From: Rhodospirillaceae bacterium
Lineage (GTDB): Bacteria > Pseudomonadota > Alphaproteobacteria > UBA6615
DNA: 52,794 nucleotides
NCBI GenBank assembly: GCA_002713365.1
Contig: PASR01000009.1
Coordinates: 17,652-70,445 of the forward strand
Reading direction: 5' to 3'
The translations under genes were made by a program, and so were the position numbers. The notes below the pieces were generated by a model. It searched no databases, was not told the origin of the DNA, and was given only the letters and a program-made list of their open reading frames with translations. This document shows, piece after piece, positions 1-52,794 of the stretch (position 1 is its first letter; each line of letters opens with the position of its first letter).

Positions 1-902
1 GTCATAAGATATACCCCACTTATAACCATAGTAAGGGCTACAGCATGAAATATTTTTAATTCTTCACCTAAAATAACTATGGCTAATAAAGCAGTGAACA
101 ACGAGCGGACATAATTGCCCATACTTGCTTTGTTGGCACCAATCATGCGGACAGCACTATTAGTTAACGCTACAGCAATAGTAGTAATGGCAATACCGAC
201 CCAGAGTAACGCACCAACAGAAGCATAACTAAAAGGCATAGCGCGAACGAATATAGTTTCGATAATATAGATCGGTAAAGTTATTATAACGCCAATTACC
301 TGAATAACGAGCATAAACGATAATGTGCTAATCTGCTTAGGTACACTGCGTAATAAAACATTATGAAGCGCAACAAACACAGTAGCTAATAATATGGTTA
401 TATCGCCAACATTTGGCTGAAATACAGTAAGGTTTTCTGGAGCACCCCGTGTTAATATAATCAGAACGCCAATGGCTGCCAATAATAACCCCGTACCCTG
501 TTTCCAATTTACTAAATCTCTAAACAACACCCAAGATAAAAGAACAGTTAACGCCGGCTGTGCAGTAGATACTACGCCACCATTTAGTGCGGTCGTATAA
601 TTGTATCCAACATAGATTAATCCGTTCCCAAGTGGAACAAACAGGAAGGCCATAATTAAAAATAATTTCCAGTGCTCTCGAATTATAGCACGATGATTAA
701 TGACACCCTTAACAGCAAATGGCAGCAACACAACTGAACCAATTGTCATTCTCCAGAAGACCAGACCTATTGGAGGCAAAATACCATTAAAATATCGTGC
801 TATAATATGGTTCGAAGCCAAAATCATAGCCGCCATAATAATCATGATATATGGTAAGGCCCATGCCCGCTCAGGTTTATCTACGAATTCATAGTTTTTC
901 AT
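1..902 (-). CDS. EamA/DMT-family permease, 3' end outside window
   Basis: This reading frame runs uninterrupted from an ATG at 902 to the window edge (300 codons), so the C-terminus is missing. The protein has about ten hydrophobic helices in two EamA repeats, with landmarks such as ILASNHIIARYF, PPIGLVFWRM, GYNYTTALNGG and ANKASMGNYVRS. The family is the drug/metabolite transporter superfamily, usually inner-membrane exporters of amino acids or small metabolites; the substrate cannot be read from sequence. It is a clear paralogue of the permease at 13.5-14.4 kb: the same motifs occur in the same order. No Shine-Dalgarno is visible; a pyrimidine-rich CCTCCC lies about 20 nt upstream instead. 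The next gene is in the same orientation. Confidence 0.9.
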   Translation of the reverse strand, partial: MKNYEFVDKPERAWALPYIMIIMAAMILASNHIIARYFNGILPPIGLVFWRMTIGSVVLLPFAVKGVINHRAIIREHWKLFLIMAFLFVPLGNGLIYVGYNYTTALNGGVVSTAQPALTVLLSWVLFRDLVNWKQGTGLLLAAIGVLIILTRGAPENLTVFQPNVGDITILLATVFVALHNVLLRSVPKQISTLSFMLVIQVIGVIITLPIYIIETIFVRAMPFSYASVGALLWVGIAITTIAVALTNSAVRMIGANKASMGNYVRSLFTALLAIVILGEELKIFHAVALTMVISGVYLM

Positions 903-968
903 TAAAAATTCATATTTTGGGAGGATATTAAAAAACTAGTCTAAAAAGATTTACTAATTAAAAAATAC

Positions 969-1805
969 CTAAATATTTCTGACGTCTTTAAAAGCCTGAA
1001 CTGCTTGAGGTACTGCTTCTTCAATAGGTAGCCTCTCTGCAGAAGAACCTCCAATATAGCCATCCAATCTTGGTACTTCTTTAAGTAAGGCTCTAAAGTC
1101 GCTCGCTGACTCTATTGAACCGCCATGAACAGTAATAAGTTTACCGGGAAATTTACTGTCTAATACATCACAAACTACTGCTGCCCTTTCTACCATATCA
1201 TCTAATGCTAAAACTGTAGAAGAACCAATTAATCCACCTGAGCTATTACCAAAATGTACGACAATATTATCAACCCCCACCCCAGCCAAGGCTATGGCTT
1301 CTTCAGAATTAGTACAAAAGGCTTTAGTATAAATATCCTGGCTTGCTGCATAACTTAAAATATCAATCTCGTGAGAGTAACCTAAACCAGTCTCTTCAAG
1401 ATCTTTGCGATACTGACCATCAATTAAAGCTACAGTGGGACAATTCATAACTCCATCAAATCCGGCTGTAATTAAAGTGTGCACAAATTGTTGCATATCC
1501 TTAGTTGGGTCACAACAAAGTATACCTGCAAAAAGTGGGGTGTTCGGAACAACTCTTCTAAAATAACTCTGTCCTATATCTAGTGTTATAGAATTGGCAT
1601 CTCCTATTGGTAAATAACCAGCCATAGAACTCAAACCTTGCATGCGATAAAAAGCTAAAATATGGGTTGTGACCATATCAGCTCCTCCATTCGCTGCCAT
1701 TTTAGCTGTGATACCTGATCCGCAGAAGGCATCAAATATGACACCATTATCTTTGATGGTGGCCTGTAATTTACTGATAACTTTATCGCGTGCAAACCGT
1801 CCCAT
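969..1805 (-). CDS. Phosphoenolpyruvate hydrolase-like TIM-barrel protein
   Basis: A protein of 278 aa resembling the TIM-barrel family annotated as phosphoenolpyruvate hydrolase-like (Pfam PEP_hydrolase). Visible landmarks are IFDAFCGSGITAKMAANGGADM near the N-terminus, FAGILCCDPTKDM, GFDGVMNCPTVALIDG and a C-terminal phosphate-loop-like DGYIGGSSAERLP. The family is poorly characterised; it is often found fused or next to other TIM-barrel proteins, and the reaction is not established for this branch. I chose ATG at 1805 because GGAG lies 6 nt upstream; a TTG at 1817 would add four residues. It lies between a permease and a FAH-family hydrolase, both on the same strand, so a carboxylic-acid catabolic role is inferred. 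Confidence 0.8.
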   Translation of the reverse strand: MGRFARDKVISKLQATIKDNGVIFDAFCGSGITAKMAANGGADMVTTHILAFYRMQGLSSMAGYLPIGDANSITLDIGQSYFRRVVPNTPLFAGILCCDPTKDMQQFVHTLITAGFDGVMNCPTVALIDGQYRKDLEETGLGYSHEIDILSYAASQDIYTKAFCTNSEEAIALAGVGVDNIVVHFGNSSGGLIGSSTVLALDDMVERAAVVCDVLDSKFPGKLITVHGGSIESASDFRALLKEVPRLDGYIGGSSAERLPIEEAVPQAVQAFKDVRNI

Positions 1806-1925
1806 AAATGGCTCCAAATCAAATAATTTAATGTTAAAGCAACAGCCGAAGTGGTTTAATTATATATTATTGATTAACTAACTTCATTGATTTTACTTAT
1901 CATTATGCTTGCGCTGTAATATACA

Positions 1926-2912
1926 CTAACTATTCTCCCAGTTTCCTACCACATTCTTTAGAATACCGACGCCATGAACTTCTGCTTCCAGTTGATCTCC
2001 TGGTTTAAGCCATCGATCCCCATCAACACCACTTTCTATAGCCGTCCCCGGACCAGTGCCCGAACACAAAATATCACCTGGTGCCAACTCAATATAACGT
2101 GATAAGTAAGCAGCTGACTCAGCAAAACCATATATCATATCTGATGTTGACCAATCTTGTCTAACCTCTCCATTAACCCTCATTATACATCGCAAATTAT
2201 TAACATCGTAATCCTCATCTACGACTACACAAGGACCACAAGCATTACCAGTATCAAAGTTTTTTTCTAATGCCCAATTAAAAGCGCCTCTATGAATTGG
2301 AGGGCCAATGCCAAGCCTTGGATCTCTTATTGATAAGTCATTCCATACTGTAAATCCCCACACACTAAAGTCATTCTCTGTTATCTTTCTACCTCCTCTC
2401 GCTAGAATAACTCCTACTTCAACTTCATAATCAAATTTTTTAACGCCGGCTTCAGGCCTTACCTCAGTCTCTGTTCCAACGACCGTCTCAGGCATTATGG
2501 TAAACCCCCAAGGAGGCAATCCATCTCTTTGTTCTTTATGAAAATGATCCTCAGTATAATCTTCACCCGTAATAGCCTTAAAAGCATTAACAGCATGAGC
2601 CGCCACATTAGCTCCTAAAGCAATAATTCTGTTACGTCGATCAGGCAATGGTGCCACTAATTTGATAGAATCGACAGGGTGTGAAATGTCTTGATTGTCC
2701 AAAGCTGAGTTTAATATATCTCCAAGGGGTTCACGTGCCTCATCCCAATGCGCAATCATATCGTTCCAGCTTCCACCGCAATTACCAGGTAATAAACTCC
2801 TTAAAACCTCTGCCCCAGAAGTACTTAATCTCTCACGCGCTGCGGAGATATCAATAATTTTATTGTTATCAAGAAGTCCTGTTACACCATTATTGTACCT
2901 TACCAGCTTCAT
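1926..2912 (-). CDS. Fumarylacetoacetate hydrolase (FAH) family protein
   Basis: A protein of 328 aa with the FAH fold in the C-terminal two thirds. FDYEVEVGVIL around residue 165 carries the acidic Mg2+ ligands, followed by VWNDLSIRD and, near the C-terminus, PGDILCSGTGPGTA. Family members hydrolyse or decarboxylate beta-diketo or 2-oxo acids (fumarylpyruvate, 2-hydroxyhepta-2,4-diene-1,7-dioate, 5-oxopent-3-ene-1,2,5-tricarboxylate, oxaloacetate), or dehydrate sugar acids. The substrate cannot be assigned here. The ATG is preceded by GGGAG at about 9 nt. A second, only distantly similar FAH protein sits at 37.8-38.8 kb. The neighbouring enolase-superfamily dehydratase on the opposite strand makes sugar-acid or aromatic catabolism plausible. 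Confidence 0.9.
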   Translation of the reverse strand: MKLVRYNNGVTGLLDNNKIIDISAARERLSTSGAEVLRSLLPGNCGGSWNDMIAHWDEAREPLGDILNSALDNQDISHPVDSIKLVAPLPDRRNRIIALGANVAAHAVNAFKAITGEDYTEDHFHKEQRDGLPPWGFTIMPETVVGTETEVRPEAGVKKFDYEVEVGVILARGGRKITENDFSVWGFTVWNDLSIRDPRLGIGPPIHRGAFNWALEKNFDTGNACGPCVVVDEDYDVNNLRCIMRVNGEVRQDWSTSDMIYGFAESAAYLSRYIELAPGDILCSGTGPGTAIESGVDGDRWLKPGDQLEAEVHGVGILKNVVGNWENS

Positions 2913-3204
2913 ACGAATTACTCCCTATTCTAACCTAATTACTCTAAAATTACTTTGGACTTAATACTTAACCCATTATCTTTTTACAAAAGTATATATT
3001 AAATAATAGTTGGTCTTACTATAGATTGTTAATAAACCCATCTTTTTGTTAGTACGATAATTAATAAACCACAAATCAAGCTGTCCTAATATTATTTAAA
3101 ATACACATTACTTATGTCATGCTTGCTAGAGGTTTCATATTATTTCTTGACTAAAATTTTACTGATCAGCACCAAAACTAAATATTTTTGAGACAGGAAC
3201 GCAA

Positions 3205-4287
3205 ATGAGAATAAAAAATATTATTACTTCTACGATGCAAGTCCCAAATAACCCGCCAGTTTCAGAATATTACGCATACAATACATATATTGTAGCGCGC
3301 ATTCAAACTGATGAGGGAATTGTAGGGCTTGGATATACAATGCTAGTTGGAGGTTTTGGCGCTCGGTCAGTTAGAGCTTACATGGAAGAAAGTTTAGTGC
3401 CTTTAATGATTGGAGAAGACCCAAGAGATATTAATCGACTTTGGCAGTTAATGTATGAGAATGATAGAGGTATTCGTAAAAAGGGAATTCCTATGTATGC
3501 CATAAGTGCGATTGATATTGGTTTATGGGATATTTTAGCAAAGGTTATGAATCAACCAGTTTGGCGTCTTCTAGGAGCGCACTCAGATAGTATTCAGGTA
3601 TACGGAAGTGGAGGATTTCTGCCATATAGTATTGATGAAATAATAACTGAAGCTGAGGAGTTTATATCACTGGGCTGCAAACATTATAAGTTTAAGCTTG
3701 GAAGACCCATAATAAAAGAAAATATAATACGTGTGCGGGAAGTTCGCAAAGCACTTGGTGATGACATAGAAATTTTGGTAGATGCTAATCAAAGATGGGA
3801 TGTAGCGACTAACATACATGTTGCTAATCAATTAGAGGACTGCGCACTATACTGGTATGAAGAACCAGTTCTTGCGGATAATATTTTGCAATGTGCAGAA
3901 GTAGCAAAAGCAATATCAACACCCGTAGCTACAGGAGAAAATGAATATACGCGATATGGTTTTAGAGATATAATTGATCATAAAGCTGCTTCATTCTTAA
4001 ACCCTGATATTCATAGATGTGGTGGCTTTAGTGAAATGATAAAAATCTCTCATCTAGCTGCAGCTTATGACATAAAAATAGCCCCTCACCTGGTTCCAGA
4101 ATTATCAATACATACACTAGTATCAACTCCTAATTCAGCCCTTGTAGAATTTCTTGCTGGCAGTCCAGATAGGTTATGGCAAAATCCACCAATTATAGTC
4201 GACGGAATGATGAAACCGCCCAACCGTATAGGACATGGTATGGAGTTCAGTGACGAAGCCATCAAGCGTTACACTCTAGAAACCTGA
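3205..4287 (+). CDS. Mandelate racemase/muconate lactonizing (enolase superfamily) enzyme
   Basis: A protein of 360 aa with the complete enolase-superfamily catalytic set. The KxK pair K162/K164 (YKFKLG) is present. Metal ligands are D193 (LVDANQRWD), E219 or E220 (YWYEEPV) and E245 (ATGEN). D268 (NPDIHRCGG) and H295 (IAPHLVPE) form the Asp-His dyad typical of the mandelate racemase subgroup. Members abstract a proton alpha to a carboxylate, either dehydrating sugar acids or racemising. It stands alone on the plus strand, divergent from the FAH gene (292-nt AT-rich spacer with no gene) and convergent with the CoxL-like gene (22 nt). AGGAA precedes the start. Sugar-acid dehydratase is my best guess. 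Confidence 0.9.
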   Translation: MRIKNIITSTMQVPNNPPVSEYYAYNTYIVARIQTDEGIVGLGYTMLVGGFGARSVRAYMEESLVPLMIGEDPRDINRLWQLMYENDRGIRKKGIPMYAISAIDIGLWDILAKVMNQPVWRLLGAHSDSIQVYGSGGFLPYSIDEIITEAEEFISLGCKHYKFKLGRPIIKENIIRVREVRKALGDDIEILVDANQRWDVATNIHVANQLEDCALYWYEEPVLADNILQCAEVAKAISTPVATGENEYTRYGFRDIIDHKAASFLNPDIHRCGGFSEMIKISHLAAAYDIKIAPHLVPELSIHTLVSTPNSALVEFLAGSPDRLWQNPPIIVDGMMKPPNRIGHGMEFSDEAIKRYTLET

Positions 4288-4309
4288 CGCATGCTCCACA
4301 CTTATATTA

Positions 4310-6637
4310 TTAACTACTAGAAACGTTAATGGCCCGCCATACTTTTTCAGGAGTTACCGGCATATCTATAGAAGTTACTCCAGTAGGCTCTAATGCGTTC
4401 ATGATCGCATTCATTAATGCGGGCATAGCTCCTACTGTACCAGCTTCCCCCGCTCCTTTGGCGCCTAGCGGATTTCGCTTTGTAGGAACTTCATTACTCT
4501 TGACTTCTATGGTACAAAAATTATCTGCTCGGGGCATCGCGTAATCCATAAATGATCCACTAAGTAACTGGCCGTCACTTTTATTATAAGCTACTTTTTC
4601 CATCATAATTTGACCAAGCCCTTGCGCTATACCTCCATGGATTTGTCCTTTTACTATTGTAGGGTTAATCATAATTCCTACATCATCCACAACCCAATAT
4701 CCTAAAACTTTTACCACGCCTGTCTCCGGATCAATTTCTACCTCACAGACATGGCTTCCATTAGGATATGTATCATCTACCGGACTAAAGGTAGCCGTTT
4801 CATAGAGACCTGGCTCGACATCTGGAGGTAATTTTGAAACCAAGAACGATGCCTTCGCCACTTCTCGAATTCCTATTTCTTTATCGGTTCCGGCAACAAA
4901 AAACGTACCACCTTTAAAAACAATATCCTCCACCGCAGCTTCTAGCTGATGAGCAGCAATTTTAGTTGCTTTTGTAATAATTTTCTCAGCAGCAAAATAG
5001 ACTGCAGATCCTCCGATAACAGTAGAACGAGAACCCATAGTTCCCATACCAAAAGCTACTCTGTCAGTATCACCATCAATCACACGCATTTCATTGGGTT
5101 CAAGCCCAAGTCTATCTCCAATTATTTGCTTATATATTGTTTCATGACCCTGCCCCTGACTTTTTGTACCCATTAAAATGGTTGCAGACCCGTCAGTACT
5201 AAAACGTATTTCAGCAAAATCAGGGGCTGGTGAGGCAGCTCTCTCAATAGGGTTGGCTATTCCTATACCACGAAGTTTACCTTGACTTATTGATTGTTTC
5301 TGCCTCTTCGCAAACTCAGAGTAATTAGACATTTGAAGAGCTTCGAACTGATTTTTAGTAAATTCACCACAATCATAGTTTAGACCCAAAACAGTCTGAA
5401 TTGGCATAGAGTCAGAAGATATCATATTCTGAGTTCTTAATTTTATTGGGTCAATATTCATCTCACGAGCTGCTTCATCAAACATTCTTTCAATGATAAA
5501 TGTCGCTTCGGGACGGCCAGCCCCTCTATATGGCGCAGTTGGGTTAGTATTCGAGTGCACCGTTTTTACCGTTACATGAGCAGTGGGAACTTTATATACA
5601 CCTATAAGAGTTCCAACATTTGAGAAAACTGCTAATAAATTTCTTATAGCTGATAAATAAGCACCAATATTGGCAATGGTGTTTACTCGTAAACCAACTA
5701 TATTACCATCACTATCAAACCCTAACTCAGCTTCACTTACATTATCACGTCCATGCTCATCAGCTTGAATAGCTTCGCTTCGCTCGCAGGTCCATTTGAC
5801 TGGACGGTCTATTTTTTTAGCTGCCCATAAAACCAGACGATGTTCAGCATACTGCCAACCTTTAGTTCCAAAGCCTCCGCCAACATCACGGGAAATTACA
5901 CGAATGTTTTGTTCTGGAATAGAAAATATCTTTTCAGCAAGAAGCTGTCTAACACGATGTGGGTATTGTACATCAGCATGCAACGTAAACCGATCTTCTC
6001 GTTGATCATAGACTCCAATCGCTCCCCTGGGTTCCATGTATTGTGCAAAAACTCTAGAAATCACAAAGCGTCTTTTGATTACGTAGCTAGCATTTGCTAA
6101 TGCAGATTCAACAGCATCTGCGTCACCAGACTGATATTGCCCAGATATATTGTCTGGGTAATCATCCCAAACTAAGGCTGAATCAGTTTTAATAGTTTGT
6201 TCAGTATCTGTAACTGAAGGAATTGACTCATACTCTACATCTACAAGTTCTGAACCATCACGTGCCTGATTTAGTGTTTCTGCTATGATTAAAGCTACAG
6301 GATCCCCGACGTAGCGCACACGACCCAATGCCAATGGTGGCTGAGGACGATATTTCATAGGAGTACCATCTGGCCTTTTCCATTTAGCAGGCATCCCTGG
6401 CACCCCTAGTTTATCAGCTAAAATATCTTCGCCTGTATAAACAGCGATCACACCTTCTAATGATAATGCCTTTTGTATATTAATGGACTTAATTTCGGCA
6501 TGAGCATGTGGAGATCTAAGAATTATTGCATAAGTTTGATTGGGAAGATTTATATCACTTACAAATAATCCCTGACCACGAAGTAGCCTTGGATCTTCCT
6601 GTCTTAAAACCCCCTGACCAATACCAAACTTTACCAT
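4310..6637 (-). CDS. CoxL-like (form II) molybdopterin-binding large subunit of xanthine dehydrogenase family
   Basis: A protein of 775 aa, full length for the molybdenum hydroxylase large subunit. An N-terminal hammerhead domain (about residues 18-130) is followed by the molybdopterin-binding part. GGGFGTKG is at 253-260, the form II CoxL-type loop PYRGAGR at 369-375 (not the VAYXCSFR of true CO dehydrogenase), and the catalytic glutamate E731 in GAGEAGT. Such enzymes hydroxylate aromatic heterocycles, purines or aldehydes and need a 2Fe-2S subunit and an FAD subunit. Neither partner is adjacent or anywhere in this window, so the complex must be completed from elsewhere. The start ATG is preceded by GAGAG. 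Substrate unknown. Confidence 0.92.
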   Translation of the reverse strand: MVKFGIGQGVLRQEDPRLLRGQGLFVSDINLPNQTYAIILRSPHAHAEIKSINIQKALSLEGVIAVYTGEDILADKLGVPGMPAKWKRPDGTPMKYRPQPPLALGRVRYVGDPVALIIAETLNQARDGSELVDVEYESIPSVTDTEQTIKTDSALVWDDYPDNISGQYQSGDADAVESALANASYVIKRRFVISRVFAQYMEPRGAIGVYDQREDRFTLHADVQYPHRVRQLLAEKIFSIPEQNIRVISRDVGGGFGTKGWQYAEHRLVLWAAKKIDRPVKWTCERSEAIQADEHGRDNVSEAELGFDSDGNIVGLRVNTIANIGAYLSAIRNLLAVFSNVGTLIGVYKVPTAHVTVKTVHSNTNPTAPYRGAGRPEATFIIERMFDEAAREMNIDPIKLRTQNMISSDSMPIQTVLGLNYDCGEFTKNQFEALQMSNYSEFAKRQKQSISQGKLRGIGIANPIERAASPAPDFAEIRFSTDGSATILMGTKSQGQGHETIYKQIIGDRLGLEPNEMRVIDGDTDRVAFGMGTMGSRSTVIGGSAVYFAAEKIITKATKIAAHQLEAAVEDIVFKGGTFFVAGTDKEIGIREVAKASFLVSKLPPDVEPGLYETATFSPVDDTYPNGSHVCEVEIDPETGVVKVLGYWVVDDVGIMINPTIVKGQIHGGIAQGLGQIMMEKVAYNKSDGQLLSGSFMDYAMPRADNFCTIEVKSNEVPTKRNPLGAKGAGEAGTVGAMPALMNAIMNALEPTGVTSIDMPVTPEKVWRAINVSSS

Positions 6638-6822
6638 TTCATTTCTCTCTTTAAATTGCTAATTAAAATCTATATGGTCAGAAATATCGTATTAAAAAAT
6701 CCTAATATAATATGTATTTAATAACATTTTGCAAATTTATCTCATGACTTATAAGCTTAAATTACGTCAAATAAAATATAAACATTATAAGTCTATTATC
6801 CTATCTTACTATGGAGAATTAA

Positions 6823-7833
6823 ATGATTAATGCCGCTATAGTCGGTCTAGGTTGGTGGGGGAAAGTACTCGTTCAGTCTGTTCAAAATAAATCAGATAAA
6901 ATTAAATTTACAGCTGGAGCAGTTAGAACAACCTCCAAAGTATTTGACTTTGCAAAAGAACAAAACTTAAGTCTATATGACTCATTAGATCCAATATTAT
7001 CAGACAACTCCATAGATGCAGTAGTTTTTGCAACCCCGCATTCAAAACATGTAGAACAAATTATAGCGACCGCTAACGCTGGCAAACATGTTTTTATGGA
7101 AAAGCCACTGACTTTAACTAAGTCAGGAGCTGAAACAGCTGTGAAAGCTACAGAAAAAGCTGGGGTGGTTTTGGCCGTGGGGTTTAATAGACGCTATAGC
7201 CCTGCCATTGATGCCTTAAGGGAACAAATTAATAATAATGTACTGGGTACCATGCTACATTGGGAGGGAACTATGTGTGCTCCCATAGGCATGGCTCTTG
7301 CAGCTGATGCATGGAGAGCAGATAAAAGTGAAACACCTGCAGGAGGCCTCACTCCAATGGCGATTCATATTATAGATCTGATGATTGATCTTTTTGGTAA
7401 GGTTGAAGAAGTGCATTGCCAAAGTTTCCGAAGAGCTGTTCCAAATGATACAGATGATACAACATCTATTCTTTTTCGCATGTCAAATGGAATGTCTGGA
7501 TATGTAGGAACTTTATTAGCTACTCATCCATCTTTTCGCATGCATATCTGGGGAACAGATGGGTCAACAGAAATACGAAATCCAGATATGAGCAAATTTC
7601 TCTATACACCAAACAACACAGGTCAAATAACTGGTGCAGCAGGTGTAATAAACACAGAAGAAAAAGATTTATCAGGATTTGATACTGTGGCGGCAGAATT
7701 GGAGGGTTTTGCTGCGGCAATAAATGGTATCACTCCGTATCCTGTGACATCTGATCAAGCGATTCATGGTTGCTCAGTAATAGAAGCCATAGTTGAATCA
7801 GCTGAAAAAGGTATTCCAGTGCAGGTAAAATAA
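6823..7833 (+). CDS. Gfo/Idh/MocA family NAD(P)-dependent oxidoreductase
   Basis: A protein of 336 aa. A Rossmann nucleotide-binding motif GLGWWG is at residues 8-13, and the family signature EKPLT has the catalytic lysine K94. The C-terminal half is the alpha/beta Gfo/Idh/MocA substrate domain, with GGLTPMAIHIIDLMIDLFG containing the expected DxxxH-like region. The family oxidises sugars, inositols, dihydrodiols or related polyols. The start has GGAG 6 nt upstream. It is transcribed divergently from the CoxL-like gene across a 185-nt AT-rich spacer. The exact substrate is unknown. Confidence 0.9.
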   Translation: MINAAIVGLGWWGKVLVQSVQNKSDKIKFTAGAVRTTSKVFDFAKEQNLSLYDSLDPILSDNSIDAVVFATPHSKHVEQIIATANAGKHVFMEKPLTLTKSGAETAVKATEKAGVVLAVGFNRRYSPAIDALREQINNNVLGTMLHWEGTMCAPIGMALAADAWRADKSETPAGGLTPMAIHIIDLMIDLFGKVEEVHCQSFRRAVPNDTDDTTSILFRMSNGMSGYVGTLLATHPSFRMHIWGTDGSTEIRNPDMSKFLYTPNNTGQITGAAGVINTEEKDLSGFDTVAAELEGFAAAINGITPYPVTSDQAIHGCSVIEAIVESAEKGIPVQVK

Positions 7834-7922
7834 ACACAAAGTTTAAAGGGCATCAAAGGCAATACGTCTTAAACTAGCCTCTTAAAGCTTAGGAGAATAT
7901 ACCTTACTCAAACCAGCACATA

Positions 7923-8846
7923 TTATTTTATCTCAAAAACAAGCTTACCTCGTAGATGTCTGCCTTCACTAACCTTATGGGCCCTAGTGGCTTGTGAAAG
8001 TGAGTAAGTAGTTATTTCGGGCAATCGTATTACGTTAGATTCAAATAGACTTACTATACGTTCCATATAACGTCGTTCCCTATTAACTAATGGACGCAGT
8101 GAGTGTATATCATCTCTTGGGGATGCAGGGGCTTTAGCCCCAGAGGCAATAAAAGCAGCACGTCCACCAGATTTAAGAACGCTGAAGGAGCGTAAAGCTA
8201 CATCGCCACCTACAGTCTCAAACACAGCATCACAATCAGAGACAACTTCCGAAAAATCGTATTTATTATAGTCAATAACCTGGTCTGCTCCCAGATCTAG
8301 TAGATAATTCATGTTATTAAAACTTGAAGTTGTAATTACCGATGCTCCTATATATTTTGCTAATTGAATTGCAAAGCTAGCTACACCTCCAGCCCCTCCT
8401 TGAATAAGAATTTTTTCTCCAGCTTGGAGTTTTAATGTTTCTTCAATTGAGATTATCGCTGTAAGTCCTATTAGTGAAAGAGTTGCTGCAGCATTATGCG
8501 ATATGCTCTCTGGCTTTAACGCAATAATTGAGGCTTTTATAGCAATCTTCTCTGCATAGGTTCCCTCTTGTCCAACATCACATACTCCAAAAACTTCATC
8601 ACCCTTTTTGAAGTCTTCAACACCTTGACCAACCTGGCTGACTACGCCCGAAAAATCTCTTCCCAATATATAAGGAAATTTATTTAAAGTGCTATAATGT
8701 CCAGCACGTACTTTCCAATCGGCCCCATTAATACTAGCGGAATGAATGTTAACAACAACCTCACCTTCTCCAGCTATAGGATCAGGTAAATCACCATATT
8801 TGAGAACCTCAGGACCACCCTGTTCATCGAGATATGACGCTTTCAT
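7923..8846 (-). CDS. Zinc-independent MDR (quinone oxidoreductase-like) NADP oxidoreductase
   Basis: A 307-aa medium-chain dehydrogenase/reductase. The N-terminal GroES-like domain carries GRDFSGVVSQVG, followed by the Rossmann motif IQGGAGGVASFAIQLAKYIGA. The cysteine/histidine ligands of zinc alcohol dehydrogenases are not evident, matching the NADP-dependent quinone reductase/enoyl reductase subgroup. I start at ATG 8846 because AAAGG lies 10 nt upstream; a TTG at 8864 would add six residues but would swallow that ribosome site. It is the first gene downstream of the cupin on the same strand (about 90 nt apart). It probably reduces an unsaturated carbonyl, but no substrate can be named. 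Confidence 0.88.
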   Translation of the reverse strand: MKASYLDEQGGPEVLKYGDLPDPIAGEGEVVVNIHSASINGADWKVRAGHYSTLNKFPYILGRDFSGVVSQVGQGVEDFKKGDEVFGVCDVGQEGTYAEKIAIKASIIALKPESISHNAAATLSLIGLTAIISIEETLKLQAGEKILIQGGAGGVASFAIQLAKYIGASVITTSSFNNMNYLLDLGADQVIDYNKYDFSEVVSDCDAVFETVGGDVALRSFSVLKSGGRAAFIASGAKAPASPRDDIHSLRPLVNRERRYMERIVSLFESNVIRLPEITTYSLSQATRAHKVSEGRHLRGKLVFEIK

Positions 8847-8939
8847 AAGATGCAGACCTTTCAAGTTTTTACAGAAAGAAATATAACAAACATAGTTGTT
8901 TCTTATCTATGTTTATATAATGTTTTTTTAATAAACTCA

Positions 8940-9485
8940 CTATCCAGTTAAATCTTCTGCATCAATTAATACAAATGCTATACGGCAAGCCTTATCTGTA
9001 CGGTTTGACCAAGCATGGTTAGTACCTCTTTGAATTAATACATCGCCAGGTCCCATAGGGGTTTCTCCAACATCCATCATGGCAACTACTTCTCCTTCTA
9101 AAATAATTGCATAATCGACTGTTTTAGTTTTATGAAACCCTGGATGGCGCGACCCAGATCCTGCTGCGTAAGCTTCATCTCCGGACACAGCAGTGTTATC
9201 AGGAGCCTGATCTAGATTTTCACCAAATCTAAGTGTATCAGGCGGAATATCAACAATTCGGAATACATTACCTTTAGAAGGAGGCTGCAATCGAATTTCA
9301 CGATCAGCAGAATCTTCATTTCCCTCATTACTGGCAGGAGCGTTATCTACAGCCCACAACTCAGTCCAAGAAAACCCTTCAACGCCACCCGTATTGGTAA
9401 TATTTGGAGCATCACCATCTTCTTGTATATATGATTTTCCATTTTCGTTATGCGCAGCTATGATTCTTCTGACCGGTTTAAGCAT
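8940..9485 (-). CDS. Cupin-domain protein (paralogue A)
   Basis: A 181-aa protein with a single C-terminal cupin barrel. HPGFHKTKTVDYAIILEGE carries the first metal-binding histidines, and GDVLIQRGTNHAWSNR carries the second histidine motif. The N-terminal 60 residues (VRRIIAAHNENGKS, then an acidic stretch) form a family-specific extension. A paralogue with the same two motifs lies at 14.6-15.1 kb. Relatives are small metal-binding cupins found near degradative genes; whether this one is an enzyme or a sensor is unknown. AAGGAA precedes the start. It is divergent from the isopropylmalate dehydrogenase-like gene across 278 nt. Confidence 0.87.
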   Translation of the reverse strand: MLKPVRRIIAAHNENGKSYIQEDGDAPNITNTGGVEGFSWTELWAVDNAPASNEGNEDSADREIRLQPPSKGNVFRIVDIPPDTLRFGENLDQAPDNTAVSGDEAYAAGSGSRHPGFHKTKTVDYAIILEGEVVAMMDVGETPMGPGDVLIQRGTNHAWSNRTDKACRIAFVLIDAEDLTG

Positions 9486-9763
9486 ATTATTTAATTCCTT
9501 TTTACTAATTCATAAAATTATTTTTGTCCTTTTAATAAACAAAAGCAGCTTGCTAGATAAACTGTCAAATAAATTTTCCCTTGATTATAATTATCTATTA
9601 GTTGGACAATATTCATATATATTGCATAAAAACGTATTAATATCAGAAATTATAAATACTTTTTAATTAAAAATATTATTGTATAAACTCATTAGGAATA
9701 TCTTAGTGCCTTAGGCTGCTCAATTTTTACCAAAGCCAATGCCCATATGAGGAAAATTAAATT

Positions 9764-10816
9764 ATGACCACTTATACTATATGTGTTTTACCAGGCGATG
9801 GCATCGGACCAGAGGTAACCGATTGCGCAAAACGAGTGCTAGACTCTCTCGCCTCACTTGATAATGGACCTATCTTTGAATTTGAAACTTATCCTGCTGG
9901 TCATGGCACATTCATCAGTTCTGGCAATGCAATGCCTGATAGCACTATGGTTGCGGCCAAAAAAGCTGATTCAGTTCTGGTGGGTGCAATGGATGTAGCA
10001 CAAATACCATCTGGTGGTGGAGATCCACTTCGTTCATTAAGAGTTGGACTAGAAGTTGGAGCCAGCGTGCGCCCATCACGATCGATAAAGGGCGTTGAGT
10101 CTCCTGCAGATAATATAGACTGTGTAATTGTACGTGAGGTAACAGAAGGCCTTTATTCTCGAGTTGAGTATATGGTTGGCGATGATGCAGCCTGTGCTGT
10201 AAGAATTATAACTCGCAAGGCATCAACTAAAACTGCAAGAATGGCCTTTGAACAAGCTAGATTGCGCCAAAAAGCGACAAATCCGACTCATAATAAAGGC
10301 AGAGTTACAGCGGTTCATAAGGTAGGCGCACTAAAATTAACCGACGGTCTATTTCTTGAATCTGTAAAATCTGTAGCAACTGAATATCCGGATATAGAAT
10401 ACGAAACACGAAATATTGATGCCTGTGCTATGGAAATGATCCGCGAGCCTGAACATTTCGATGTAATTCTTTCAACTAATACATTTGGGGATATACTTTC
10501 AGATGTAGGTGCAGGATTAGCTGCAGGATTAGGATTGGCAGCCTCAGGCTGTATTGGTGAACGTTGGGCATATTTTGAGCCTGTACATGGAACAGCACCC
10601 GATATAGCTGGGAAGGGAATAGCCAATCCATGCGCTACAATACTAAGTGCGGCAATGATGCTTAGACACATTGGAGAAATAGATTGTGCTAATTCTGTTG
10701 AAAATGCAGTGACAACCGTTTTAGGACATAATGAATTTCGTACCGGTGATCTTGGTGGCACTGCAACTAGCTCAGAGATAACAGGTGCTATCATAAAATT
10801 ATTACATAAATCTTGA
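9764..10816 (+). CDS. Isocitrate/isopropylmalate dehydrogenase family protein
   Basis: A 350-aa beta-decarboxylating dehydrogenase. GDGIGPE is at residues 11-17, the substrate-specificity helix REVTEGLYSR at 124-133, the catalytic lysine K186 in VHKVGALKLTDG, and metal-binding aspartates D219, D243 and D247 around STNTFGDILSD. HGTAPDIAGKGIANP forms the nucleotide loop. The VTEGLYS motif is closer to isocitrate, homoisocitrate or tartrate dehydrogenases than to LeuB. No leuC/leuD or other leucine gene is nearby, so a catabolic 2-hydroxy acid dehydrogenase is more likely than leucine synthesis. GAGGAAAA precedes the start. It converges on the acyl-CoA dehydrogenase pair. Confidence 0.9.
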   Translation: MTTYTICVLPGDGIGPEVTDCAKRVLDSLASLDNGPIFEFETYPAGHGTFISSGNAMPDSTMVAAKKADSVLVGAMDVAQIPSGGGDPLRSLRVGLEVGASVRPSRSIKGVESPADNIDCVIVREVTEGLYSRVEYMVGDDAACAVRIITRKASTKTARMAFEQARLRQKATNPTHNKGRVTAVHKVGALKLTDGLFLESVKSVATEYPDIEYETRNIDACAMEMIREPEHFDVILSTNTFGDILSDVGAGLAAGLGLAASGCIGERWAYFEPVHGTAPDIAGKGIANPCATILSAAMMLRHIGEIDCANSVENAVTTVLGHNEFRTGDLGGTATSSEITGAIIKLLHKS

Positions 10817-10860
10817 TGCTACCTTTTCTAAAGCCAGAAAGGATATACTCAGAGAAAAAC

Positions 10861-10909
10861 ACACATTAGTTAGTTATAGAATACTTATAATTTATTTATA
10901 ACTAAGTGT
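10861..10909. terminator. Possible AT-rich convergent terminator hairpin
   Basis: A perfect 9-bp inverted repeat, TTAGTTATA at 10870-10878 and TATAACTAA at 10897-10905, with an 18-nt loop. It is flanked by further complementary ACAC/GTGT at the outer ends. It lies between two convergent genes, so a bidirectional terminator is plausible. The stem is AT-rich and has no clean T-run, so support is weak. Confidence 0.3.
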
Positions 10910-10917
10910 TTATAGCT

Positions 10918-12102
10918 TTACTTAATTATTCGCCCAGCTACTTTAAGTCGTTGGACAGAATCTCCCGCAAGATGACTCCAAATGAATGAATCGCGCACCA
11001 ACTTATCCACCCCCCTATCCATCGGACCACCTACATTATCATAAATATCCATACATAGCTCAGTAACTTCTTGTACTGTATCTGTGGACAGATTCATTAC
11101 TAATCCCGCATTAGTAGAATGTATTTTTTGATCATGTTCCCAAGCAACACGCATTACATAAGAGCGCAGTGCCTCAGTAAGCATGGACATCCGTCCTATT
11201 TTTAGACGGACCAACTGCTGCTCTTTTAACAATTCTCCCTCAGATGAATGATTTCGAGCTAAAGAAATAGCTTTTTCGCAAGCTGAATCACATATACCCA
11301 AAGCGTTTGCAGCAAGTTCAAGATCACCAAACATATCACCCGATGAATCTCCATCACCTTTATGAAGAGCCATATTTGTCTCTCCTATCTGGTTGGAAAC
11401 GGGAACGCGTGCATTTTCAAATATCATTTCGCCATTTTGGTAAAACCGCCACCCACTTTTGTTGTAACACTTACCCCTTCTGAAGCCCGGCGTATCCCAA
11501 GGAACTAATAAGGAAGTAGTACCATCAGTAAATGGTACAGAAAAATCTGTACGAACAGTCAGAAAGAACAGTTTAGCTATGTTACCATTAGCTATAAATT
11601 GCTTTTCCCCATTTAATACCCAGAAATCTCCATCTAGTTCTGCTCGCAGCCTAGGTCCTGCCTTAAGATCACCCACTGGAGGCATTCTATTATCAGAACC
11701 ACTATTAGCCTCAGTTTGGCCTGAGCCTAGCACAAAAGTATCATCATCGAGAAAGGGTTTTAAAAAACGCTTTCTTTGCTCATCAGTGCATGCAGCGGCA
11801 ATCAGATGGCTCCACTTCCAGCACTGACTAAACGTTTTAGACATAGCACTATCTCCCCTGGCCAGTTCTGCCATTATAAGTGCTTGTGTAACGTAATCTA
11901 TTCCGTGACCGCCCTGTTCTTTAGACACAACAGCTGTCCGAAAGCCTATTTTTGAGCCTTTCTTAATTAGTTCCCAGTCTATGGTATCCGCTGGATTAGC
12001 TATTTGATCTCGAGCTAATGAAATCGGTTTAATCTCTTCTTCAGCAAATTTCCTTGCTTTCATTTGCCATTCTAATTGCTCTTCGTTAAGCGAAAAATCC
12101 AT
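10918..12102 (-). CDS. Acyl-CoA dehydrogenase family flavoprotein (A of a tandem pair)
   Basis: A 394-aa protein with the acyl-CoA dehydrogenase fold. The N-terminal helical domain contains KEQGGHGIDYVTQALIMAELARGD. The central beta domain has GSGQTEANSGSDNR and WVLNGEKQFIANG, and the C-terminal helical domain follows. By eye, the position of the usual catalytic glutamate (YEGT in medium-chain enzymes) is occupied by alanine A379 in HLAGDS, and the alternative isovaleryl/long-chain position is not glutamate either. It may be a non-dehydrogenating relative or one half of a heteromer with the next gene, 61 nt upstream and of identical length. AAGGAAG precedes the ATG. Confidence 0.9.
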   Translation of the reverse strand: MDFSLNEEQLEWQMKARKFAEEEIKPISLARDQIANPADTIDWELIKKGSKIGFRTAVVSKEQGGHGIDYVTQALIMAELARGDSAMSKTFSQCWKWSHLIAAACTDEQRKRFLKPFLDDDTFVLGSGQTEANSGSDNRMPPVGDLKAGPRLRAELDGDFWVLNGEKQFIANGNIAKLFFLTVRTDFSVPFTDGTTSLLVPWDTPGFRRGKCYNKSGWRFYQNGEMIFENARVPVSNQIGETNMALHKGDGDSSGDMFGDLELAANALGICDSACEKAISLARNHSSEGELLKEQQLVRLKIGRMSMLTEALRSYVMRVAWEHDQKIHSTNAGLVMNLSTDTVQEVTELCMDIYDNVGGPMDRGVDKLVRDSFIWSHLAGDSVQRLKVAGRIIK

Positions 12103-12163
12103 AGTTACTTCCTTATATTCATACTAATTTATGCACTACTTTGGGTGTCCCACCTATTTAGTA

Positions 12164-13348
12164 TTATTCAAAACCAGCAACTGCTTCAGCAATCTGAAGC
12201 TTAGAATCATCGTTGCCACTACTCCTATGCAAAAACATACGTGTTTGGTGAATAAATTTTTGTAACGGCATGTCTCTCATTACACCCATAGCGCCAAAAC
12301 ATTCAGCAGAGTCTTTCGCTGCCTTATATAACATTTCTGCTGATGAAATATGAGCGATATTATTAAGTGGCAATCCAGTTAAATTTCCTTCGGATATGCT
12401 AGTTTTATTATCTGAAGTCCAGGCTGCTCGCCATATAATAGTTCGTGCAACTTCTAGACCAATTGCAACTTCAGCTAGCTTTGCACCAATTGCTTGATGT
12501 TCAATTATAGGACCACCGCCTTGTATTCTGATTTTAGAGTATTCAACAGCTGTCTCGAATGCTGCTCGTGCAACCCCAACATTAATAGCACAACTAATAC
12601 CGATATTTTGAAAAACATCCATCGCATTGGAATCAATAATATTTTCCGCAGGAATCATGCAATCAGTAAATGTAACGTCTCCGCATGAGCCTATATACCA
12701 ACCGCCATCACGATCAACCTCATTTACTTTAATACCATTAGATTTCGTAGGTACTAGTAATAATATTTGACCTTCCTCTGTATCTGCCTGAACTACAAAT
12801 AATTTAGCAACAGTTGCATTTGAAATTCGGGTTTTAGTGCCATTTATTAGCCAGTTTCCATTTTTATCTTGAATAGCCTTAGTATTAATTTGCGAACTAG
12901 TAGTTTTTGATCGGTGATAGTTATTACCAATCCAAGTATCGGATTTAGCTTCTGAATTTGCTAGAGCTATATGATACTGATTGTCTTCCAAGAACACCGG
13001 CAGTAGCCGCTCCCGCTGCTCTTTATTTAATAGTTTTTCAAATAAAACTCCAGCAAGGCTTGCGGTTTCTGCTAACACAGATGCAACGTCTGCATCACCA
13101 ACTGCGAGCTCTTCCGCAACTATACAGCAAGTAAGAATATCCGCACCTGCACCCCCTAATTCTTCAGAAATCGATAAAGCTCTAAGACCCAGTTCTGCCG
13201 CTTTGTCTATAAGCTCAGACGGCAAAGGTGGATCAAAAGGTTCTAGTCTATCTGGGTGGACCGCCACAGGTGTAATTTCATTTTTAACAAAATCACAAAC
13301 AGTATCGCGTATGGCAATTTGTTCCTCATTAAGATTAAGGTTATACAT
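12164..13348 (-). CDS. Acyl-CoA dehydrogenase family flavoprotein (B of a tandem pair)
   Basis: A 394-aa protein divergent from its tandem partner but with the same architecture: SEELGGAGADILTCCIVAEELAVGD in the N-terminal domain, NGTKTRISNATVAKLFVV in the beta domain, and ECFGAMGVMRDMPLQKF near the C-terminus. The region aligned with the catalytic YEGT reads HRSSGND, with serine (S376/S377) where glutamate is expected. It is first in a two-gene unit on the minus strand. The pair could form an alpha2beta2 acyl-CoA dehydrogenase as known for steroid-side-chain enzymes, although there at least one subunit normally keeps the base. Substrate unknown. Confidence 0.88.
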   Translation of the reverse strand: MYNLNLNEEQIAIRDTVCDFVKNEITPVAVHPDRLEPFDPPLPSELIDKAAELGLRALSISEELGGAGADILTCCIVAEELAVGDADVASVLAETASLAGVLFEKLLNKEQRERLLPVFLEDNQYHIALANSEAKSDTWIGNNYHRSKTTSSQINTKAIQDKNGNWLINGTKTRISNATVAKLFVVQADTEEGQILLLVPTKSNGIKVNEVDRDGGWYIGSCGDVTFTDCMIPAENIIDSNAMDVFQNIGISCAINVGVARAAFETAVEYSKIRIQGGGPIIEHQAIGAKLAEVAIGLEVARTIIWRAAWTSDNKTSISEGNLTGLPLNNIAHISSAEMLYKAAKDSAECFGAMGVMRDMPLQKFIHQTRMFLHRSSGNDDSKLQIAEAVAGFE

Positions 13349-13480
13349 GTTGCTCGCTTTGCCTTTAATTAAATGGATTCATTATTTTATAATCAATTCT
13401 TTATTCTTGCCGTATTAGTAGCTCTAACACAAGGTCCTAGCAAACTAATAAGGTTAACCAATTATCGGTTTATTTTCCCT

Positions 13481-14407
13481 TTAGGTGCGTTGGTTGGGAG
13501 ATTGAGCTCGACTCATAAGAATAACTCCAATTATTACGATACCAACCGATATTAGATGATATAATTCCATAGATTCTCCAAGTAATATTATAGCCATACC
13601 AGCTGTAAAAACAGCGCGTAAATAATGACCTATACTGGCTTTGTTAGGTCCAAGTGCTAGTACAGACATATTAGTCATACCCACTGCTATCACTGCTATA
13701 ACTACACCTATCCAGGCCAACACCATGAAAGCCTCAATATTAAGAGGCACTGTTTTATAACTTATCGATTCATAGATATAAAAAGGTAACAGGCTTAATG
13801 CTCCCATTATTTGTATAACGACAAGAATTAGCATTGGACTAATAGCAGATGGAACCTGACGTAGCATTACAGAATAAAAAGAAAATGCCGTAATACCTAT
13901 AAGTAGTAGTAAATCGCCTTTATTGAAGGTAATATTAGCCAAGCCTAGGGGGTTACCTTTTGTTATTATTATAAGAACACCTATCGCAGCGATGACAACA
14001 CCAAAGAATTGTGTATAGTTTATTTTTTCACGAATAATTAACCAAGCCAAAAGCACTGTTGTTGCCGGTTGAGCAGTTGCAATAATTCCACCATTAATTT
14101 CCGTTGTAAAATTGTATCCTAGATAAACCATTGCATTGCCAAGAGGCATAAATGCTAAAGCCATAACAAATAGTAACTTCCAATTATTTAGTATAATAAA
14201 GCGTTGTTTGAGAATTTCATTCCAAGCAAAAGGTAGTAATACAATCGCTCCTATTGTAACACGCCAGAAAGCAAGTCCCATAGGAGGTATTTCTCCACCC
14301 ACATACCTGCCTAAAACATGATTAGTAGATATAATAAAAGCACCACCGATCATTAGCAAATAAGGCCAATACCCTTGGCTAAAGTGCTGTTCAAATCTAC
14401 TTATCAA
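13481..14407 (-). CDS. EamA/DMT-family permease (second paralogue)
   Basis: An inner-membrane protein of about 308 aa with ten predicted helices in two EamA repeats: STNHVLGRYVGG, PPMGLAFWRVTIGAIVLLPFAW, GYNFTTEINGG, QPATTVLLAWLI and GPNKASIGHYLRAVF. It matches the truncated permease at the window start motif for motif, so the two are paralogues. I favour the TTG at 14407, which has GGAG 6 nt upstream; a TTG at 14419 would overlap that site. It is divergent from the second cupin gene (about 150 nt), which suggests a transporter-cupin functional pair. The transported compound is unknown, and export is more likely than import for this superfamily. Confidence 0.88.
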   Translation of the reverse strand: MISRFEQHFSQGYWPYLLMIGGAFIISTNHVLGRYVGGEIPPMGLAFWRVTIGAIVLLPFAWNEILKQRFIILNNWKLLFVMALAFMPLGNAMVYLGYNFTTEINGGIIATAQPATTVLLAWLIIREKINYTQFFGVVIAAIGVLIIITKGNPLGLANITFNKGDLLLLIGITAFSFYSVMLRQVPSAISPMLILVVIQIMGALSLLPFYIYESISYKTVPLNIEAFMVLAWIGVVIAVIAVGMTNMSVLALGPNKASIGHYLRAVFTAGMAIILLGESMELYHLISVGIVIIGVILMSRAQSPNQRT

Positions 14408-14560
14408 ACTAATCTCCAAATTCGGGGGAGGAAAAAGGTAAATACAAAATACTTTATCTTTATGAGATTCTTACAATGCAAGTACTCGATAACATTGCTG
14501 TATTTATATATAGTGTTTAGTCTATTACTTAATAAAACATAAGACATAGCGGAGAATAAA

Positions 14561-15142
14561 ATGGTAGGAGAAATCAGACGAGTAGTAACTGGTCATGATG
14601 ATAAAGGTAATGCAACAGTATTATCTGATGGACCAGCTCCCTTCATACATATTAACCCTAAAAACCCTAACGATTGCTCCACTGATCTTTGGCGTACAAG
14701 CAATATTCCTAGTCAAATATTATCAGAGCATGAAGAACCCACCTTGGGGCCCCGTCGTCAAATGCCTACAATTAACGGCACCGTAATCAGAATAAATAGA
14801 TTTGCACCAGAGTCTGAAGAAATAAGAAATATGAGTGTAGAAGACGCGCGATTAGCTTTCCAGGCACTAGGTAACGAACCTGCCTCAACTTTTGGCCGAG
14901 GTGGTCATCACCCGCTTATGCATAGGACAGAGACTATTGATTATGCAATTATCCTATCAGGAGAAATAACTATGATCCTTGATGATCAGGATGTTCATTT
15001 AAAAGCAGGAGATACTGTAATTCAATGCGGCACCAATCACGCATGGAGCAACAGATCGAAAGAAGTCTGCGAAGTGCTGTTTGTGCTAATTGATGGAAAA
15101 TTTGATGAGGAGCTTATTTCAAAAATCACTGATAGAAAATAA
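14561..15142 (+). CDS. Cupin-domain protein (paralogue B)
   Basis: A 193-aa relative of the cupin at 8.9-9.5 kb. The N-terminal extension IRRVVTGHDDKGNA corresponds to VRRIIAAHNENGKS there. The barrel motifs are HHPLMHRTETIDYAIILSGE and AGDTVIQCGTNHAWSNRS. Conserved histidines in both motifs indicate a bound metal. The middle region (PTINGTVIRINRFAPES) contains an additional shared strand. Enzymatic function is unassigned. GGAG lies 8 nt before the ATG. It is transcribed away from the EamA permease and followed by a convergent small membrane-protein gene. Confidence 0.87.
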   Translation: MVGEIRRVVTGHDDKGNATVLSDGPAPFIHINPKNPNDCSTDLWRTSNIPSQILSEHEEPTLGPRRQMPTINGTVIRINRFAPESEEIRNMSVEDARLAFQALGNEPASTFGRGGHHPLMHRTETIDYAIILSGEITMILDDQDVHLKAGDTVIQCGTNHAWSNRSKEVCEVLFVLIDGKFDEELISKITDRK

Positions 15143-15226
15143 AGATGAACCTTTAACATTTTAATGGCTGCTTATATTATTTCACTATTTTATAAAAATA
15201 ACTCTGAAAGTTTCTTACTAATGAGA

Positions 15227-15550
15227 TTATCGAATGAGAGTAGCCAACCAAATAATTATCATAACTACAGTCCAAATAATCATTGTTAGTCGTAAACGCC
15301 AATCACCTTGATGAGCCACTCCAACAAATGCTGATATATTTACAAGTATCATTAGTGGCCACGTTGAAGTCCTCAGAGCATCAATATCTGGAGCAGTCCA
15401 TGCTTGATACATTGTTGGTAGAAAGGTAATTGGTCCAACTAGAACAATAGCCAGAAAAATTTTTCCAATATAAGTCTTTATAAATTGTGTGGTTACTTTT
15501 GCTGTCCATTCACTGAACACATCAACTGCATTCGGCACGAAGTTCATCAT
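15227..15550 (-). CDS. Small membrane protein, possibly PQ-loop/SemiSWEET-like
   Basis: A 107-aa protein with three hydrophobic segments at about residues 28-47, 63-80 and 86-106. The order is helix, short polar loop with FLPTMYQAWTAPD, then TSTWPLMILVNISAFVGVA and a last helix. This resembles the three-helix repeat of PQ-loop/SemiSWEET sugar transporters, where a PQ pair sits at the end of the first helix and a TW motif opens the second. Here PT replaces PQ. I offer this as a possibility; an uncharacterised small membrane protein is the safe description. GGAG lies 7 nt before the first of two adjacent ATGs. It is followed upstream by tRNA-Pro on the same strand. Confidence 0.7.
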   Translation of the reverse strand: MMNFVPNAVDVFSEWTAKVTTQFIKTYIGKIFLAIVLVGPITFLPTMYQAWTAPDIDALRTSTWPLMILVNISAFVGVAHQGDWRLRLTMIIWTVVMIIIWLATLIR

Positions 15551-15647
15551 AACTTAACTCCAAATTTTTATATCAATTATATTTTAGCAAGTAGAAGTGT
15601 TTAAAGTCCCTGAATCTAATACTTATAGTTTATATCTTATAAAAAAT

Positions 15648-15724
15648 TGGTCGGGAAGAGAGGATTTGAACCTCCGGCCCCTACGTCCCGAACGTAGTGC
15701 TCTACCAGGCTGAGCTACTTCCCG
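15648..15724 (-). tRNA. tRNA-Pro (anticodon CGG)
   Basis: On the minus strand a full cloverleaf can be drawn. The acceptor stem is CGGGAAG pairing with CTTCCCG, the D arm is GCTCAGCCTGGTAGAGC, and the anticodon stem CTACG/CGTAG has loop TTCGGGA giving anticodon CGG. The T arm contains GGTTCAAATCC. The 3' CCA is encoded (15648-15650). A TTTTTT run follows directly, consistent with termination. Confidence 0.97.
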
Positions 15725-15737
15725 AATGGTTACTTTT

Positions 15738-15766
15738 GCTATAAACATGCTACACTCTATTAGCAA
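15738..15766 (-). promoter_or_regulatory. Putative sigma-70 promoter of tRNA-Pro
   Basis: On the minus strand, TTGCTA (15761-15766) and TATAGC (15738-15743) are separated by exactly 17 nt and end 13 nt before the mature tRNA 5' end. Both hexamers match the -35 and -10 consensus at four or more positions. Confidence 0.5.
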
Positions 15767-15791
15767 AGAATAATATCACTCCTCAATAAAT

Positions 15792-16781
15792 TTACTTATT
15801 AAGATAATAACTTTTTACTGCAGGGTGTAACGGAGCCGATAATCCATCATCTAACATTTGTTTAGATTCAAACCAGTTTAAAGCCGGGTGTAAACTTCGA
15901 AAAAATTCAACATTTTGATTAATCTTATTAATTATATTTGAAACTATTTTGTCACTTACATCCAATCGAGTAACTAGAGTTACACTAACTCCGAAAGTTG
16001 GAATATCTTTATCAATTCCTCTATAAATACCTCCAGGTATATAAGCTTTCTTATAGTAGCTATTATCCTTGACCAATTGATCAACTGTTGGCCCTACAAC
16101 AGGTAGAAATGACACCAAACATTTTGAGGTGAGCGTTGATAAAGTAGCGGAAGGACTGCCTACGGCATATACGGCCGAGTCTATATCATTGTCGCATAAC
16201 AAAGCTGACTGCTGAGTTATTGAAAGTTCCTTAACCTCACTAAACCCTGGTATTAAAACTGTATAGACGCTAATCAGAGCTTCCATCATACTGCGTCCCG
16301 CAGTTTCCATCGCTCCCAAACTAATTCTTCTACCTTTTAAGTCAGATAATTTTCTAATACCACTCTTCTGACGAACAGCAATAACAAGCGGTTCAGTATA
16401 TAAATTAGTTACCGAAGCTAATGAAGTAAATGGCTCCGAATTTATTAAGAATCTTGCTCCATTAAAAGACCAATATTGCCAATCTGATTGAACAATAGCA
16501 AAATCAAGACGTTTCTTACGAAGTGCGTCCAATCTGGTTTCTGTATTTATATTAGGGCTTACTACACATAGTGGATCGGTTTTTTCTCTTTTTAAATTTA
16601 GTAATTGGCAAATTGCCCCTGCAACAGGAAAGTATATTCCTGAAGCTTTTCCCGAACCAATGATAAATACCTCTTCTTCAGCTCCCTTGGTTTTATTTAA
16701 TGTTGCATCAGATACTACTACGACAAAAGCAGTAAGAATCCCATAAAAGGTTATTATAATTAATTTATAGGAAATACACAT
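15792..16781 (-). CDS. TAXI-family TRAP solute-binding protein
   Basis: About 329 aa from the ATG at 16781, which has GAGG 11 nt upstream; a TTG at 16829 would add 16 residues. An N-terminal hydrophobic segment (LIIITFYGILTAFVVVV) is a signal peptide or anchor. The mature part has the TAXI hallmarks: FIIGSGKASGIYFPVAGAICQLLN, then a VVSPNINTETRLDALRKKRLDFAIVQSD stretch, and LSDLKGRRISLGAMETAGRSMMEA. TAXI proteins deliver carboxylates such as glutamate or oxoglutarate to a fused DctQM-type permease. No TRAP permease gene is in the window, so the partner is elsewhere or absent. It is divergent from apt. Confidence 0.85.
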   Translation of the reverse strand: MCISYKLIIITFYGILTAFVVVVSDATLNKTKGAEEEVFIIGSGKASGIYFPVAGAICQLLNLKREKTDPLCVVSPNINTETRLDALRKKRLDFAIVQSDWQYWSFNGARFLINSEPFTSLASVTNLYTEPLVIAVRQKSGIRKLSDLKGRRISLGAMETAGRSMMEALISVYTVLIPGFSEVKELSITQQSALLCDNDIDSAVYAVGSPSATLSTLTSKCLVSFLPVVGPTVDQLVKDNSYYKKAYIPGGIYRGIDKDIPTFGVSVTLVTRLDVSDKIVSNIINKINQNVEFFRSLHPALNWFESKQMLDDGLSAPLHPAVKSYYLNK

Positions 16782-17000
16782 ATTCGAAAAAACCTCTTTA
16801 ACAGGTTCAGATATAAACAATAATATCAACTTTACCTATTAGATTATAAATTGAAGCTTTAAATCAGGCTAGAAGATAAATATATTTTAGTTTTTAAATA
16901 ATTTAGTAAATGTAGCTTTCAAAACATCTTCGATATAAATTATACTAAAAAATGTTTGCTAAATAATAATTCAAGGCAAGAAAAATATTGGATTGAGAGC

Positions 17001-17516
17001 ATGGAGATAACTAATTATATTCGAACGTTTGACGATTTTCCTGAACCGGGTATTTTATTCTATGACATTTCTCCATTACTTGCCGACCCTGAAGCATTTG
17101 AGTATGCAATAGACTCTCTATACTCAATAATAGAAAAAAACCCACCAGACCTAATAGTAGGCATAGAGAGCAGAGGTTTTCTGTTCTCCACACCTTTATC
17201 AGTCAAATTAAAATGTGGGGCAGTGATGGCTAGAAAGAGAGGAAAACTACCAGGTCCGACTATAACAAACACTTACGATTTAGAATATGGCACTGATACA
17301 ATAGAAATTCAAAAAGGTGCAATTGGACCTTATAAGAAAATCATTGTCATTGATGACTTATTAGCAACTGGTGGGACTGCAAAAGCAACAATCGAATTAA
17401 TTAAAAATATCGGAGCTGAGGTTATTGGTTCATTTTTCATAATAGAACTAAACGGCCTAGGTGGGCGTGATGAAATAGACACGCCAATTACATCTCTTGT
17501 CAGTTTTGATGTTTAA
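17001..17516 (+). CDS. apt: Adenine phosphoribosyltransferase
   Basis: 171 aa from the ATG at 17001, matching the normal family length; an in-frame TTG at 16956 would add 15 residues unlike the family. The start is preceded by GAGAG. Visible features are the N-terminal RTFDDFPEPGILFYDISPLL, the flexible loop MARKRGKLPGPT (from residue 76), and the PRPP-binding motif VIDDLLATGGTA at 116-127. It converts adenine plus PRPP to AMP (purine salvage, cytosol). It converges with the DenD-like gene, leaving only 4 nt between stop codons, and is not in an operon with other purine genes. Confidence 0.93.
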   Translation: MEITNYIRTFDDFPEPGILFYDISPLLADPEAFEYAIDSLYSIIEKNPPDLIVGIESRGFLFSTPLSVKLKCGAVMARKRGKLPGPTITNTYDLEYGTDTIEIQKGAIGPYKKIIVIDDLLATGGTAKATIELIKNIGAEVIGSFFIIELNGLGGRDEIDTPITSLVSFDV

Positions 17517-17520
17517 TTAT

Positions 17521-18507
17521 CTAGTTTCTCACTTGTCCTTCTAATTCATCATCAATAAAATTTTGTATTACTTCATGAATAGAATCATCTGGCTTAAAAC
17601 CAAGACTATGTCCACGATTGCCATTAGCAAACCAGGGCCAACTATCAACCATCCATTGCACTTCTTCATCAGGATTCCAAGAGATACGATCCACTACTTT
17701 ATTACCTGCTATTTCTTTAAGGGCCTCAATCATTTCCCCTATAGAGGGTGATATTCCGTTCATCATAACTCCTCGACGTAAGCCTAGTTTATGTGCATCA
17801 GCATTATGGACATCTATAAATGCCTGAACCGCCCTCCGAGGAGATAAAACTAACATTCTAGTATCAGCTGTAACCGGACAATTTATGGGGTCTCCTTGAA
17901 GTGGTTCTCTTATAATAGAACTAGCAAATCCTGAAGCAGCTCGGTTAGGTTTGCCTGGACGCACTACTATGGTTGGTAGACGAAGACTACGACCATCAAA
18001 AAAACCCTTTCTGGAGTAGTCATTAATCATTAACTCACCTATCGCTTTTTGAGCACCGTACGAGGTTTGAGGGGTTAGAGGCGTTTCATCATCAATATCT
18101 CTATACCCACCATAAACTGCTAATGAGCTGGTAAAGACTACCCGTGGGACCTTTGTGCTAGCGCGACAAGCCTCAAATACATTGCGGGCGCCAGATAAAT
18201 TGACCTGATATCCTAAATTAAAATCAGCTTCTGCACCTCCACTAACAACAGCTGCAAAATGAAATACTGTATCAACGTCATCATCTATAACCTTTGTGGC
18301 TACACTATTATCGCAGATATTAGCATTGATTATCACCACTCTAGGATCAGAAGGTAGACTTTCAGCTGATTTATAAGAATCAACTAATGTTAAATTTTCT
18401 AGTGGCTCTTTATTACCAGAAGGGCCAATTAGTTCATCATTACTGAGTAAACGTTTAGCTAAACGCCTACCAAGCATTCCAGTTCCTCCAGTGATCACGA
18501 CTTTCAA
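17521..18507 (-). CDS. denD: DenD-like D-erythronate dehydrogenase (extended SDR)
   Basis: A 328-aa extended short-chain dehydrogenase. The cofactor motif GGTGMLG is at 7-13, TSS at 126-128, and the catalytic YGAQK at Y150/K154. The C-terminal part (RLPTIVVRPGKPN, AASGFASSIIREPL) matches the D-erythronate dehydrogenase branch, which oxidises D-erythronate to 2-oxo-tetronate with NAD. The closest alternatives are other NAD-dependent sugar or sugar-acid epimerases. The start is TTG with AAGGGG upstream. It follows the aminotransferase by 25 nt on the same strand. A possible next enzyme, the OtnI/Hyi-type isomerase, is 7 kb away; no OtnK kinase is seen in the window. Confidence 0.8.
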   Translation of the reverse strand: MKVVITGGTGMLGRRLAKRLLSNDELIGPSGNKEPLENLTLVDSYKSAESLPSDPRVVIINANICDNSVATKVIDDDVDTVFHFAAVVSGGAEADFNLGYQVNLSGARNVFEACRASTKVPRVVFTSSLAVYGGYRDIDDETPLTPQTSYGAQKAIGELMINDYSRKGFFDGRSLRLPTIVVRPGKPNRAASGFASSIIREPLQGDPINCPVTADTRMLVLSPRRAVQAFIDVHNADAHKLGLRRGVMMNGISPSIGEMIEALKEIAGNKVVDRISWNPDEEVQWMVDSWPWFANGNRGHSLGFKPDDSIHEVIQNFIDDELEGQVRN

Positions 18508-18532
18508 ATTTAAAATCCCCTTCTTTTTGATA

Positions 18533-19711
18533 CTATGACAACGCTGGCTCTAAACGATCTAAAGCTTGCGATAATATATCCTGATTTGCAGCAAAGCATA
18601 GCCTTAACCAGCCCTCACCAGCTGGCCCAAAAGCAAGACCAGGCGCCAATCCTACGCCAGTAGTGTCTATCAAATGTTTTGCATATTCTAGACTATCAGT
18701 CATACCATCGATTGAAAAAAAAGCATAAAAAGCAGCCTCCGGCCTAGACATTTTAACCTTCGGTAAAGCCGCTAGCCTTTGAAATACCAAATCACGGTTA
18801 TGTCTATAATCTTCAACCATTTGAGTAATAAATTTCTCTCCCTCACGTATAGCCACAATTCCTGCATGCTGTACGAAGGTCGTTGGAGAAGCAATATTAA
18901 ATTCATTAAGCTTAGAAAATACATCACCAAGTTCAGGAGGGTGAGTTAGCCAGCCGAGACGCCAGCCGGTCATAGACCAAGATTTAGAAAAACTATTAAT
19001 TACAATTAATGGATCATAAATTTCTGAAAAATCAAGAAAAGAAGGTGCTTTTTTACCATCGTAAAAAAGGCGAATATATACTTCATCAGCTACAACATAT
19101 ATCCCCCTACGTTTACACTCTGACAGAAGAGATCGCTGTTCACTTTCATTCATTACCCAACCTGTTGGATTACCTGGAGAGTTTATAAAGATAGCTCGGG
19201 TTTTAGCATCACATAAACTAAAAAGCTCATCCATATCTAATTGCCAACGTCCATTATTATCAGGGTGAAGGGCTACTTGACGAGCTTCTCCTCCCATAAC
19301 TTGTATTGTTTGACAACAGTTAGGCCAGACCGGACCAACGACAACCATATTATCATTTTGGTTAATTAATGCTTGAGACACTAGCATGATAGCGTTCATA
19401 CCAGATGCTGTCACAGTCAATGTATCAATCCCTATAGGCTTATTATGTAATCTAGAAACATAGTCTGCTAGTGTCTCCCGAAGTTGCGGTATACCTCTAT
19501 TTTGCGCATAGAATACTTGGTCATCATTTAATGAGCTAATAGCCGCCTTCTTAATAAATTTAGGTGTTGCTGAACTAGGTTCGCCAAACCACAATGGGAT
19601 CACATCTTCTCTACCTATATTAGATTCAGCAACTTCACGGATTAAGGATCCTTCGAGATTTTCGATGGCTAAGCGAACATTATGAGCATTTTGTGTTTTT
19701 TGATCTGGCAT
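18533..19711 (-). CDS. PLP-dependent class I/II aminotransferase
   Basis: A 392-aa fold-type I aminotransferase. ASGMNAIML (102-110) lies in the cofactor cradle and NSPGNPTG is at 177-184. D209 in VADEVY contacts the pyridine nitrogen, K243 in SFSKSWSMTGWRLGW forms the Schiff base, and the arginine in GWLRLCFA near the C-terminus binds the substrate carboxylate. It most resembles the broad aspartate/aromatic/alanine aminotransferases, and the substrate cannot be fixed. GGAG lies 6 nt before the ATG. It is the first gene of a two-gene unit with the DenD-like dehydrogenase. Confidence 0.92.
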   Translation of the reverse strand: MPDQKTQNAHNVRLAIENLEGSLIREVAESNIGREDVIPLWFGEPSSATPKFIKKAAISSLNDDQVFYAQNRGIPQLRETLADYVSRLHNKPIGIDTLTVTASGMNAIMLVSQALINQNDNMVVVGPVWPNCCQTIQVMGGEARQVALHPDNNGRWQLDMDELFSLCDAKTRAIFINSPGNPTGWVMNESEQRSLLSECKRRGIYVVADEVYIRLFYDGKKAPSFLDFSEIYDPLIVINSFSKSWSMTGWRLGWLTHPPELGDVFSKLNEFNIASPTTFVQHAGIVAIREGEKFITQMVEDYRHNRDLVFQRLAALPKVKMSRPEAAFYAFFSIDGMTDSLEYAKHLIDTTGVGLAPGLAFGPAGEGWLRLCFAANQDILSQALDRLEPALS

Positions 19712-19845
19712 TTTAGCTCCAAAACTTGAAGTTTAAGTTTAACTTTTTATTAAAGTAAGAGAAATATAGTAAGCATAAGTTAATTGATCACGGCAAAAGC
19801 TTCGGGCATATGATAAAATAATTAAAAAAATAAGAGTGTAATATT

Positions 19846-20262
19846 ATGAATGAATTTAAAACACGTGATTTAAAAGAAGGACTTAACGGATATCTTAACT
19901 TCAAACTAATAGAATGGCGAGAAGGATACGCAGAAATCAGCGTTAAAATAACAGATGTGCATAAAAACCGCCAAGGTGGGGTTCATGGCGGAACTATGAC
20001 TACGTTAATAGATGCCACAACTGGCTTTTGTGGTATTTATGAAGTTAACCCTGACAAACGGCGAGGAAATGTTACCATATCGTTAAATACTAATTTCATA
20101 GGACGACCCAAAGGAGAAACACTTATTTGTGCAGCGGAAGTAGTGAAATCTGGTCGACGCATTTATTTCTCCAAAGCAGAAGTAAAGGATAACCTAGGAA
20201 ACTTAATAGCCACAGGCGATGCAATTTATGCCTATACTGATATTGACGCCCAAAGAAAGTAA
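19846..20262 (+). CDS. PaaI-type hotdog-fold acyl-CoA thioesterase
   Basis: A 138-aa single hotdog domain. The characteristic motif NRQGGVHGGTMTTLIDATTGF (about residues 44-64) carries the HGG turn and the catalytic acidic residue. Members hydrolyse acyl- or aryl-CoA esters to relieve CoA trapping. No strong Shine-Dalgarno is visible. It lies 82 nt upstream of an alpha/beta hydrolase in the same orientation, so the two may be cotranscribed. Confidence 0.88.
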   Translation: MNEFKTRDLKEGLNGYLNFKLIEWREGYAEISVKITDVHKNRQGGVHGGTMTTLIDATTGFCGIYEVNPDKRRGNVTISLNTNFIGRPKGETLICAAEVVKSGRRIYFSKAEVKDNLGNLIATGDAIYAYTDIDAQRK

Positions 20263-20344
20263 TAAATTAGTATTATTCTAAACATGCATGAATGATAAAG
20301 TTTATGTTATAAATTTCTCTAATAAAATAATTATGGATAAAATA

Positions 20345-21406
20345 ATGGCTAATGAGACAACCCAACAGCATTTAATAGGCCGTTTGCCCCGTCTGTTAGG
20401 ATCAGGTGTTGACTATAATGATGCCATCGAAGTTATTACTAATATGAATGAGGTGGCTGATTGGTCAAAGGGATGGGAAAAAGTAGGAGAAAGACATCAA
20501 ATTCGTGGAGATAAAGCGTTTGAAGCGGGTGATTTAATTACCGCCGGAGAAGCATATTTTCGTGCCACAATATCCTTCCATACCGGTCAGTCAGGCAATG
20601 TCGAAGACCCAGATGAAAAACTTCGTGTTCAGACTCTTCAAAGAAAGGCGTATTTAAAAGCTATGCCATATTTGAACCCAAAAACTGAGCGTATTGTAGT
20701 ACCGTTCGAGAATATTGAGTTTCCAGGAAATTTACGCTTGCCAGTGAACTATTCAAATAAACCGGTACCATGTGTTTTACTTAATGCAGGGGCAGACTCA
20801 ACTAAAGAAGAGTTTTTTACTCTTGAAAACGAATTTTTAAAACGTGGGTTAGCTACATGTGCCTTTGACGGTCCGGGCCAAGGAATGACGTGGCAAAAAA
20901 TGAAACTACGACCTGATTTTGAGTCACCAGTAGGGGCAGTACTCAATATTCTAGAAAACAGACCTGAGATAGATTCTAGTCGTTTAGGTATTTGGGGACG
21001 AAGTATGGGTGGTTATGCCGCTCCAAGAGTGGCGGCTTATGATAAACGCATAAAAGCTTGTATATCGCTAGGTGGCTACTTCGATATGATATCCTTCTGG
21101 GATACATCATCAGAGGTATTATTAGACATTTTACAATTTGCATTTGGGGCAACTGATCGGAATAACGCGCGTGAGATAGCGCATGGATTTACCTTAAAAA
21201 GCTCTGCTGAACATATTACCTGCCCTCTGTTAATTGTTCATAGCGATCAAGACAATATATGCCCATATAGCGAAGCCGAAAAAATGCTTGCAACAGTTGG
21301 AAAAAATGCTGAGTTAGTAATGTTTAAAGGCGGCAATCATTGCTGTGATAACAAGCCTGCAGAAGTAAGACCTATGATGGCTGATTGGATGTCGAAACAA
21401 TTGTAA
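20345..21406 (+). CDS. Alpha/beta hydrolase, dihydropseudooxynicotine-hydrolase/FrsA-like
   Basis: About 353 aa from the chosen ATG (GGA 7 nt upstream); alternative ATGs at 20333 and 20288 are possible. The N-terminal helical cap (about 110 aa) is followed by the hydrolase core. The nucleophile serine sits in IWGRSMGGYAAPR, the acid in IVHSDQDNICPYSEA and the histidine in GGNHCCDNKP. The capped architecture and size resemble 2,6-dihydropseudooxynicotine hydrolase and other C-C-bond or ester hydrolases of the DUF1100 group. Substrate unknown. An upstream thioesterase is in the same orientation. Confidence 0.87.
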   Translation: MANETTQQHLIGRLPRLLGSGVDYNDAIEVITNMNEVADWSKGWEKVGERHQIRGDKAFEAGDLITAGEAYFRATISFHTGQSGNVEDPDEKLRVQTLQRKAYLKAMPYLNPKTERIVVPFENIEFPGNLRLPVNYSNKPVPCVLLNAGADSTKEEFFTLENEFLKRGLATCAFDGPGQGMTWQKMKLRPDFESPVGAVLNILENRPEIDSSRLGIWGRSMGGYAAPRVAAYDKRIKACISLGGYFDMISFWDTSSEVLLDILQFAFGATDRNNAREIAHGFTLKSSAEHITCPLLIVHSDQDNICPYSEAEKMLATVGKNAELVMFKGGNHCCDNKPAEVRPMMADWMSKQL

Positions 21407-21718
21407 TAAAGCTATTTTTCTATTTCTGTATAGAGTGGCTTTTTACATTACGGATTACTTTTCGATCAGTTGATCTGTGCTAGCTTTTTCCAGACAATAA
21501 TTGAATATAGTTTATTTAAGGACCATTTTTTTCTATAAGCATAACCAAATGTTATGAATTACTATATAAACTGATTTAAGTACCGTACCATAGTTTATTA
21601 GAGCGCAGCTGCTTGCTGCTGAAAAATGAAATCTACCCTTACCTAGGTTTAGCTAACGAATCTAATTAAATCATTATAATAATATAAATAGTTGTATATT
21701 TTAACTAGGAATTAAATA
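21407..21718. other. AT-rich intergenic region, no gene seen
   Basis: 312 nt between the hydrolase and pyrE-like genes, both on the plus strand. It is AT-rich with stops in every frame. A short GATCAGTTGATC palindrome and a CAGCTGCTTGCTGCTG stretch are the only patterns noticed. I see no recognisable coding remnant, RNA gene or terminator. It probably carries the promoter of the downstream gene. Confidence 0.5.
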
Positions 21719-22405
21719 ATGCCTCGTCCTTCAGAACTAATACACGGTGATCTAAGCTCAAGAAAAGCAGCCCATCGTGCGGCACAGATTCTACTTGATA
21801 TAAAAGCAGTAAATTTTCGTCCTGATGACCCGTATACTTTTACATCAGGACGAAAAAGCCCAAGCTATATTGACTGCAGACGTATTATATCATTTCCCTC
21901 TGCAAGAACTGAACTAAACCAACTTGCCATAGAATTAATAGAGCGTGACATAACTAAAAGTGAAGTTGATGTAGTAGCTGGAGGAGAAACCGCAGGTATT
22001 CCGTTCTCTGCGTGGATAGCAGATAGTCTCGAAAGACCAATGGTCTATGTTCGTAAAAAGCCCAAGGGTTTTGGACGTATGGCACAAATTGAAGGAGAAA
22101 TGCCTGAAGGATCAAAAGTCTTATTAGTAGAAGATTTAACTACTGATGGAGGGAGTAAATTGAATTTTATAGATGCCCTCAGAAAAGCAGGCGGGAAAGT
22201 TAATCATACCTATGTAGTTTTTCACTACGGTATATTTCAGGAAAGTCTTTCTAATATGGCCAAACTTGGAGTTAAACTTCATGCATTAGCAACTTGGTGG
22301 GATGTGTTAGAAGTAGCCAGAGAAAACAATTTATATACCAAATCCCAACTTGATATAGTGGAGAACTACCTAGACGACCCTGAAAACTGGAGTCATACTA
22401 ATTAA
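21719..22405 (+). CDS. pyrE: Orotate phosphoribosyltransferase
   Basis: A 228-aa phosphoribosyltransferase. FTSGRKSPSYIDCRRI near residue 41 is the orotate-site region. YVRKKPKGFGR (110-120) gives the catalytic lysines, and the PRPP motif VLLVEDLTTDGGS is at 134-146. It converts orotate plus PRPP to OMP in pyrimidine synthesis. No other pyrimidine gene is adjacent; the next gene is an amidohydrolase of the decarboxylase group. AGGAA precedes the ATG. Confidence 0.9.
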   Translation: MPRPSELIHGDLSSRKAAHRAAQILLDIKAVNFRPDDPYTFTSGRKSPSYIDCRRIISFPSARTELNQLAIELIERDITKSEVDVVAGGETAGIPFSAWIADSLERPMVYVRKKPKGFGRMAQIEGEMPEGSKVLLVEDLTTDGGSKLNFIDALRKAGGKVNHTYVVFHYGIFQESLSNMAKLGVKLHALATWWDVLEVARENNLYTKSQLDIVENYLDDPENWSHTN

Positions 22406-22454
22406 AGTATAAAACGTGTTGATAATTTTAATCATATAACATCGGGAAAATAAA

Positions 22455-23522
22455 ATGCTCTACAGGTGCACACCTCAGTCAGCAACTAATGATCACGGTC
22501 ATAGTCAAGTAATTAAAGGTAACCATAAGCATTTAACAGTAGATATCCACTGCCACGTTCATGTTCCAGAATGCGATGCGATGGTAGATGGTAAATGGAC
22601 TATTGATCAAATGCCTATGATACATTTTGCTAACGAACTAACACGCGGGATAAATGTCGAGCAAAATGATATCTTAATGCCCAAACTAACAGATCCCGAG
22701 TTGCGTATAGCAGATATGGATGCCTGTGGCGTAGATATACAAGCAATATCTCCATCTCCGTTTCATTACTCTTATTGGGCAGACCCTGAATTGGGAAGAG
22801 ATGTCGCTCGAGTGGCAAATAATCGTGTTGGTGAATTGGGAGAGACCTATCCAGACCGTTTTTCTCCATTATGCTCAGTTCCTCTGCAACATCCAGAAAT
22901 GGCAATTGCAGAATTAGAAAGATGTCACAAAGAGTTTGGTATGAAAGGTGTTGAGATTGGCACCAATGTCGAAGGTAAAGAACTAACACGAGCTGGGCTC
23001 GATAAATTCTTTGCTAAAATTGAGGAGTTAGACATGTTAATCTTCATGCATCCCCTAGGAACCACTGAGGGTGCAAGAATGAAGGATCACTACTTCACAA
23101 ACTTGATTGGACACCCACTTGAATCATCTTTGGCTATTGGACATCTAATATTCGACGGATACCTTGAGAAATATCCCGGCCTAAAAATATGTATAGCACA
23201 TGGTGGAGGCTATTTACCAGGTTACTGGGGCCGCTTTGACCACCCTTTCCCAACACGTGAAGATGTACATGGAGATCTACCGCATCCACCATCATATTAC
23301 TTAAAAAAATTACACTTTGACACGGTTGTCTTTACAGAAATGCAGCTTCGACACTTAATAGAATCATGGGGTGCAGATCATATTATGATGGGTACAGACT
23401 ATCCTTATGATATGGCAGAGCCTGACCCAGTTGGACATATTGATTCAGTAAAAGGACTATCTGAAGAAGATAAAGCATTAGTATGGGGGGGTAATGCAGC
23501 TCGATTGCTTAATCTCATCTAA
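22455..23522 (+). CDS. Amidohydrolase-superfamily (ACMSD-like) metal-dependent decarboxylase/hydrolase
   Basis: A 355-aa TIM barrel with all expected metal ligands: H32 and H34 in DIHCHVH, H199 in IFMHPLG, H249 in IAHGGGYLPGY, and D315 in MGTDYPYDM. The pattern, with a long insertion after the first motif, fits the 2-amino-3-carboxymuconate-6-semialdehyde decarboxylase/gamma-resorcylate decarboxylase branch. These enzymes decarboxylate aromatic or muconate acids through a Zn or Mn ion. It lies 49 nt after pyrE on the same strand. It converges with the MFS gene. Exact substrate not determinable. Confidence 0.9.
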   Translation: MLYRCTPQSATNDHGHSQVIKGNHKHLTVDIHCHVHVPECDAMVDGKWTIDQMPMIHFANELTRGINVEQNDILMPKLTDPELRIADMDACGVDIQAISPSPFHYSYWADPELGRDVARVANNRVGELGETYPDRFSPLCSVPLQHPEMAIAELERCHKEFGMKGVEIGTNVEGKELTRAGLDKFFAKIEELDMLIFMHPLGTTEGARMKDHYFTNLIGHPLESSLAIGHLIFDGYLEKYPGLKICIAHGGGYLPGYWGRFDHPFPTREDVHGDLPHPPSYYLKKLHFDTVVFTEMQLRHLIESWGADHIMMGTDYPYDMAEPDPVGHIDSVKGLSEEDKALVWGGNAARLLNLI

Positions 23523-23563
23523 AAATAAGTTTTTAAACTCTGCAATAATTTACAAGATATTGC

Positions 23564-24937
23564 TTAATTACTTGGCCATCGAGGATGGTGTATGTCTATA
23601 ACATAATGATGGCTATGTCTTTGTTCTTCATGAACATGTGCATGTTCATGAGGTTCAGGCCCTTCCCATCCTTCATGGTCATGCGTGTGATGCTCATCAG
23701 TGATGTGGAGATGACTATGACATAAATAGCTATGTAAATGTTCAATATCTTTCGGATCATTTGCAGGCCAGGTAAAGAGAGCCAATAGCGTAGATAGAAC
23801 TGTAACTAAAAATAATAATAAGAATGCTGCTGATAAACCAAATGTAAACCCAACCCAACCTGCAAATATATACGCAAATAGCCAACATGCATGAGATAAT
23901 GCAAACTGCGCTGCATAAATAGCGGGGCGTCCTCCCTCAGTTGCAGAAGATAAAAGTAATCTACCTGAATGAGTTAAAATGAGTGATGAACCAAAGCCAA
24001 TGCAAAACCATAATATAAGTAAATATACAAAATTTGGTTCGTTCATACCCATTAAAAGAGATAGTGCTAATACAAAACCACCAGAGATCATAAAAAACCG
24101 TTCGGTAAATCGCTCCAGAAGCTTTGGTAGCAACAAAGCCACAATTATAGAGCCTACACCAACAGCTGCATAAGCTAAAGCAGTATCACTTTCTGATCTA
24201 GACAACTGGTCACGAACAAAAACAACCGTATTGACAATGACCATTGCTCCAGCTGAAGCTACAGCTAGAGATAACGCTAATAGCCCTCTTAATCTAGGTG
24301 TTTTAAGATAGGCTCTTATACCAAAACTAGTATTCTGCCAAATACCTCTTTCTCGCGCATAGAGTTTTGGCGATGGTAATTTAACTGAAAATATCAATAT
24401 TGCCGAAATCAAAAAAGCTATCATATTTGAAACAAATAAAACATTATAAGATAATATAGTGAGCAATAAAGCGGCTATAATTGGACTTGATAAATTTTCT
24501 AAATCATAGGCAAGACGAGAAAGGGAGAGTGCGCGTGTGTACTGCCCTTTATCTGTCAAAATATCTGGAATAGTTGCTTGAAATATTGGAGTAAAACCAG
24601 CAGAGAATGAGTTCAAAATAAATATAATTAAATATATTTGCCAGATTTCATTAACAAATGGTAAGAAAAGAATTAATATCGCTCTGCCCAAATCTAGATT
24701 TATTAGAAGCTTTCGTCTTGAAAACTTATCTGCAAAAGCACCTATAACTGGGGCAACAAAGACATAGGCTACCATTTTAAGTGCAAGGGCGATGCCTAGT
24801 ACTTTTCCAGCTTCATTTCCAGCCAGTTCAAATGCTAACAGGGCCAGAGCAATTGTAGACAATCCTGTGCCAAGCAAAGAAATAACTTGGGCCAAAAAAA
24901 GTGTACGATATACTTTATTAGAAAGTGGTGACACCAT
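23564..24937 (-). CDS. MFS transporter with histidine-rich C-terminal tail
   Basis: A 457-aa major facilitator protein: about twelve hydrophobic helices over residues 10-395, with the loop motif GAFADKFSRRKLL between helices 2 and 3, as in the MFS_3 exporter group. The last 61 residues are a cytoplasmic tail with 18 histidines plus many Glu/Asp, including DEHHTHDHE and EPHEHAHVHEE. Such tails bind Zn, Ni, Co or Cu in metal transporters and chaperones. This suggests metal export, metal sensing or export of a metal-chelate; the family alone would suggest siderophore or drug export. The gene is monocistronic and divergent from nothing obvious. Confidence 0.88.
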   Translation of the reverse strand: MVSPLSNKVYRTLFLAQVISLLGTGLSTIALALLAFELAGNEAGKVLGIALALKMVAYVFVAPVIGAFADKFSRRKLLINLDLGRAILILFLPFVNEIWQIYLIIFILNSFSAGFTPIFQATIPDILTDKGQYTRALSLSRLAYDLENLSSPIIAALLLTILSYNVLFVSNMIAFLISAILIFSVKLPSPKLYARERGIWQNTSFGIRAYLKTPRLRGLLALSLAVASAGAMVIVNTVVFVRDQLSRSESDTALAYAAVGVGSIIVALLLPKLLERFTERFFMISGGFVLALSLLMGMNEPNFVYLLILWFCIGFGSSLILTHSGRLLLSSATEGGRPAIYAAQFALSHACWLFAYIFAGWVGFTFGLSAAFLLLFLVTVLSTLLALFTWPANDPKDIEHLHSYLCHSHLHITDEHHTHDHEGWEGPEPHEHAHVHEEQRHSHHYVIDIHHPRWPSN

Positions 24938-25038
24938 GTTTATTGGCTATATTCATTTTTAAAATAATCCATAAAAGTATACACCCTAATAAATGACATA
25001 AAGCTATTATAAACCATCTAAAATACTAAACTTAAATA

Positions 25039-25821
25039 CTATTTAATGCCGTATGATTTTGCCCAGTGAAGACCACCTGTAGTGGTTTCTTTCGGGATAT
25101 ATTCAGCTCCCACCCAGCCCGAAAAATCAGATGATTCTATCATTTCTAGAATATATGGATAATTAATTTCACCAATAAATGGTTCATTACGGCCAGGAAC
25201 ACCAGCAATTTGAATGTGTCCTATATATTTTTGAAAACGATTAAATTTAGAAGTCAAATCTCCTTCCATAATCTGACAATGGTAAAAATCCATCTGTAAG
25301 GCCACGTTGGGCATTCCCACATCAATTAAAATAGATTGCGCTTGTTCTTGAGAAGTCAGAAAATAACCAGGAAAATCAAAAACATTTAATGGCTCAATCA
25401 GTATTGTTATTTCTCTATCTAGAGCTAATTCTGCCATGACGCGTAAATTAGTAATAAATATTTCACGACACATAACGAAATCCATATCTTTCTCAGGTAT
25501 TCCTGCAAGTGCATGAATACGCCTGCAATCTATTTTTACCGCATAGTCGAGTGCTCTATTTGCATCTTCATAAAACTCTTTTTCTCTGCCACTGATAGCT
25601 CCTAAGCCAGTATGGCCACCAAACATATCTCCATATGGAGTATTGATTAATACACATTCGAGGTTATTCATTTGAAGAATTGATGAAACTTCTTCCGGTC
25701 TATATTCATAGGGCATGAGAATTTCTATGCCAGTAAAGCCATTTTCTGCTGCAGCTGAAAAACGTTCCAGGAATGGTAATTCAGTGAATAAGTAGTTTAT
25801 GTTAGCTGCAAGCTTAAGCAT
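25039..25821 (-). CDS. Hydroxypyruvate isomerase / OtnI-like TIM-barrel isomerase
   Basis: 260 aa from the ATG at 25821, with AGAGGG 10 nt upstream (an in-frame TTG at 25830 is less likely). The xylose isomerase-like TIM barrel shows the Hyi family signature: LAANINYLFTELPFLERF, FTGIEILMPYE, ILIEPLNVFDFPGYFL, LQMDFYHCQIMEGD and IGHIQIAGVPGRNEP. Members interconvert hydroxypyruvate and tartronate semialdehyde, or isomerise 2-oxo-tetronate (OtnI). The DenD-like gene 7 kb away favours the latter but does not prove it. Metal-binding Glu/Asp/His residues are in place. Confidence 0.88.
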   Translation of the reverse strand: MLKLAANINYLFTELPFLERFSAAAENGFTGIEILMPYEYRPEEVSSILQMNNLECVLINTPYGDMFGGHTGLGAISGREKEFYEDANRALDYAVKIDCRRIHALAGIPEKDMDFVMCREIFITNLRVMAELALDREITILIEPLNVFDFPGYFLTSQEQAQSILIDVGMPNVALQMDFYHCQIMEGDLTSKFNRFQKYIGHIQIAGVPGRNEPFIGEINYPYILEMIESSDFSGWVGAEYIPKETTTGGLHWAKSYGIK

Positions 25822-25888
25822 ATGTGACAACCCTCTGTAGAATAATAATTTATTATATATAAAGTCTTCATCCTAATCGATCGCCTTA

Positions 25889-26383
25889 TTAAACGATAAT
25901 CCAGTTATCTCCCACTTTAAGCCGATGTTTGATTTCATTTTGTTTGTTCATCATCTGCTCTATAAAACATCCCTTCTTAGCAGCCTCTATAACTTTCTTT
26001 ATCTCATCTAAAGTTGAATCGCTTTCAACTATCAAGTCCATACTGATACTTTTAGGTGATGATTCATATGGCTCTCGTCCAATCTGCACTGCCTCCCACT
26101 CACACTCACAATGAATGTTAACGTCTTTTATTTTTACTTTTAATCGTTTAGCAAATGCCCGGAATTGGGTCATCAAGCAACTCGTCAGACCTGCCATAAA
26201 GTAAGCAATCGGCAATGGAGCAGTTCCGTCACCACCATGGAAACTATACTCATCGGAAGCAAATTCCCATTGAATTTTTTCAGGATACAATAAACGAACA
26301 TCCATTTCACAACGCATTTTACCTACTGCGCGAGCATCACAATCAAACGCTACTTGAAATGTTTTAATATCTTGATCATTCAT
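25889..26383 (-). CDS. OsmC/Ohr-family protein
   Basis: A 164-aa protein of the OsmC family. The two reactive cysteines are C69 in LTSCLMTQFRAFA and C139 in KKGCFIEQMM. GGDGTAPLPIAYFMAGL is the usual dimer-interface stretch. OsmC/Ohr proteins reduce organic peroxides via thiol chemistry; this YhfA-like variant may serve another thiol-dependent role. AAGGAA precedes the ATG. It lies upstream of the isomerase on the same strand (67 nt) and is divergent from an SDR. Confidence 0.87.
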   Translation of the reverse strand: MNDQDIKTFQVAFDCDARAVGKMRCEMDVRLLYPEKIQWEFASDEYSFHGGDGTAPLPIAYFMAGLTSCLMTQFRAFAKRLKVKIKDVNIHCECEWEAVQIGREPYESSPKSISMDLIVESDSTLDEIKKVIEAAKKGCFIEQMMNKQNEIKHRLKVGDNWIIV

Positions 26384-26487
26384 ACTAATTCCTTTTCTTT
26401 ATTTATATGACTAGACTATCTAAAAGGGCTTATAAAGAACATATAGAAAAGCTATATAGAGTTAGAATGAGAATTTAGGAGTTTGCA

Positions 26488-27225
26488 ATGTCTAGAGTTT
26501 TAATAGTTACTGGAGGTAGCCGAGGACTGGGAGCGGCTACTTGCATTGAAGCAGCTAAAGCAGGATATGAATATATTTGTGTAAACTATATAAGTAATAA
26601 ACCTCGTGCTGACCAAGTTGTTAATGATTGCCTAAAGGCTGGAGCGAAGGCGATTGCTGTTCAAGCTGATGTAAGCAAAGAAGCCGATGTTGTGCGCCTA
26701 TTCAATACGGTTGACGAAAAACTCGGAAAGGTTACACATTTAGTTAATAGTGCGGGTATTATTGGACCTTATGGTAGAGTAGACGAAATAAAAGCCGATG
26801 ATCTAGCACCACTATGGTCTTTAAACATCACCGCGATGTTCACCTGTTGCCGTGAAGCAATAAAACGAATGTCAACCAAGCATGGAGGAACAGGTGGAGC
26901 AATAGTCAACGTATCATCAGCTTCTTCGCACCTTGGAGGTCCAGGAGTAAATGTGTCCTATGCAGCGTCGAAAGGAGCTGTAGACTCTTTTAACTGGGGT
27001 CTAGCCCAAGAGGTTGCTGCAGAAGCCATTAGAGTGAACTCAGTAAGTCCAGGAGTAATAGATACTGAGATCCAACCTCCTGGACGTGTTGAAAAAGTAG
27101 GACCAATTCTGCCAATGCAACGAGTAGGAGAAGCAAAAGAAGTTGCGGCAGCCATTATATTCTTATTGTCAGATGGAGCATCATATATTGCTGGAACCAA
27201 AGTAAATGTTTCAGGCGCACGTTAA
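26488..27225 (+). CDS. Short-chain dehydrogenase/reductase
   Basis: A 245-aa classical SDR. The cofactor motif TGGSRGLGAA is at 8-17, VNSAG at 86-90, the catalytic serine is in NVSSASSH, and Y158/K162 are in YAASK. The end VAAAIIFLLSDGASYIAGTKVNVSG is typical of 3-oxoacyl-ACP reductase-like or glucose dehydrogenase-like SDRs. The substrate is open. AGGAG lies 7 nt upstream of the ATG. Its TAA overlaps the TAA of the convergent MDR gene: the two stop codons share a palindromic TTAA. Confidence 0.9.
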   Translation: MSRVLIVTGGSRGLGAATCIEAAKAGYEYICVNYISNKPRADQVVNDCLKAGAKAIAVQADVSKEADVVRLFNTVDEKLGKVTHLVNSAGIIGPYGRVDEIKADDLAPLWSLNITAMFTCCREAIKRMSTKHGGTGGAIVNVSSASSHLGGPGVNVSYAASKGAVDSFNWGLAQEVAAEAIRVNSVSPGVIDTEIQPPGRVEKVGPILPMQRVGEAKEVAAAIIFLLSDGASYIAGTKVNVSGAR

Positions 27226-28235
27226 ATATTTATTGCAATTTTTCCAAAATGTTTGCCAGTTCGCATATATTCAAGGGCAGCAGGCAATTCATCAAGACTA
27301 AATTGTCTGTCATCTAAAGCTGGCCGCAACTTATGTTGATCTATAGAGCGAAGCATATTTTGAAATTGTTCTAAACTACCGCATGTAACTCCTTCTAATC
27401 TAATTTTCCTTGTAACAACTAATGGTAGCCGAAACTCATGATTAGCGCCAGAAAGCACACCAATTAGACAAACTGCACCACCAGGGCGAACGGCCTTTAT
27501 TGATTGTTCTAAAGTTCCAGCCCCTCCAACTTCAACGACTAAATCCACACCACGTCCATTGCTTATGTCGCGCGCTGTCTTAGCCCAATTCTTATTCTGA
27601 GTGTAGTTTATTTTATGGTCAGCTCCGATAGAACTTATTCTATCAAGTTTAACATCAGATGACGAAGTAGAAATAACCTGAGCGCCAGATAATTTGGCAA
27701 ATTGTAATGCAAATACAGATACCCCACCTGTTCCTTGAGTAATAACTATGTCGCCAGATTTTGTATGACCCTGATCTACTATTGCACTCCATGCTGTAAG
27801 AGCCGCACAAGGAAGGGCTGCGGCCTCAGCATCAGTCAGGTGCTTTGGGGTATGGCATAAGCCATATTCAGGAAATACTCTATATTCCGAAGCAACTCCA
27901 TCTAGAACCCCACCTAGACCCGATTTCATATTCTCTTGATTAGGTTCTCCAGCCAACCATTCTTGAAAAAAGTTTCCAACTACTCTGTCACCTATCTTAA
28001 AACTAGAAACACCTTCTCCAACTTGAGTTACTATTCCCGCTCCATCCGAAAGTGGAATAAAATCAACGGTTCGCTGTTTTGATCCGTAGCCGCCTTCAAC
28101 GGTTAATAAGTCACGATAATTAAGCGTAGCAGCGCGCATGCGAACTAAAACTTCTCCATACTTTGGTTCAGGGTCCGGACGTTTAACTACAGTAAGGTTT
28201 TTTATGCCAGGCTCATTAACAATAGCGACGCGCAT
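27222..28235 (-). CDS. MDR NAD(P)-dependent alcohol dehydrogenase/quinone reductase
   Basis: A 337-aa medium-chain dehydrogenase with a GroES-like N-terminus (LNYRDLLTVEGGYG, PLSDGAGIVTQVGEG). The Rossmann motif is ITQGTGGVSVFALQFAKLSGA, and GRGVDLVVEVGGAGTLEQSI follows. The end YMRTGKHFGKIAINI is a standard MDR C-terminus. Structural zinc cysteines are not evident. GAGGAAG precedes the ATG. It is the last gene of the long minus-strand run, 45 nt downstream of the PaaK-like ligase, so it probably acts in the same pathway. Confidence 0.9.
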   Translation of the reverse strand: MRVAIVNEPGIKNLTVVKRPDPEPKYGEVLVRMRAATLNYRDLLTVEGGYGSKQRTVDFIPLSDGAGIVTQVGEGVSSFKIGDRVVGNFFQEWLAGEPNQENMKSGLGGVLDGVASEYRVFPEYGLCHTPKHLTDAEAAALPCAALTAWSAIVDQGHTKSGDIVITQGTGGVSVFALQFAKLSGAQVISTSSSDVKLDRISSIGADHKINYTQNKNWAKTARDISNGRGVDLVVEVGGAGTLEQSIKAVRPGGAVCLIGVLSGANHEFRLPLVVTRKIRLEGVTCGSLEQFQNMLRSIDQHKLRPALDDRQFSLDELPAALEYMRTGKHFGKIAINI

Positions 28236-28280
28236 TATACTTCCTCAGCTAGTTAAAAATTTATGAGACGTAAATGGCAA

Positions 28281-29534
28281 TTAATCCATCTCACGTCTAT
28301 CGTCAATGATCATACCGTCATTATCTAGACTATTTTTGGGCACGGCCTCAATATTACCCTTTAGCTTAGTAACTGAGGTCAGTGTATTAGATATTGCTTC
28401 TAATACTTCCGAATTTAATGAATTACATTCAATTTTTAATGTCATAACATCCTGTTGGCCATCACGAGAAACTACCAATCGAGAACGAAGAATTTCTGGG
28501 TACCTTTTAGAGATAATATCAACTTGCTGAGGACTTACGAACATGCCTTTTATCTTAGTTGTTTGATCGGCACGTCCCATCCAGCCCTTTATACGCATAT
28601 TAGTTCGACCACACGGACTGAGCCCTGGCAAAGCGGCAGATAAATCTCCAGTTGCAAACCTGATTAGTGGATATTCTGGTTTTAAAGTTGTTACAACCAC
28701 CTCACCAACTTCACCCAATGAAACTAGATCTCCGGTTCCCGGCCTTACAATTTCAACTATTATGTCTTCAGCAATCACCATTCCTTCGCATATATTGCCA
28801 TTTAAATTAGTTTCATAACTAATTAAACCCAGCTCAGCAGTTGCATAACATTGCTGTACCTTAATGCCTCTACTTTCTAGTTCTTCCCTTAAAGTTAATG
28901 GTAACGCAGCGCCAGAAACTAAAGCTTTTTCAATTGATGTAATATCTCTATTTAATTCTTTACCTTTATCCAGTAAAACTTTCAAATAATCGGGAACCCC
29001 AGTGTATGCGGTCGGTTTTACCGCTTCAATAATTTGTAGTTGTTGCTCAGTATTGCCAGTGCCAGCAGGTATTACAGGACATCCAATCAAATGAGCTGCT
29101 GATTCTAGCATGGCTCCTGCCGGAGTTAGATGATATGAAAAACTGTTGTGAACGATATCTTTATTATTAAAACTGGCGGCACATAAGGCTCTCGCAAGTC
29201 TCCAGTAATCCTGTCTCTTTCCCTGGGGTTCATAGATTGGGCCAGGTGAAGTAAATATTCTAAATAAATTTTCTATAGGAAGTGCTAGCAGGCCACCAAA
29301 CGGTTGAGCCTGTTTTTGTAACTCCACAATACTATTTTTTCTTAAAATAGGTAATTTAGAAAGATCTTGCCTATCGCTGATATTTATTGAATTAACATCT
29401 TTCAAAGAGTCAGCATAATAACTTGAGTTAATCTTGGCGTGGTTAATTTGTCGACGCAAATCCCTAAATAAATTAATTTCACGCGTCTCTTGATCCTGAA
29501 TTTCAAAATCATCTAAATAAATTGTATCAGTCAT
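28281..29534 (-). CDS. Phenylacetate-CoA ligase (PaaK)-like adenylate-forming protein
   Basis: A 417-aa member of the PaaK-like branch of adenylate-forming enzymes. QCYATAELGLISYE and LIRFATGDLSA are the family core motifs, and GRADQTTKIKGMFVSPQQV is the C-terminal hinge and lid. The glycine-rich nucleotide loop, normally TSSGTTGxP, reads TSPGPIYEPQG at 95-105, so the usual phosphate-contacting TTG and lysine are absent. The protein may still adenylate acids, or may have lost that step. It lies in the common Liv/CoA-ligase neighbourhood downstream of LivF (40 nt). Only a weak AGGT ribosome site is visible. Confidence 0.87.
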   Translation of the reverse strand: MTDTIYLDDFEIQDQETREINLFRDLRRQINHAKINSSYYADSLKDVNSINISDRQDLSKLPILRKNSIVELQKQAQPFGGLLALPIENLFRIFTSPGPIYEPQGKRQDYWRLARALCAASFNNKDIVHNSFSYHLTPAGAMLESAAHLIGCPVIPAGTGNTEQQLQIIEAVKPTAYTGVPDYLKVLLDKGKELNRDITSIEKALVSGAALPLTLREELESRGIKVQQCYATAELGLISYETNLNGNICEGMVIAEDIIVEIVRPGTGDLVSLGEVGEVVVTTLKPEYPLIRFATGDLSAALPGLSPCGRTNMRIKGWMGRADQTTKIKGMFVSPQQVDIISKRYPEILRSRLVVSRDGQQDVMTLKIECNSLNSEVLEAISNTLTSVTKLKGNIEAVPKNSLDNDGMIIDDRREMD

Positions 29535-29574
29535 AATACCTATGTAAGAAAAATAACAATATCAATATTAAAAG

Positions 29575-30426
29575 TTATGCTAACCATCGTTTTCTTCTTC
29601 TATAGTGCTTTACATTTCGGTAATTACGCCTCCCAGAACTTGATAATCCAAGGTAAAATTCTTTTACATCTTCGTTATCCCTTAAAGATTTTGCATCACC
29701 ATCTAATACAACCCTTCCATTTTCCAATATATACCCATAGTCGGCATGTTGCAGAGCTACATTAGTATTTTGTTCAGCAAGTAAAAAAGTAACTCCTTCT
29801 TTTTTATTAAGTTGATCAACAATATCAAAAATTTCTTCCACTAGTTGGGGTGCAAGTCCCATTGATGGCTCATCAAGTAAAATCATGCGAGGTCGTGCCA
29901 TTAAAGCTCTTCCCACTGCGCACATCTGTTGCTCACCTCCAGATGTATAACCAGCCTGAGCGCTAGACCGCTCCCTAAGTCTGGGAAAATAGTTATAAAC
30001 TTTTTCTAAGTCTTCTCTAATTTTTGTTGTGCCATCTTTCCGTACATACGCACCTGCCAAAAGATTTTCTTCAATGGTTAGATGTTCAAAGCAGTGCCTA
30101 CCCTCCATTACCTGAACAACCCCAAGCTTTACCAAATCATTAGGAGTTAGGTTTTGTATACGCTTACCATCTAGTTCAATAGTTCCCTTAGTAACATCCC
30201 CACGTTCGGCCCGAAGTAAATTAGAAACAGCCTTTAAGGTTGTAGTCTTTCCAGCTCCATTGGCTCCCAATAGGGCCACTATACTTCCTTTAGGAACATC
30301 AAGAGATACACCTTTTAACACCAAAATTACATGATCATAAATAACTTCAACATTATTAAGACGAAGCACCAGCGGCTGCTTATCTTCAGCCGCTGGCGTA
30401 TCATTTAGTGATGATTCTTTGACCAT
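29575..30426 (-). CDS. livF: LivF-type ABC transporter ATP-binding protein
   Basis: A 283-aa nucleotide-binding subunit of a branched-chain amino acid-type importer. Walker A LGANGAGKTTT starts at residue 53, the signature is TSGGEQQMCAVGRALMARP, and Walker B is RMILLDEPSMGLAP with LLAEQNT as the H-loop equivalent. A basic C-terminal extension (SSGRRNYRNVKHYRRRKRW) is longer than E. coli LivF. It works with LivG, LivH, LivM and the binding protein encoded just upstream (21 nt). The substrate is inferred to be an organic or aromatic acid because acyl-CoA ligases flank the cassette. Confidence 0.92.
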   Translation of the reverse strand: MVKESSLNDTPAAEDKQPLVLRLNNVEVIYDHVILVLKGVSLDVPKGSIVALLGANGAGKTTTLKAVSNLLRAERGDVTKGTIELDGKRIQNLTPNDLVKLGVVQVMEGRHCFEHLTIEENLLAGAYVRKDGTTKIREDLEKVYNYFPRLRERSSAQAGYTSGGEQQMCAVGRALMARPRMILLDEPSMGLAPQLVEEIFDIVDQLNKKEGVTFLLAEQNTNVALQHADYGYILENGRVVLDGDAKSLRDNEDVKEFYLGLSSSGRRNYRNVKHYRRRKRWLA

Positions 30427-30447
30427 ATTTAAATAGCCACCTACAAT

Positions 30448-31764
30448 TTAACAACTACGCGGCTTAATCCCGTTCTCAGTTGCATAAGCTGCAGCAGCCT
30501 TCTCAACCATCGGCCTTACAACTTCACGTATTGGGGACACCCAATCACTTACAATGTTCCACTTACTACCATCCCATTGTTGAATGATTATAGGACCACC
30601 GGTTTCGTGATCAGAACAGCTAACCTTAACAGGCTTAGTAAACCCTTCCATTCCCATCTCTTTAAGACGGTTTTCAGTGATGTTAAGATTCTCAAGCCCC
30701 CATCTTACTTCAGCTCCAGTAAGTGCACGATTTCCGTACTTGGCTTGCGCAGTTCTAATAGCCTCTACAGCAAACATAGCGTTTACAATTGTCCTATTAT
30801 AAAGAACTTCTCCAAAGCTATTTTTCTTGGCCTTAGACATATCCCCTCCATAAACATGCTTTATAATATCACTATGCACAGGATAATCACTTGTGGGCGA
30901 ATGAAAAGTTGCAGATTTATAGCCCTTAGCGCCAGCTGCAGCAGGTACAACATCTGCATCAGAGCCAGACCACCAGTTTCCTACAAAATGGTCCATAGGA
31001 TACCTTATTGAGGCTGCTTCTTTAATAGCTACTTGGTTCATCACACCCCAACCGGACATAAATACCCAATCTGGTTTAGCACGACGAATCTGTAACCAGG
31101 TTGCCTTCTGTTCTTGGCCTGGATGATCAACTGCAAGCAGAACTAGTTCATAGCCATACTTTTTAGAAAGCGCCTGGAGGGTTGGGTTTGCTTCTTTACC
31201 ATAAGCGGAATTATGATAAACATGCGCTATCTTTTTACCCTTTAGGTTTTTCTCACCTCCCTCTTGTTGAGCAACATATCGAATAAAGGCTGATGCCTGA
31301 CTCCAATAAGTTGTAGGAAAGTTAAACACCCATTTAAAAACCCTGCCATCAGCTGCTGCAGTTCGACCATATCCCATGGAGAGAATAGGAACCTCATCGA
31401 CGGAAGCTTTAGGAATTAGCTGATAAGTTATACCAGTCGAGAAAGGATTTACTAAAGAAGCACCAGTTGAACCCTTATTTTTAAGTTTTTCATAACACTC
31501 TACGCCTAATTTCGTGTTATATTCGGTCTCGCATTCTTCAAATGTTATTTTAACACCGTTGATACCACCATCCCGATTATTAATCATGGTGTAGTAGTCT
31601 CTAAATCCATTTGCTACAGGTATTCCGCTAGGCGCATATGGGCCGGTGCGGTAAACTAGCATAGGTATGAACTGCTCATCAGCTTCTACCACTGGAGTTG
31701 TTGCCACTACCCCGGTTATTCCTATAACAGCCCCAAGTAGCATAAGTATCAAATTACGAAGCAT
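30448..31764 (-). CDS. LivK-type periplasmic substrate-binding protein
   Basis: 438 aa from the ATG at 31764, which has a strong GGGAGGT at 9 nt; an upstream in-frame extension to 31902 would run into livM and lacks a signal peptide. The first 28 residues (LRNLILMLLGAVIGITGVVATTP) are a signal peptide. The rest is a type I periplasmic binding fold: YRTGPYAPSGIPVANGFRDYYTMIN, then ECETEYNTKLGVECYEKLKNKG. Larger than LivK itself (about 370 aa), like binding proteins of the aromatic/fatty-acid Liv cassettes. The pocket specificity cannot be read from sequence. It sits between livM (119 nt) and livF. Confidence 0.92.
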   Translation of the reverse strand: MLRNLILMLLGAVIGITGVVATTPVVEADEQFIPMLVYRTGPYAPSGIPVANGFRDYYTMINNRDGGINGVKITFEECETEYNTKLGVECYEKLKNKGSTGASLVNPFSTGITYQLIPKASVDEVPILSMGYGRTAAADGRVFKWVFNFPTTYWSQASAFIRYVAQQEGGEKNLKGKKIAHVYHNSAYGKEANPTLQALSKKYGYELVLLAVDHPGQEQKATWLQIRRAKPDWVFMSGWGVMNQVAIKEAASIRYPMDHFVGNWWSGSDADVVPAAAGAKGYKSATFHSPTSDYPVHSDIIKHVYGGDMSKAKKNSFGEVLYNRTIVNAMFAVEAIRTAQAKYGNRALTGAEVRWGLENLNITENRLKEMGMEGFTKPVKVSCSDHETGGPIIIQQWDGSKWNIVSDWVSPIREVVRPMVEKAAAAYATENGIKPRSC

Positions 31765-31883
31765 TTTGAAGTACCTCCCTGTCGTCTTTGTTATTATAAT
31801 CAATGTTTTCTGCCCTATTAAGCTATCATGACAGTTTACTTCGTCAATAACCTGGAGTTCCTCAATTAGTATTAGCCTTCGTT

Positions 31884-32960
31884 TCAATAAGGGAATGGCC
31901 ATAGACGTAGTTTCTCTTTCAAAATCTGCAACAAACGCGCCAAACCATGAGGTTCAACAATAAGAAAAAATATAATAAGAGAACCAAACATCATGATCTC
32001 AATATGCTTTTGCATATCAATTGGCATTGATAGACCAACTAACTGAGGGGCGTTCGTAAGAAATATAGGTAGACCAACTATAAATGTTGCTCCAAGGAAC
32101 GAGCCCAGGATACTGCCCAATCCACCTATAATAATCATAAATAAAACATTAAAAGATTCATTAATAGAAAATGCTTCTGTTTCTGCACTGCCAAGCCATA
32201 GAAAAACCATCATCGCCCCAGCCAACCCGCAGTAGAAAGAGCTAACGGCAAAAGCTATAAGCTTAGTTTGAAAAGGGCGAATACCTATAATTTCAGCAGC
32301 AATATCCATATCACGTACAGCCATCCAGGATCTTCCAAGACGACCCCGAACTAAATTTTTAGCTATAAAGGCAAAAATAATTACTATAAATAGTGTAACT
32401 AGGTACCTTGTTTCTGCGCTGGCCATAGGCCCCGTGATTACAACTCCAAACATCTCACGTGGTGGAGCAGTTATAGTACCCGATGAATTATAATTATAAA
32501 ACCAAGCAACTTTGTTGAACATCCATAAAAGAAAAAATTGCGAGGCTAGGGTTGCTACCGCTAGATAGAATCCCTTGATACGCAAACTCGGTATACCGAA
32601 GATAAGACCAACAAATGCAGCAATCAAACCTGCTAATAAAAATACAATAATAATATTGATATCTGGGAAAGCCGTCGTCAGCTTATATGTCATATAAGCG
32701 CCGACTGCCATGAACCCCCCGGTGCCAAGAGATAACTGTCCAGCGTAACCGACGAGCAGATTAAGACCAATGGCCGCTAAGGAAAAAATTAATAGCGGTA
32801 TCATAACCGCTTGCAAGAGGTACTCACTTGCTAAAACAGGAATAACAAAAATAGCAATAACTATAATTAAAGATACAAACCACCGATCTTGGGCAATCGG
32901 AAATACTGACTGATCGGCCGCATAGCTAATCTTAAATTGTCCAGTCTCGCGGTAAAGCAT
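31884..32960 (-). CDS. livM: LivM-type ABC permease
   Basis: A 358-aa inner-membrane permease with about nine to ten helices. Family landmarks are AIGLNLLVGYAGQLSLGTGGFMAVGAY, IPSLRIKGFYLAVATLASQFF, GRLGRSWMAVRDMDIAAEIIGI and MIIIGGLGSILGSFLGA. It pairs with LivH to form the channel. GGGGAGG lies 7 nt before the ATG, one of the best ribosome sites in the operon. It lies 12 nt downstream of livH. Confidence 0.93.
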   Translation of the reverse strand: MLYRETGQFKISYAADQSVFPIAQDRWFVSLIIVIAIFVIPVLASEYLLQAVMIPLLIFSLAAIGLNLLVGYAGQLSLGTGGFMAVGAYMTYKLTTAFPDINIIIVFLLAGLIAAFVGLIFGIPSLRIKGFYLAVATLASQFFLLWMFNKVAWFYNYNSSGTITAPPREMFGVVITGPMASAETRYLVTLFIVIIFAFIAKNLVRGRLGRSWMAVRDMDIAAEIIGIRPFQTKLIAFAVSSFYCGLAGAMMVFLWLGSAETEAFSINESFNVLFMIIIGGLGSILGSFLGATFIVGLPIFLTNAPQLVGLSMPIDMQKHIEIMMFGSLIIFFLIVEPHGLARLLQILKEKLRLWPFPY

Positions 32961-32972
32961 ACTTAACCTCCC

Positions 32973-33917
32973 CTAAACCCTCTCTATTATTCGCTCACCG
33001 AACAAACCCTGAGGCCTGAAAAGCAAAAACGCCAATGCCAGCACATATGCAAACCAATTTTCTATAGCGCCACCTACTAACGGCCTCCAATAAATTTCTG
33101 CTATTTTTTCTCCTACTCCAATAATTAGACCTCCGACAATTGCTCCTGGCACAGATGTAAAACCGCCTAGAATTAAAACTGGCAATGCTTTAAGCGCAAT
33201 CAATGAAAGTGAAAACTGAACTCCACTCTTAGCTCCCCACATTATTCCTGCCACCAAACCCACAAAACCAGCCACTGACCAAACTATAATCCATATTGTC
33301 TTAAGAGGTATTCCTACTGCCATGGCCGCCTGATGATCGTCAGCGACTGCCCTTAAGGCTCGACCAATACGAGTATAATGAAAAAAAACGGCTAACACTC
33401 CTACGAGTATGGCGCCTGACCCTGCCGCAAATAAATCAAATTCATTTAGCAGTAAACCAGCCACCTCAAAAGACTGATTAGGAATGCCAAGATCAAGTGG
33501 TTTTACATTACTGCCCCATAGCGTTTCGCCGAAGCCTTGCAGAAGGAACGTTAAGCCTATAGTTGCCATAAATAAAATAATGTCTTCCTGATTGATAAGA
33601 TGCCTCAGCATGAAGCGCTCTATTAGAAAGGCAAGAATTATCATAACGATAATTGTTAACAACAAAGCCAACCAAATAGGGAATCCTTGTTCTATAAACC
33701 CTACTAAATTTAAAGCAGCGAAAAGTACCATTGCACCCTGAGCAAAGTTAAACACTCCAGAAGCCTTAAAAATTAATACGAAACCAAGCGCCACCAAAGA
33801 ATACATAACGCCTGTAAGTAACCCGCTAATAACTACCTCAGCAAAGAAAATAGGATAAGAAAATATTTCTACTAAAGGATTAACAAACACAAGATTTAGG
33901 AAGCTGATAATTTCCAT
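32973..33917 (-). CDS. livH: LivH-type ABC permease
   Basis: A 314-aa inner-membrane permease. SGLLTGVMYSLVALGFVLIFKASGVFNFAQGAM is the diagnostic N-terminal block. GRALRAVADDHQAAMAVGIPLKTI is the cytoplasmic coupling loop, and GGFTSVPGAIVGGLIIGVGEKIAE follows near the C-terminus. Eight or so helices. It partners LivM and the LivF/LivG ATPases. GAGG is 7 nt before the ATG. Only 9 nt separate it from livG, indicating cotranscription. Confidence 0.93.
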   Translation of the reverse strand: MEIISFLNLVFVNPLVEIFSYPIFFAEVVISGLLTGVMYSLVALGFVLIFKASGVFNFAQGAMVLFAALNLVGFIEQGFPIWLALLLTIIVMIILAFLIERFMLRHLINQEDIILFMATIGLTFLLQGFGETLWGSNVKPLDLGIPNQSFEVAGLLLNEFDLFAAGSGAILVGVLAVFFHYTRIGRALRAVADDHQAAMAVGIPLKTIWIIVWSVAGFVGLVAGIMWGAKSGVQFSLSLIALKALPVLILGGFTSVPGAIVGGLIIGVGEKIAEIYWRPLVGGAIENWFAYVLALAFLLFRPQGLFGERIIERV

Positions 33918-33926
33918 GAAACGCCT

Positions 33927-34739
33927 CTAATTACTATGACTTACGCCAAGGTAGGCATCAATTACACCTTGATTTGCTCTCACCTGGTCTGGCGTACCGT
34001 CAGCAATCTTACGGCCATAATTTAGCACAACCACACGATCTGATAGGTCCATAACGACACCCATGTCATGCTCTATAAGCGCAATAGTAGTGCCAAATTC
34101 TTCATTAACATCAATTATAAACCTGCACATATCTTCCTTTTCTTCTACATTCATGCCCGCCATAGGTTCGTCTAGCAATAAAAGATCGGGTTTTGCGGCT
34201 AGAGCTCGTCCTAATTCGACGCGTTTCTGCAGTCCATACGGCAACTTTCCGACGGGGGTCTTACGAATTGCTTCGATTTCTAAGAAATCTATTACTTGTT
34301 CAGCTATCTCACGATTAATAATCTCTTCGTTCCGTGCTGGCCCCCAATAAAGAGCCTGCCAGAGCAAGCCCCTACGCATCTTAAGAATTCTACCTGTCAT
34401 AATATTATCAAGAGTTGTCATTCCCTTAAACAAAGCAATATTTTGGAAAGTCCGAGAAATTCCTTGAGACGCTGCCTTATGCGGACTCATTTTTTTTCTT
34501 ACTTCTTCTTTATATTTTATTGTACCTTTTTGAGGATGATAAAAACCATTAATGACATTTAGCATCGAGGATTTACCAGCACCGTTTGGACCAATTATTG
34601 CTCGAATTTCACCCTTATAAATATCAAAGCTAACATCACTTAATGCCTGAACACCTCCAAAAGCTAATGACACTTCAGCAATATCTAATAAAACTTCTTT
34701 ATGCTCTCCTTGAATAGGTGCGGATTCAGCTTCAATCAT
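33927..34739 (-). CDS. livG: LivG-type ABC transporter ATP-binding protein
   Basis: About 270 aa. I start at the ATG at 34739 with TTGGTGA just upstream; a GTG at 34751 is an alternative. Walker A is IIGPNGAGKSS, FQNIALFKGMTTLDNIMTG is the Q-loop region characteristic of LivG, the ABC signature is the usual LivG variant PYGLQKRVELGRAL, and Walker B is LLLLDEPMAGM with the H-loop LIEHDM. It energises import with LivF. It lies 31-43 nt downstream of the acyl-CoA ligase. Confidence 0.93.
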   Translation of the reverse strand: MIEAESAPIQGEHKEVLLDIAEVSLAFGGVQALSDVSFDIYKGEIRAIIGPNGAGKSSMLNVINGFYHPQKGTIKYKEEVRKKMSPHKAASQGISRTFQNIALFKGMTTLDNIMTGRILKMRRGLLWQALYWGPARNEEIINREIAEQVIDFLEIEAIRKTPVGKLPYGLQKRVELGRALAAKPDLLLLDEPMAGMNVEEKEDMCRFIIDVNEEFGTTIALIEHDMGVVMDLSDRVVVLNYGRKIADGTPDQVRANQGVIDAYLGVSHSN

Positions 34740-34782
34740 ATTGATCACCAATTACTACTCAGCATATTTACTAACCATCTCA

Positions 34783-36804
34783 TTATTCAGCAGCCATTTG
34801 ATCATCCAAATCAAATAATCGAGCATCACGTATCATTACATTGGCCGTAATCAATCCCTTACGACCATCTTCAAACATCAATTCCGTAGATATCTGACAA
34901 TGATTTTCTATTCCATAAAGAGCATCAATTGCGCTTGAATATTTTTCAGCAATAAAATTACGACGTACTTTGCGGGTGCGGGTTAACTCTCCATCATCCG
35001 CATCAAGCTCTTTATGTAACAGTAAAAAGCGTTTTATTTGAGCGCCAACTAGATTTGGTTCTCGGGCTAATTCACTATTTATTTGCTCAACATCTTCCTG
35101 AATTAAATCATAAACGGCTGGCATAGCAGCTAGCTCTTGATAACTTGAATAAGCAACACCACTACGTTCAGCCCAATTTCCAACAGCTTCTGAGTCAATA
35201 TTAATTATAACTGCACAAAATTCTCGCTGATCACCGAAAGCAACTGCTTCCTTAATATGCGAAAAAAACTTTAGCTTATTTTCGATGTACTTAGGGGCAA
35301 ACATTGTGCCATCAGAAAGTTTTCCTACATCTTTTGCCCTATCAATTATTTTAAGGTGACCGTCCTCACCAATTATACCAGCATCCCCAGTATGGACCCA
35401 ACCCTCGCTTGTTTTAGTTTTAGCTGTTTCCTCCGGATTTTTAAAATACTCTTTAAAAACTCCAGGACTACGAAACATCACTTCGCCGTTTTCGGTAAGT
35501 TTAATTTCTACTCCCGGCGTGGGAACACCAACCGTGTCTGGTTTAACTTCTCCATTTGGCTGCACAGTTATAAATACGCTAGCTTCAGTTGATCCGTATA
35601 ATTGTTTTAAGTTAACACCTAGGGAACGATAAAAAGTAAAAATATCGGGTCCAATGGCTTCACCAGCTGTATAACCCACCCGAATTCTACTAAACCCTAA
35701 TGTATTTTTAAGTGGTCCATATATTAGCAAGTTTCCAATGCTATACATAACCTGGTTAATAAACGTTACAGGCCGATTATCAAGAATATCAGGGCCTACC
35801 CGCCTAGCTAATGCCATAAAATATTCAAATAACTTACGTTTTATTTTACTAGAATCAGCCATTCGTATCATCACAGATGTTAATATGTTTTCATAAATTC
35901 GTGGAGGAGCAAAAAAATATGTTGGCCCTAATTCCCTTAGATCAGTTAACAATGTTTCAGGTGACTCCGGACAAGAAACACAGAAACCAACAGCATATGA
36001 TTGAGCATATGACAAAACGTGATCACCCACCCAAGCCATAGGTAGATAAGCAAGACATTCATCTTTCTCATTTAGACCTTCCTGATTGGCAGCATTTATT
36101 GACGTTTGAATTATAGCTTCATGGGTTAGAACAACACCTTTAGGCTTTCCTGTGGTACCAGAGGTGTAGAGAATGATTGAAGTGTCTTTTCCTTTTCCCT
36201 TAGAAACTTCAGCATCAAAATAATTAGGATTATCGCGACCAAAATTTCTACCTAACTCGAGAATATCATCCATATTGTACAAATATTCTTGAGTATAGTT
36301 ACGCATTCCACGCGGTTGGTCATAAATTATAGTTTCTAGAAGCGGGCATTCATCTAGTATAGATAATAACTTATCAACCTGCTCTTGATCCTCAACAACT
36401 GCAAACCTAACTGAAGCGTGATCTAAAACAAATTTTATCTCATCAGCTACAGAATCTTGATACATGGGAACTGGAATTGCACCCAATGATTGGGCACCAG
36501 CCATTGTCCAGTAAAGCCTAGGACGATTATCTCCTATAATAGCTATGGAATCTCCTCGAGCCAGACCAAGTGAAGCAAGACCATTCGCTAGAGCGGTTAC
36601 CTCTTCTGCTACTTCATGCCATGTCCAGGATTGCCAAATACCAAAATCTTTTTCACGCATGGCTACACTTGAGCCGCGTCGCATAGAATGACTCTTTAAA
36701 AGCTTAGGAAACGTATCTACTTCAGACAAAATCATAGCATCTGATACAAGTGGTTTAATAGCGTCAGCCTCTTGGCTCTTTCTCGCCAGCTTTACATCTA
36801 TCAT
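34783..36804 (-). CDS. Long-chain/aryl acyl-CoA ligase (AMP-forming)
   Basis: A 673-aa AMP-forming ligase. The nucleotide loop YTSGTTGKPKG is at 213-223 and intact. LYGSTEASVFI is the A5 motif, GWVHTGDAG the A7 hinge region, and KDVGKLSDGTMFAPKYIENKLK the lid. Size and motifs match the long-chain fatty acid CoA ligase/AMP-binding protein that usually precedes livGHMKF in proteobacteria. It activates a carboxylic acid, probably the compound brought in by the Liv transporter (inference). Ribosome site is weak (GAGAATAG). A 170-nt gap separates it from the aldolase upstream, so an internal promoter is possible. Confidence 0.92.
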   Translation of the reverse strand: MIDVKLARKSQEADAIKPLVSDAMILSEVDTFPKLLKSHSMRRGSSVAMREKDFGIWQSWTWHEVAEEVTALANGLASLGLARGDSIAIIGDNRPRLYWTMAGAQSLGAIPVPMYQDSVADEIKFVLDHASVRFAVVEDQEQVDKLLSILDECPLLETIIYDQPRGMRNYTQEYLYNMDDILELGRNFGRDNPNYFDAEVSKGKGKDTSIILYTSGTTGKPKGVVLTHEAIIQTSINAANQEGLNEKDECLAYLPMAWVGDHVLSYAQSYAVGFCVSCPESPETLLTDLRELGPTYFFAPPRIYENILTSVMIRMADSSKIKRKLFEYFMALARRVGPDILDNRPVTFINQVMYSIGNLLIYGPLKNTLGFSRIRVGYTAGEAIGPDIFTFYRSLGVNLKQLYGSTEASVFITVQPNGEVKPDTVGVPTPGVEIKLTENGEVMFRSPGVFKEYFKNPEETAKTKTSEGWVHTGDAGIIGEDGHLKIIDRAKDVGKLSDGTMFAPKYIENKLKFFSHIKEAVAFGDQREFCAVIINIDSEAVGNWAERSGVAYSSYQELAAMPAVYDLIQEDVEQINSELAREPNLVGAQIKRFLLLHKELDADDGELTRTRKVRRNFIAEKYSSAIDALYGIENHCQISTELMFEDGRKGLITANVMIRDARLFDLDDQMAAE

Positions 36805-36974
36805 CGCTATTCTCGCTACTATGACTAGCTAAGTTTACAAACCGTTAGCTACTTATTGGTTCGATACCTGCTTTTAAATTTATATAATTCTTTAACGTTT
36901 ACTTTTTCTTTCATCACTCCTAGTTCATCAAACGCTTATGGACAATCAGCCTATAGTTGGAATACGTGAATTAA

Positions 36975-37763
36975 TTATTCGCGAAACCCTGGGTTAACTG
37001 AATCTAACCTTCTCAGATGTCCCGGCCAATCGCGTACAGAAATATTCACATTCTTATCAAACTGTTTGGCAGCATGCTCACAAACCTCGTCAGAAGGAAT
37101 AATTAATTTTGCTCCGGAGGCCATAGCCTGAAGCTGACTGCGCGCGCATTTTTCCATATAAAATATCAATGAAAACGCCTCATCAATAGTACGCCCAGCA
37201 GTAAGGAGGCCATGATTACGTAATACCATACAATGGTGAGAGCCTAAATCATTCGCTAAACGTTCACGTTCATCTAGATTGAAAGCAAGTCCTTCATAGT
37301 CATGATAGGCAACCCGATTATAAAGACGCATGGCATGCTGACTTATAGGTAAAAAACCACATTCAATTGCAGAAATTGCCATTCCAGCAATAGAGTGCGT
37401 GTGCAAAACACAATTTATATCTTCTCTAGCTTCATGCACTGCACTATGTATGGTATAACCGGCAGGATTAATTTTATATGGGCTATCACTTAACACGTTG
37501 CCCTCTATGTCAACCTTGATAAGACTTGACGCAGTGATTTCATTAAACATGAGGCCAAACGGATTTAGAAGAAAAGCTTCTTCTTCAGGTATTTTAGCTG
37601 AAATATGAGTGCGGGTCATGTCGGACATATCATAAAGATCAACTAACCGATAACAAGCTGCTAGATTAACACGAGTTTCCCATTCTTCATGACTAACCTG
37701 ACCATAGGCCGAAGGTATAGCATCTAAGGGAGCAAAATCTTCTATATTTGCAACATTAGCCAA
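36975..37763 (-). CDS. Class II aldolase/adducin-family protein
   Basis: A 262-aa adducin-like class II aldolase. FLLNPFGLMFNEITASSLIKVD is the N-terminal family block. The zinc ligands are the HTH pair in CVLHTHSIAG and the later histidine in VLRNHGLLTAG; YRLVDLYDMSD opens the domain. Family members cleave or decarboxylate hydroxy-keto acids or phosphosugars, but many adducin-type members are unassigned. The start is TTG, with AAGGAG 8 nt upstream. It is 67 nt downstream of a FAH hydrolase on the same strand, a combination common in aromatic meta-cleavage and sugar-acid routes. Confidence 0.9.
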   Translation of the reverse strand: MANVANIEDFAPLDAIPSAYGQVSHEEWETRVNLAACYRLVDLYDMSDMTRTHISAKIPEEEAFLLNPFGLMFNEITASSLIKVDIEGNVLSDSPYKINPAGYTIHSAVHEAREDINCVLHTHSIAGMAISAIECGFLPISQHAMRLYNRVAYHDYEGLAFNLDERERLANDLGSHHCMVLRNHGLLTAGRTIDEAFSLIFYMEKCARSQLQAMASGAKLIIPSDEVCEHAAKQFDKNVNISVRDWPGHLRRLDSVNPGFRE

Positions 37764-37830
37764 AATAAATACTCCTTATAAAATTTTAATTATATTGTTT
37801 CTTTAATTATTAAAGTTTGCTGAAAAAACT

Positions 37831-38820
37831 CTATCTCTCGTCAAAAACATTACAAATTTGAACGCCCAGGCCTTCAGCATTCGCTTCAACAATATCGCCA
37901 TCTTTAAGATAAGTGCCTTTGCCGTGTCCAACCCCTTCAGGGGTACCTGTCGAAATAATATCCCCTGGATAAAGTGAAATCTGGGCCGAGGCATGCTCAA
38001 TTTGTTCTTCAACAGAAAAAACCATTTCACCCGCTAAATCATTTTGTTTAATTTGGCCGTTAACCTTAAGGGATAGGTTAATATCCCGATAATCACCAAT
38101 AAATTCAGCGGGAACAAAATATGGGCCCATCGGAGCAAAGGTATCATGGCTCTTTCCCGTAAACCAGTCAGTTCGTAAAGTTGGCCAATCAGGGCGGCTT
38201 TGGGCATCTCTTGCGGTTATATCGTTTGTTGTCATATATCCTGCAACATATTTTAAAGCTTTTTCAGCTGGCACACGCTTAGCCACTTTACCCACGGCTA
38301 GTGCCAACTCCACTTCCCAATCCACCTTCTTAGATTCAGGTGGCAGTATAATATCATCAAAAGCCCCAACCAAAGAACTGGGTGATTTAAGAAAAGAATA
38401 AGGCCTTACCCGAGCTTTATCTCTATCAAGCATATTATCCCGTTCTTCATCATTTTGAGCTGTGCCTGCATTCAGCATTTCTCTAATATGGCCTCCATAA
38501 TTCGCAGCAGCATAAATCATTTTTGACGGCTTTAAAATTGGCGGAAGGACTTTAAGGTCTGATAGTTTTTTTACCCCCCCCCAATCAGCAGCATCTCGGC
38601 CGTTATCACTTACAAATTCCGTAATATATCGAAGCGCATCAAAGTTAGCTTCCCATCTGTTAAGAATTTCATGAATGCTATCAGTCGTGGATAAAACATT
38701 TTTTCCATATGCTTTAGCTACAAAGGATAAGTTATAAATTACTTCATCTATAACCAATCCCACATACGGGTTATTACCATTAATAGAAAAGGTGCCTAAT
38801 TTAAACTCGACCTTAGTCAT
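37831..38820 (-). CDS. Fumarylacetoacetate hydrolase family protein (second copy)
   Basis: A 329-aa FAH-family enzyme. KKVDWEVELALAVGK provides the acidic metal ligands, GYMTTNDITARDAQSR the active-site stretch, and YPGDIISTGTPEGVGHGKG the hallmark C-terminal motif. The latter is more canonical than in the copy at 1.9-2.9 kb. Likely substrates are acylpyruvates or 2-oxo-hept-ene-dioates from ring cleavage. AGGAAG precedes the ATG. It lies between the GST (32 nt) and the aldolase in the long operon-like run, which favours an aromatic or lignin-type pathway over amino-acid catabolism. Confidence 0.92.
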   Translation of the reverse strand: MTKVEFKLGTFSINGNNPYVGLVIDEVIYNLSFVAKAYGKNVLSTTDSIHEILNRWEANFDALRYITEFVSDNGRDAADWGGVKKLSDLKVLPPILKPSKMIYAAANYGGHIREMLNAGTAQNDEERDNMLDRDKARVRPYSFLKSPSSLVGAFDDIILPPESKKVDWEVELALAVGKVAKRVPAEKALKYVAGYMTTNDITARDAQSRPDWPTLRTDWFTGKSHDTFAPMGPYFVPAEFIGDYRDINLSLKVNGQIKQNDLAGEMVFSVEEQIEHASAQISLYPGDIISTGTPEGVGHGKGTYLKDGDIVEANAEGLGVQICNVFDER

Positions 38821-38852
38821 TTATACTTCCTATCATATTTTTAAATATTTAG

Positions 38853-39545
38853 TTACCAATCATAACCTGGATTAGCACGCGCTAAACCATCATAGAGATC
38901 TAGTACGCGCTGAAACCAATCATAAACAGGATCCCCTGATTTAATAATTGCAAAGGCACTAACCGTCCGCGCCCAAATAAATGGACTGAGAGCTACGTAG
39001 TCGGAATAGGATGGATAATCACCACCAAGAAAAGGTGACTCAGCCAAAACTTTTCTCATGGGCTCTAACCTTTCATATAAATCTAAAAGCCGGTGTTCGC
39101 GTCCTTCTTGTATACCATCAATGTTACGACCAACACGTTTACTACGCGTCATATGAAAATACTCTTTATCTTCTGGGGTTAACTGAGCATATATGTCCTC
39201 GACAATCATTGTGAACACCAAGGTGCTAATTCTACTAACAGCCCACTCCTGTACAAAAAGAGCATGCTGATATCCATCACTACCTGCCAATAGAGGCGAA
39301 CGATCGGAATATCTTTCATCAAGGTAGTTTGCGATAGTCCAACTATCACATATCCAGGTGCCATCATCATCTATAACCGGCACAGTCGTAAAAGATCCGT
39401 CACCAATATTGCGTATCTCTGTAAACTTTGTTGGTATTGTTGAAAAACTTAATCCCTTATGGGCCAATGCCATTTTCGTTCGCCAACAATTAGAGCTGAA
39501 TCTGCGGTCATCCTGACCAACCAAATCATACAATAAAATAGTCAT
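38853..39545 (-). CDS. LigE-type (beta-etherase family) glutathione S-transferase
   Basis: A 230-aa glutathione transferase. The N-terminal thioredoxin fold has LYDLVGQDDRRFSSNCWRTK with S17 four residues before W21, as in Sphingobium LigE. VPVIDDDGTWICDSWTIANYLDERY is the glutathione-binding block, and GREHRLLDLYERLEPMRKVLAESPFLGGDYPSYSDY is the helical domain. Several blocks match LigE from memory. LigE cleaves beta-aryl ether bonds of lignin-derived dimers with glutathione. The natural substrate here is not proven and could be another ether or thioether. AAGGTAA precedes the ATG. Gene is 69 nt downstream of a flavin monooxygenase. Confidence 0.88.
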   Translation of the reverse strand: MTILLYDLVGQDDRRFSSNCWRTKMALAHKGLSFSTIPTKFTEIRNIGDGSFTTVPVIDDDGTWICDSWTIANYLDERYSDRSPLLAGSDGYQHALFVQEWAVSRISTLVFTMIVEDIYAQLTPEDKEYFHMTRSKRVGRNIDGIQEGREHRLLDLYERLEPMRKVLAESPFLGGDYPSYSDYVALSPFIWARTVSAFAIIKSGDPVYDWFQRVLDLYDGLARANPGYDW

Positions 39546-39614
39546 ATGAATTACCTTAGATGAGTTTAAAAATAGAACTTAATAATAAAAGGCTAGATTA
39601 ATCAAAGAATACTA

Positions 39615-40700
39615 TTAAGCAGCCTTTGAGAAGTTGGATGTAAATTCAGGCGCCACTTTTTCTGCAAACTGCTTCAGTACTCCATGGCGCAGCTCTCTTG
39701 GAACACCGACGGTTGCGGGATGCACTATAATATGGTTAAAGCCAATGGCCATAAGCTTTTCAACTTGAGTACATATTTTCTTAGGTGATCCTACTAGGTT
39801 ATGGCTAGAAAAATTATCAATATTATCAGGGTTAGACAACAAAGTGAGGTTTTTAAAAAAACGGCTAAACTGCTCATATCCCTTAATGTCAATCCAAAAA
39901 TCAGATTCTGCTTCATAGTGTTCAGACTGTAGTTTAAAAAATTTAGATAAATGTGTGCGCGCTAAATCTATCGCTTCATCATCACTATCAGCTAATATTG
40001 TATGAGCCATAACTGGCCTTCTTGTATCACTGGGATAACCACTTAAGGTAGCCTGTTGACTCCAGGCATTCATTGCCTTCTCAAGAACATGAAACGGAAA
40101 TTGACATGTGTTAAGTGGGGCCAATCCCATCTCAGCCATGATAGTAGCACTTTGCGGACTACCAAGCGCTCCATATAAATGAATTCGCTCAGTATTTGGA
40201 GTTGGGCGAATTTTTATACTACGGTTCGTATTATAATACTTTCCTGAATAACAAAATTCGTCACCATTTAGGGCTCTTTTTAAAACTTCATAACAATCTT
40301 TGAAACGATCACGAGCTTCCTCCATATTTATATCAAATACATCATACTCAAGTTTCGCTGTACCACGCCCAAGACCTAAATAGAGATTTCCGCTACACAA
40401 ATTGCTTAACATAGCTATTTCACCAGCTAAGCGAACTGGGTTATACCAAGGCGCTACTAAAACTGCTGCACCAAAACCAAGCCCTGGAAACTGTGGGGCT
40501 AGGTTGGCCATAAACATAAGAGGGCTAGGAGTAGGAAAATAATCCGAAAAATGATGCTCTAACATCCAAGCACTATCATAGCCTAGTGAATAACCTAGTC
40601 TACAATCAGTTATGACCTCTTCATAAAGTTGCGCATCTGATAGACCTATAGTTCCGACAGGGGCAACAGCAAATGCAAAATTCAGGTTTTTACCAGTCAT
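39615..40700 (-). CDS. Luciferase-like (LLM) flavin-dependent oxidoreductase
   Basis: 361 aa from the ATG at 40700, chosen because AGAGGAG lies 7 nt upstream; an ATG at 40718 would add six residues over that site. The fold is a bacterial luciferase-like TIM barrel: YDSAWMLEHHFSDYFPTPSPLMFMANLA, LGFGAAVLVAPWYNPVRLAGEIAMLSNL, LYLGLGRGTAKLEYDVF. The flavin is F420 or FMN and probably FMN here; the class includes alkanal monooxygenases and monooxygenases of sulfonates or aromatic acids. It is the first gene of the minus-strand run and is divergent from the carboxymuconolactone decarboxylase-like gene. Confidence 0.9.
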   Translation of the reverse strand: MTGKNLNFAFAVAPVGTIGLSDAQLYEEVITDCRLGYSLGYDSAWMLEHHFSDYFPTPSPLMFMANLAPQFPGLGFGAAVLVAPWYNPVRLAGEIAMLSNLCSGNLYLGLGRGTAKLEYDVFDINMEEARDRFKDCYEVLKRALNGDEFCYSGKYYNTNRSIKIRPTPNTERIHLYGALGSPQSATIMAEMGLAPLNTCQFPFHVLEKAMNAWSQQATLSGYPSDTRRPVMAHTILADSDDEAIDLARTHLSKFFKLQSEHYEAESDFWIDIKGYEQFSRFFKNLTLLSNPDNIDNFSSHNLVGSPKKICTQVEKLMAIGFNHIIVHPATVGVPRELRHGVLKQFAEKVAPEFTSNFSKAA

Positions 40701-40958
40701 TTTCGTGCTCCTCTTCATTTAAAATATTATAACATATACGACATAAGTCATACCGATAATAATATTTAATACTGCTCATATAGTGTTATAAATTCATCAT
40801 TTATCTTTATTTTTATCCCTAGCAATAAAAATCTTACAGTTAATATTTATAAAAATAATTATTATATATTTAATGGCCAATTAAAAGCCGTGTAGATAGA
40901 GCCTCAAGCTCATTAATATTAACTATATTGAGTTAATACATTATGGAGAATAATACCG

Positions 40959-41360
40959 ATGGCTAAATCATTAGAAAATCAGCAAAAGGACAGAGCAAGG
41001 ATACAAAAACTGTATTTTGATGGTCTTACAGGAGAAAAAGTTTTTGATTTATGGGATTCATTCGATTCTGAATTAGCCCTAGATCTTACTCACTTCATAT
41101 CAGGTTCTATGTATGCAAGAGAAAAAATTTCTCATAAGACAAGACAATTAACGGTGATATCTGCATTAACCGTAATGGGAAAATCAGAAGAACTTCAAGT
41201 ACATATTTACGGTGCCTTAAATGTTGGTTGTACACCTGAAGAAATTGCAGAAGTTATATTTCAGATGTTTACTTATGCTGGCGCTCCAGCTGTTAATGAC
41301 GGTCTGAAAGCATTACGGGCAGTGATGAATAAAAAAGAAGTAGAAAAAACTAAAACATAG
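40959..41360 (+). CDS. Carboxymuconolactone decarboxylase family protein
   Basis: A 133-aa all-helical protein. LTVISALTVMGKSEELQVHIYGALNVGCTPEEIAEVIFQMFTYAG is the standard CMD motif with the histidine in VHIYGA. The single Cys is not part of a CxxC, so it is of the PcaC decarboxylase or other CMD kind rather than the AhpD peroxidase kind. PcaC decarboxylates gamma-carboxymuconolactone in the protocatechuate branch. GGAG precedes the start. It is divergent from the LLM gene and shortly upstream of an SDR (28 nt). Confidence 0.88.
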   Translation: MAKSLENQQKDRARIQKLYFDGLTGEKVFDLWDSFDSELALDLTHFISGSMYAREKISHKTRQLTVISALTVMGKSEELQVHIYGALNVGCTPEEIAEVIFQMFTYAGAPAVNDGLKALRAVMNKKEVEKTKT

Positions 41361-41388
41361 TAGATAACATATGAAAGGCATGTGAAAG

Positions 41389-42150
41389 ATGAATATTGAT
41401 GGTCAATCAGCAATTATAACCGGAGGTGGATCTGGACTCGGCGCAGCAACTTCTGCAGCCTTGGTAGCTGCAGGGGCAAAGGTAGCAATATTAGACCAAC
41501 ATTATGAAAGCGCTCAAAATACAGCAGATAAGATAGGTTGCCTCGCAATAAAGTGCGATGTTGGCAGTGGGGATGATGCACAAAAAGCTCTTGAACAGGC
41601 GAGAAGTGCACATGGGATACCTAGTATATTAGTAAATTGTGCTGGAATCGGACCAGGTGCTGCCGTTGTAGGGAAAACAGGGCCTGTGGATCTAGAATGG
41701 TTCGAACAAACTATACGAGTTAATCTTACTGGTACTTTCAATATGATACGCCTAGTAGCGGCTGATATGATCAAAAAGGAAACAAGCTCTGAAGGTGAGA
41801 AAGGCGTTATTATTAATACGGGTTCAACTTCGGCATATGAAGGACAAGTCGGTCAGTCCGCTTATGCAGCATCTAAAGCCGGTGTAGTTGGAATGGGCAT
41901 CGCGTTAGCACGAGAATTTGCTCGAGAAGGCATTCGCGTAATGACTATATCACCCGGTCCATTCGATACCCCACTTTTTGAATCTATGCCCCCAAAAGCC
42001 TACCAACGTCTCCTAGAATCAGCTCAATTTCCTAAACGAGCAGGAAAGCCAAGTGAGTATGCGCAGCTAGTTACTAGTATAATTCAAAACCCTATGCTTA
42101 ATGGCGAATCCATAAGACTTGATGGAGCAATACGCATGGGGCCTAGATAA
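41389..42150 (+). CDS. HSD10-like short-chain 3-hydroxyacyl-CoA dehydrogenase
   Basis: A 253-aa SDR. The cofactor motif TGGGSGLGAA is at 11-20, NCAG at 83-86, the catalytic Ser146 region is NTGSTSAYEGQ, and Y159/K163 form YAASK. The long insertion TGPVDLEWFEQTIRVNLTGTFN and the end LNGESIRLDGAIRMGPR match the type 2 3-hydroxyacyl-CoA dehydrogenase (HSD17B10-like) group. Likely role is oxidation of 3-hydroxyacyl-CoA in a beta-oxidation-like route. It follows the CMD gene in the same orientation. Confidence 0.9.
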   Translation: MNIDGQSAIITGGGSGLGAATSAALVAAGAKVAILDQHYESAQNTADKIGCLAIKCDVGSGDDAQKALEQARSAHGIPSILVNCAGIGPGAAVVGKTGPVDLEWFEQTIRVNLTGTFNMIRLVAADMIKKETSSEGEKGVIINTGSTSAYEGQVGQSAYAASKAGVVGMGIALAREFAREGIRVMTISPGPFDTPLFESMPPKAYQRLLESAQFPKRAGKPSEYAQLVTSIIQNPMLNGESIRLDGAIRMGPR

Positions 42151-42242
42151 ATTGGATCACTAGGATTTTATTAAAACCACCAAGCTACTTAAGGGAGAGG
42201 TTTACAGAATAATTTAAAATTACCTAATAGGTAAATATGACA

Positions 42243-42394
42243 CTAAACTATATTTATTATAACATTTCCTATATGATGTGCGTCTTCTACCATCTCGTGT
42301 GCAGCTACAATATCTGATAAAGAAAAACTAGAAGAAACACTTGGCATATACAAAACCTTGTGCTAGGAAACCGGCCGCTCTCTTTTATTAAGTA
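42243..42394 (-). pseudogene. Decayed C-terminal fragment of an MDR quinone-oxidoreductase-like gene
   Basis: Reading the minus strand to a TAG at 42243-42245 gives MPSVSSSFSLSDIVAAHEM followed by VEDAHHIGNVIINIV. This fits the C-terminus of medium-chain quinone reductases (a P-x-S-x-x-F-x-L-x-E, AH...ME...H-x-G-x-I-x-I pattern). Slightly upstream, in another frame, LIKESGRF resembles the preceding family block, so a frameshift of about 22 nt separates the two. The N-terminal 85 percent is gone. The intact MDR genes in the window end comparably (GKHFGKIAINI). Confidence 0.7.
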
Positions 42395-42436
42395 ACATAA
42401 CAAATATGATGGCTAAAAATGAGGGACTTTTAGAAT

Positions 42437-42442
42437 TATAAT
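42437..42442 (+). promoter_or_regulatory. Putative -10 box of rpsU
   Basis: TATAAT, a perfect -10 hexamer, about 11 nt before the AAGGAGG ribosome site. The -35 region is weak (CTAAAA-like at about 18 nt). The implied leader is very short. Confidence 0.35.
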
Positions 42443-42457
42443 AGAACATTTAAGGAG

Positions 42458-42673
42458 GTGAGTACCATAGTTCAAGTCGTTGTACGTGATAACAACGTCG
42501 ACCAAGCCCTCAAAGCGCTAAAGAAAAAAATGCAGCGTGAGGGTGTTTTCCGCGAAATGAAGCTACGTCGGAGTTATGAAAAACCGTCAGAGAAACGAGC
42601 GCGGGAAAAGGCAGAAGCAGTCCGTAGAGCTCGTAAGCTAGCTCGAAAACGTAAAGAACGGGAAGGCTACTAA
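42458..42673 (+). CDS. rpsU: 30S ribosomal protein S21
   Basis: A 71-aa protein identical in pattern to bacterial S21: [20 protein letters not shown], then [21 protein letters not shown] and a basic [18 protein letters not shown] tail. S21 binds the 30S platform near the anti-Shine-Dalgarno and helps initiation. The start is odd. The only accepted start codon in frame is a GTG at 42458 that overlaps AGGAGG itself, adding Met-Ser-Thr before IVQVVV. The homologous start (M-VQVVV) corresponds to ATA at 42467, 8 nt after AGGAGG, an ideal spacing. Either is possible. It is convergent with pntB. Confidence 0.95.
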
Positions 42674-42722
42674 CGTCGTACTTTTATATTATCCAATTTG
42701 GATATTCACACCTTTAAACAAA

Positions 42723-42770
42723 AAATCGGTATTCTTGGGACCTATGTGTGGGTCCCAAGAATACCGATTT
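42723..42770. terminator. Strong bidirectional intrinsic terminator (rpsU / pnt operon)
   Basis: A perfect 20-bp inverted repeat: left arm 42723-42742, 8-nt loop 42743-42750, right arm 42751-42770, with GGGACC/GGTCCC at the loop end. On the minus strand it is followed by TTTTTTGTTT, so it is an excellent rho-independent terminator for the pnt operon, whose last gene ends at 42844. On the plus strand, after rpsU, the tail is weaker (ATTTATAT). Confidence 0.9.
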
Positions 42771-42843
42771 ATATGTTAGGCAGTCCTACGTATTAAACAA
42801 TCTACTAAGCAATTAAAAAATTGATCTGGAATATAGACTAATC

Positions 42844-44241
42844 TTAATGGGTTCCTTGCAAAGCTTTGACTATATCCTCACACATCTTCTTAGCGTCACC
42901 AAATAACATCATTGTATTATCAAGAAAAAAGAGAGGGTTATCAACTCCGGCATAGCCCGATGCCATGGACCGTTTAACTACTAATACGGTACCCGATTCC
43001 TCTACATTCAATACAGGCATGCCATATATGGCACTAGATTTTTCTGTTTTAGCAGCAGGATTAACAGTGTCATTCGCTCCAATTACAAAAACAACTTCAT
43101 TAGACGCAAAGTCATGATTAATTTCGTCTAACTCAAGCACATTTTCATAAGGTACGTTAGCCTCAGCTAATAAAACGTTCATATGCCCAGGCATTCTTCC
43201 AGCGACCGGATGTATGGCATAACGAACATTCACTCCACGCTCTCCCAAAAGATTTGCCATTTCAGCCAGCGAATGTTGGGCTTGTGCAACTGCCATACCA
43301 TAGCCAGGTACAATAATAACAGATGAAGCTTGCTCCATAATGAAGGCCGCGTCAGCTGCTGCTCCCTGTTTTACTGCTCTATCTCCTGTATCATCAACAG
43401 CACCGGACGTCTCACCACCAAAACCACCGAGTATAACATTCATGAACGAACGATTCATTCCTTTGCACATAATATAACTTAAGATAGCTCCGGATGAGCC
43501 CACTAATGCCCCTATTATGATTAAAAGTGGGTTTCCTAATGTAAAACCTATTCCGGCTGCAGCCCAGCCTGAGTAAGAGTTTAACATTGAAACAACTACT
43601 GGCATATCTGCTCCACCAATAGGCACAATAATCAAAACACCCAGTAGTAAAGAAATTATAACGATAACCCAAAAAGCTGACTGAGTTTGAGCTATACATA
43701 GCCATATTACAGCCAATCCCAATAAAACGCCTAATGCCAAATTTACGGCATGTTGACCCGAATATATTAATGGCTTTCCTGAAACAAGTCCTTGCAGTTT
43801 ACCAAAAGCAATAATTGAACCAGTGAATGTTATAGCACCTATCGCTGTGCCAATAGACATTTCAATCAAACTAGCTATCTTAATATCACCAACAACACCT
43901 ATTCCATATGATTCGGGGGAATAGAAAGCCGCTCCCGCAACAAAAACAGCGGCTAACCCTACTAAAGAATGAAATGCCGCTACAAGCTGTGGCAATGCGG
44001 TCATCTCTATACGCAAAGCTATTATGGTTCCGATAGCGCCGCCTATTAATACACCAATAATAATAGTTCCGAATGATATGACTCCGGGTAAAGCCAGCGT
44101 AGTTAAAACAGCTATTACCATGCCAGAAATACCGTAGATATTTCCCATTCGTGCAGTTTTTGGTGAACTAAGACCACGAAGCGCCATTATAAAACAAACG
44201 CTTGATAACAAGTATAAAAAAGCTGATAAAGATGCAGACAT
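42844..44241 (-). CDS. pntB: NAD(P) transhydrogenase subunit beta
   Basis: A 465-aa membrane protein: about nine helices over residues 1-260 (domain II), then the NADP(H)-binding domain III, with VIIVPGYGMAVAQAQH, YAIHPVAGRMPGHMNVLLAEA and VIGANDTVNPAA. It couples hydride transfer from NADH to NADP+ with inward proton flow and supplies NADPH. Length matches E. coli PntB (462 aa). GGGGGG precedes the ATG at 10 nt. Last gene of the pnt operon, 12 nt after pntAB and 74 nt before the terminator hairpin. Confidence 0.96.
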   Translation of the reverse strand: MSASLSAFLYLLSSVCFIMALRGLSSPKTARMGNIYGISGMVIAVLTTLALPGVISFGTIIIGVLIGGAIGTIIALRIEMTALPQLVAAFHSLVGLAAVFVAGAAFYSPESYGIGVVGDIKIASLIEMSIGTAIGAITFTGSIIAFGKLQGLVSGKPLIYSGQHAVNLALGVLLGLAVIWLCIAQTQSAFWVIVIISLLLGVLIIVPIGGADMPVVVSMLNSYSGWAAAGIGFTLGNPLLIIIGALVGSSGAILSYIMCKGMNRSFMNVILGGFGGETSGAVDDTGDRAVKQGAAADAAFIMEQASSVIIVPGYGMAVAQAQHSLAEMANLLGERGVNVRYAIHPVAGRMPGHMNVLLAEANVPYENVLELDEINHDFASNEVVFVIGANDTVNPAAKTEKSSAIYGMPVLNVEESGTVLVVKRSMASGYAGVDNPLFFLDNTMMLFGDAKKMCEDIVKALQGTH

Positions 44242-44253
44242 TTAAAAGCCCCC

Positions 44254-44661
44254 CTATCGTTTCTGTCGAAACATCTGGAGCATACGCTGCGTTACTATAA
44301 ATCCACCAAATATATTGATCGAAGCTAATACGACGGCAATAAAACCAAATATTTTAGCTAAGTTCCATTCAACAGGACCTGCTGAAATAAGCGCTCCAAC
44401 AATAATCACTGATGAGATTGCATTTGTAATTGCCATTAATGGCGAATGAAGCGCGGGTGTAACACTCCAGACCACATAGTAACCTATAAATACAGCTAAA
44501 ACAAAAATCGTAAAAAGAAACACAAAAGGTTCGTTAGCTAACTCTTTTGTGGTTATAGCTAATGTTGTAGCCTCTTCTGCTAGTGTGGCTGCTTTTACGG
44601 AAACACTTTGTATTTCTTCTGCAAGTTTTACAGCATTACCTGCCAGGGTATTAGAATCCAT
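44254..44661 (-). CDS. pntAB: NAD(P) transhydrogenase subunit alpha part 2
   Basis: A 135-aa subunit from the ATG at 44661, which has AAGGGG 8 nt upstream; an ATG at 44679 would overlap the end of pntAA and remove that site. Three to four helices ([68 protein letters not shown]) form the alpha-part of the membrane domain. In E. coli this is fused to PntA; here it is separate as in Rhodospirillum rubrum. An amphipathic N-terminal region of about 45 aa (residues 1-45, rich in A, E, V, T) is extra. It starts 4 nt after the pntAA stop. Confidence 0.93.
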
Positions 44662-44665
44662 TGAT

Positions 44666-45898
44666 TCAGTCCCCTTCATCGTTATTAGATATCATATTCT
44701 CTTCACTAATCTCAGTTTCATTTAATTGTTTTTCTGGAACTTCATTTTTTGGTAATAAAGCTGGATGGACAATTTTACCTTCACGTGTGAGACACGAACC
44801 GGTAATTATTTCATCTTCCCAATCTATTTCAAGTTCACTAGTTTCTTTATTAATCATTAATTCAACAAAATTTAATAAATTACGAGCATAAAGAGCAGAA
44901 GAATCAGAAGCTAATCTTGAAGGTAGATTATAATGACCCATGATAATCACTCCATTATCAGTAGTTACGACCTCTCCTCCTACACTCTGTGTAACATTGC
45001 CACCCTGCTCTACAGCTAAATCAACTATAACTGAACCCGCTCGCATAGACTCAATCATCCCGTTATTAATTAATTCAGGCGCTATCCTACCAGGAATAAG
45101 TGCCGTCGTTATTACAATGTCCTGATCAGCTATATGTTTAGCGACTAAGTCAGCTTGCCGACGTTTATAGCTTTCCGACATTTCTTTAGCATAACCACCA
45201 TCCGTTTGACCTGTTTCATCTTCGTCAGGTTCTACCATAACGAAACTAGCCCCGAGACTTTCCACCTCTTCTTTGGCCGCCGCTCTTACATCAGTGGCAG
45301 AAACAACAGCTCCAATCCTACGGGCCGTTGCAATTGCTTGTAGTCCCGCAACGCCGGCGCCCATGACAAATACTCTTGCCGGATTAACACGCCCAGCTGC
45401 AGTCATCATCATAGGTATACCGCGTCCATACTGTGCTGCCGCATCTACTACGGCTTTATAGCCTGCTAAATTGGCTTGCGAACTTAATACATCCATAGAT
45501 TGAGCTCGACTGATTCGTGGTAAAAACTCCATAGCAAAAGAAATTATACTCTTTTTTGCATAGTGTTCTATACCTATAGGATCACCAAAAGGGTTATGCA
45601 GAGCAATTAGAATCGAACCATCAGGGTATTCAGACAAGCCATCTGCGCCACCATCAGAAGTAGTACGAGGTCTTTGTACTTTCAATATGATGTCAGCACC
45701 TGAGAAAGTTTCCTCTCTTGTTGGATAAACTTTTGCACCTGCATCAATATAGGCCTTATCAAGAATAGCAGCTTTCTCTCCAGCTCCTGATTCGACACTA
45801 ACTTCAACCCCCATCTTCACAAATCTTTTAACAGTGTCGGGAGTAGCTGAGACACGACTTTCATGTGCTCTGCGTTCCCGCGGAATAGCAATCTTCAT
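44666..45898 (-). CDS. pntAA: NAD(P) transhydrogenase subunit alpha part 1
   Basis: A 410-aa peripheral NAD(H)-binding subunit (domain I). [22 protein letters not shown] opens the alanine dehydrogenase/PNT N-terminal domain. [31 protein letters not shown] is the Rossmann motif, and [20 protein letters not shown] follows. The C-terminal 30 residues are acidic and diverge from the family core. First gene of the pnt operon; no ribosome site beyond AGGTA is obvious. Upstream on the minus strand a TTGATG with a weak -10 may be the promoter. Confidence 0.95.
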
Positions 45899-46241
45899 AA
45901 TGTAAATACCTTGTGTATGCGACTTTTACAAAAGACATCAATTAAAAACATAATTTGATATTATCTATTGAGCGCGGAATATGCCGATAGAAACGACTTA
46001 GAACAAGTCTTACAACCGTAAAAATACACTAAAATGGTTAATAAATTTAAAAATATGCAATATATGATCCTATAAATGTTTAAAGAACACTCAAACATGT
46101 TTTAATTATAAAATATTAATATTTACAAACACCGTTACCAGTACATTTAATCATTACGATTGGTATAAATAAAAGTAATATTTTATTAAAGTATATTTGA
46201 TAAAATATTCGTTTAATTTACATATTAGTTAGCTCTGATCT
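45899..46241. other. AT-rich intergenic region between pntAA and the M3 peptidase
   Basis: 343 nt upstream of the pnt operon and downstream of the peptidase, both on the minus strand. Very AT-rich, no reading frame with family resemblance, no RNA gene seen. A possible pntAA promoter (TTGATG, 17-nt spacer, weak CATACA -10) lies close to its start, with a small CTTTTGTAAAAG palindrome between the hexamers. Confidence 0.45.
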
Positions 46242-48083
46242 CTACTTTTCTATATCCATTTGAACTAGTTCATCAATTAAGCTCGAGATTACAGATAATC
46301 CCTGATGCCAGAAAGCAGGCTCAGAAGCATCAATACCAAATGGAGCTAGTAGTTGTTTATGACGTAATGAACCACCAGCTCTTAACATATCAAGATATTT
46401 TAATTCAAAACCTTGTGGCTTTTCTTGATAAGCTGCATACAGAGAATTTACGAGGCAATCTCCAAAAGCATATGCATAAACATAGAAGGGGGAATGAATA
46501 AAATGAGGTATATAGCTCCAATAATGTCTATAACCGTCCTCAAGCAATATTGCAGGACCTAGACTCTCTGATTGCACCTCCATCCAAATATCACAAATTT
46601 CTTCTGTGAGAAGCGCTCCTTTTGAACGTTGAGTGTGAACTCTACGCTCGAATTCGAAGAAAGCTATTTGGCGCACAACTGTATTTATCATATCCTCAAT
46701 CTTAGAGGCCAACATGACCCGTCTTTTTAAAACATCTGAAGTATCATCAAGCATTTTTCGGAAAGTTAACATTTCACCAAAAACTGACGCAGTTTCGGCA
46801 AGAGTTAGAGGAGTATCAGACATTAAATGACCTTGAGATCCAGCAAGAACCTGATGCACCCCATGCCCCAACTCGTGCGCCAACGTCATAACATCTCGAG
46901 TTTTTCCTTGATAATTCAAAAGTAGATATGGATGCACACTTGGAACTGTTGGGTGTGCAAATGCACCAGGCGATTTGCCATCACGTACTGGTGCATCAAT
47001 CCAATCATTATCAAAAAAATCTTTACCTATATCAGCAAGTTTAGGAGAAAACCTTCTGTAGGATTCTAGAACAGTATCAACCGCATCATGCCATGGTATA
47101 ATAGGTTCATTATTATCTGGTAATGGAGCATTACGATCCCAATAATTTAGATGGTCGCTACCAAACCACCTAGCTTTTAATGCGTAATAACGATGTGAAA
47201 GATCTGGAAACCTTTCTTTTACTGATGTGACAAGAGCATGAACAACATCATCTTCAACAAAATTTGATAAGTTGCGGCTAGATACTGGCTCTTTAAAGTG
47301 GCGCCATTTATCCTCAACTTCCTTATCCTTAGCCAAGGTATTTGTAATCAGAGTAAACACACGAGCGTTATCAGCTAGCACTTTTCCGATTGAGATAGCA
47401 GCAGCTTTGCGGATAGAATTATTCTTATCTGAAAGCAAATTAAATACTTCTGCACTCGTATAGGTTTTTGTACCAGTTATTAACTCCACTTCAAACCTGA
47501 GATCAGCCATCGTTTCATCAAACAATCTTATCCAAGCTGACTTCCCTACAACCTGCTTTTCTAGTAATAATCGTTCTATATCATCTGACAGTTGATGTGG
47601 TCGCAGTGCTCTAACATCTCTTAACCAGGGCTCAAATTTAGCTAAAGCATTATCAGCTAAATTTCTTTTCATCGTCGGATCATCTATTTTATTTATCTCT
47701 AAAGTGAGAAACAATAATTGCGTAGCTATATCAGTTACCTGCTCTTGCATACTTTGATAAAATCGACCAGATTCTTGATCTGACATATCGGCTGCATACA
47801 CTAATGACGCATAACTCATAATACGCGCTAAACTTTCGTCTATTTCCTCATACTCCACTATAACTTTAGCTAGATCAGAAGCAGAGATATTTCCAATTTT
47901 TCCACTATATTTAGTATTTAGTAACTTCGCTTGTGCATCAGTACGCTCTAACAAATTTTTTAGAAAATCAGAATCAATACCTGGAAACAAATCATCTAAA
48001 TTCCATTCTGGAAGATCACCAAGGACTTTAGACGACAATGAAGCGGATGCGGGGGCAAATAATTTCTTCAAAATATTTCTCAC
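46242..48083 (-). CDS. M3-family oligoendopeptidase (PepF-like)
   Basis: A 613-aa zinc metallopeptidase. The active site is HELGH with H403, E404 and H407, and the third ligand E430 in LAETASVFGEM. The N-terminal LGDLPEWNLDDLFPGIDSDF is the opening of the PepF/M3 clade, and the helical region follows. It degrades intracellular oligopeptides of about 7-17 residues. The start is a GTG at 48083; no convincing Shine-Dalgarno precedes it. It is divergent from the acyl-CoA ligase (111 nt) and monocistronic. Confidence 0.94.
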   Translation of the reverse strand: MRNILKKLFAPASASLSSKVLGDLPEWNLDDLFPGIDSDFLKNLLERTDAQAKLLNTKYSGKIGNISASDLAKVIVEYEEIDESLARIMSYASLVYAADMSDQESGRFYQSMQEQVTDIATQLLFLTLEINKIDDPTMKRNLADNALAKFEPWLRDVRALRPHQLSDDIERLLLEKQVVGKSAWIRLFDETMADLRFEVELITGTKTYTSAEVFNLLSDKNNSIRKAAAISIGKVLADNARVFTLITNTLAKDKEVEDKWRHFKEPVSSRNLSNFVEDDVVHALVTSVKERFPDLSHRYYALKARWFGSDHLNYWDRNAPLPDNNEPIIPWHDAVDTVLESYRRFSPKLADIGKDFFDNDWIDAPVRDGKSPGAFAHPTVPSVHPYLLLNYQGKTRDVMTLAHELGHGVHQVLAGSQGHLMSDTPLTLAETASVFGEMLTFRKMLDDTSDVLKRRVMLASKIEDMINTVVRQIAFFEFERRVHTQRSKGALLTEEICDIWMEVQSESLGPAILLEDGYRHYWSYIPHFIHSPFYVYAYAFGDCLVNSLYAAYQEKPQGFELKYLDMLRAGGSLRHKQLLAPFGIDASEPAFWHQGLSVISSLIDELVQMDIEK

Positions 48084-48194
48084 AGCTTTAATTTAATTAA
48101 AGTAACAGATAAGCTTGATTAACTATTAGAGCAACAGGTCAAATAATTAAATTCTAAACCCATAAATAAAAAGTTGTAGCCAGAGGTAAAAAAT

Positions 48195-50024
48195 ATGAAT
48201 TATTCTCAAAATTATGATTCCTGGAAAACTCTGCCAGATATGTTTTTTTCTAAGGCTGACGAACTCGTTGATAAACCACTTTTCTGGGGTAAATCTAATG
48301 ATGGGTGGAAATCAATAACATGGTCTGAGTCAAGGTCTGATATAAGCGCTCTGGCAACAGGTTTAATATCTATAGGAGTCAAACCTGGCGATCGTGTTGT
48401 CTTAATTTCAGAGAACCGTCCAGAATGGCCTATAGCTGATTTAGCTATTATGTCAGCAGGTGCATTCACTGTCCCAGCTTACACAACTAATACAATTGAT
48501 GATAACATACATATACTGAATGATAGTGGTGCTGAAGTTGTAATCGTATCTTCACAGAAACTAGCTCAAAATGTTATTCCAGCAGCTAATGAAGTAGATA
48601 ATGTTAAAACTATTATATCTATGGAAGAGCTAAAAGAAGAAAAATTAACATTAGATATTATTGATTGGTTTGATCTAATAAAAAGTGGCAGTAAATTGTC
48701 GAATGATATAGCTAATGTGGTAAAAAATATCTCTAGATCTGATACCGCTTGTATAATTTATACCTCAGGCACTGGGGGTAAACCAAAAGGTGTTATGTTA
48801 AGTCACGGAGCTATTTTAAGTAATTGCTTTGGGGCACACCATTTGTTCCAGGAAAGTAATTTACTCGACCTTAATGCAGAGGTCTTTTTATCATTCCTAC
48901 CCCTAAGCCATTCATATGAACATACAGCAGGCCTTTATATGCCAATTTCTATTGGAGCAGAAATTTACTACGCTGAAAGCATCGATCGCCTCTCGGCTAA
49001 CATGCTAGAAGTACATCCAACTATGATGGCTGCTGTCCCAAGGCTGTATGAGAATATGTACCAACGCATCGTATCCGGAGTAGAACGAAAGGGCGGTTTA
49101 TCAGCAAAATTATTTAATAAAACTATCGCATTAGGAATAAAAGAATATGAGCAGGGATCAAACAAATTAAACTTCTATGAAAAAATTCAAAACCAAATAC
49201 TAAGTAAATTAGTGCGTGCTAAAGTTGCAGCTAGATTTGGAGGTAAATTAAAAGCTTTTATTTCAGGAGGCGCCCCATTAAATTATGATATAGGGATATT
49301 TTTTCACTCTCTGGGGGTACGCTTAGCTCAGGGATATGGAATGACAGAAACAGCTCCAATAGTTAGCTGTAATCCTCTAGACCTTAATGGTATTAAAATT
49401 GATACCGTAGGTCCTCCCGTCCCGCGTGTTGAAGTAAAACTAGCCCCTGATAATGAACTCTTGGTTCGGGGTGAACTTATAATGAATGGCTACTGGAACT
49501 TAAAAGAATTAACAGATGAAATTTTAAAGGACGGTTGGATTCATACTGGAGATATAGCTGAAATAGATAATGATGGTTATATTAAAATTACAGATCGAAA
49601 AAAAGATATAATTGTAAACTCTGGAGGCGATAATATTTCGCCTCAACGCGTAGAAAATGCATTAAATTTTGCCTCTGAAATCTCTCAGTCAATGGTCTAC
49701 GGAGACAAACGTTCTCACCTTGTGGCCGTAATATATCCTAGCGAGGAATTTCTATCTACATTTAAAGAAAATGATAATCTTGAACCTAATCTAGAAAGTA
49801 TAAAAAATTTAGATTCTTTTCAGCAAAAACTTAAAAAGGCCGTTGATAAGGTTAATACAAACCTTTCACAAATAGAACAAATAAGACGTTTCATAATTGC
49901 GAATGAAAGTTTCACTATTGATAACGGACTAATGACACCAACATTGAAACCGCGTCGTCACCAGATAACGAAAATATATGGTGATCGGCTGGATGATTTA
50001 TATGGACGCTCTAAAAAAGACTAA
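48195..50024 (+). CDS. Long-chain fatty acid-CoA ligase (AMP-forming)
   Basis: A 609-aa AMP-forming ligase. The nucleotide loop YTSGTGGKPKG is at 189-199, QGYGMTETAPIVSCNP is the A5 motif, GWIHTGDIAEID is the A7 hinge, and DRKKDIIVNSGGDNISPQRVENAL the A8 lid. It resembles FadD-like long-chain ligases; broad fatty acid activation is the likely role. AGAGG precedes the ATG. It is not close in sequence style to the larger ligase of the Liv operon, so these are separate functions. It converges with the epimerase gene, leaving 5 nt. Confidence 0.93.
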   Translation: MNYSQNYDSWKTLPDMFFSKADELVDKPLFWGKSNDGWKSITWSESRSDISALATGLISIGVKPGDRVVLISENRPEWPIADLAIMSAGAFTVPAYTTNTIDDNIHILNDSGAEVVIVSSQKLAQNVIPAANEVDNVKTIISMEELKEEKLTLDIIDWFDLIKSGSKLSNDIANVVKNISRSDTACIIYTSGTGGKPKGVMLSHGAILSNCFGAHHLFQESNLLDLNAEVFLSFLPLSHSYEHTAGLYMPISIGAEIYYAESIDRLSANMLEVHPTMMAAVPRLYENMYQRIVSGVERKGGLSAKLFNKTIALGIKEYEQGSNKLNFYEKIQNQILSKLVRAKVAARFGGKLKAFISGGAPLNYDIGIFFHSLGVRLAQGYGMTETAPIVSCNPLDLNGIKIDTVGPPVPRVEVKLAPDNELLVRGELIMNGYWNLKELTDEILKDGWIHTGDIAEIDNDGYIKITDRKKDIIVNSGGDNISPQRVENALNFASEISQSMVYGDKRSHLVAVIYPSEEFLSTFKENDNLEPNLESIKNLDSFQQKLKKAVDKVNTNLSQIEQIRRFIIANESFTIDNGLMTPTLKPRRHQITKIYGDRLDDLYGRSKKD

Positions 50025-50029
50025 ATTAA

Positions 50030-50998
50030 CTATAATTGGTGGTATTCAAAATACCATCTAATAAACCTAGGAATCCCTTCATCTATGGTAGTGGATGGAT
50101 AGTATCCCAAATCACGCTGACTAGATTTTATATCGGCGAAGGTTGACTGAACATCGCCAGTTTGAAGCGGTTGAAAATCAATTATAGCCTCTTTACCAAG
50201 AGCCTTTTCAATAACACCTATATATCTCATAAGTGATTCAGCTTTATTATTACCTAAATTATATATCTGATGATGAGGAATATTATTTTTAGGCGGCTTG
50301 TCCAAAGCCGACAGAATCCCATCAACAACATCGTCTATATATGTAAAGTCTCGTTGCATATCGCCATGCTTATACACAGGTATCTTTTTCCCGGACAGAA
50401 TTTTTGATGTAAATATATATGCTGACATATCAGGTCTACCCCATGGACCATATACGGTAAAAAGCCTCAAACCAATTTGTGGAAAACCATAAGTGTGGCT
50501 ATATGCATAACTCATTAACTCATCAGCTAGCTTGGTTGCCGCGTAAAAAGAAATAGGTTTCTCAGTCCTATCATCGACAGAAAAAGGTAATTTAGTATTA
50601 TTTCCGTATACTGATGATGAACTCGCATAAACCATATTGCTTAGTTTATTTTCAATGCGCCGAGCAAACTCAATTACATTAAGATGTCCTATTAAGTTTG
50701 AGCTTACGTAACTTTCCGGGTTGGTAATACTATATCTGACTCCAGCCTGAGCAGCTAAATGAACAATACGAGTAATTCCGTCTTTAAGTGAAAAAAGCGC
50801 TTCCTGGTCAGCAATATCTATTTTTTTAAATTTAAAATTATTATACGTTTTTAAAAGCGCAATCCTAGCTTCCTTCAAACTAACGTCATAATAGCTATTG
50901 ATATTATCTACACCAATAACCTCTTCACCCCGCATTAATAACGCTTGAGCAACATGCATGCCAATAAAACCAGCGGCTCCAGTAACTAAAATTGTCAC
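50030..50998 (-). CDS. UDP-sugar epimerase, UDP-glucuronate 4-epimerase-like
   Basis: A 322-aa extended SDR. GAAGFIG is at 7-13, VDNINSYYDVSLKEARI and HLAAQAGVRYSI (80-91) are signature blocks, and Y152/K156 in YAATK are catalytic. RLFTVYGPWGRPDMSAYIFT is strongly associated with UDP-glucuronate 4-epimerases and related enzymes (galacturonate for surface polysaccharides). UDP-glucose 4-epimerase is the alternative. No other polysaccharide gene is adjacent. It is convergent with the acyl-CoA ligase and divergent from the ferredoxin oxidoreductase. Confidence 0.9.
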   Translation of the reverse strand: MTILVTGAAGFIGMHVAQALLMRGEEVIGVDNINSYYDVSLKEARIALLKTYNNFKFKKIDIADQEALFSLKDGITRIVHLAAQAGVRYSITNPESYVSSNLIGHLNVIEFARRIENKLSNMVYASSSSVYGNNTKLPFSVDDRTEKPISFYAATKLADELMSYAYSHTYGFPQIGLRLFTVYGPWGRPDMSAYIFTSKILSGKKIPVYKHGDMQRDFTYIDDVVDGILSALDKPPKNNIPHHQIYNLGNNKAESLMRYIGVIEKALGKEAIIDFQPLQTGDVQSTFADIKSSQRDLGYYPSTTIDEGIPRFIRWYFEYHQL

Positions 50999-51209
50999 AC
51001 TATTATTTTCCTTAAAAGCTAATTTATTATGACAGATGAAAGTAAATTTAGTTTACACCTAACTTATTTTAACGATTCTAGCGCATAAACCTTCCTAAAA
51101 AATTAATTATATCTAATAATATATCTTGCCCAAATCCATTATAAGAACAAGAATGGATAATATACTAAAGCAATATTTAACAAAGAGTGTTAAAATACTA
51201 TATTTAAAA

Positions 51210-51224
51210 TTAACTAATAGTTAA
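51210..51224. promoter_or_regulatory. Palindrome in the divergent promoter region
   Basis: TTAACTA-A-TAGTTAA, a perfect 15-nt palindrome between the divergent epimerase and ferredoxin-oxidoreductase genes, about 40 nt before the latter's start. Possible operator; in AT-rich DNA chance is not excluded. Confidence 0.3.
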
Positions 51225-51265
51225 CCAAAATAACATGCCCGATAGTTTACTCAACGGAGGTAATA

Positions 51266-52794
51266 TTGGCTTTATCTGCTGTTAATCTTGATGACAAGTA
51301 TGATCTAGAAACAGGTACGGTTTATATAACTGGTACACAGGCCCTAGTTAGGTTGCCCATGATGCAACGTCTTCGAGATGAGAAAGCAGGCCTTAATACT
51401 GCATGTTACGTTAGCGGATATCGTGGTTCACCTTTAGGTGGATTAGATCAACAAATGCAAAGAGCTAAAGTTTTTCTAGATAAACACCATATTGTCTTCC
51501 AGCCAGGTATTAACGAAGACCTAGCAGCTACTGCTATTTGGGGTAGCCAACAGCTTAACTTATTTCCAAATTCAAACTATGACGGTGCATTTGGAATGTG
51601 GTATGGTAAAGGGCCGGGGGTAGATCGCTCAGGTGACGTACTGAAACATGGTAATCTAGCCGGCTCTTCCCCAAATGGGGGTGTATTATTGCTGGCGGGG
51701 GATGATCATACCTGCAAATCATCTACGACAGCGCACCAATCCGAATACGGTTTCGTAGATGCAATGATTCCTGTTTTAAATCCAGCAGGAGTTCAGGACT
51801 TTCTTGACCTGGGTCTGTATGGATGGGCAATGAGTAGGTTTTCTGGCTGCTGGGTTGGATTTAAGACGATAGCTGAAACTGTAGATAGTTCTGCATCAGT
51901 ATACGTTGATCCTCATCGTATAAACATCATAAACCCTAATGACTTTTTAATGCCAGAAGGCGGCCTAAATATTCGGTGGCCAGATGATTTTCTCATTTCT
52001 GAAGACCGCCTTCATAGGTATAAACTTCAAGCTGTTAAAGCTTTTGCAAGAGCTAATAAGATAGATAAAACAGTGATTCTTAGCACAAATCGACAACTTG
52101 GAATTATTACTACAGGTAAATCCTATCTTGACGTTCGACAAGCCCTAGATGATTTAGGTATTAGTGAGGAGCAAGCAAAAGATATTGGTATAAGCTTGTA
52201 TAAAGTAGGTATGCCTTGGCCTCTTGAACCAGAAAGTTTAAGAGAATTTGCCGAAGGTTTTAAAGAAATATTAATAGTTGAAGAAAAACGTGGACTTATA
52301 GAGGACCAAGTCAAAGAGCAATTATATAATTGGCATCATGGATCACGTCCACTAGTAGTCGGTAAACGCGACGAAAATGGAGAATGGCTCCTTCCTTCCT
52401 CAGGCGAGTTAAACCCTGGACAAATTGCGCAAGTAATAGCTTCTCGTCTTGGTCATGTCCCGAAAACAGACAAATTAGAAGAACGCCTTGAATTTATTGT
52501 TCGAAAAGAATCGTCGCTGGCGCAACAACCTGAAACTGTTAAACGCATACCTTATTTCTGCTCAGGCTGTCCTCACAACTCATCAACAAAAGTACCGGAA
52601 GGTAGTCGTGCCCTGGCTGGAATCGGATGTCATTTTATGTCACTATATATGGACCGCAACACAGCAACTTATACTCATATGGGTGGCGAAGGTGTTAGCT
52701 GGGTTGGCCAGGCTCCCTTCACAAAGGACAAACACGTATTTGTAAACCTTGGTGATGGAACCTACTACCATTCAGGTTATTTAGCCATTCGTCA
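51266..52794 (+). CDS. Indolepyruvate ferredoxin oxidoreductase (fused form), 3' end outside window
   Basis: The frame is open for 509 codons to the window edge; the remainder is missing. The start is TTG at 51266 with GGAGG 5 nt upstream. The N-terminal part (residues 1-200) has TGTQALVRLPMMQRLRDEKAG, GYRGSPLGGLDQ and GMWYGKGPGVDRSGDVLKHGNLAG, the pyrimidine-binding half. Later, CSGCPHNSSTKVPEGS and NLGDGTYYHSG form the thiamine diphosphate domain. Such enzymes oxidise aryl- or branched-chain 2-oxo acids to acyl-CoA with ferredoxin; the fused form (about 1150 aa) is common in Proteobacteria. The N-terminal ferredoxin-like domain of some homologues is not seen here. Confidence 0.93.
   Translation, partial: MALSAVNLDDKYDLETGTVYITGTQALVRLPMMQRLRDEKAGLNTACYVSGYRGSPLGGLDQQMQRAKVFLDKHHIVFQPGINEDLAATAIWGSQQLNLFPNSNYDGAFGMWYGKGPGVDRSGDVLKHGNLAGSSPNGGVLLLAGDDHTCKSSTTAHQSEYGFVDAMIPVLNPAGVQDFLDLGLYGWAMSRFSGCWVGFKTIAETVDSSASVYVDPHRINIINPNDFLMPEGGLNIRWPDDFLISEDRLHRYKLQAVKAFARANKIDKTVILSTNRQLGIITTGKSYLDVRQALDDLGISEEQAKDIGISLYKVGMPWPLEPESLREFAEGFKEILIVEEKRGLIEDQVKEQLYNWHHGSRPLVVGKRDENGEWLLPSSGELNPGQIAQVIASRLGHVPKTDKLEERLEFIVRKESSLAQQPETVKRIPYFCSGCPHNSSTKVPEGSRALAGIGCHFMSLYMDRNTATYTHMGGEGVSWVGQAPFTKDKHVFVNLGDGTYYHSGYLAIR

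Follow-up and report, generated by a model that had tools for sequence, protein, structure and literature searches.

The window, a stretch of 52,794 nucleotides from a Rhodospirillaceae bacterium, carries on its reverse strand an open reading frame (ORF) that begins with ATG, has its stop codon at 23564-23566 and encodes a 457-residue transporter ending in a histidine-rich tail. The features discussed below are as follows.

23564-24937, reverse strand: NreB/NcrA-like MFS transporter, predicted nickel exporter, 457 aa (MFS_1 match, relatives, AF2 model)
24497-24505, reverse strand: D145-x-E147 in a predicted helix, candidate transport site (AF2, conservation)
23891-23893, reverse strand: H349 in a predicted helix, candidate transport site (AF2, conservation)
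23567-23749, reverse strand: His-rich C-terminal tail, residues 397-457, with 18 His and 12 Asp/Glu (translation, alignment)
23675-23740, reverse strand: tail unit 1, residues 400-421, HxHxxxxHxHxHxxDxHHxHxH (alignment; internal lag of 34 residues)
23651-23674, reverse strand: linker EGWEGPEP, residues 422-429 (alignment and one DMT protein)
23573-23650, reverse strand: tail unit 2, residues 430-455, HxHxHxHxxxxHxHxxVIDxHHxxWP (alignments, internal lag)
23628-23651, no strand assigned: inverted repeat (arms of 11 nt) that CAT-GNN codons account for, with no function claimed

The transporter gene starts 101 bases after an isomerase-like gene on the same strand and converges with an amidohydrolase gene (22455-23522); neither flanking gene is a known metal-export gene. 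No metal genes were found near the transporter among the five window proteins that were family-scanned or, by eye, in the ORF list, and no CsoR/RcnR (DUF156) repressor was seen adjoining it. PF02583, NicO and urease alpha had no match in the window's genome in searches whose controls did match, while a Ni-SOD search was silent, as were its own controls, and is therefore uninformative. The only RNA element match near the gene was to mir-310, at 22 bits, below the gathering score of 48. The amidohydrolase is 88% identical to its counterpart at another locus (L074, same family; 3933-5015) where the arrangement is kept, with exporters that are only about 66% identical. Elsewhere in the window, an OsmC-like gene at 25889-26383 scores 119 bits against the NCBIfam model OsmC_like_Se, above its cut-off of 95.

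What kind of transporter is this? Its Pfam matches are MFS_1 (E 5e-31) and MFS_3 only; the EamA/DMT fold that marks CnrT-type facilitators is not among them. MFS proteins usually have twelve helices and a cytoplasmic C-terminus, and the helices of the AF2 model, which has an MFS fold and a whole-model pLDDT of 85.4, are consistent with this layout. Foldseek places the model with MdfA, NorA and other MFS proteins. Four membrane residues set the family rows apart from distant MFS proteins (0/7): E147 and H349 (each 85/85), D145 (82/85) and K54 (83/83). To judge by sequence, these four may form a metal or proton site, with K54, E147 and H349 picked as family-specific by their conservation in the present alignment rather than from prior work.

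A search of 60 genomes returned matches in 27 at E 0.001, the window's own included; eight other genomes match with E <1e-90, and one more holds a partial gene with a stop inside. A close homologue is present in neither of two congeneric genomes and in only 4 of the 23 other genomes of the family. A plasmid search matched 738 records, and among the matches listed the best are 53-59% identical over the whole length. The nickel-linked relatives lie in this range: NirA/NcrA, with an AMRFinder-predicted class of NICKEL, is about 56% identical over 79% of the query, and an MFS homologue of Cupriavidus metallidurans (L081), 53.8% identical over 79%, stands directly after a CzcA-type RND gene. The accessible text of PMC7060636 gives the same arrangement, nccCBA nreB, for pMOL30; no nreB was seen within positions 1-50000 of that plasmid. 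Sinorhizobium meliloti pSymA has a single match in its record, at 914013-915329, which is 53.4% identical, lies in a stretch that carries no annotation and may be nreB (SMa1641); in the portion of PMC6266702 available, mutation of S. meliloti nreB raises sensitivity to nickel and also to copper. With 266.6 bits the window protein falls below the TIGR00900 (H+ antiporter subfamily) cut-off of 319.6, which NirA (298.1) and the S. meliloti protein (308.8) miss as well. At the family level the window protein groups with the named nickel exporters, and it sits in a sister clade to them.

The tail had been described as holding 18 His in the last 61 residues; this count stands, with 12 Asp/Glu in addition, whereas the span first given for it (23564-23746) was three bases off through inclusion of the stop codon and is corrected here to 23567-23749. 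Ten aligned long tails have 30 of 71 columns invariant, with the His positions the same across relatives. The 27 long-tail homologues compared are 41-62% identical to the window protein in the tail and 49-69% in the core, so the tail is conserved about as much as the membrane core. Since His positions match in relatives and tail conservation approaches that of the core, this conservation goes beyond chance, and the tail does not look like loose low-complexity sequence. In unit 1, position 413 is T in the window protein and H in 9 of 10 alignment rows. The linker EGWEGPEP is near-invariant among the long-tail MFS rows of the 10-row alignment and is found exactly in one DMT protein; the end motif of unit 2 resembles that of the short-tail NirA- and S. 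meliloti-type proteins. Pfam returned no domain for the two tails tried, and solved structures include no sequence relative of the protein at E 0.001 or of either tail at E 1. In the AF2 model, pLDDT is below 50 at residues 403-431, and two weak predicted strands (398-402 and 439-443) are suggestive only.

Are the two tail units copies of each other? The consensus of the CnrT-type tails discussed below matches itself at a lag of 35 with 12 matches and a Jaccard index of 0.80, values reached by 449/5000 and 6/5000 nulls, respectively, and duplication of these tails seems likely. The MFS tail matches itself at a lag of 34 with 8 matches (nulls as high in 1595/5000) and a Jaccard index of 0.30 (42/5000), so that its self-similarity makes a weaker case for duplication than that of the CnrT-type tails.

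The DNA encoding the tail had also been said to contain a near-perfect 22-nt palindrome with 10-nt arms that might form a hairpin near the mRNA 3' end. The palindrome at 23629-23650 exists and is in fact exact, CATGAACATG-TG-CATGTTCATG, and one extra pair on each side extends its arms to 11 nt (23628-23651). CAT accounts for 74 of 98 His codons in 14 window ORFs, and CATG arises because the His codon CAT precedes a GNN codon. When the tail was recoded synonymously with local codon usage, arms of at least 10 nt appeared in 570/5000 and 554/5000 recodings in two runs, and arms of at least 11 nt in 251/5000, or about 1 in 20. The peptide under the palindrome is HEHAHVH; because 6 of 9 other alignment rows have HRHPHRH or HSHPHRH there, the palindrome as such is without conservation. 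It is only mildly unusual and weak evidence of anything. We therefore rejected a functional hairpin as unneeded, given that codon choice yields such arms by chance about 1 time in 20 and that relatives differ at the site.

We built a tree of 84 cores, in which 38 of the 81 inner branches are weakly supported, and assigned tail classes by regular expression; five of the labels were then put right by eye and a duplicate row was removed. It comprises 29 long-tail proteins, 20 short-tail proteins and 35, mostly from Actinomycetota, with no His-rich tail. The long-tail state changes three times on this tree against a mean of 24.4 when shuffled. A long-tail clade (29 long and 2 tail-less; SH-aLRT 93) includes the window protein, beside and outside a short-tail clade (18 short and 1 tail-less; SH-aLRT 97) to which NirA and the S. 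meliloti protein belong. The short tails end in an HxHxxVIDxxHxxWP motif similar to that of the long tails. The comparison with homologues that the preliminary description had proposed thus divides, with the tail kept in the long-tail homologues and no His-rich tail in 35 of 84, which indicates that the tail is accessory and inessential to the fold. One tail-less homologue, in a Micropruina MAG (L060, 3989-5548), is fused in frame to an ArsR-family HTH (PF01022, residues 434-479), so that a metal-sensor-like domain occupies the tail's place.

In the available parts of PMC4186839 and PMC3534580, NreB is described with a His-rich C-terminus, once as characteristic, and PMC3534580 doubts the nickel role of an Arthrobacter homologue for want of a His tail. 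This doubt cuts against tail-less relatives as nickel exporters.

Many homologues, unlike the window gene, have a CsoR/RcnR-type repressor, HupE or NicO gene as a neighbour; others have no metal gene nearby. By annotation, a metal-sensing repressor lies upstream at L070, L083, L084, L085 and L086, and NcrB, counted among these annotated repressors, lies downstream in L082. PF02583 repressors were confirmed beside the gene at L069, L070 and L076. A family scan also found NicO at L069, and HupE/UreJ at L032 and L076, next to the gene. Immediately upstream stand HupE and RND genes at L088 and L090 and an ArsR-type regulator at L087. Annotation gave no metal genes within 5 kb at L089, and none were seen by eye at L071-L075, where the contig of L074 ends just past the gene. 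Adjacency of a CsoR/RcnR repressor is therefore frequent and not universal among homologues, hence not defining. Plasmid-borne relatives stand among mixed metal genes.

The tail is not confined to MFS transporters. A profile of the tail found matches in 38 of the 386 class genomes and in 30 of the 397 phylum genomes searched, some of these matches being the profile's own rows. The loci contain 78 tail-bearing ORFs (some being the same gene in overlapping loci, and weaker matches without a locus being left out), of which 56 have an MFS core and 20 a CnrT-like one; no ORF has both, and 2 are short fragments. Seven of the 20 CnrT-like ORFs were run against Pfam and all seven match EamA. In the reverse direction, a CnrT-type profile matched 33 of 386 genomes, and the 30 loci given comprise 18 DMT proteins (one a 123-aa fragment) and 12 MFS proteins; EGWEGPEP is absent from the 18 DMT tails of these loci. 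CnrT of pMOL28, which lies beside cnrCBA and is annotated as a nickel diffusion facilitator, ends in a co-linear His tail. A similar tail is carried by CnrT-like DMT proteins beyond Pseudomonadota too, in Stanieria (Cyanobacteriota; L168, 3983-5023) and Acetoanaerobium (Bacillota; L173, near 4001-5026).

Some candidates from these searches were set aside. We rejected standalone tail proteins, as ORFs of 86, 151, 157, 165 and 253 aa keep a partial MFS core or have their start at the edge of a contig, and a further one, of 59 aa, resembles a gene remnant. The short ORFs with a tail and little or no MFS core at L149 (3331-3786, 151 aa), L122 (1498-1971, 157 aa) and L156 (14691-14870, 59 aa) are probably gene remnants. 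Mutual exclusion of the two carriers was likewise discarded, since zero overlap between 15 and 18 of 386 genomes (hand count) has a chance P of 0.48. An alignment of the window and Azospirillum tails at the DNA level reflects protein likeness.

Profiles of the MFS and CnrT-type tails align in hhalign with a probability of 98.9, E 2.4e-17 and 45% identity over 58 columns. Is this more than a shared richness in His? Shuffled sequences carry weight here because His composition inflates raw scores: the HMMER composition correction lowers the mean from 82.1 to 34.3 bits. With this correction, 0/1600 shuffles of each of three kinds reach the score of their own real tail; uncorrected, 1/1600 of the shuffles that keep His positions does so. 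Permuting the non-His residues with His fixed drops the mean score from 34.3 to 3.4 bits. In the reverse direction, run uncorrected only, 0/2000 shuffles of each kind reach their own original, and the best block shuffle (90.3) stands above several other real tails, including the window's (76.2). Furthermore, a CnrT-type protein of Azospirillum (EamA; in two plasmid records, counted as one case) and the MFS tail of Marinobacterium (L033) contain an identical 24-residue string, HDEHHQHEHEGWEGPEPHSHPHRH.

What does the window gene encode? We put at about 0.75 the probability that it is an exporter of nickel, and possibly of cobalt too, in the inner membrane, belonging to the NreB/NcrA/NirA group of MFS transporters, with an accessory Ni(II)-binding tail. 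The data show the fold, the family and the conservation and sharing of the tail; the metal, direction and topology, like the function of the tail, we infer. In favour of this reading stand the nickel-linked relatives, the metal genes beside many of them, the family-specific E147 and H349, the conserved tail and its sharing with CnrT. Against it count the lack of metal genes near the window gene and of PF02583, NicO or urease alpha matches in its genome, the homologues without metal neighbours, the place of the window protein outside the NirA clade, the few close homologues among its nearest genomes and the TIGR00900 score below the cut-off. The core, through D145-x-E147 and H349, would export Ni(II) from the cytoplasm in exchange for protons. 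The tail would lie in the cytoplasm, its His motif present twice in diverged form with EGWEGPEP between the copies; it would bind several Ni(II) and deliver them to the core or gate it, increasing efflux while itself being inessential. The His-rich end of NreB is reportedly inessential as well, and said to aid maximal resistance (abstract of Grass et al., 2001). Most likely, then, the tail is a portable module in the cytoplasm that gathers Ni(II), helping a nickel exporter without being required by it, and reusable in that the same kind of tail is present on the unrelated CnrT exporter. We consider it an even wager that, beyond this, one His module made of two copies of a unit of about 26 residues has been passed between the MFS NreB-type and DMT CnrT-type folds, acting as an exchangeable Ni(II)-collecting and gating domain and not as a passive sponge.

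Could the tail be a plain metal sponge, for which any His-rich stretch would suffice, its likeness to CnrT being convergence on HxH repeats? The composition correction does strip much of the score, a reverse block shuffle does outscore several real tails, though none its own original, and His-rich loops are common in nickel proteins such as RcnA and DmeF, according to passages of PMC11247825 and PMC6044271. We nevertheless judge a sponge unlikely, because the score collapses when non-His residues are permuted around fixed His, with 0/1600 reaching the real sequence (1/1600 uncorrected), because one 24-residue string is identical on both folds, because tail conservation is near that of the core, and because the tail-bearing ORFs divide, apart from two fragments, between MFS and CnrT-like proteins.

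The identity of the metal raises a separate alternative, namely a main substrate of Co, Zn or Cu, or a protein without nickel specificity. In its favour count the want of any match to a nickel-type repressor family or urease alpha in the window's genome, the mixed metal genes around plasmid relatives and the copper sensitivity of the S. meliloti nreB mutant noted in part of PMC6266702; against it, nickel is the metal linked to NcrA/NirA and NreB, to NrsD, which is similar, and to CnrT, which shares the tail, and we regard another substrate as improbable. A general drug exporter whose tail has no metal role is far less probable still: matches, all weak, to the Tet, Mef and MdtG models and the presence of MdfA and NorA among the closest solved folds point that way, but the listed drug models score far below their cut-offs, close relatives carry nickel annotations and homologues conserve the tail. 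The proposal in the preliminary description of a metal-handling MFS protein instead of a drug exporter is therefore the most likely one, its relatives being annotated nickel genes and its tail being kept in homologues.

The transporter itself is of a known kind; what makes this variant interesting is its long shared tail. It is common to regard the His-rich ends of metal transporters as metal traps that can stand in for one another. In contrast, this tail is conserved to about the same degree as its core, keeps certain non-His positions fixed, shows signs of an internal repeat and occurs on two unrelated folds linked to the same metal. If our reading is true, the tail marks a defined nickel-binding domain, testable by tail swaps, and provides a sequence signature for nickel exporters that are now annotated merely as MFS or DMT family transporters. 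We found no paper noting that the NreB-type and CnrT-type tails are one module in the open-access literature, outside of which most subscription papers lie.

How does the window protein compare with known systems? RcnA and DmeF have folds that differ from that of the MFS window protein, and neither was found among the tail-bearing ORFs examined. Both are Ni/Co exporters with internal His-rich stretches in the accessible sections of PMC11247825 and PMC6044271. Likened by description only, NrsD of Synechocystis is an MFS nickel permease with a His-rich C-terminus in an excerpt of PMC4284471. The NreB group (NreB of Achromobacter xylosoxidans 31A and of Cupriavidus, NcrA/NirA and the S. meliloti homologue) is much closer, with core identities of about 53-56% across 79-100% of the query, the sequences compared being NirA/NcrA and those of Cupriavidus and S. 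meliloti rather than A. xylosoxidans NreB itself. The group has the family-specific membrane residues in common with the window protein, and the NirA and S. meliloti proteins end, as the window tail does, in an HxHx(F)VIDxxHxxWP-like C-terminal motif. The differences are that the window protein has a long two-unit tail whereas those of NirA and S. meliloti are short and L081 of Cupriavidus lacks a His-rich one, and that the window's genome has no CsoR/RcnR repressor. CnrT of Cupriavidus metallidurans pMOL28 is the reverse case: its fold, EamA (PF00892), is unrelated to the MFS_1 of the window protein, and its tail ends in PDxHHRHxH where the window-type tail ends in VIDxHHxxWP, yet the two share the pattern HxHxxxxHxHxHxHDEHHQHxH...EPHxHxHRH...HxH...DxHH.
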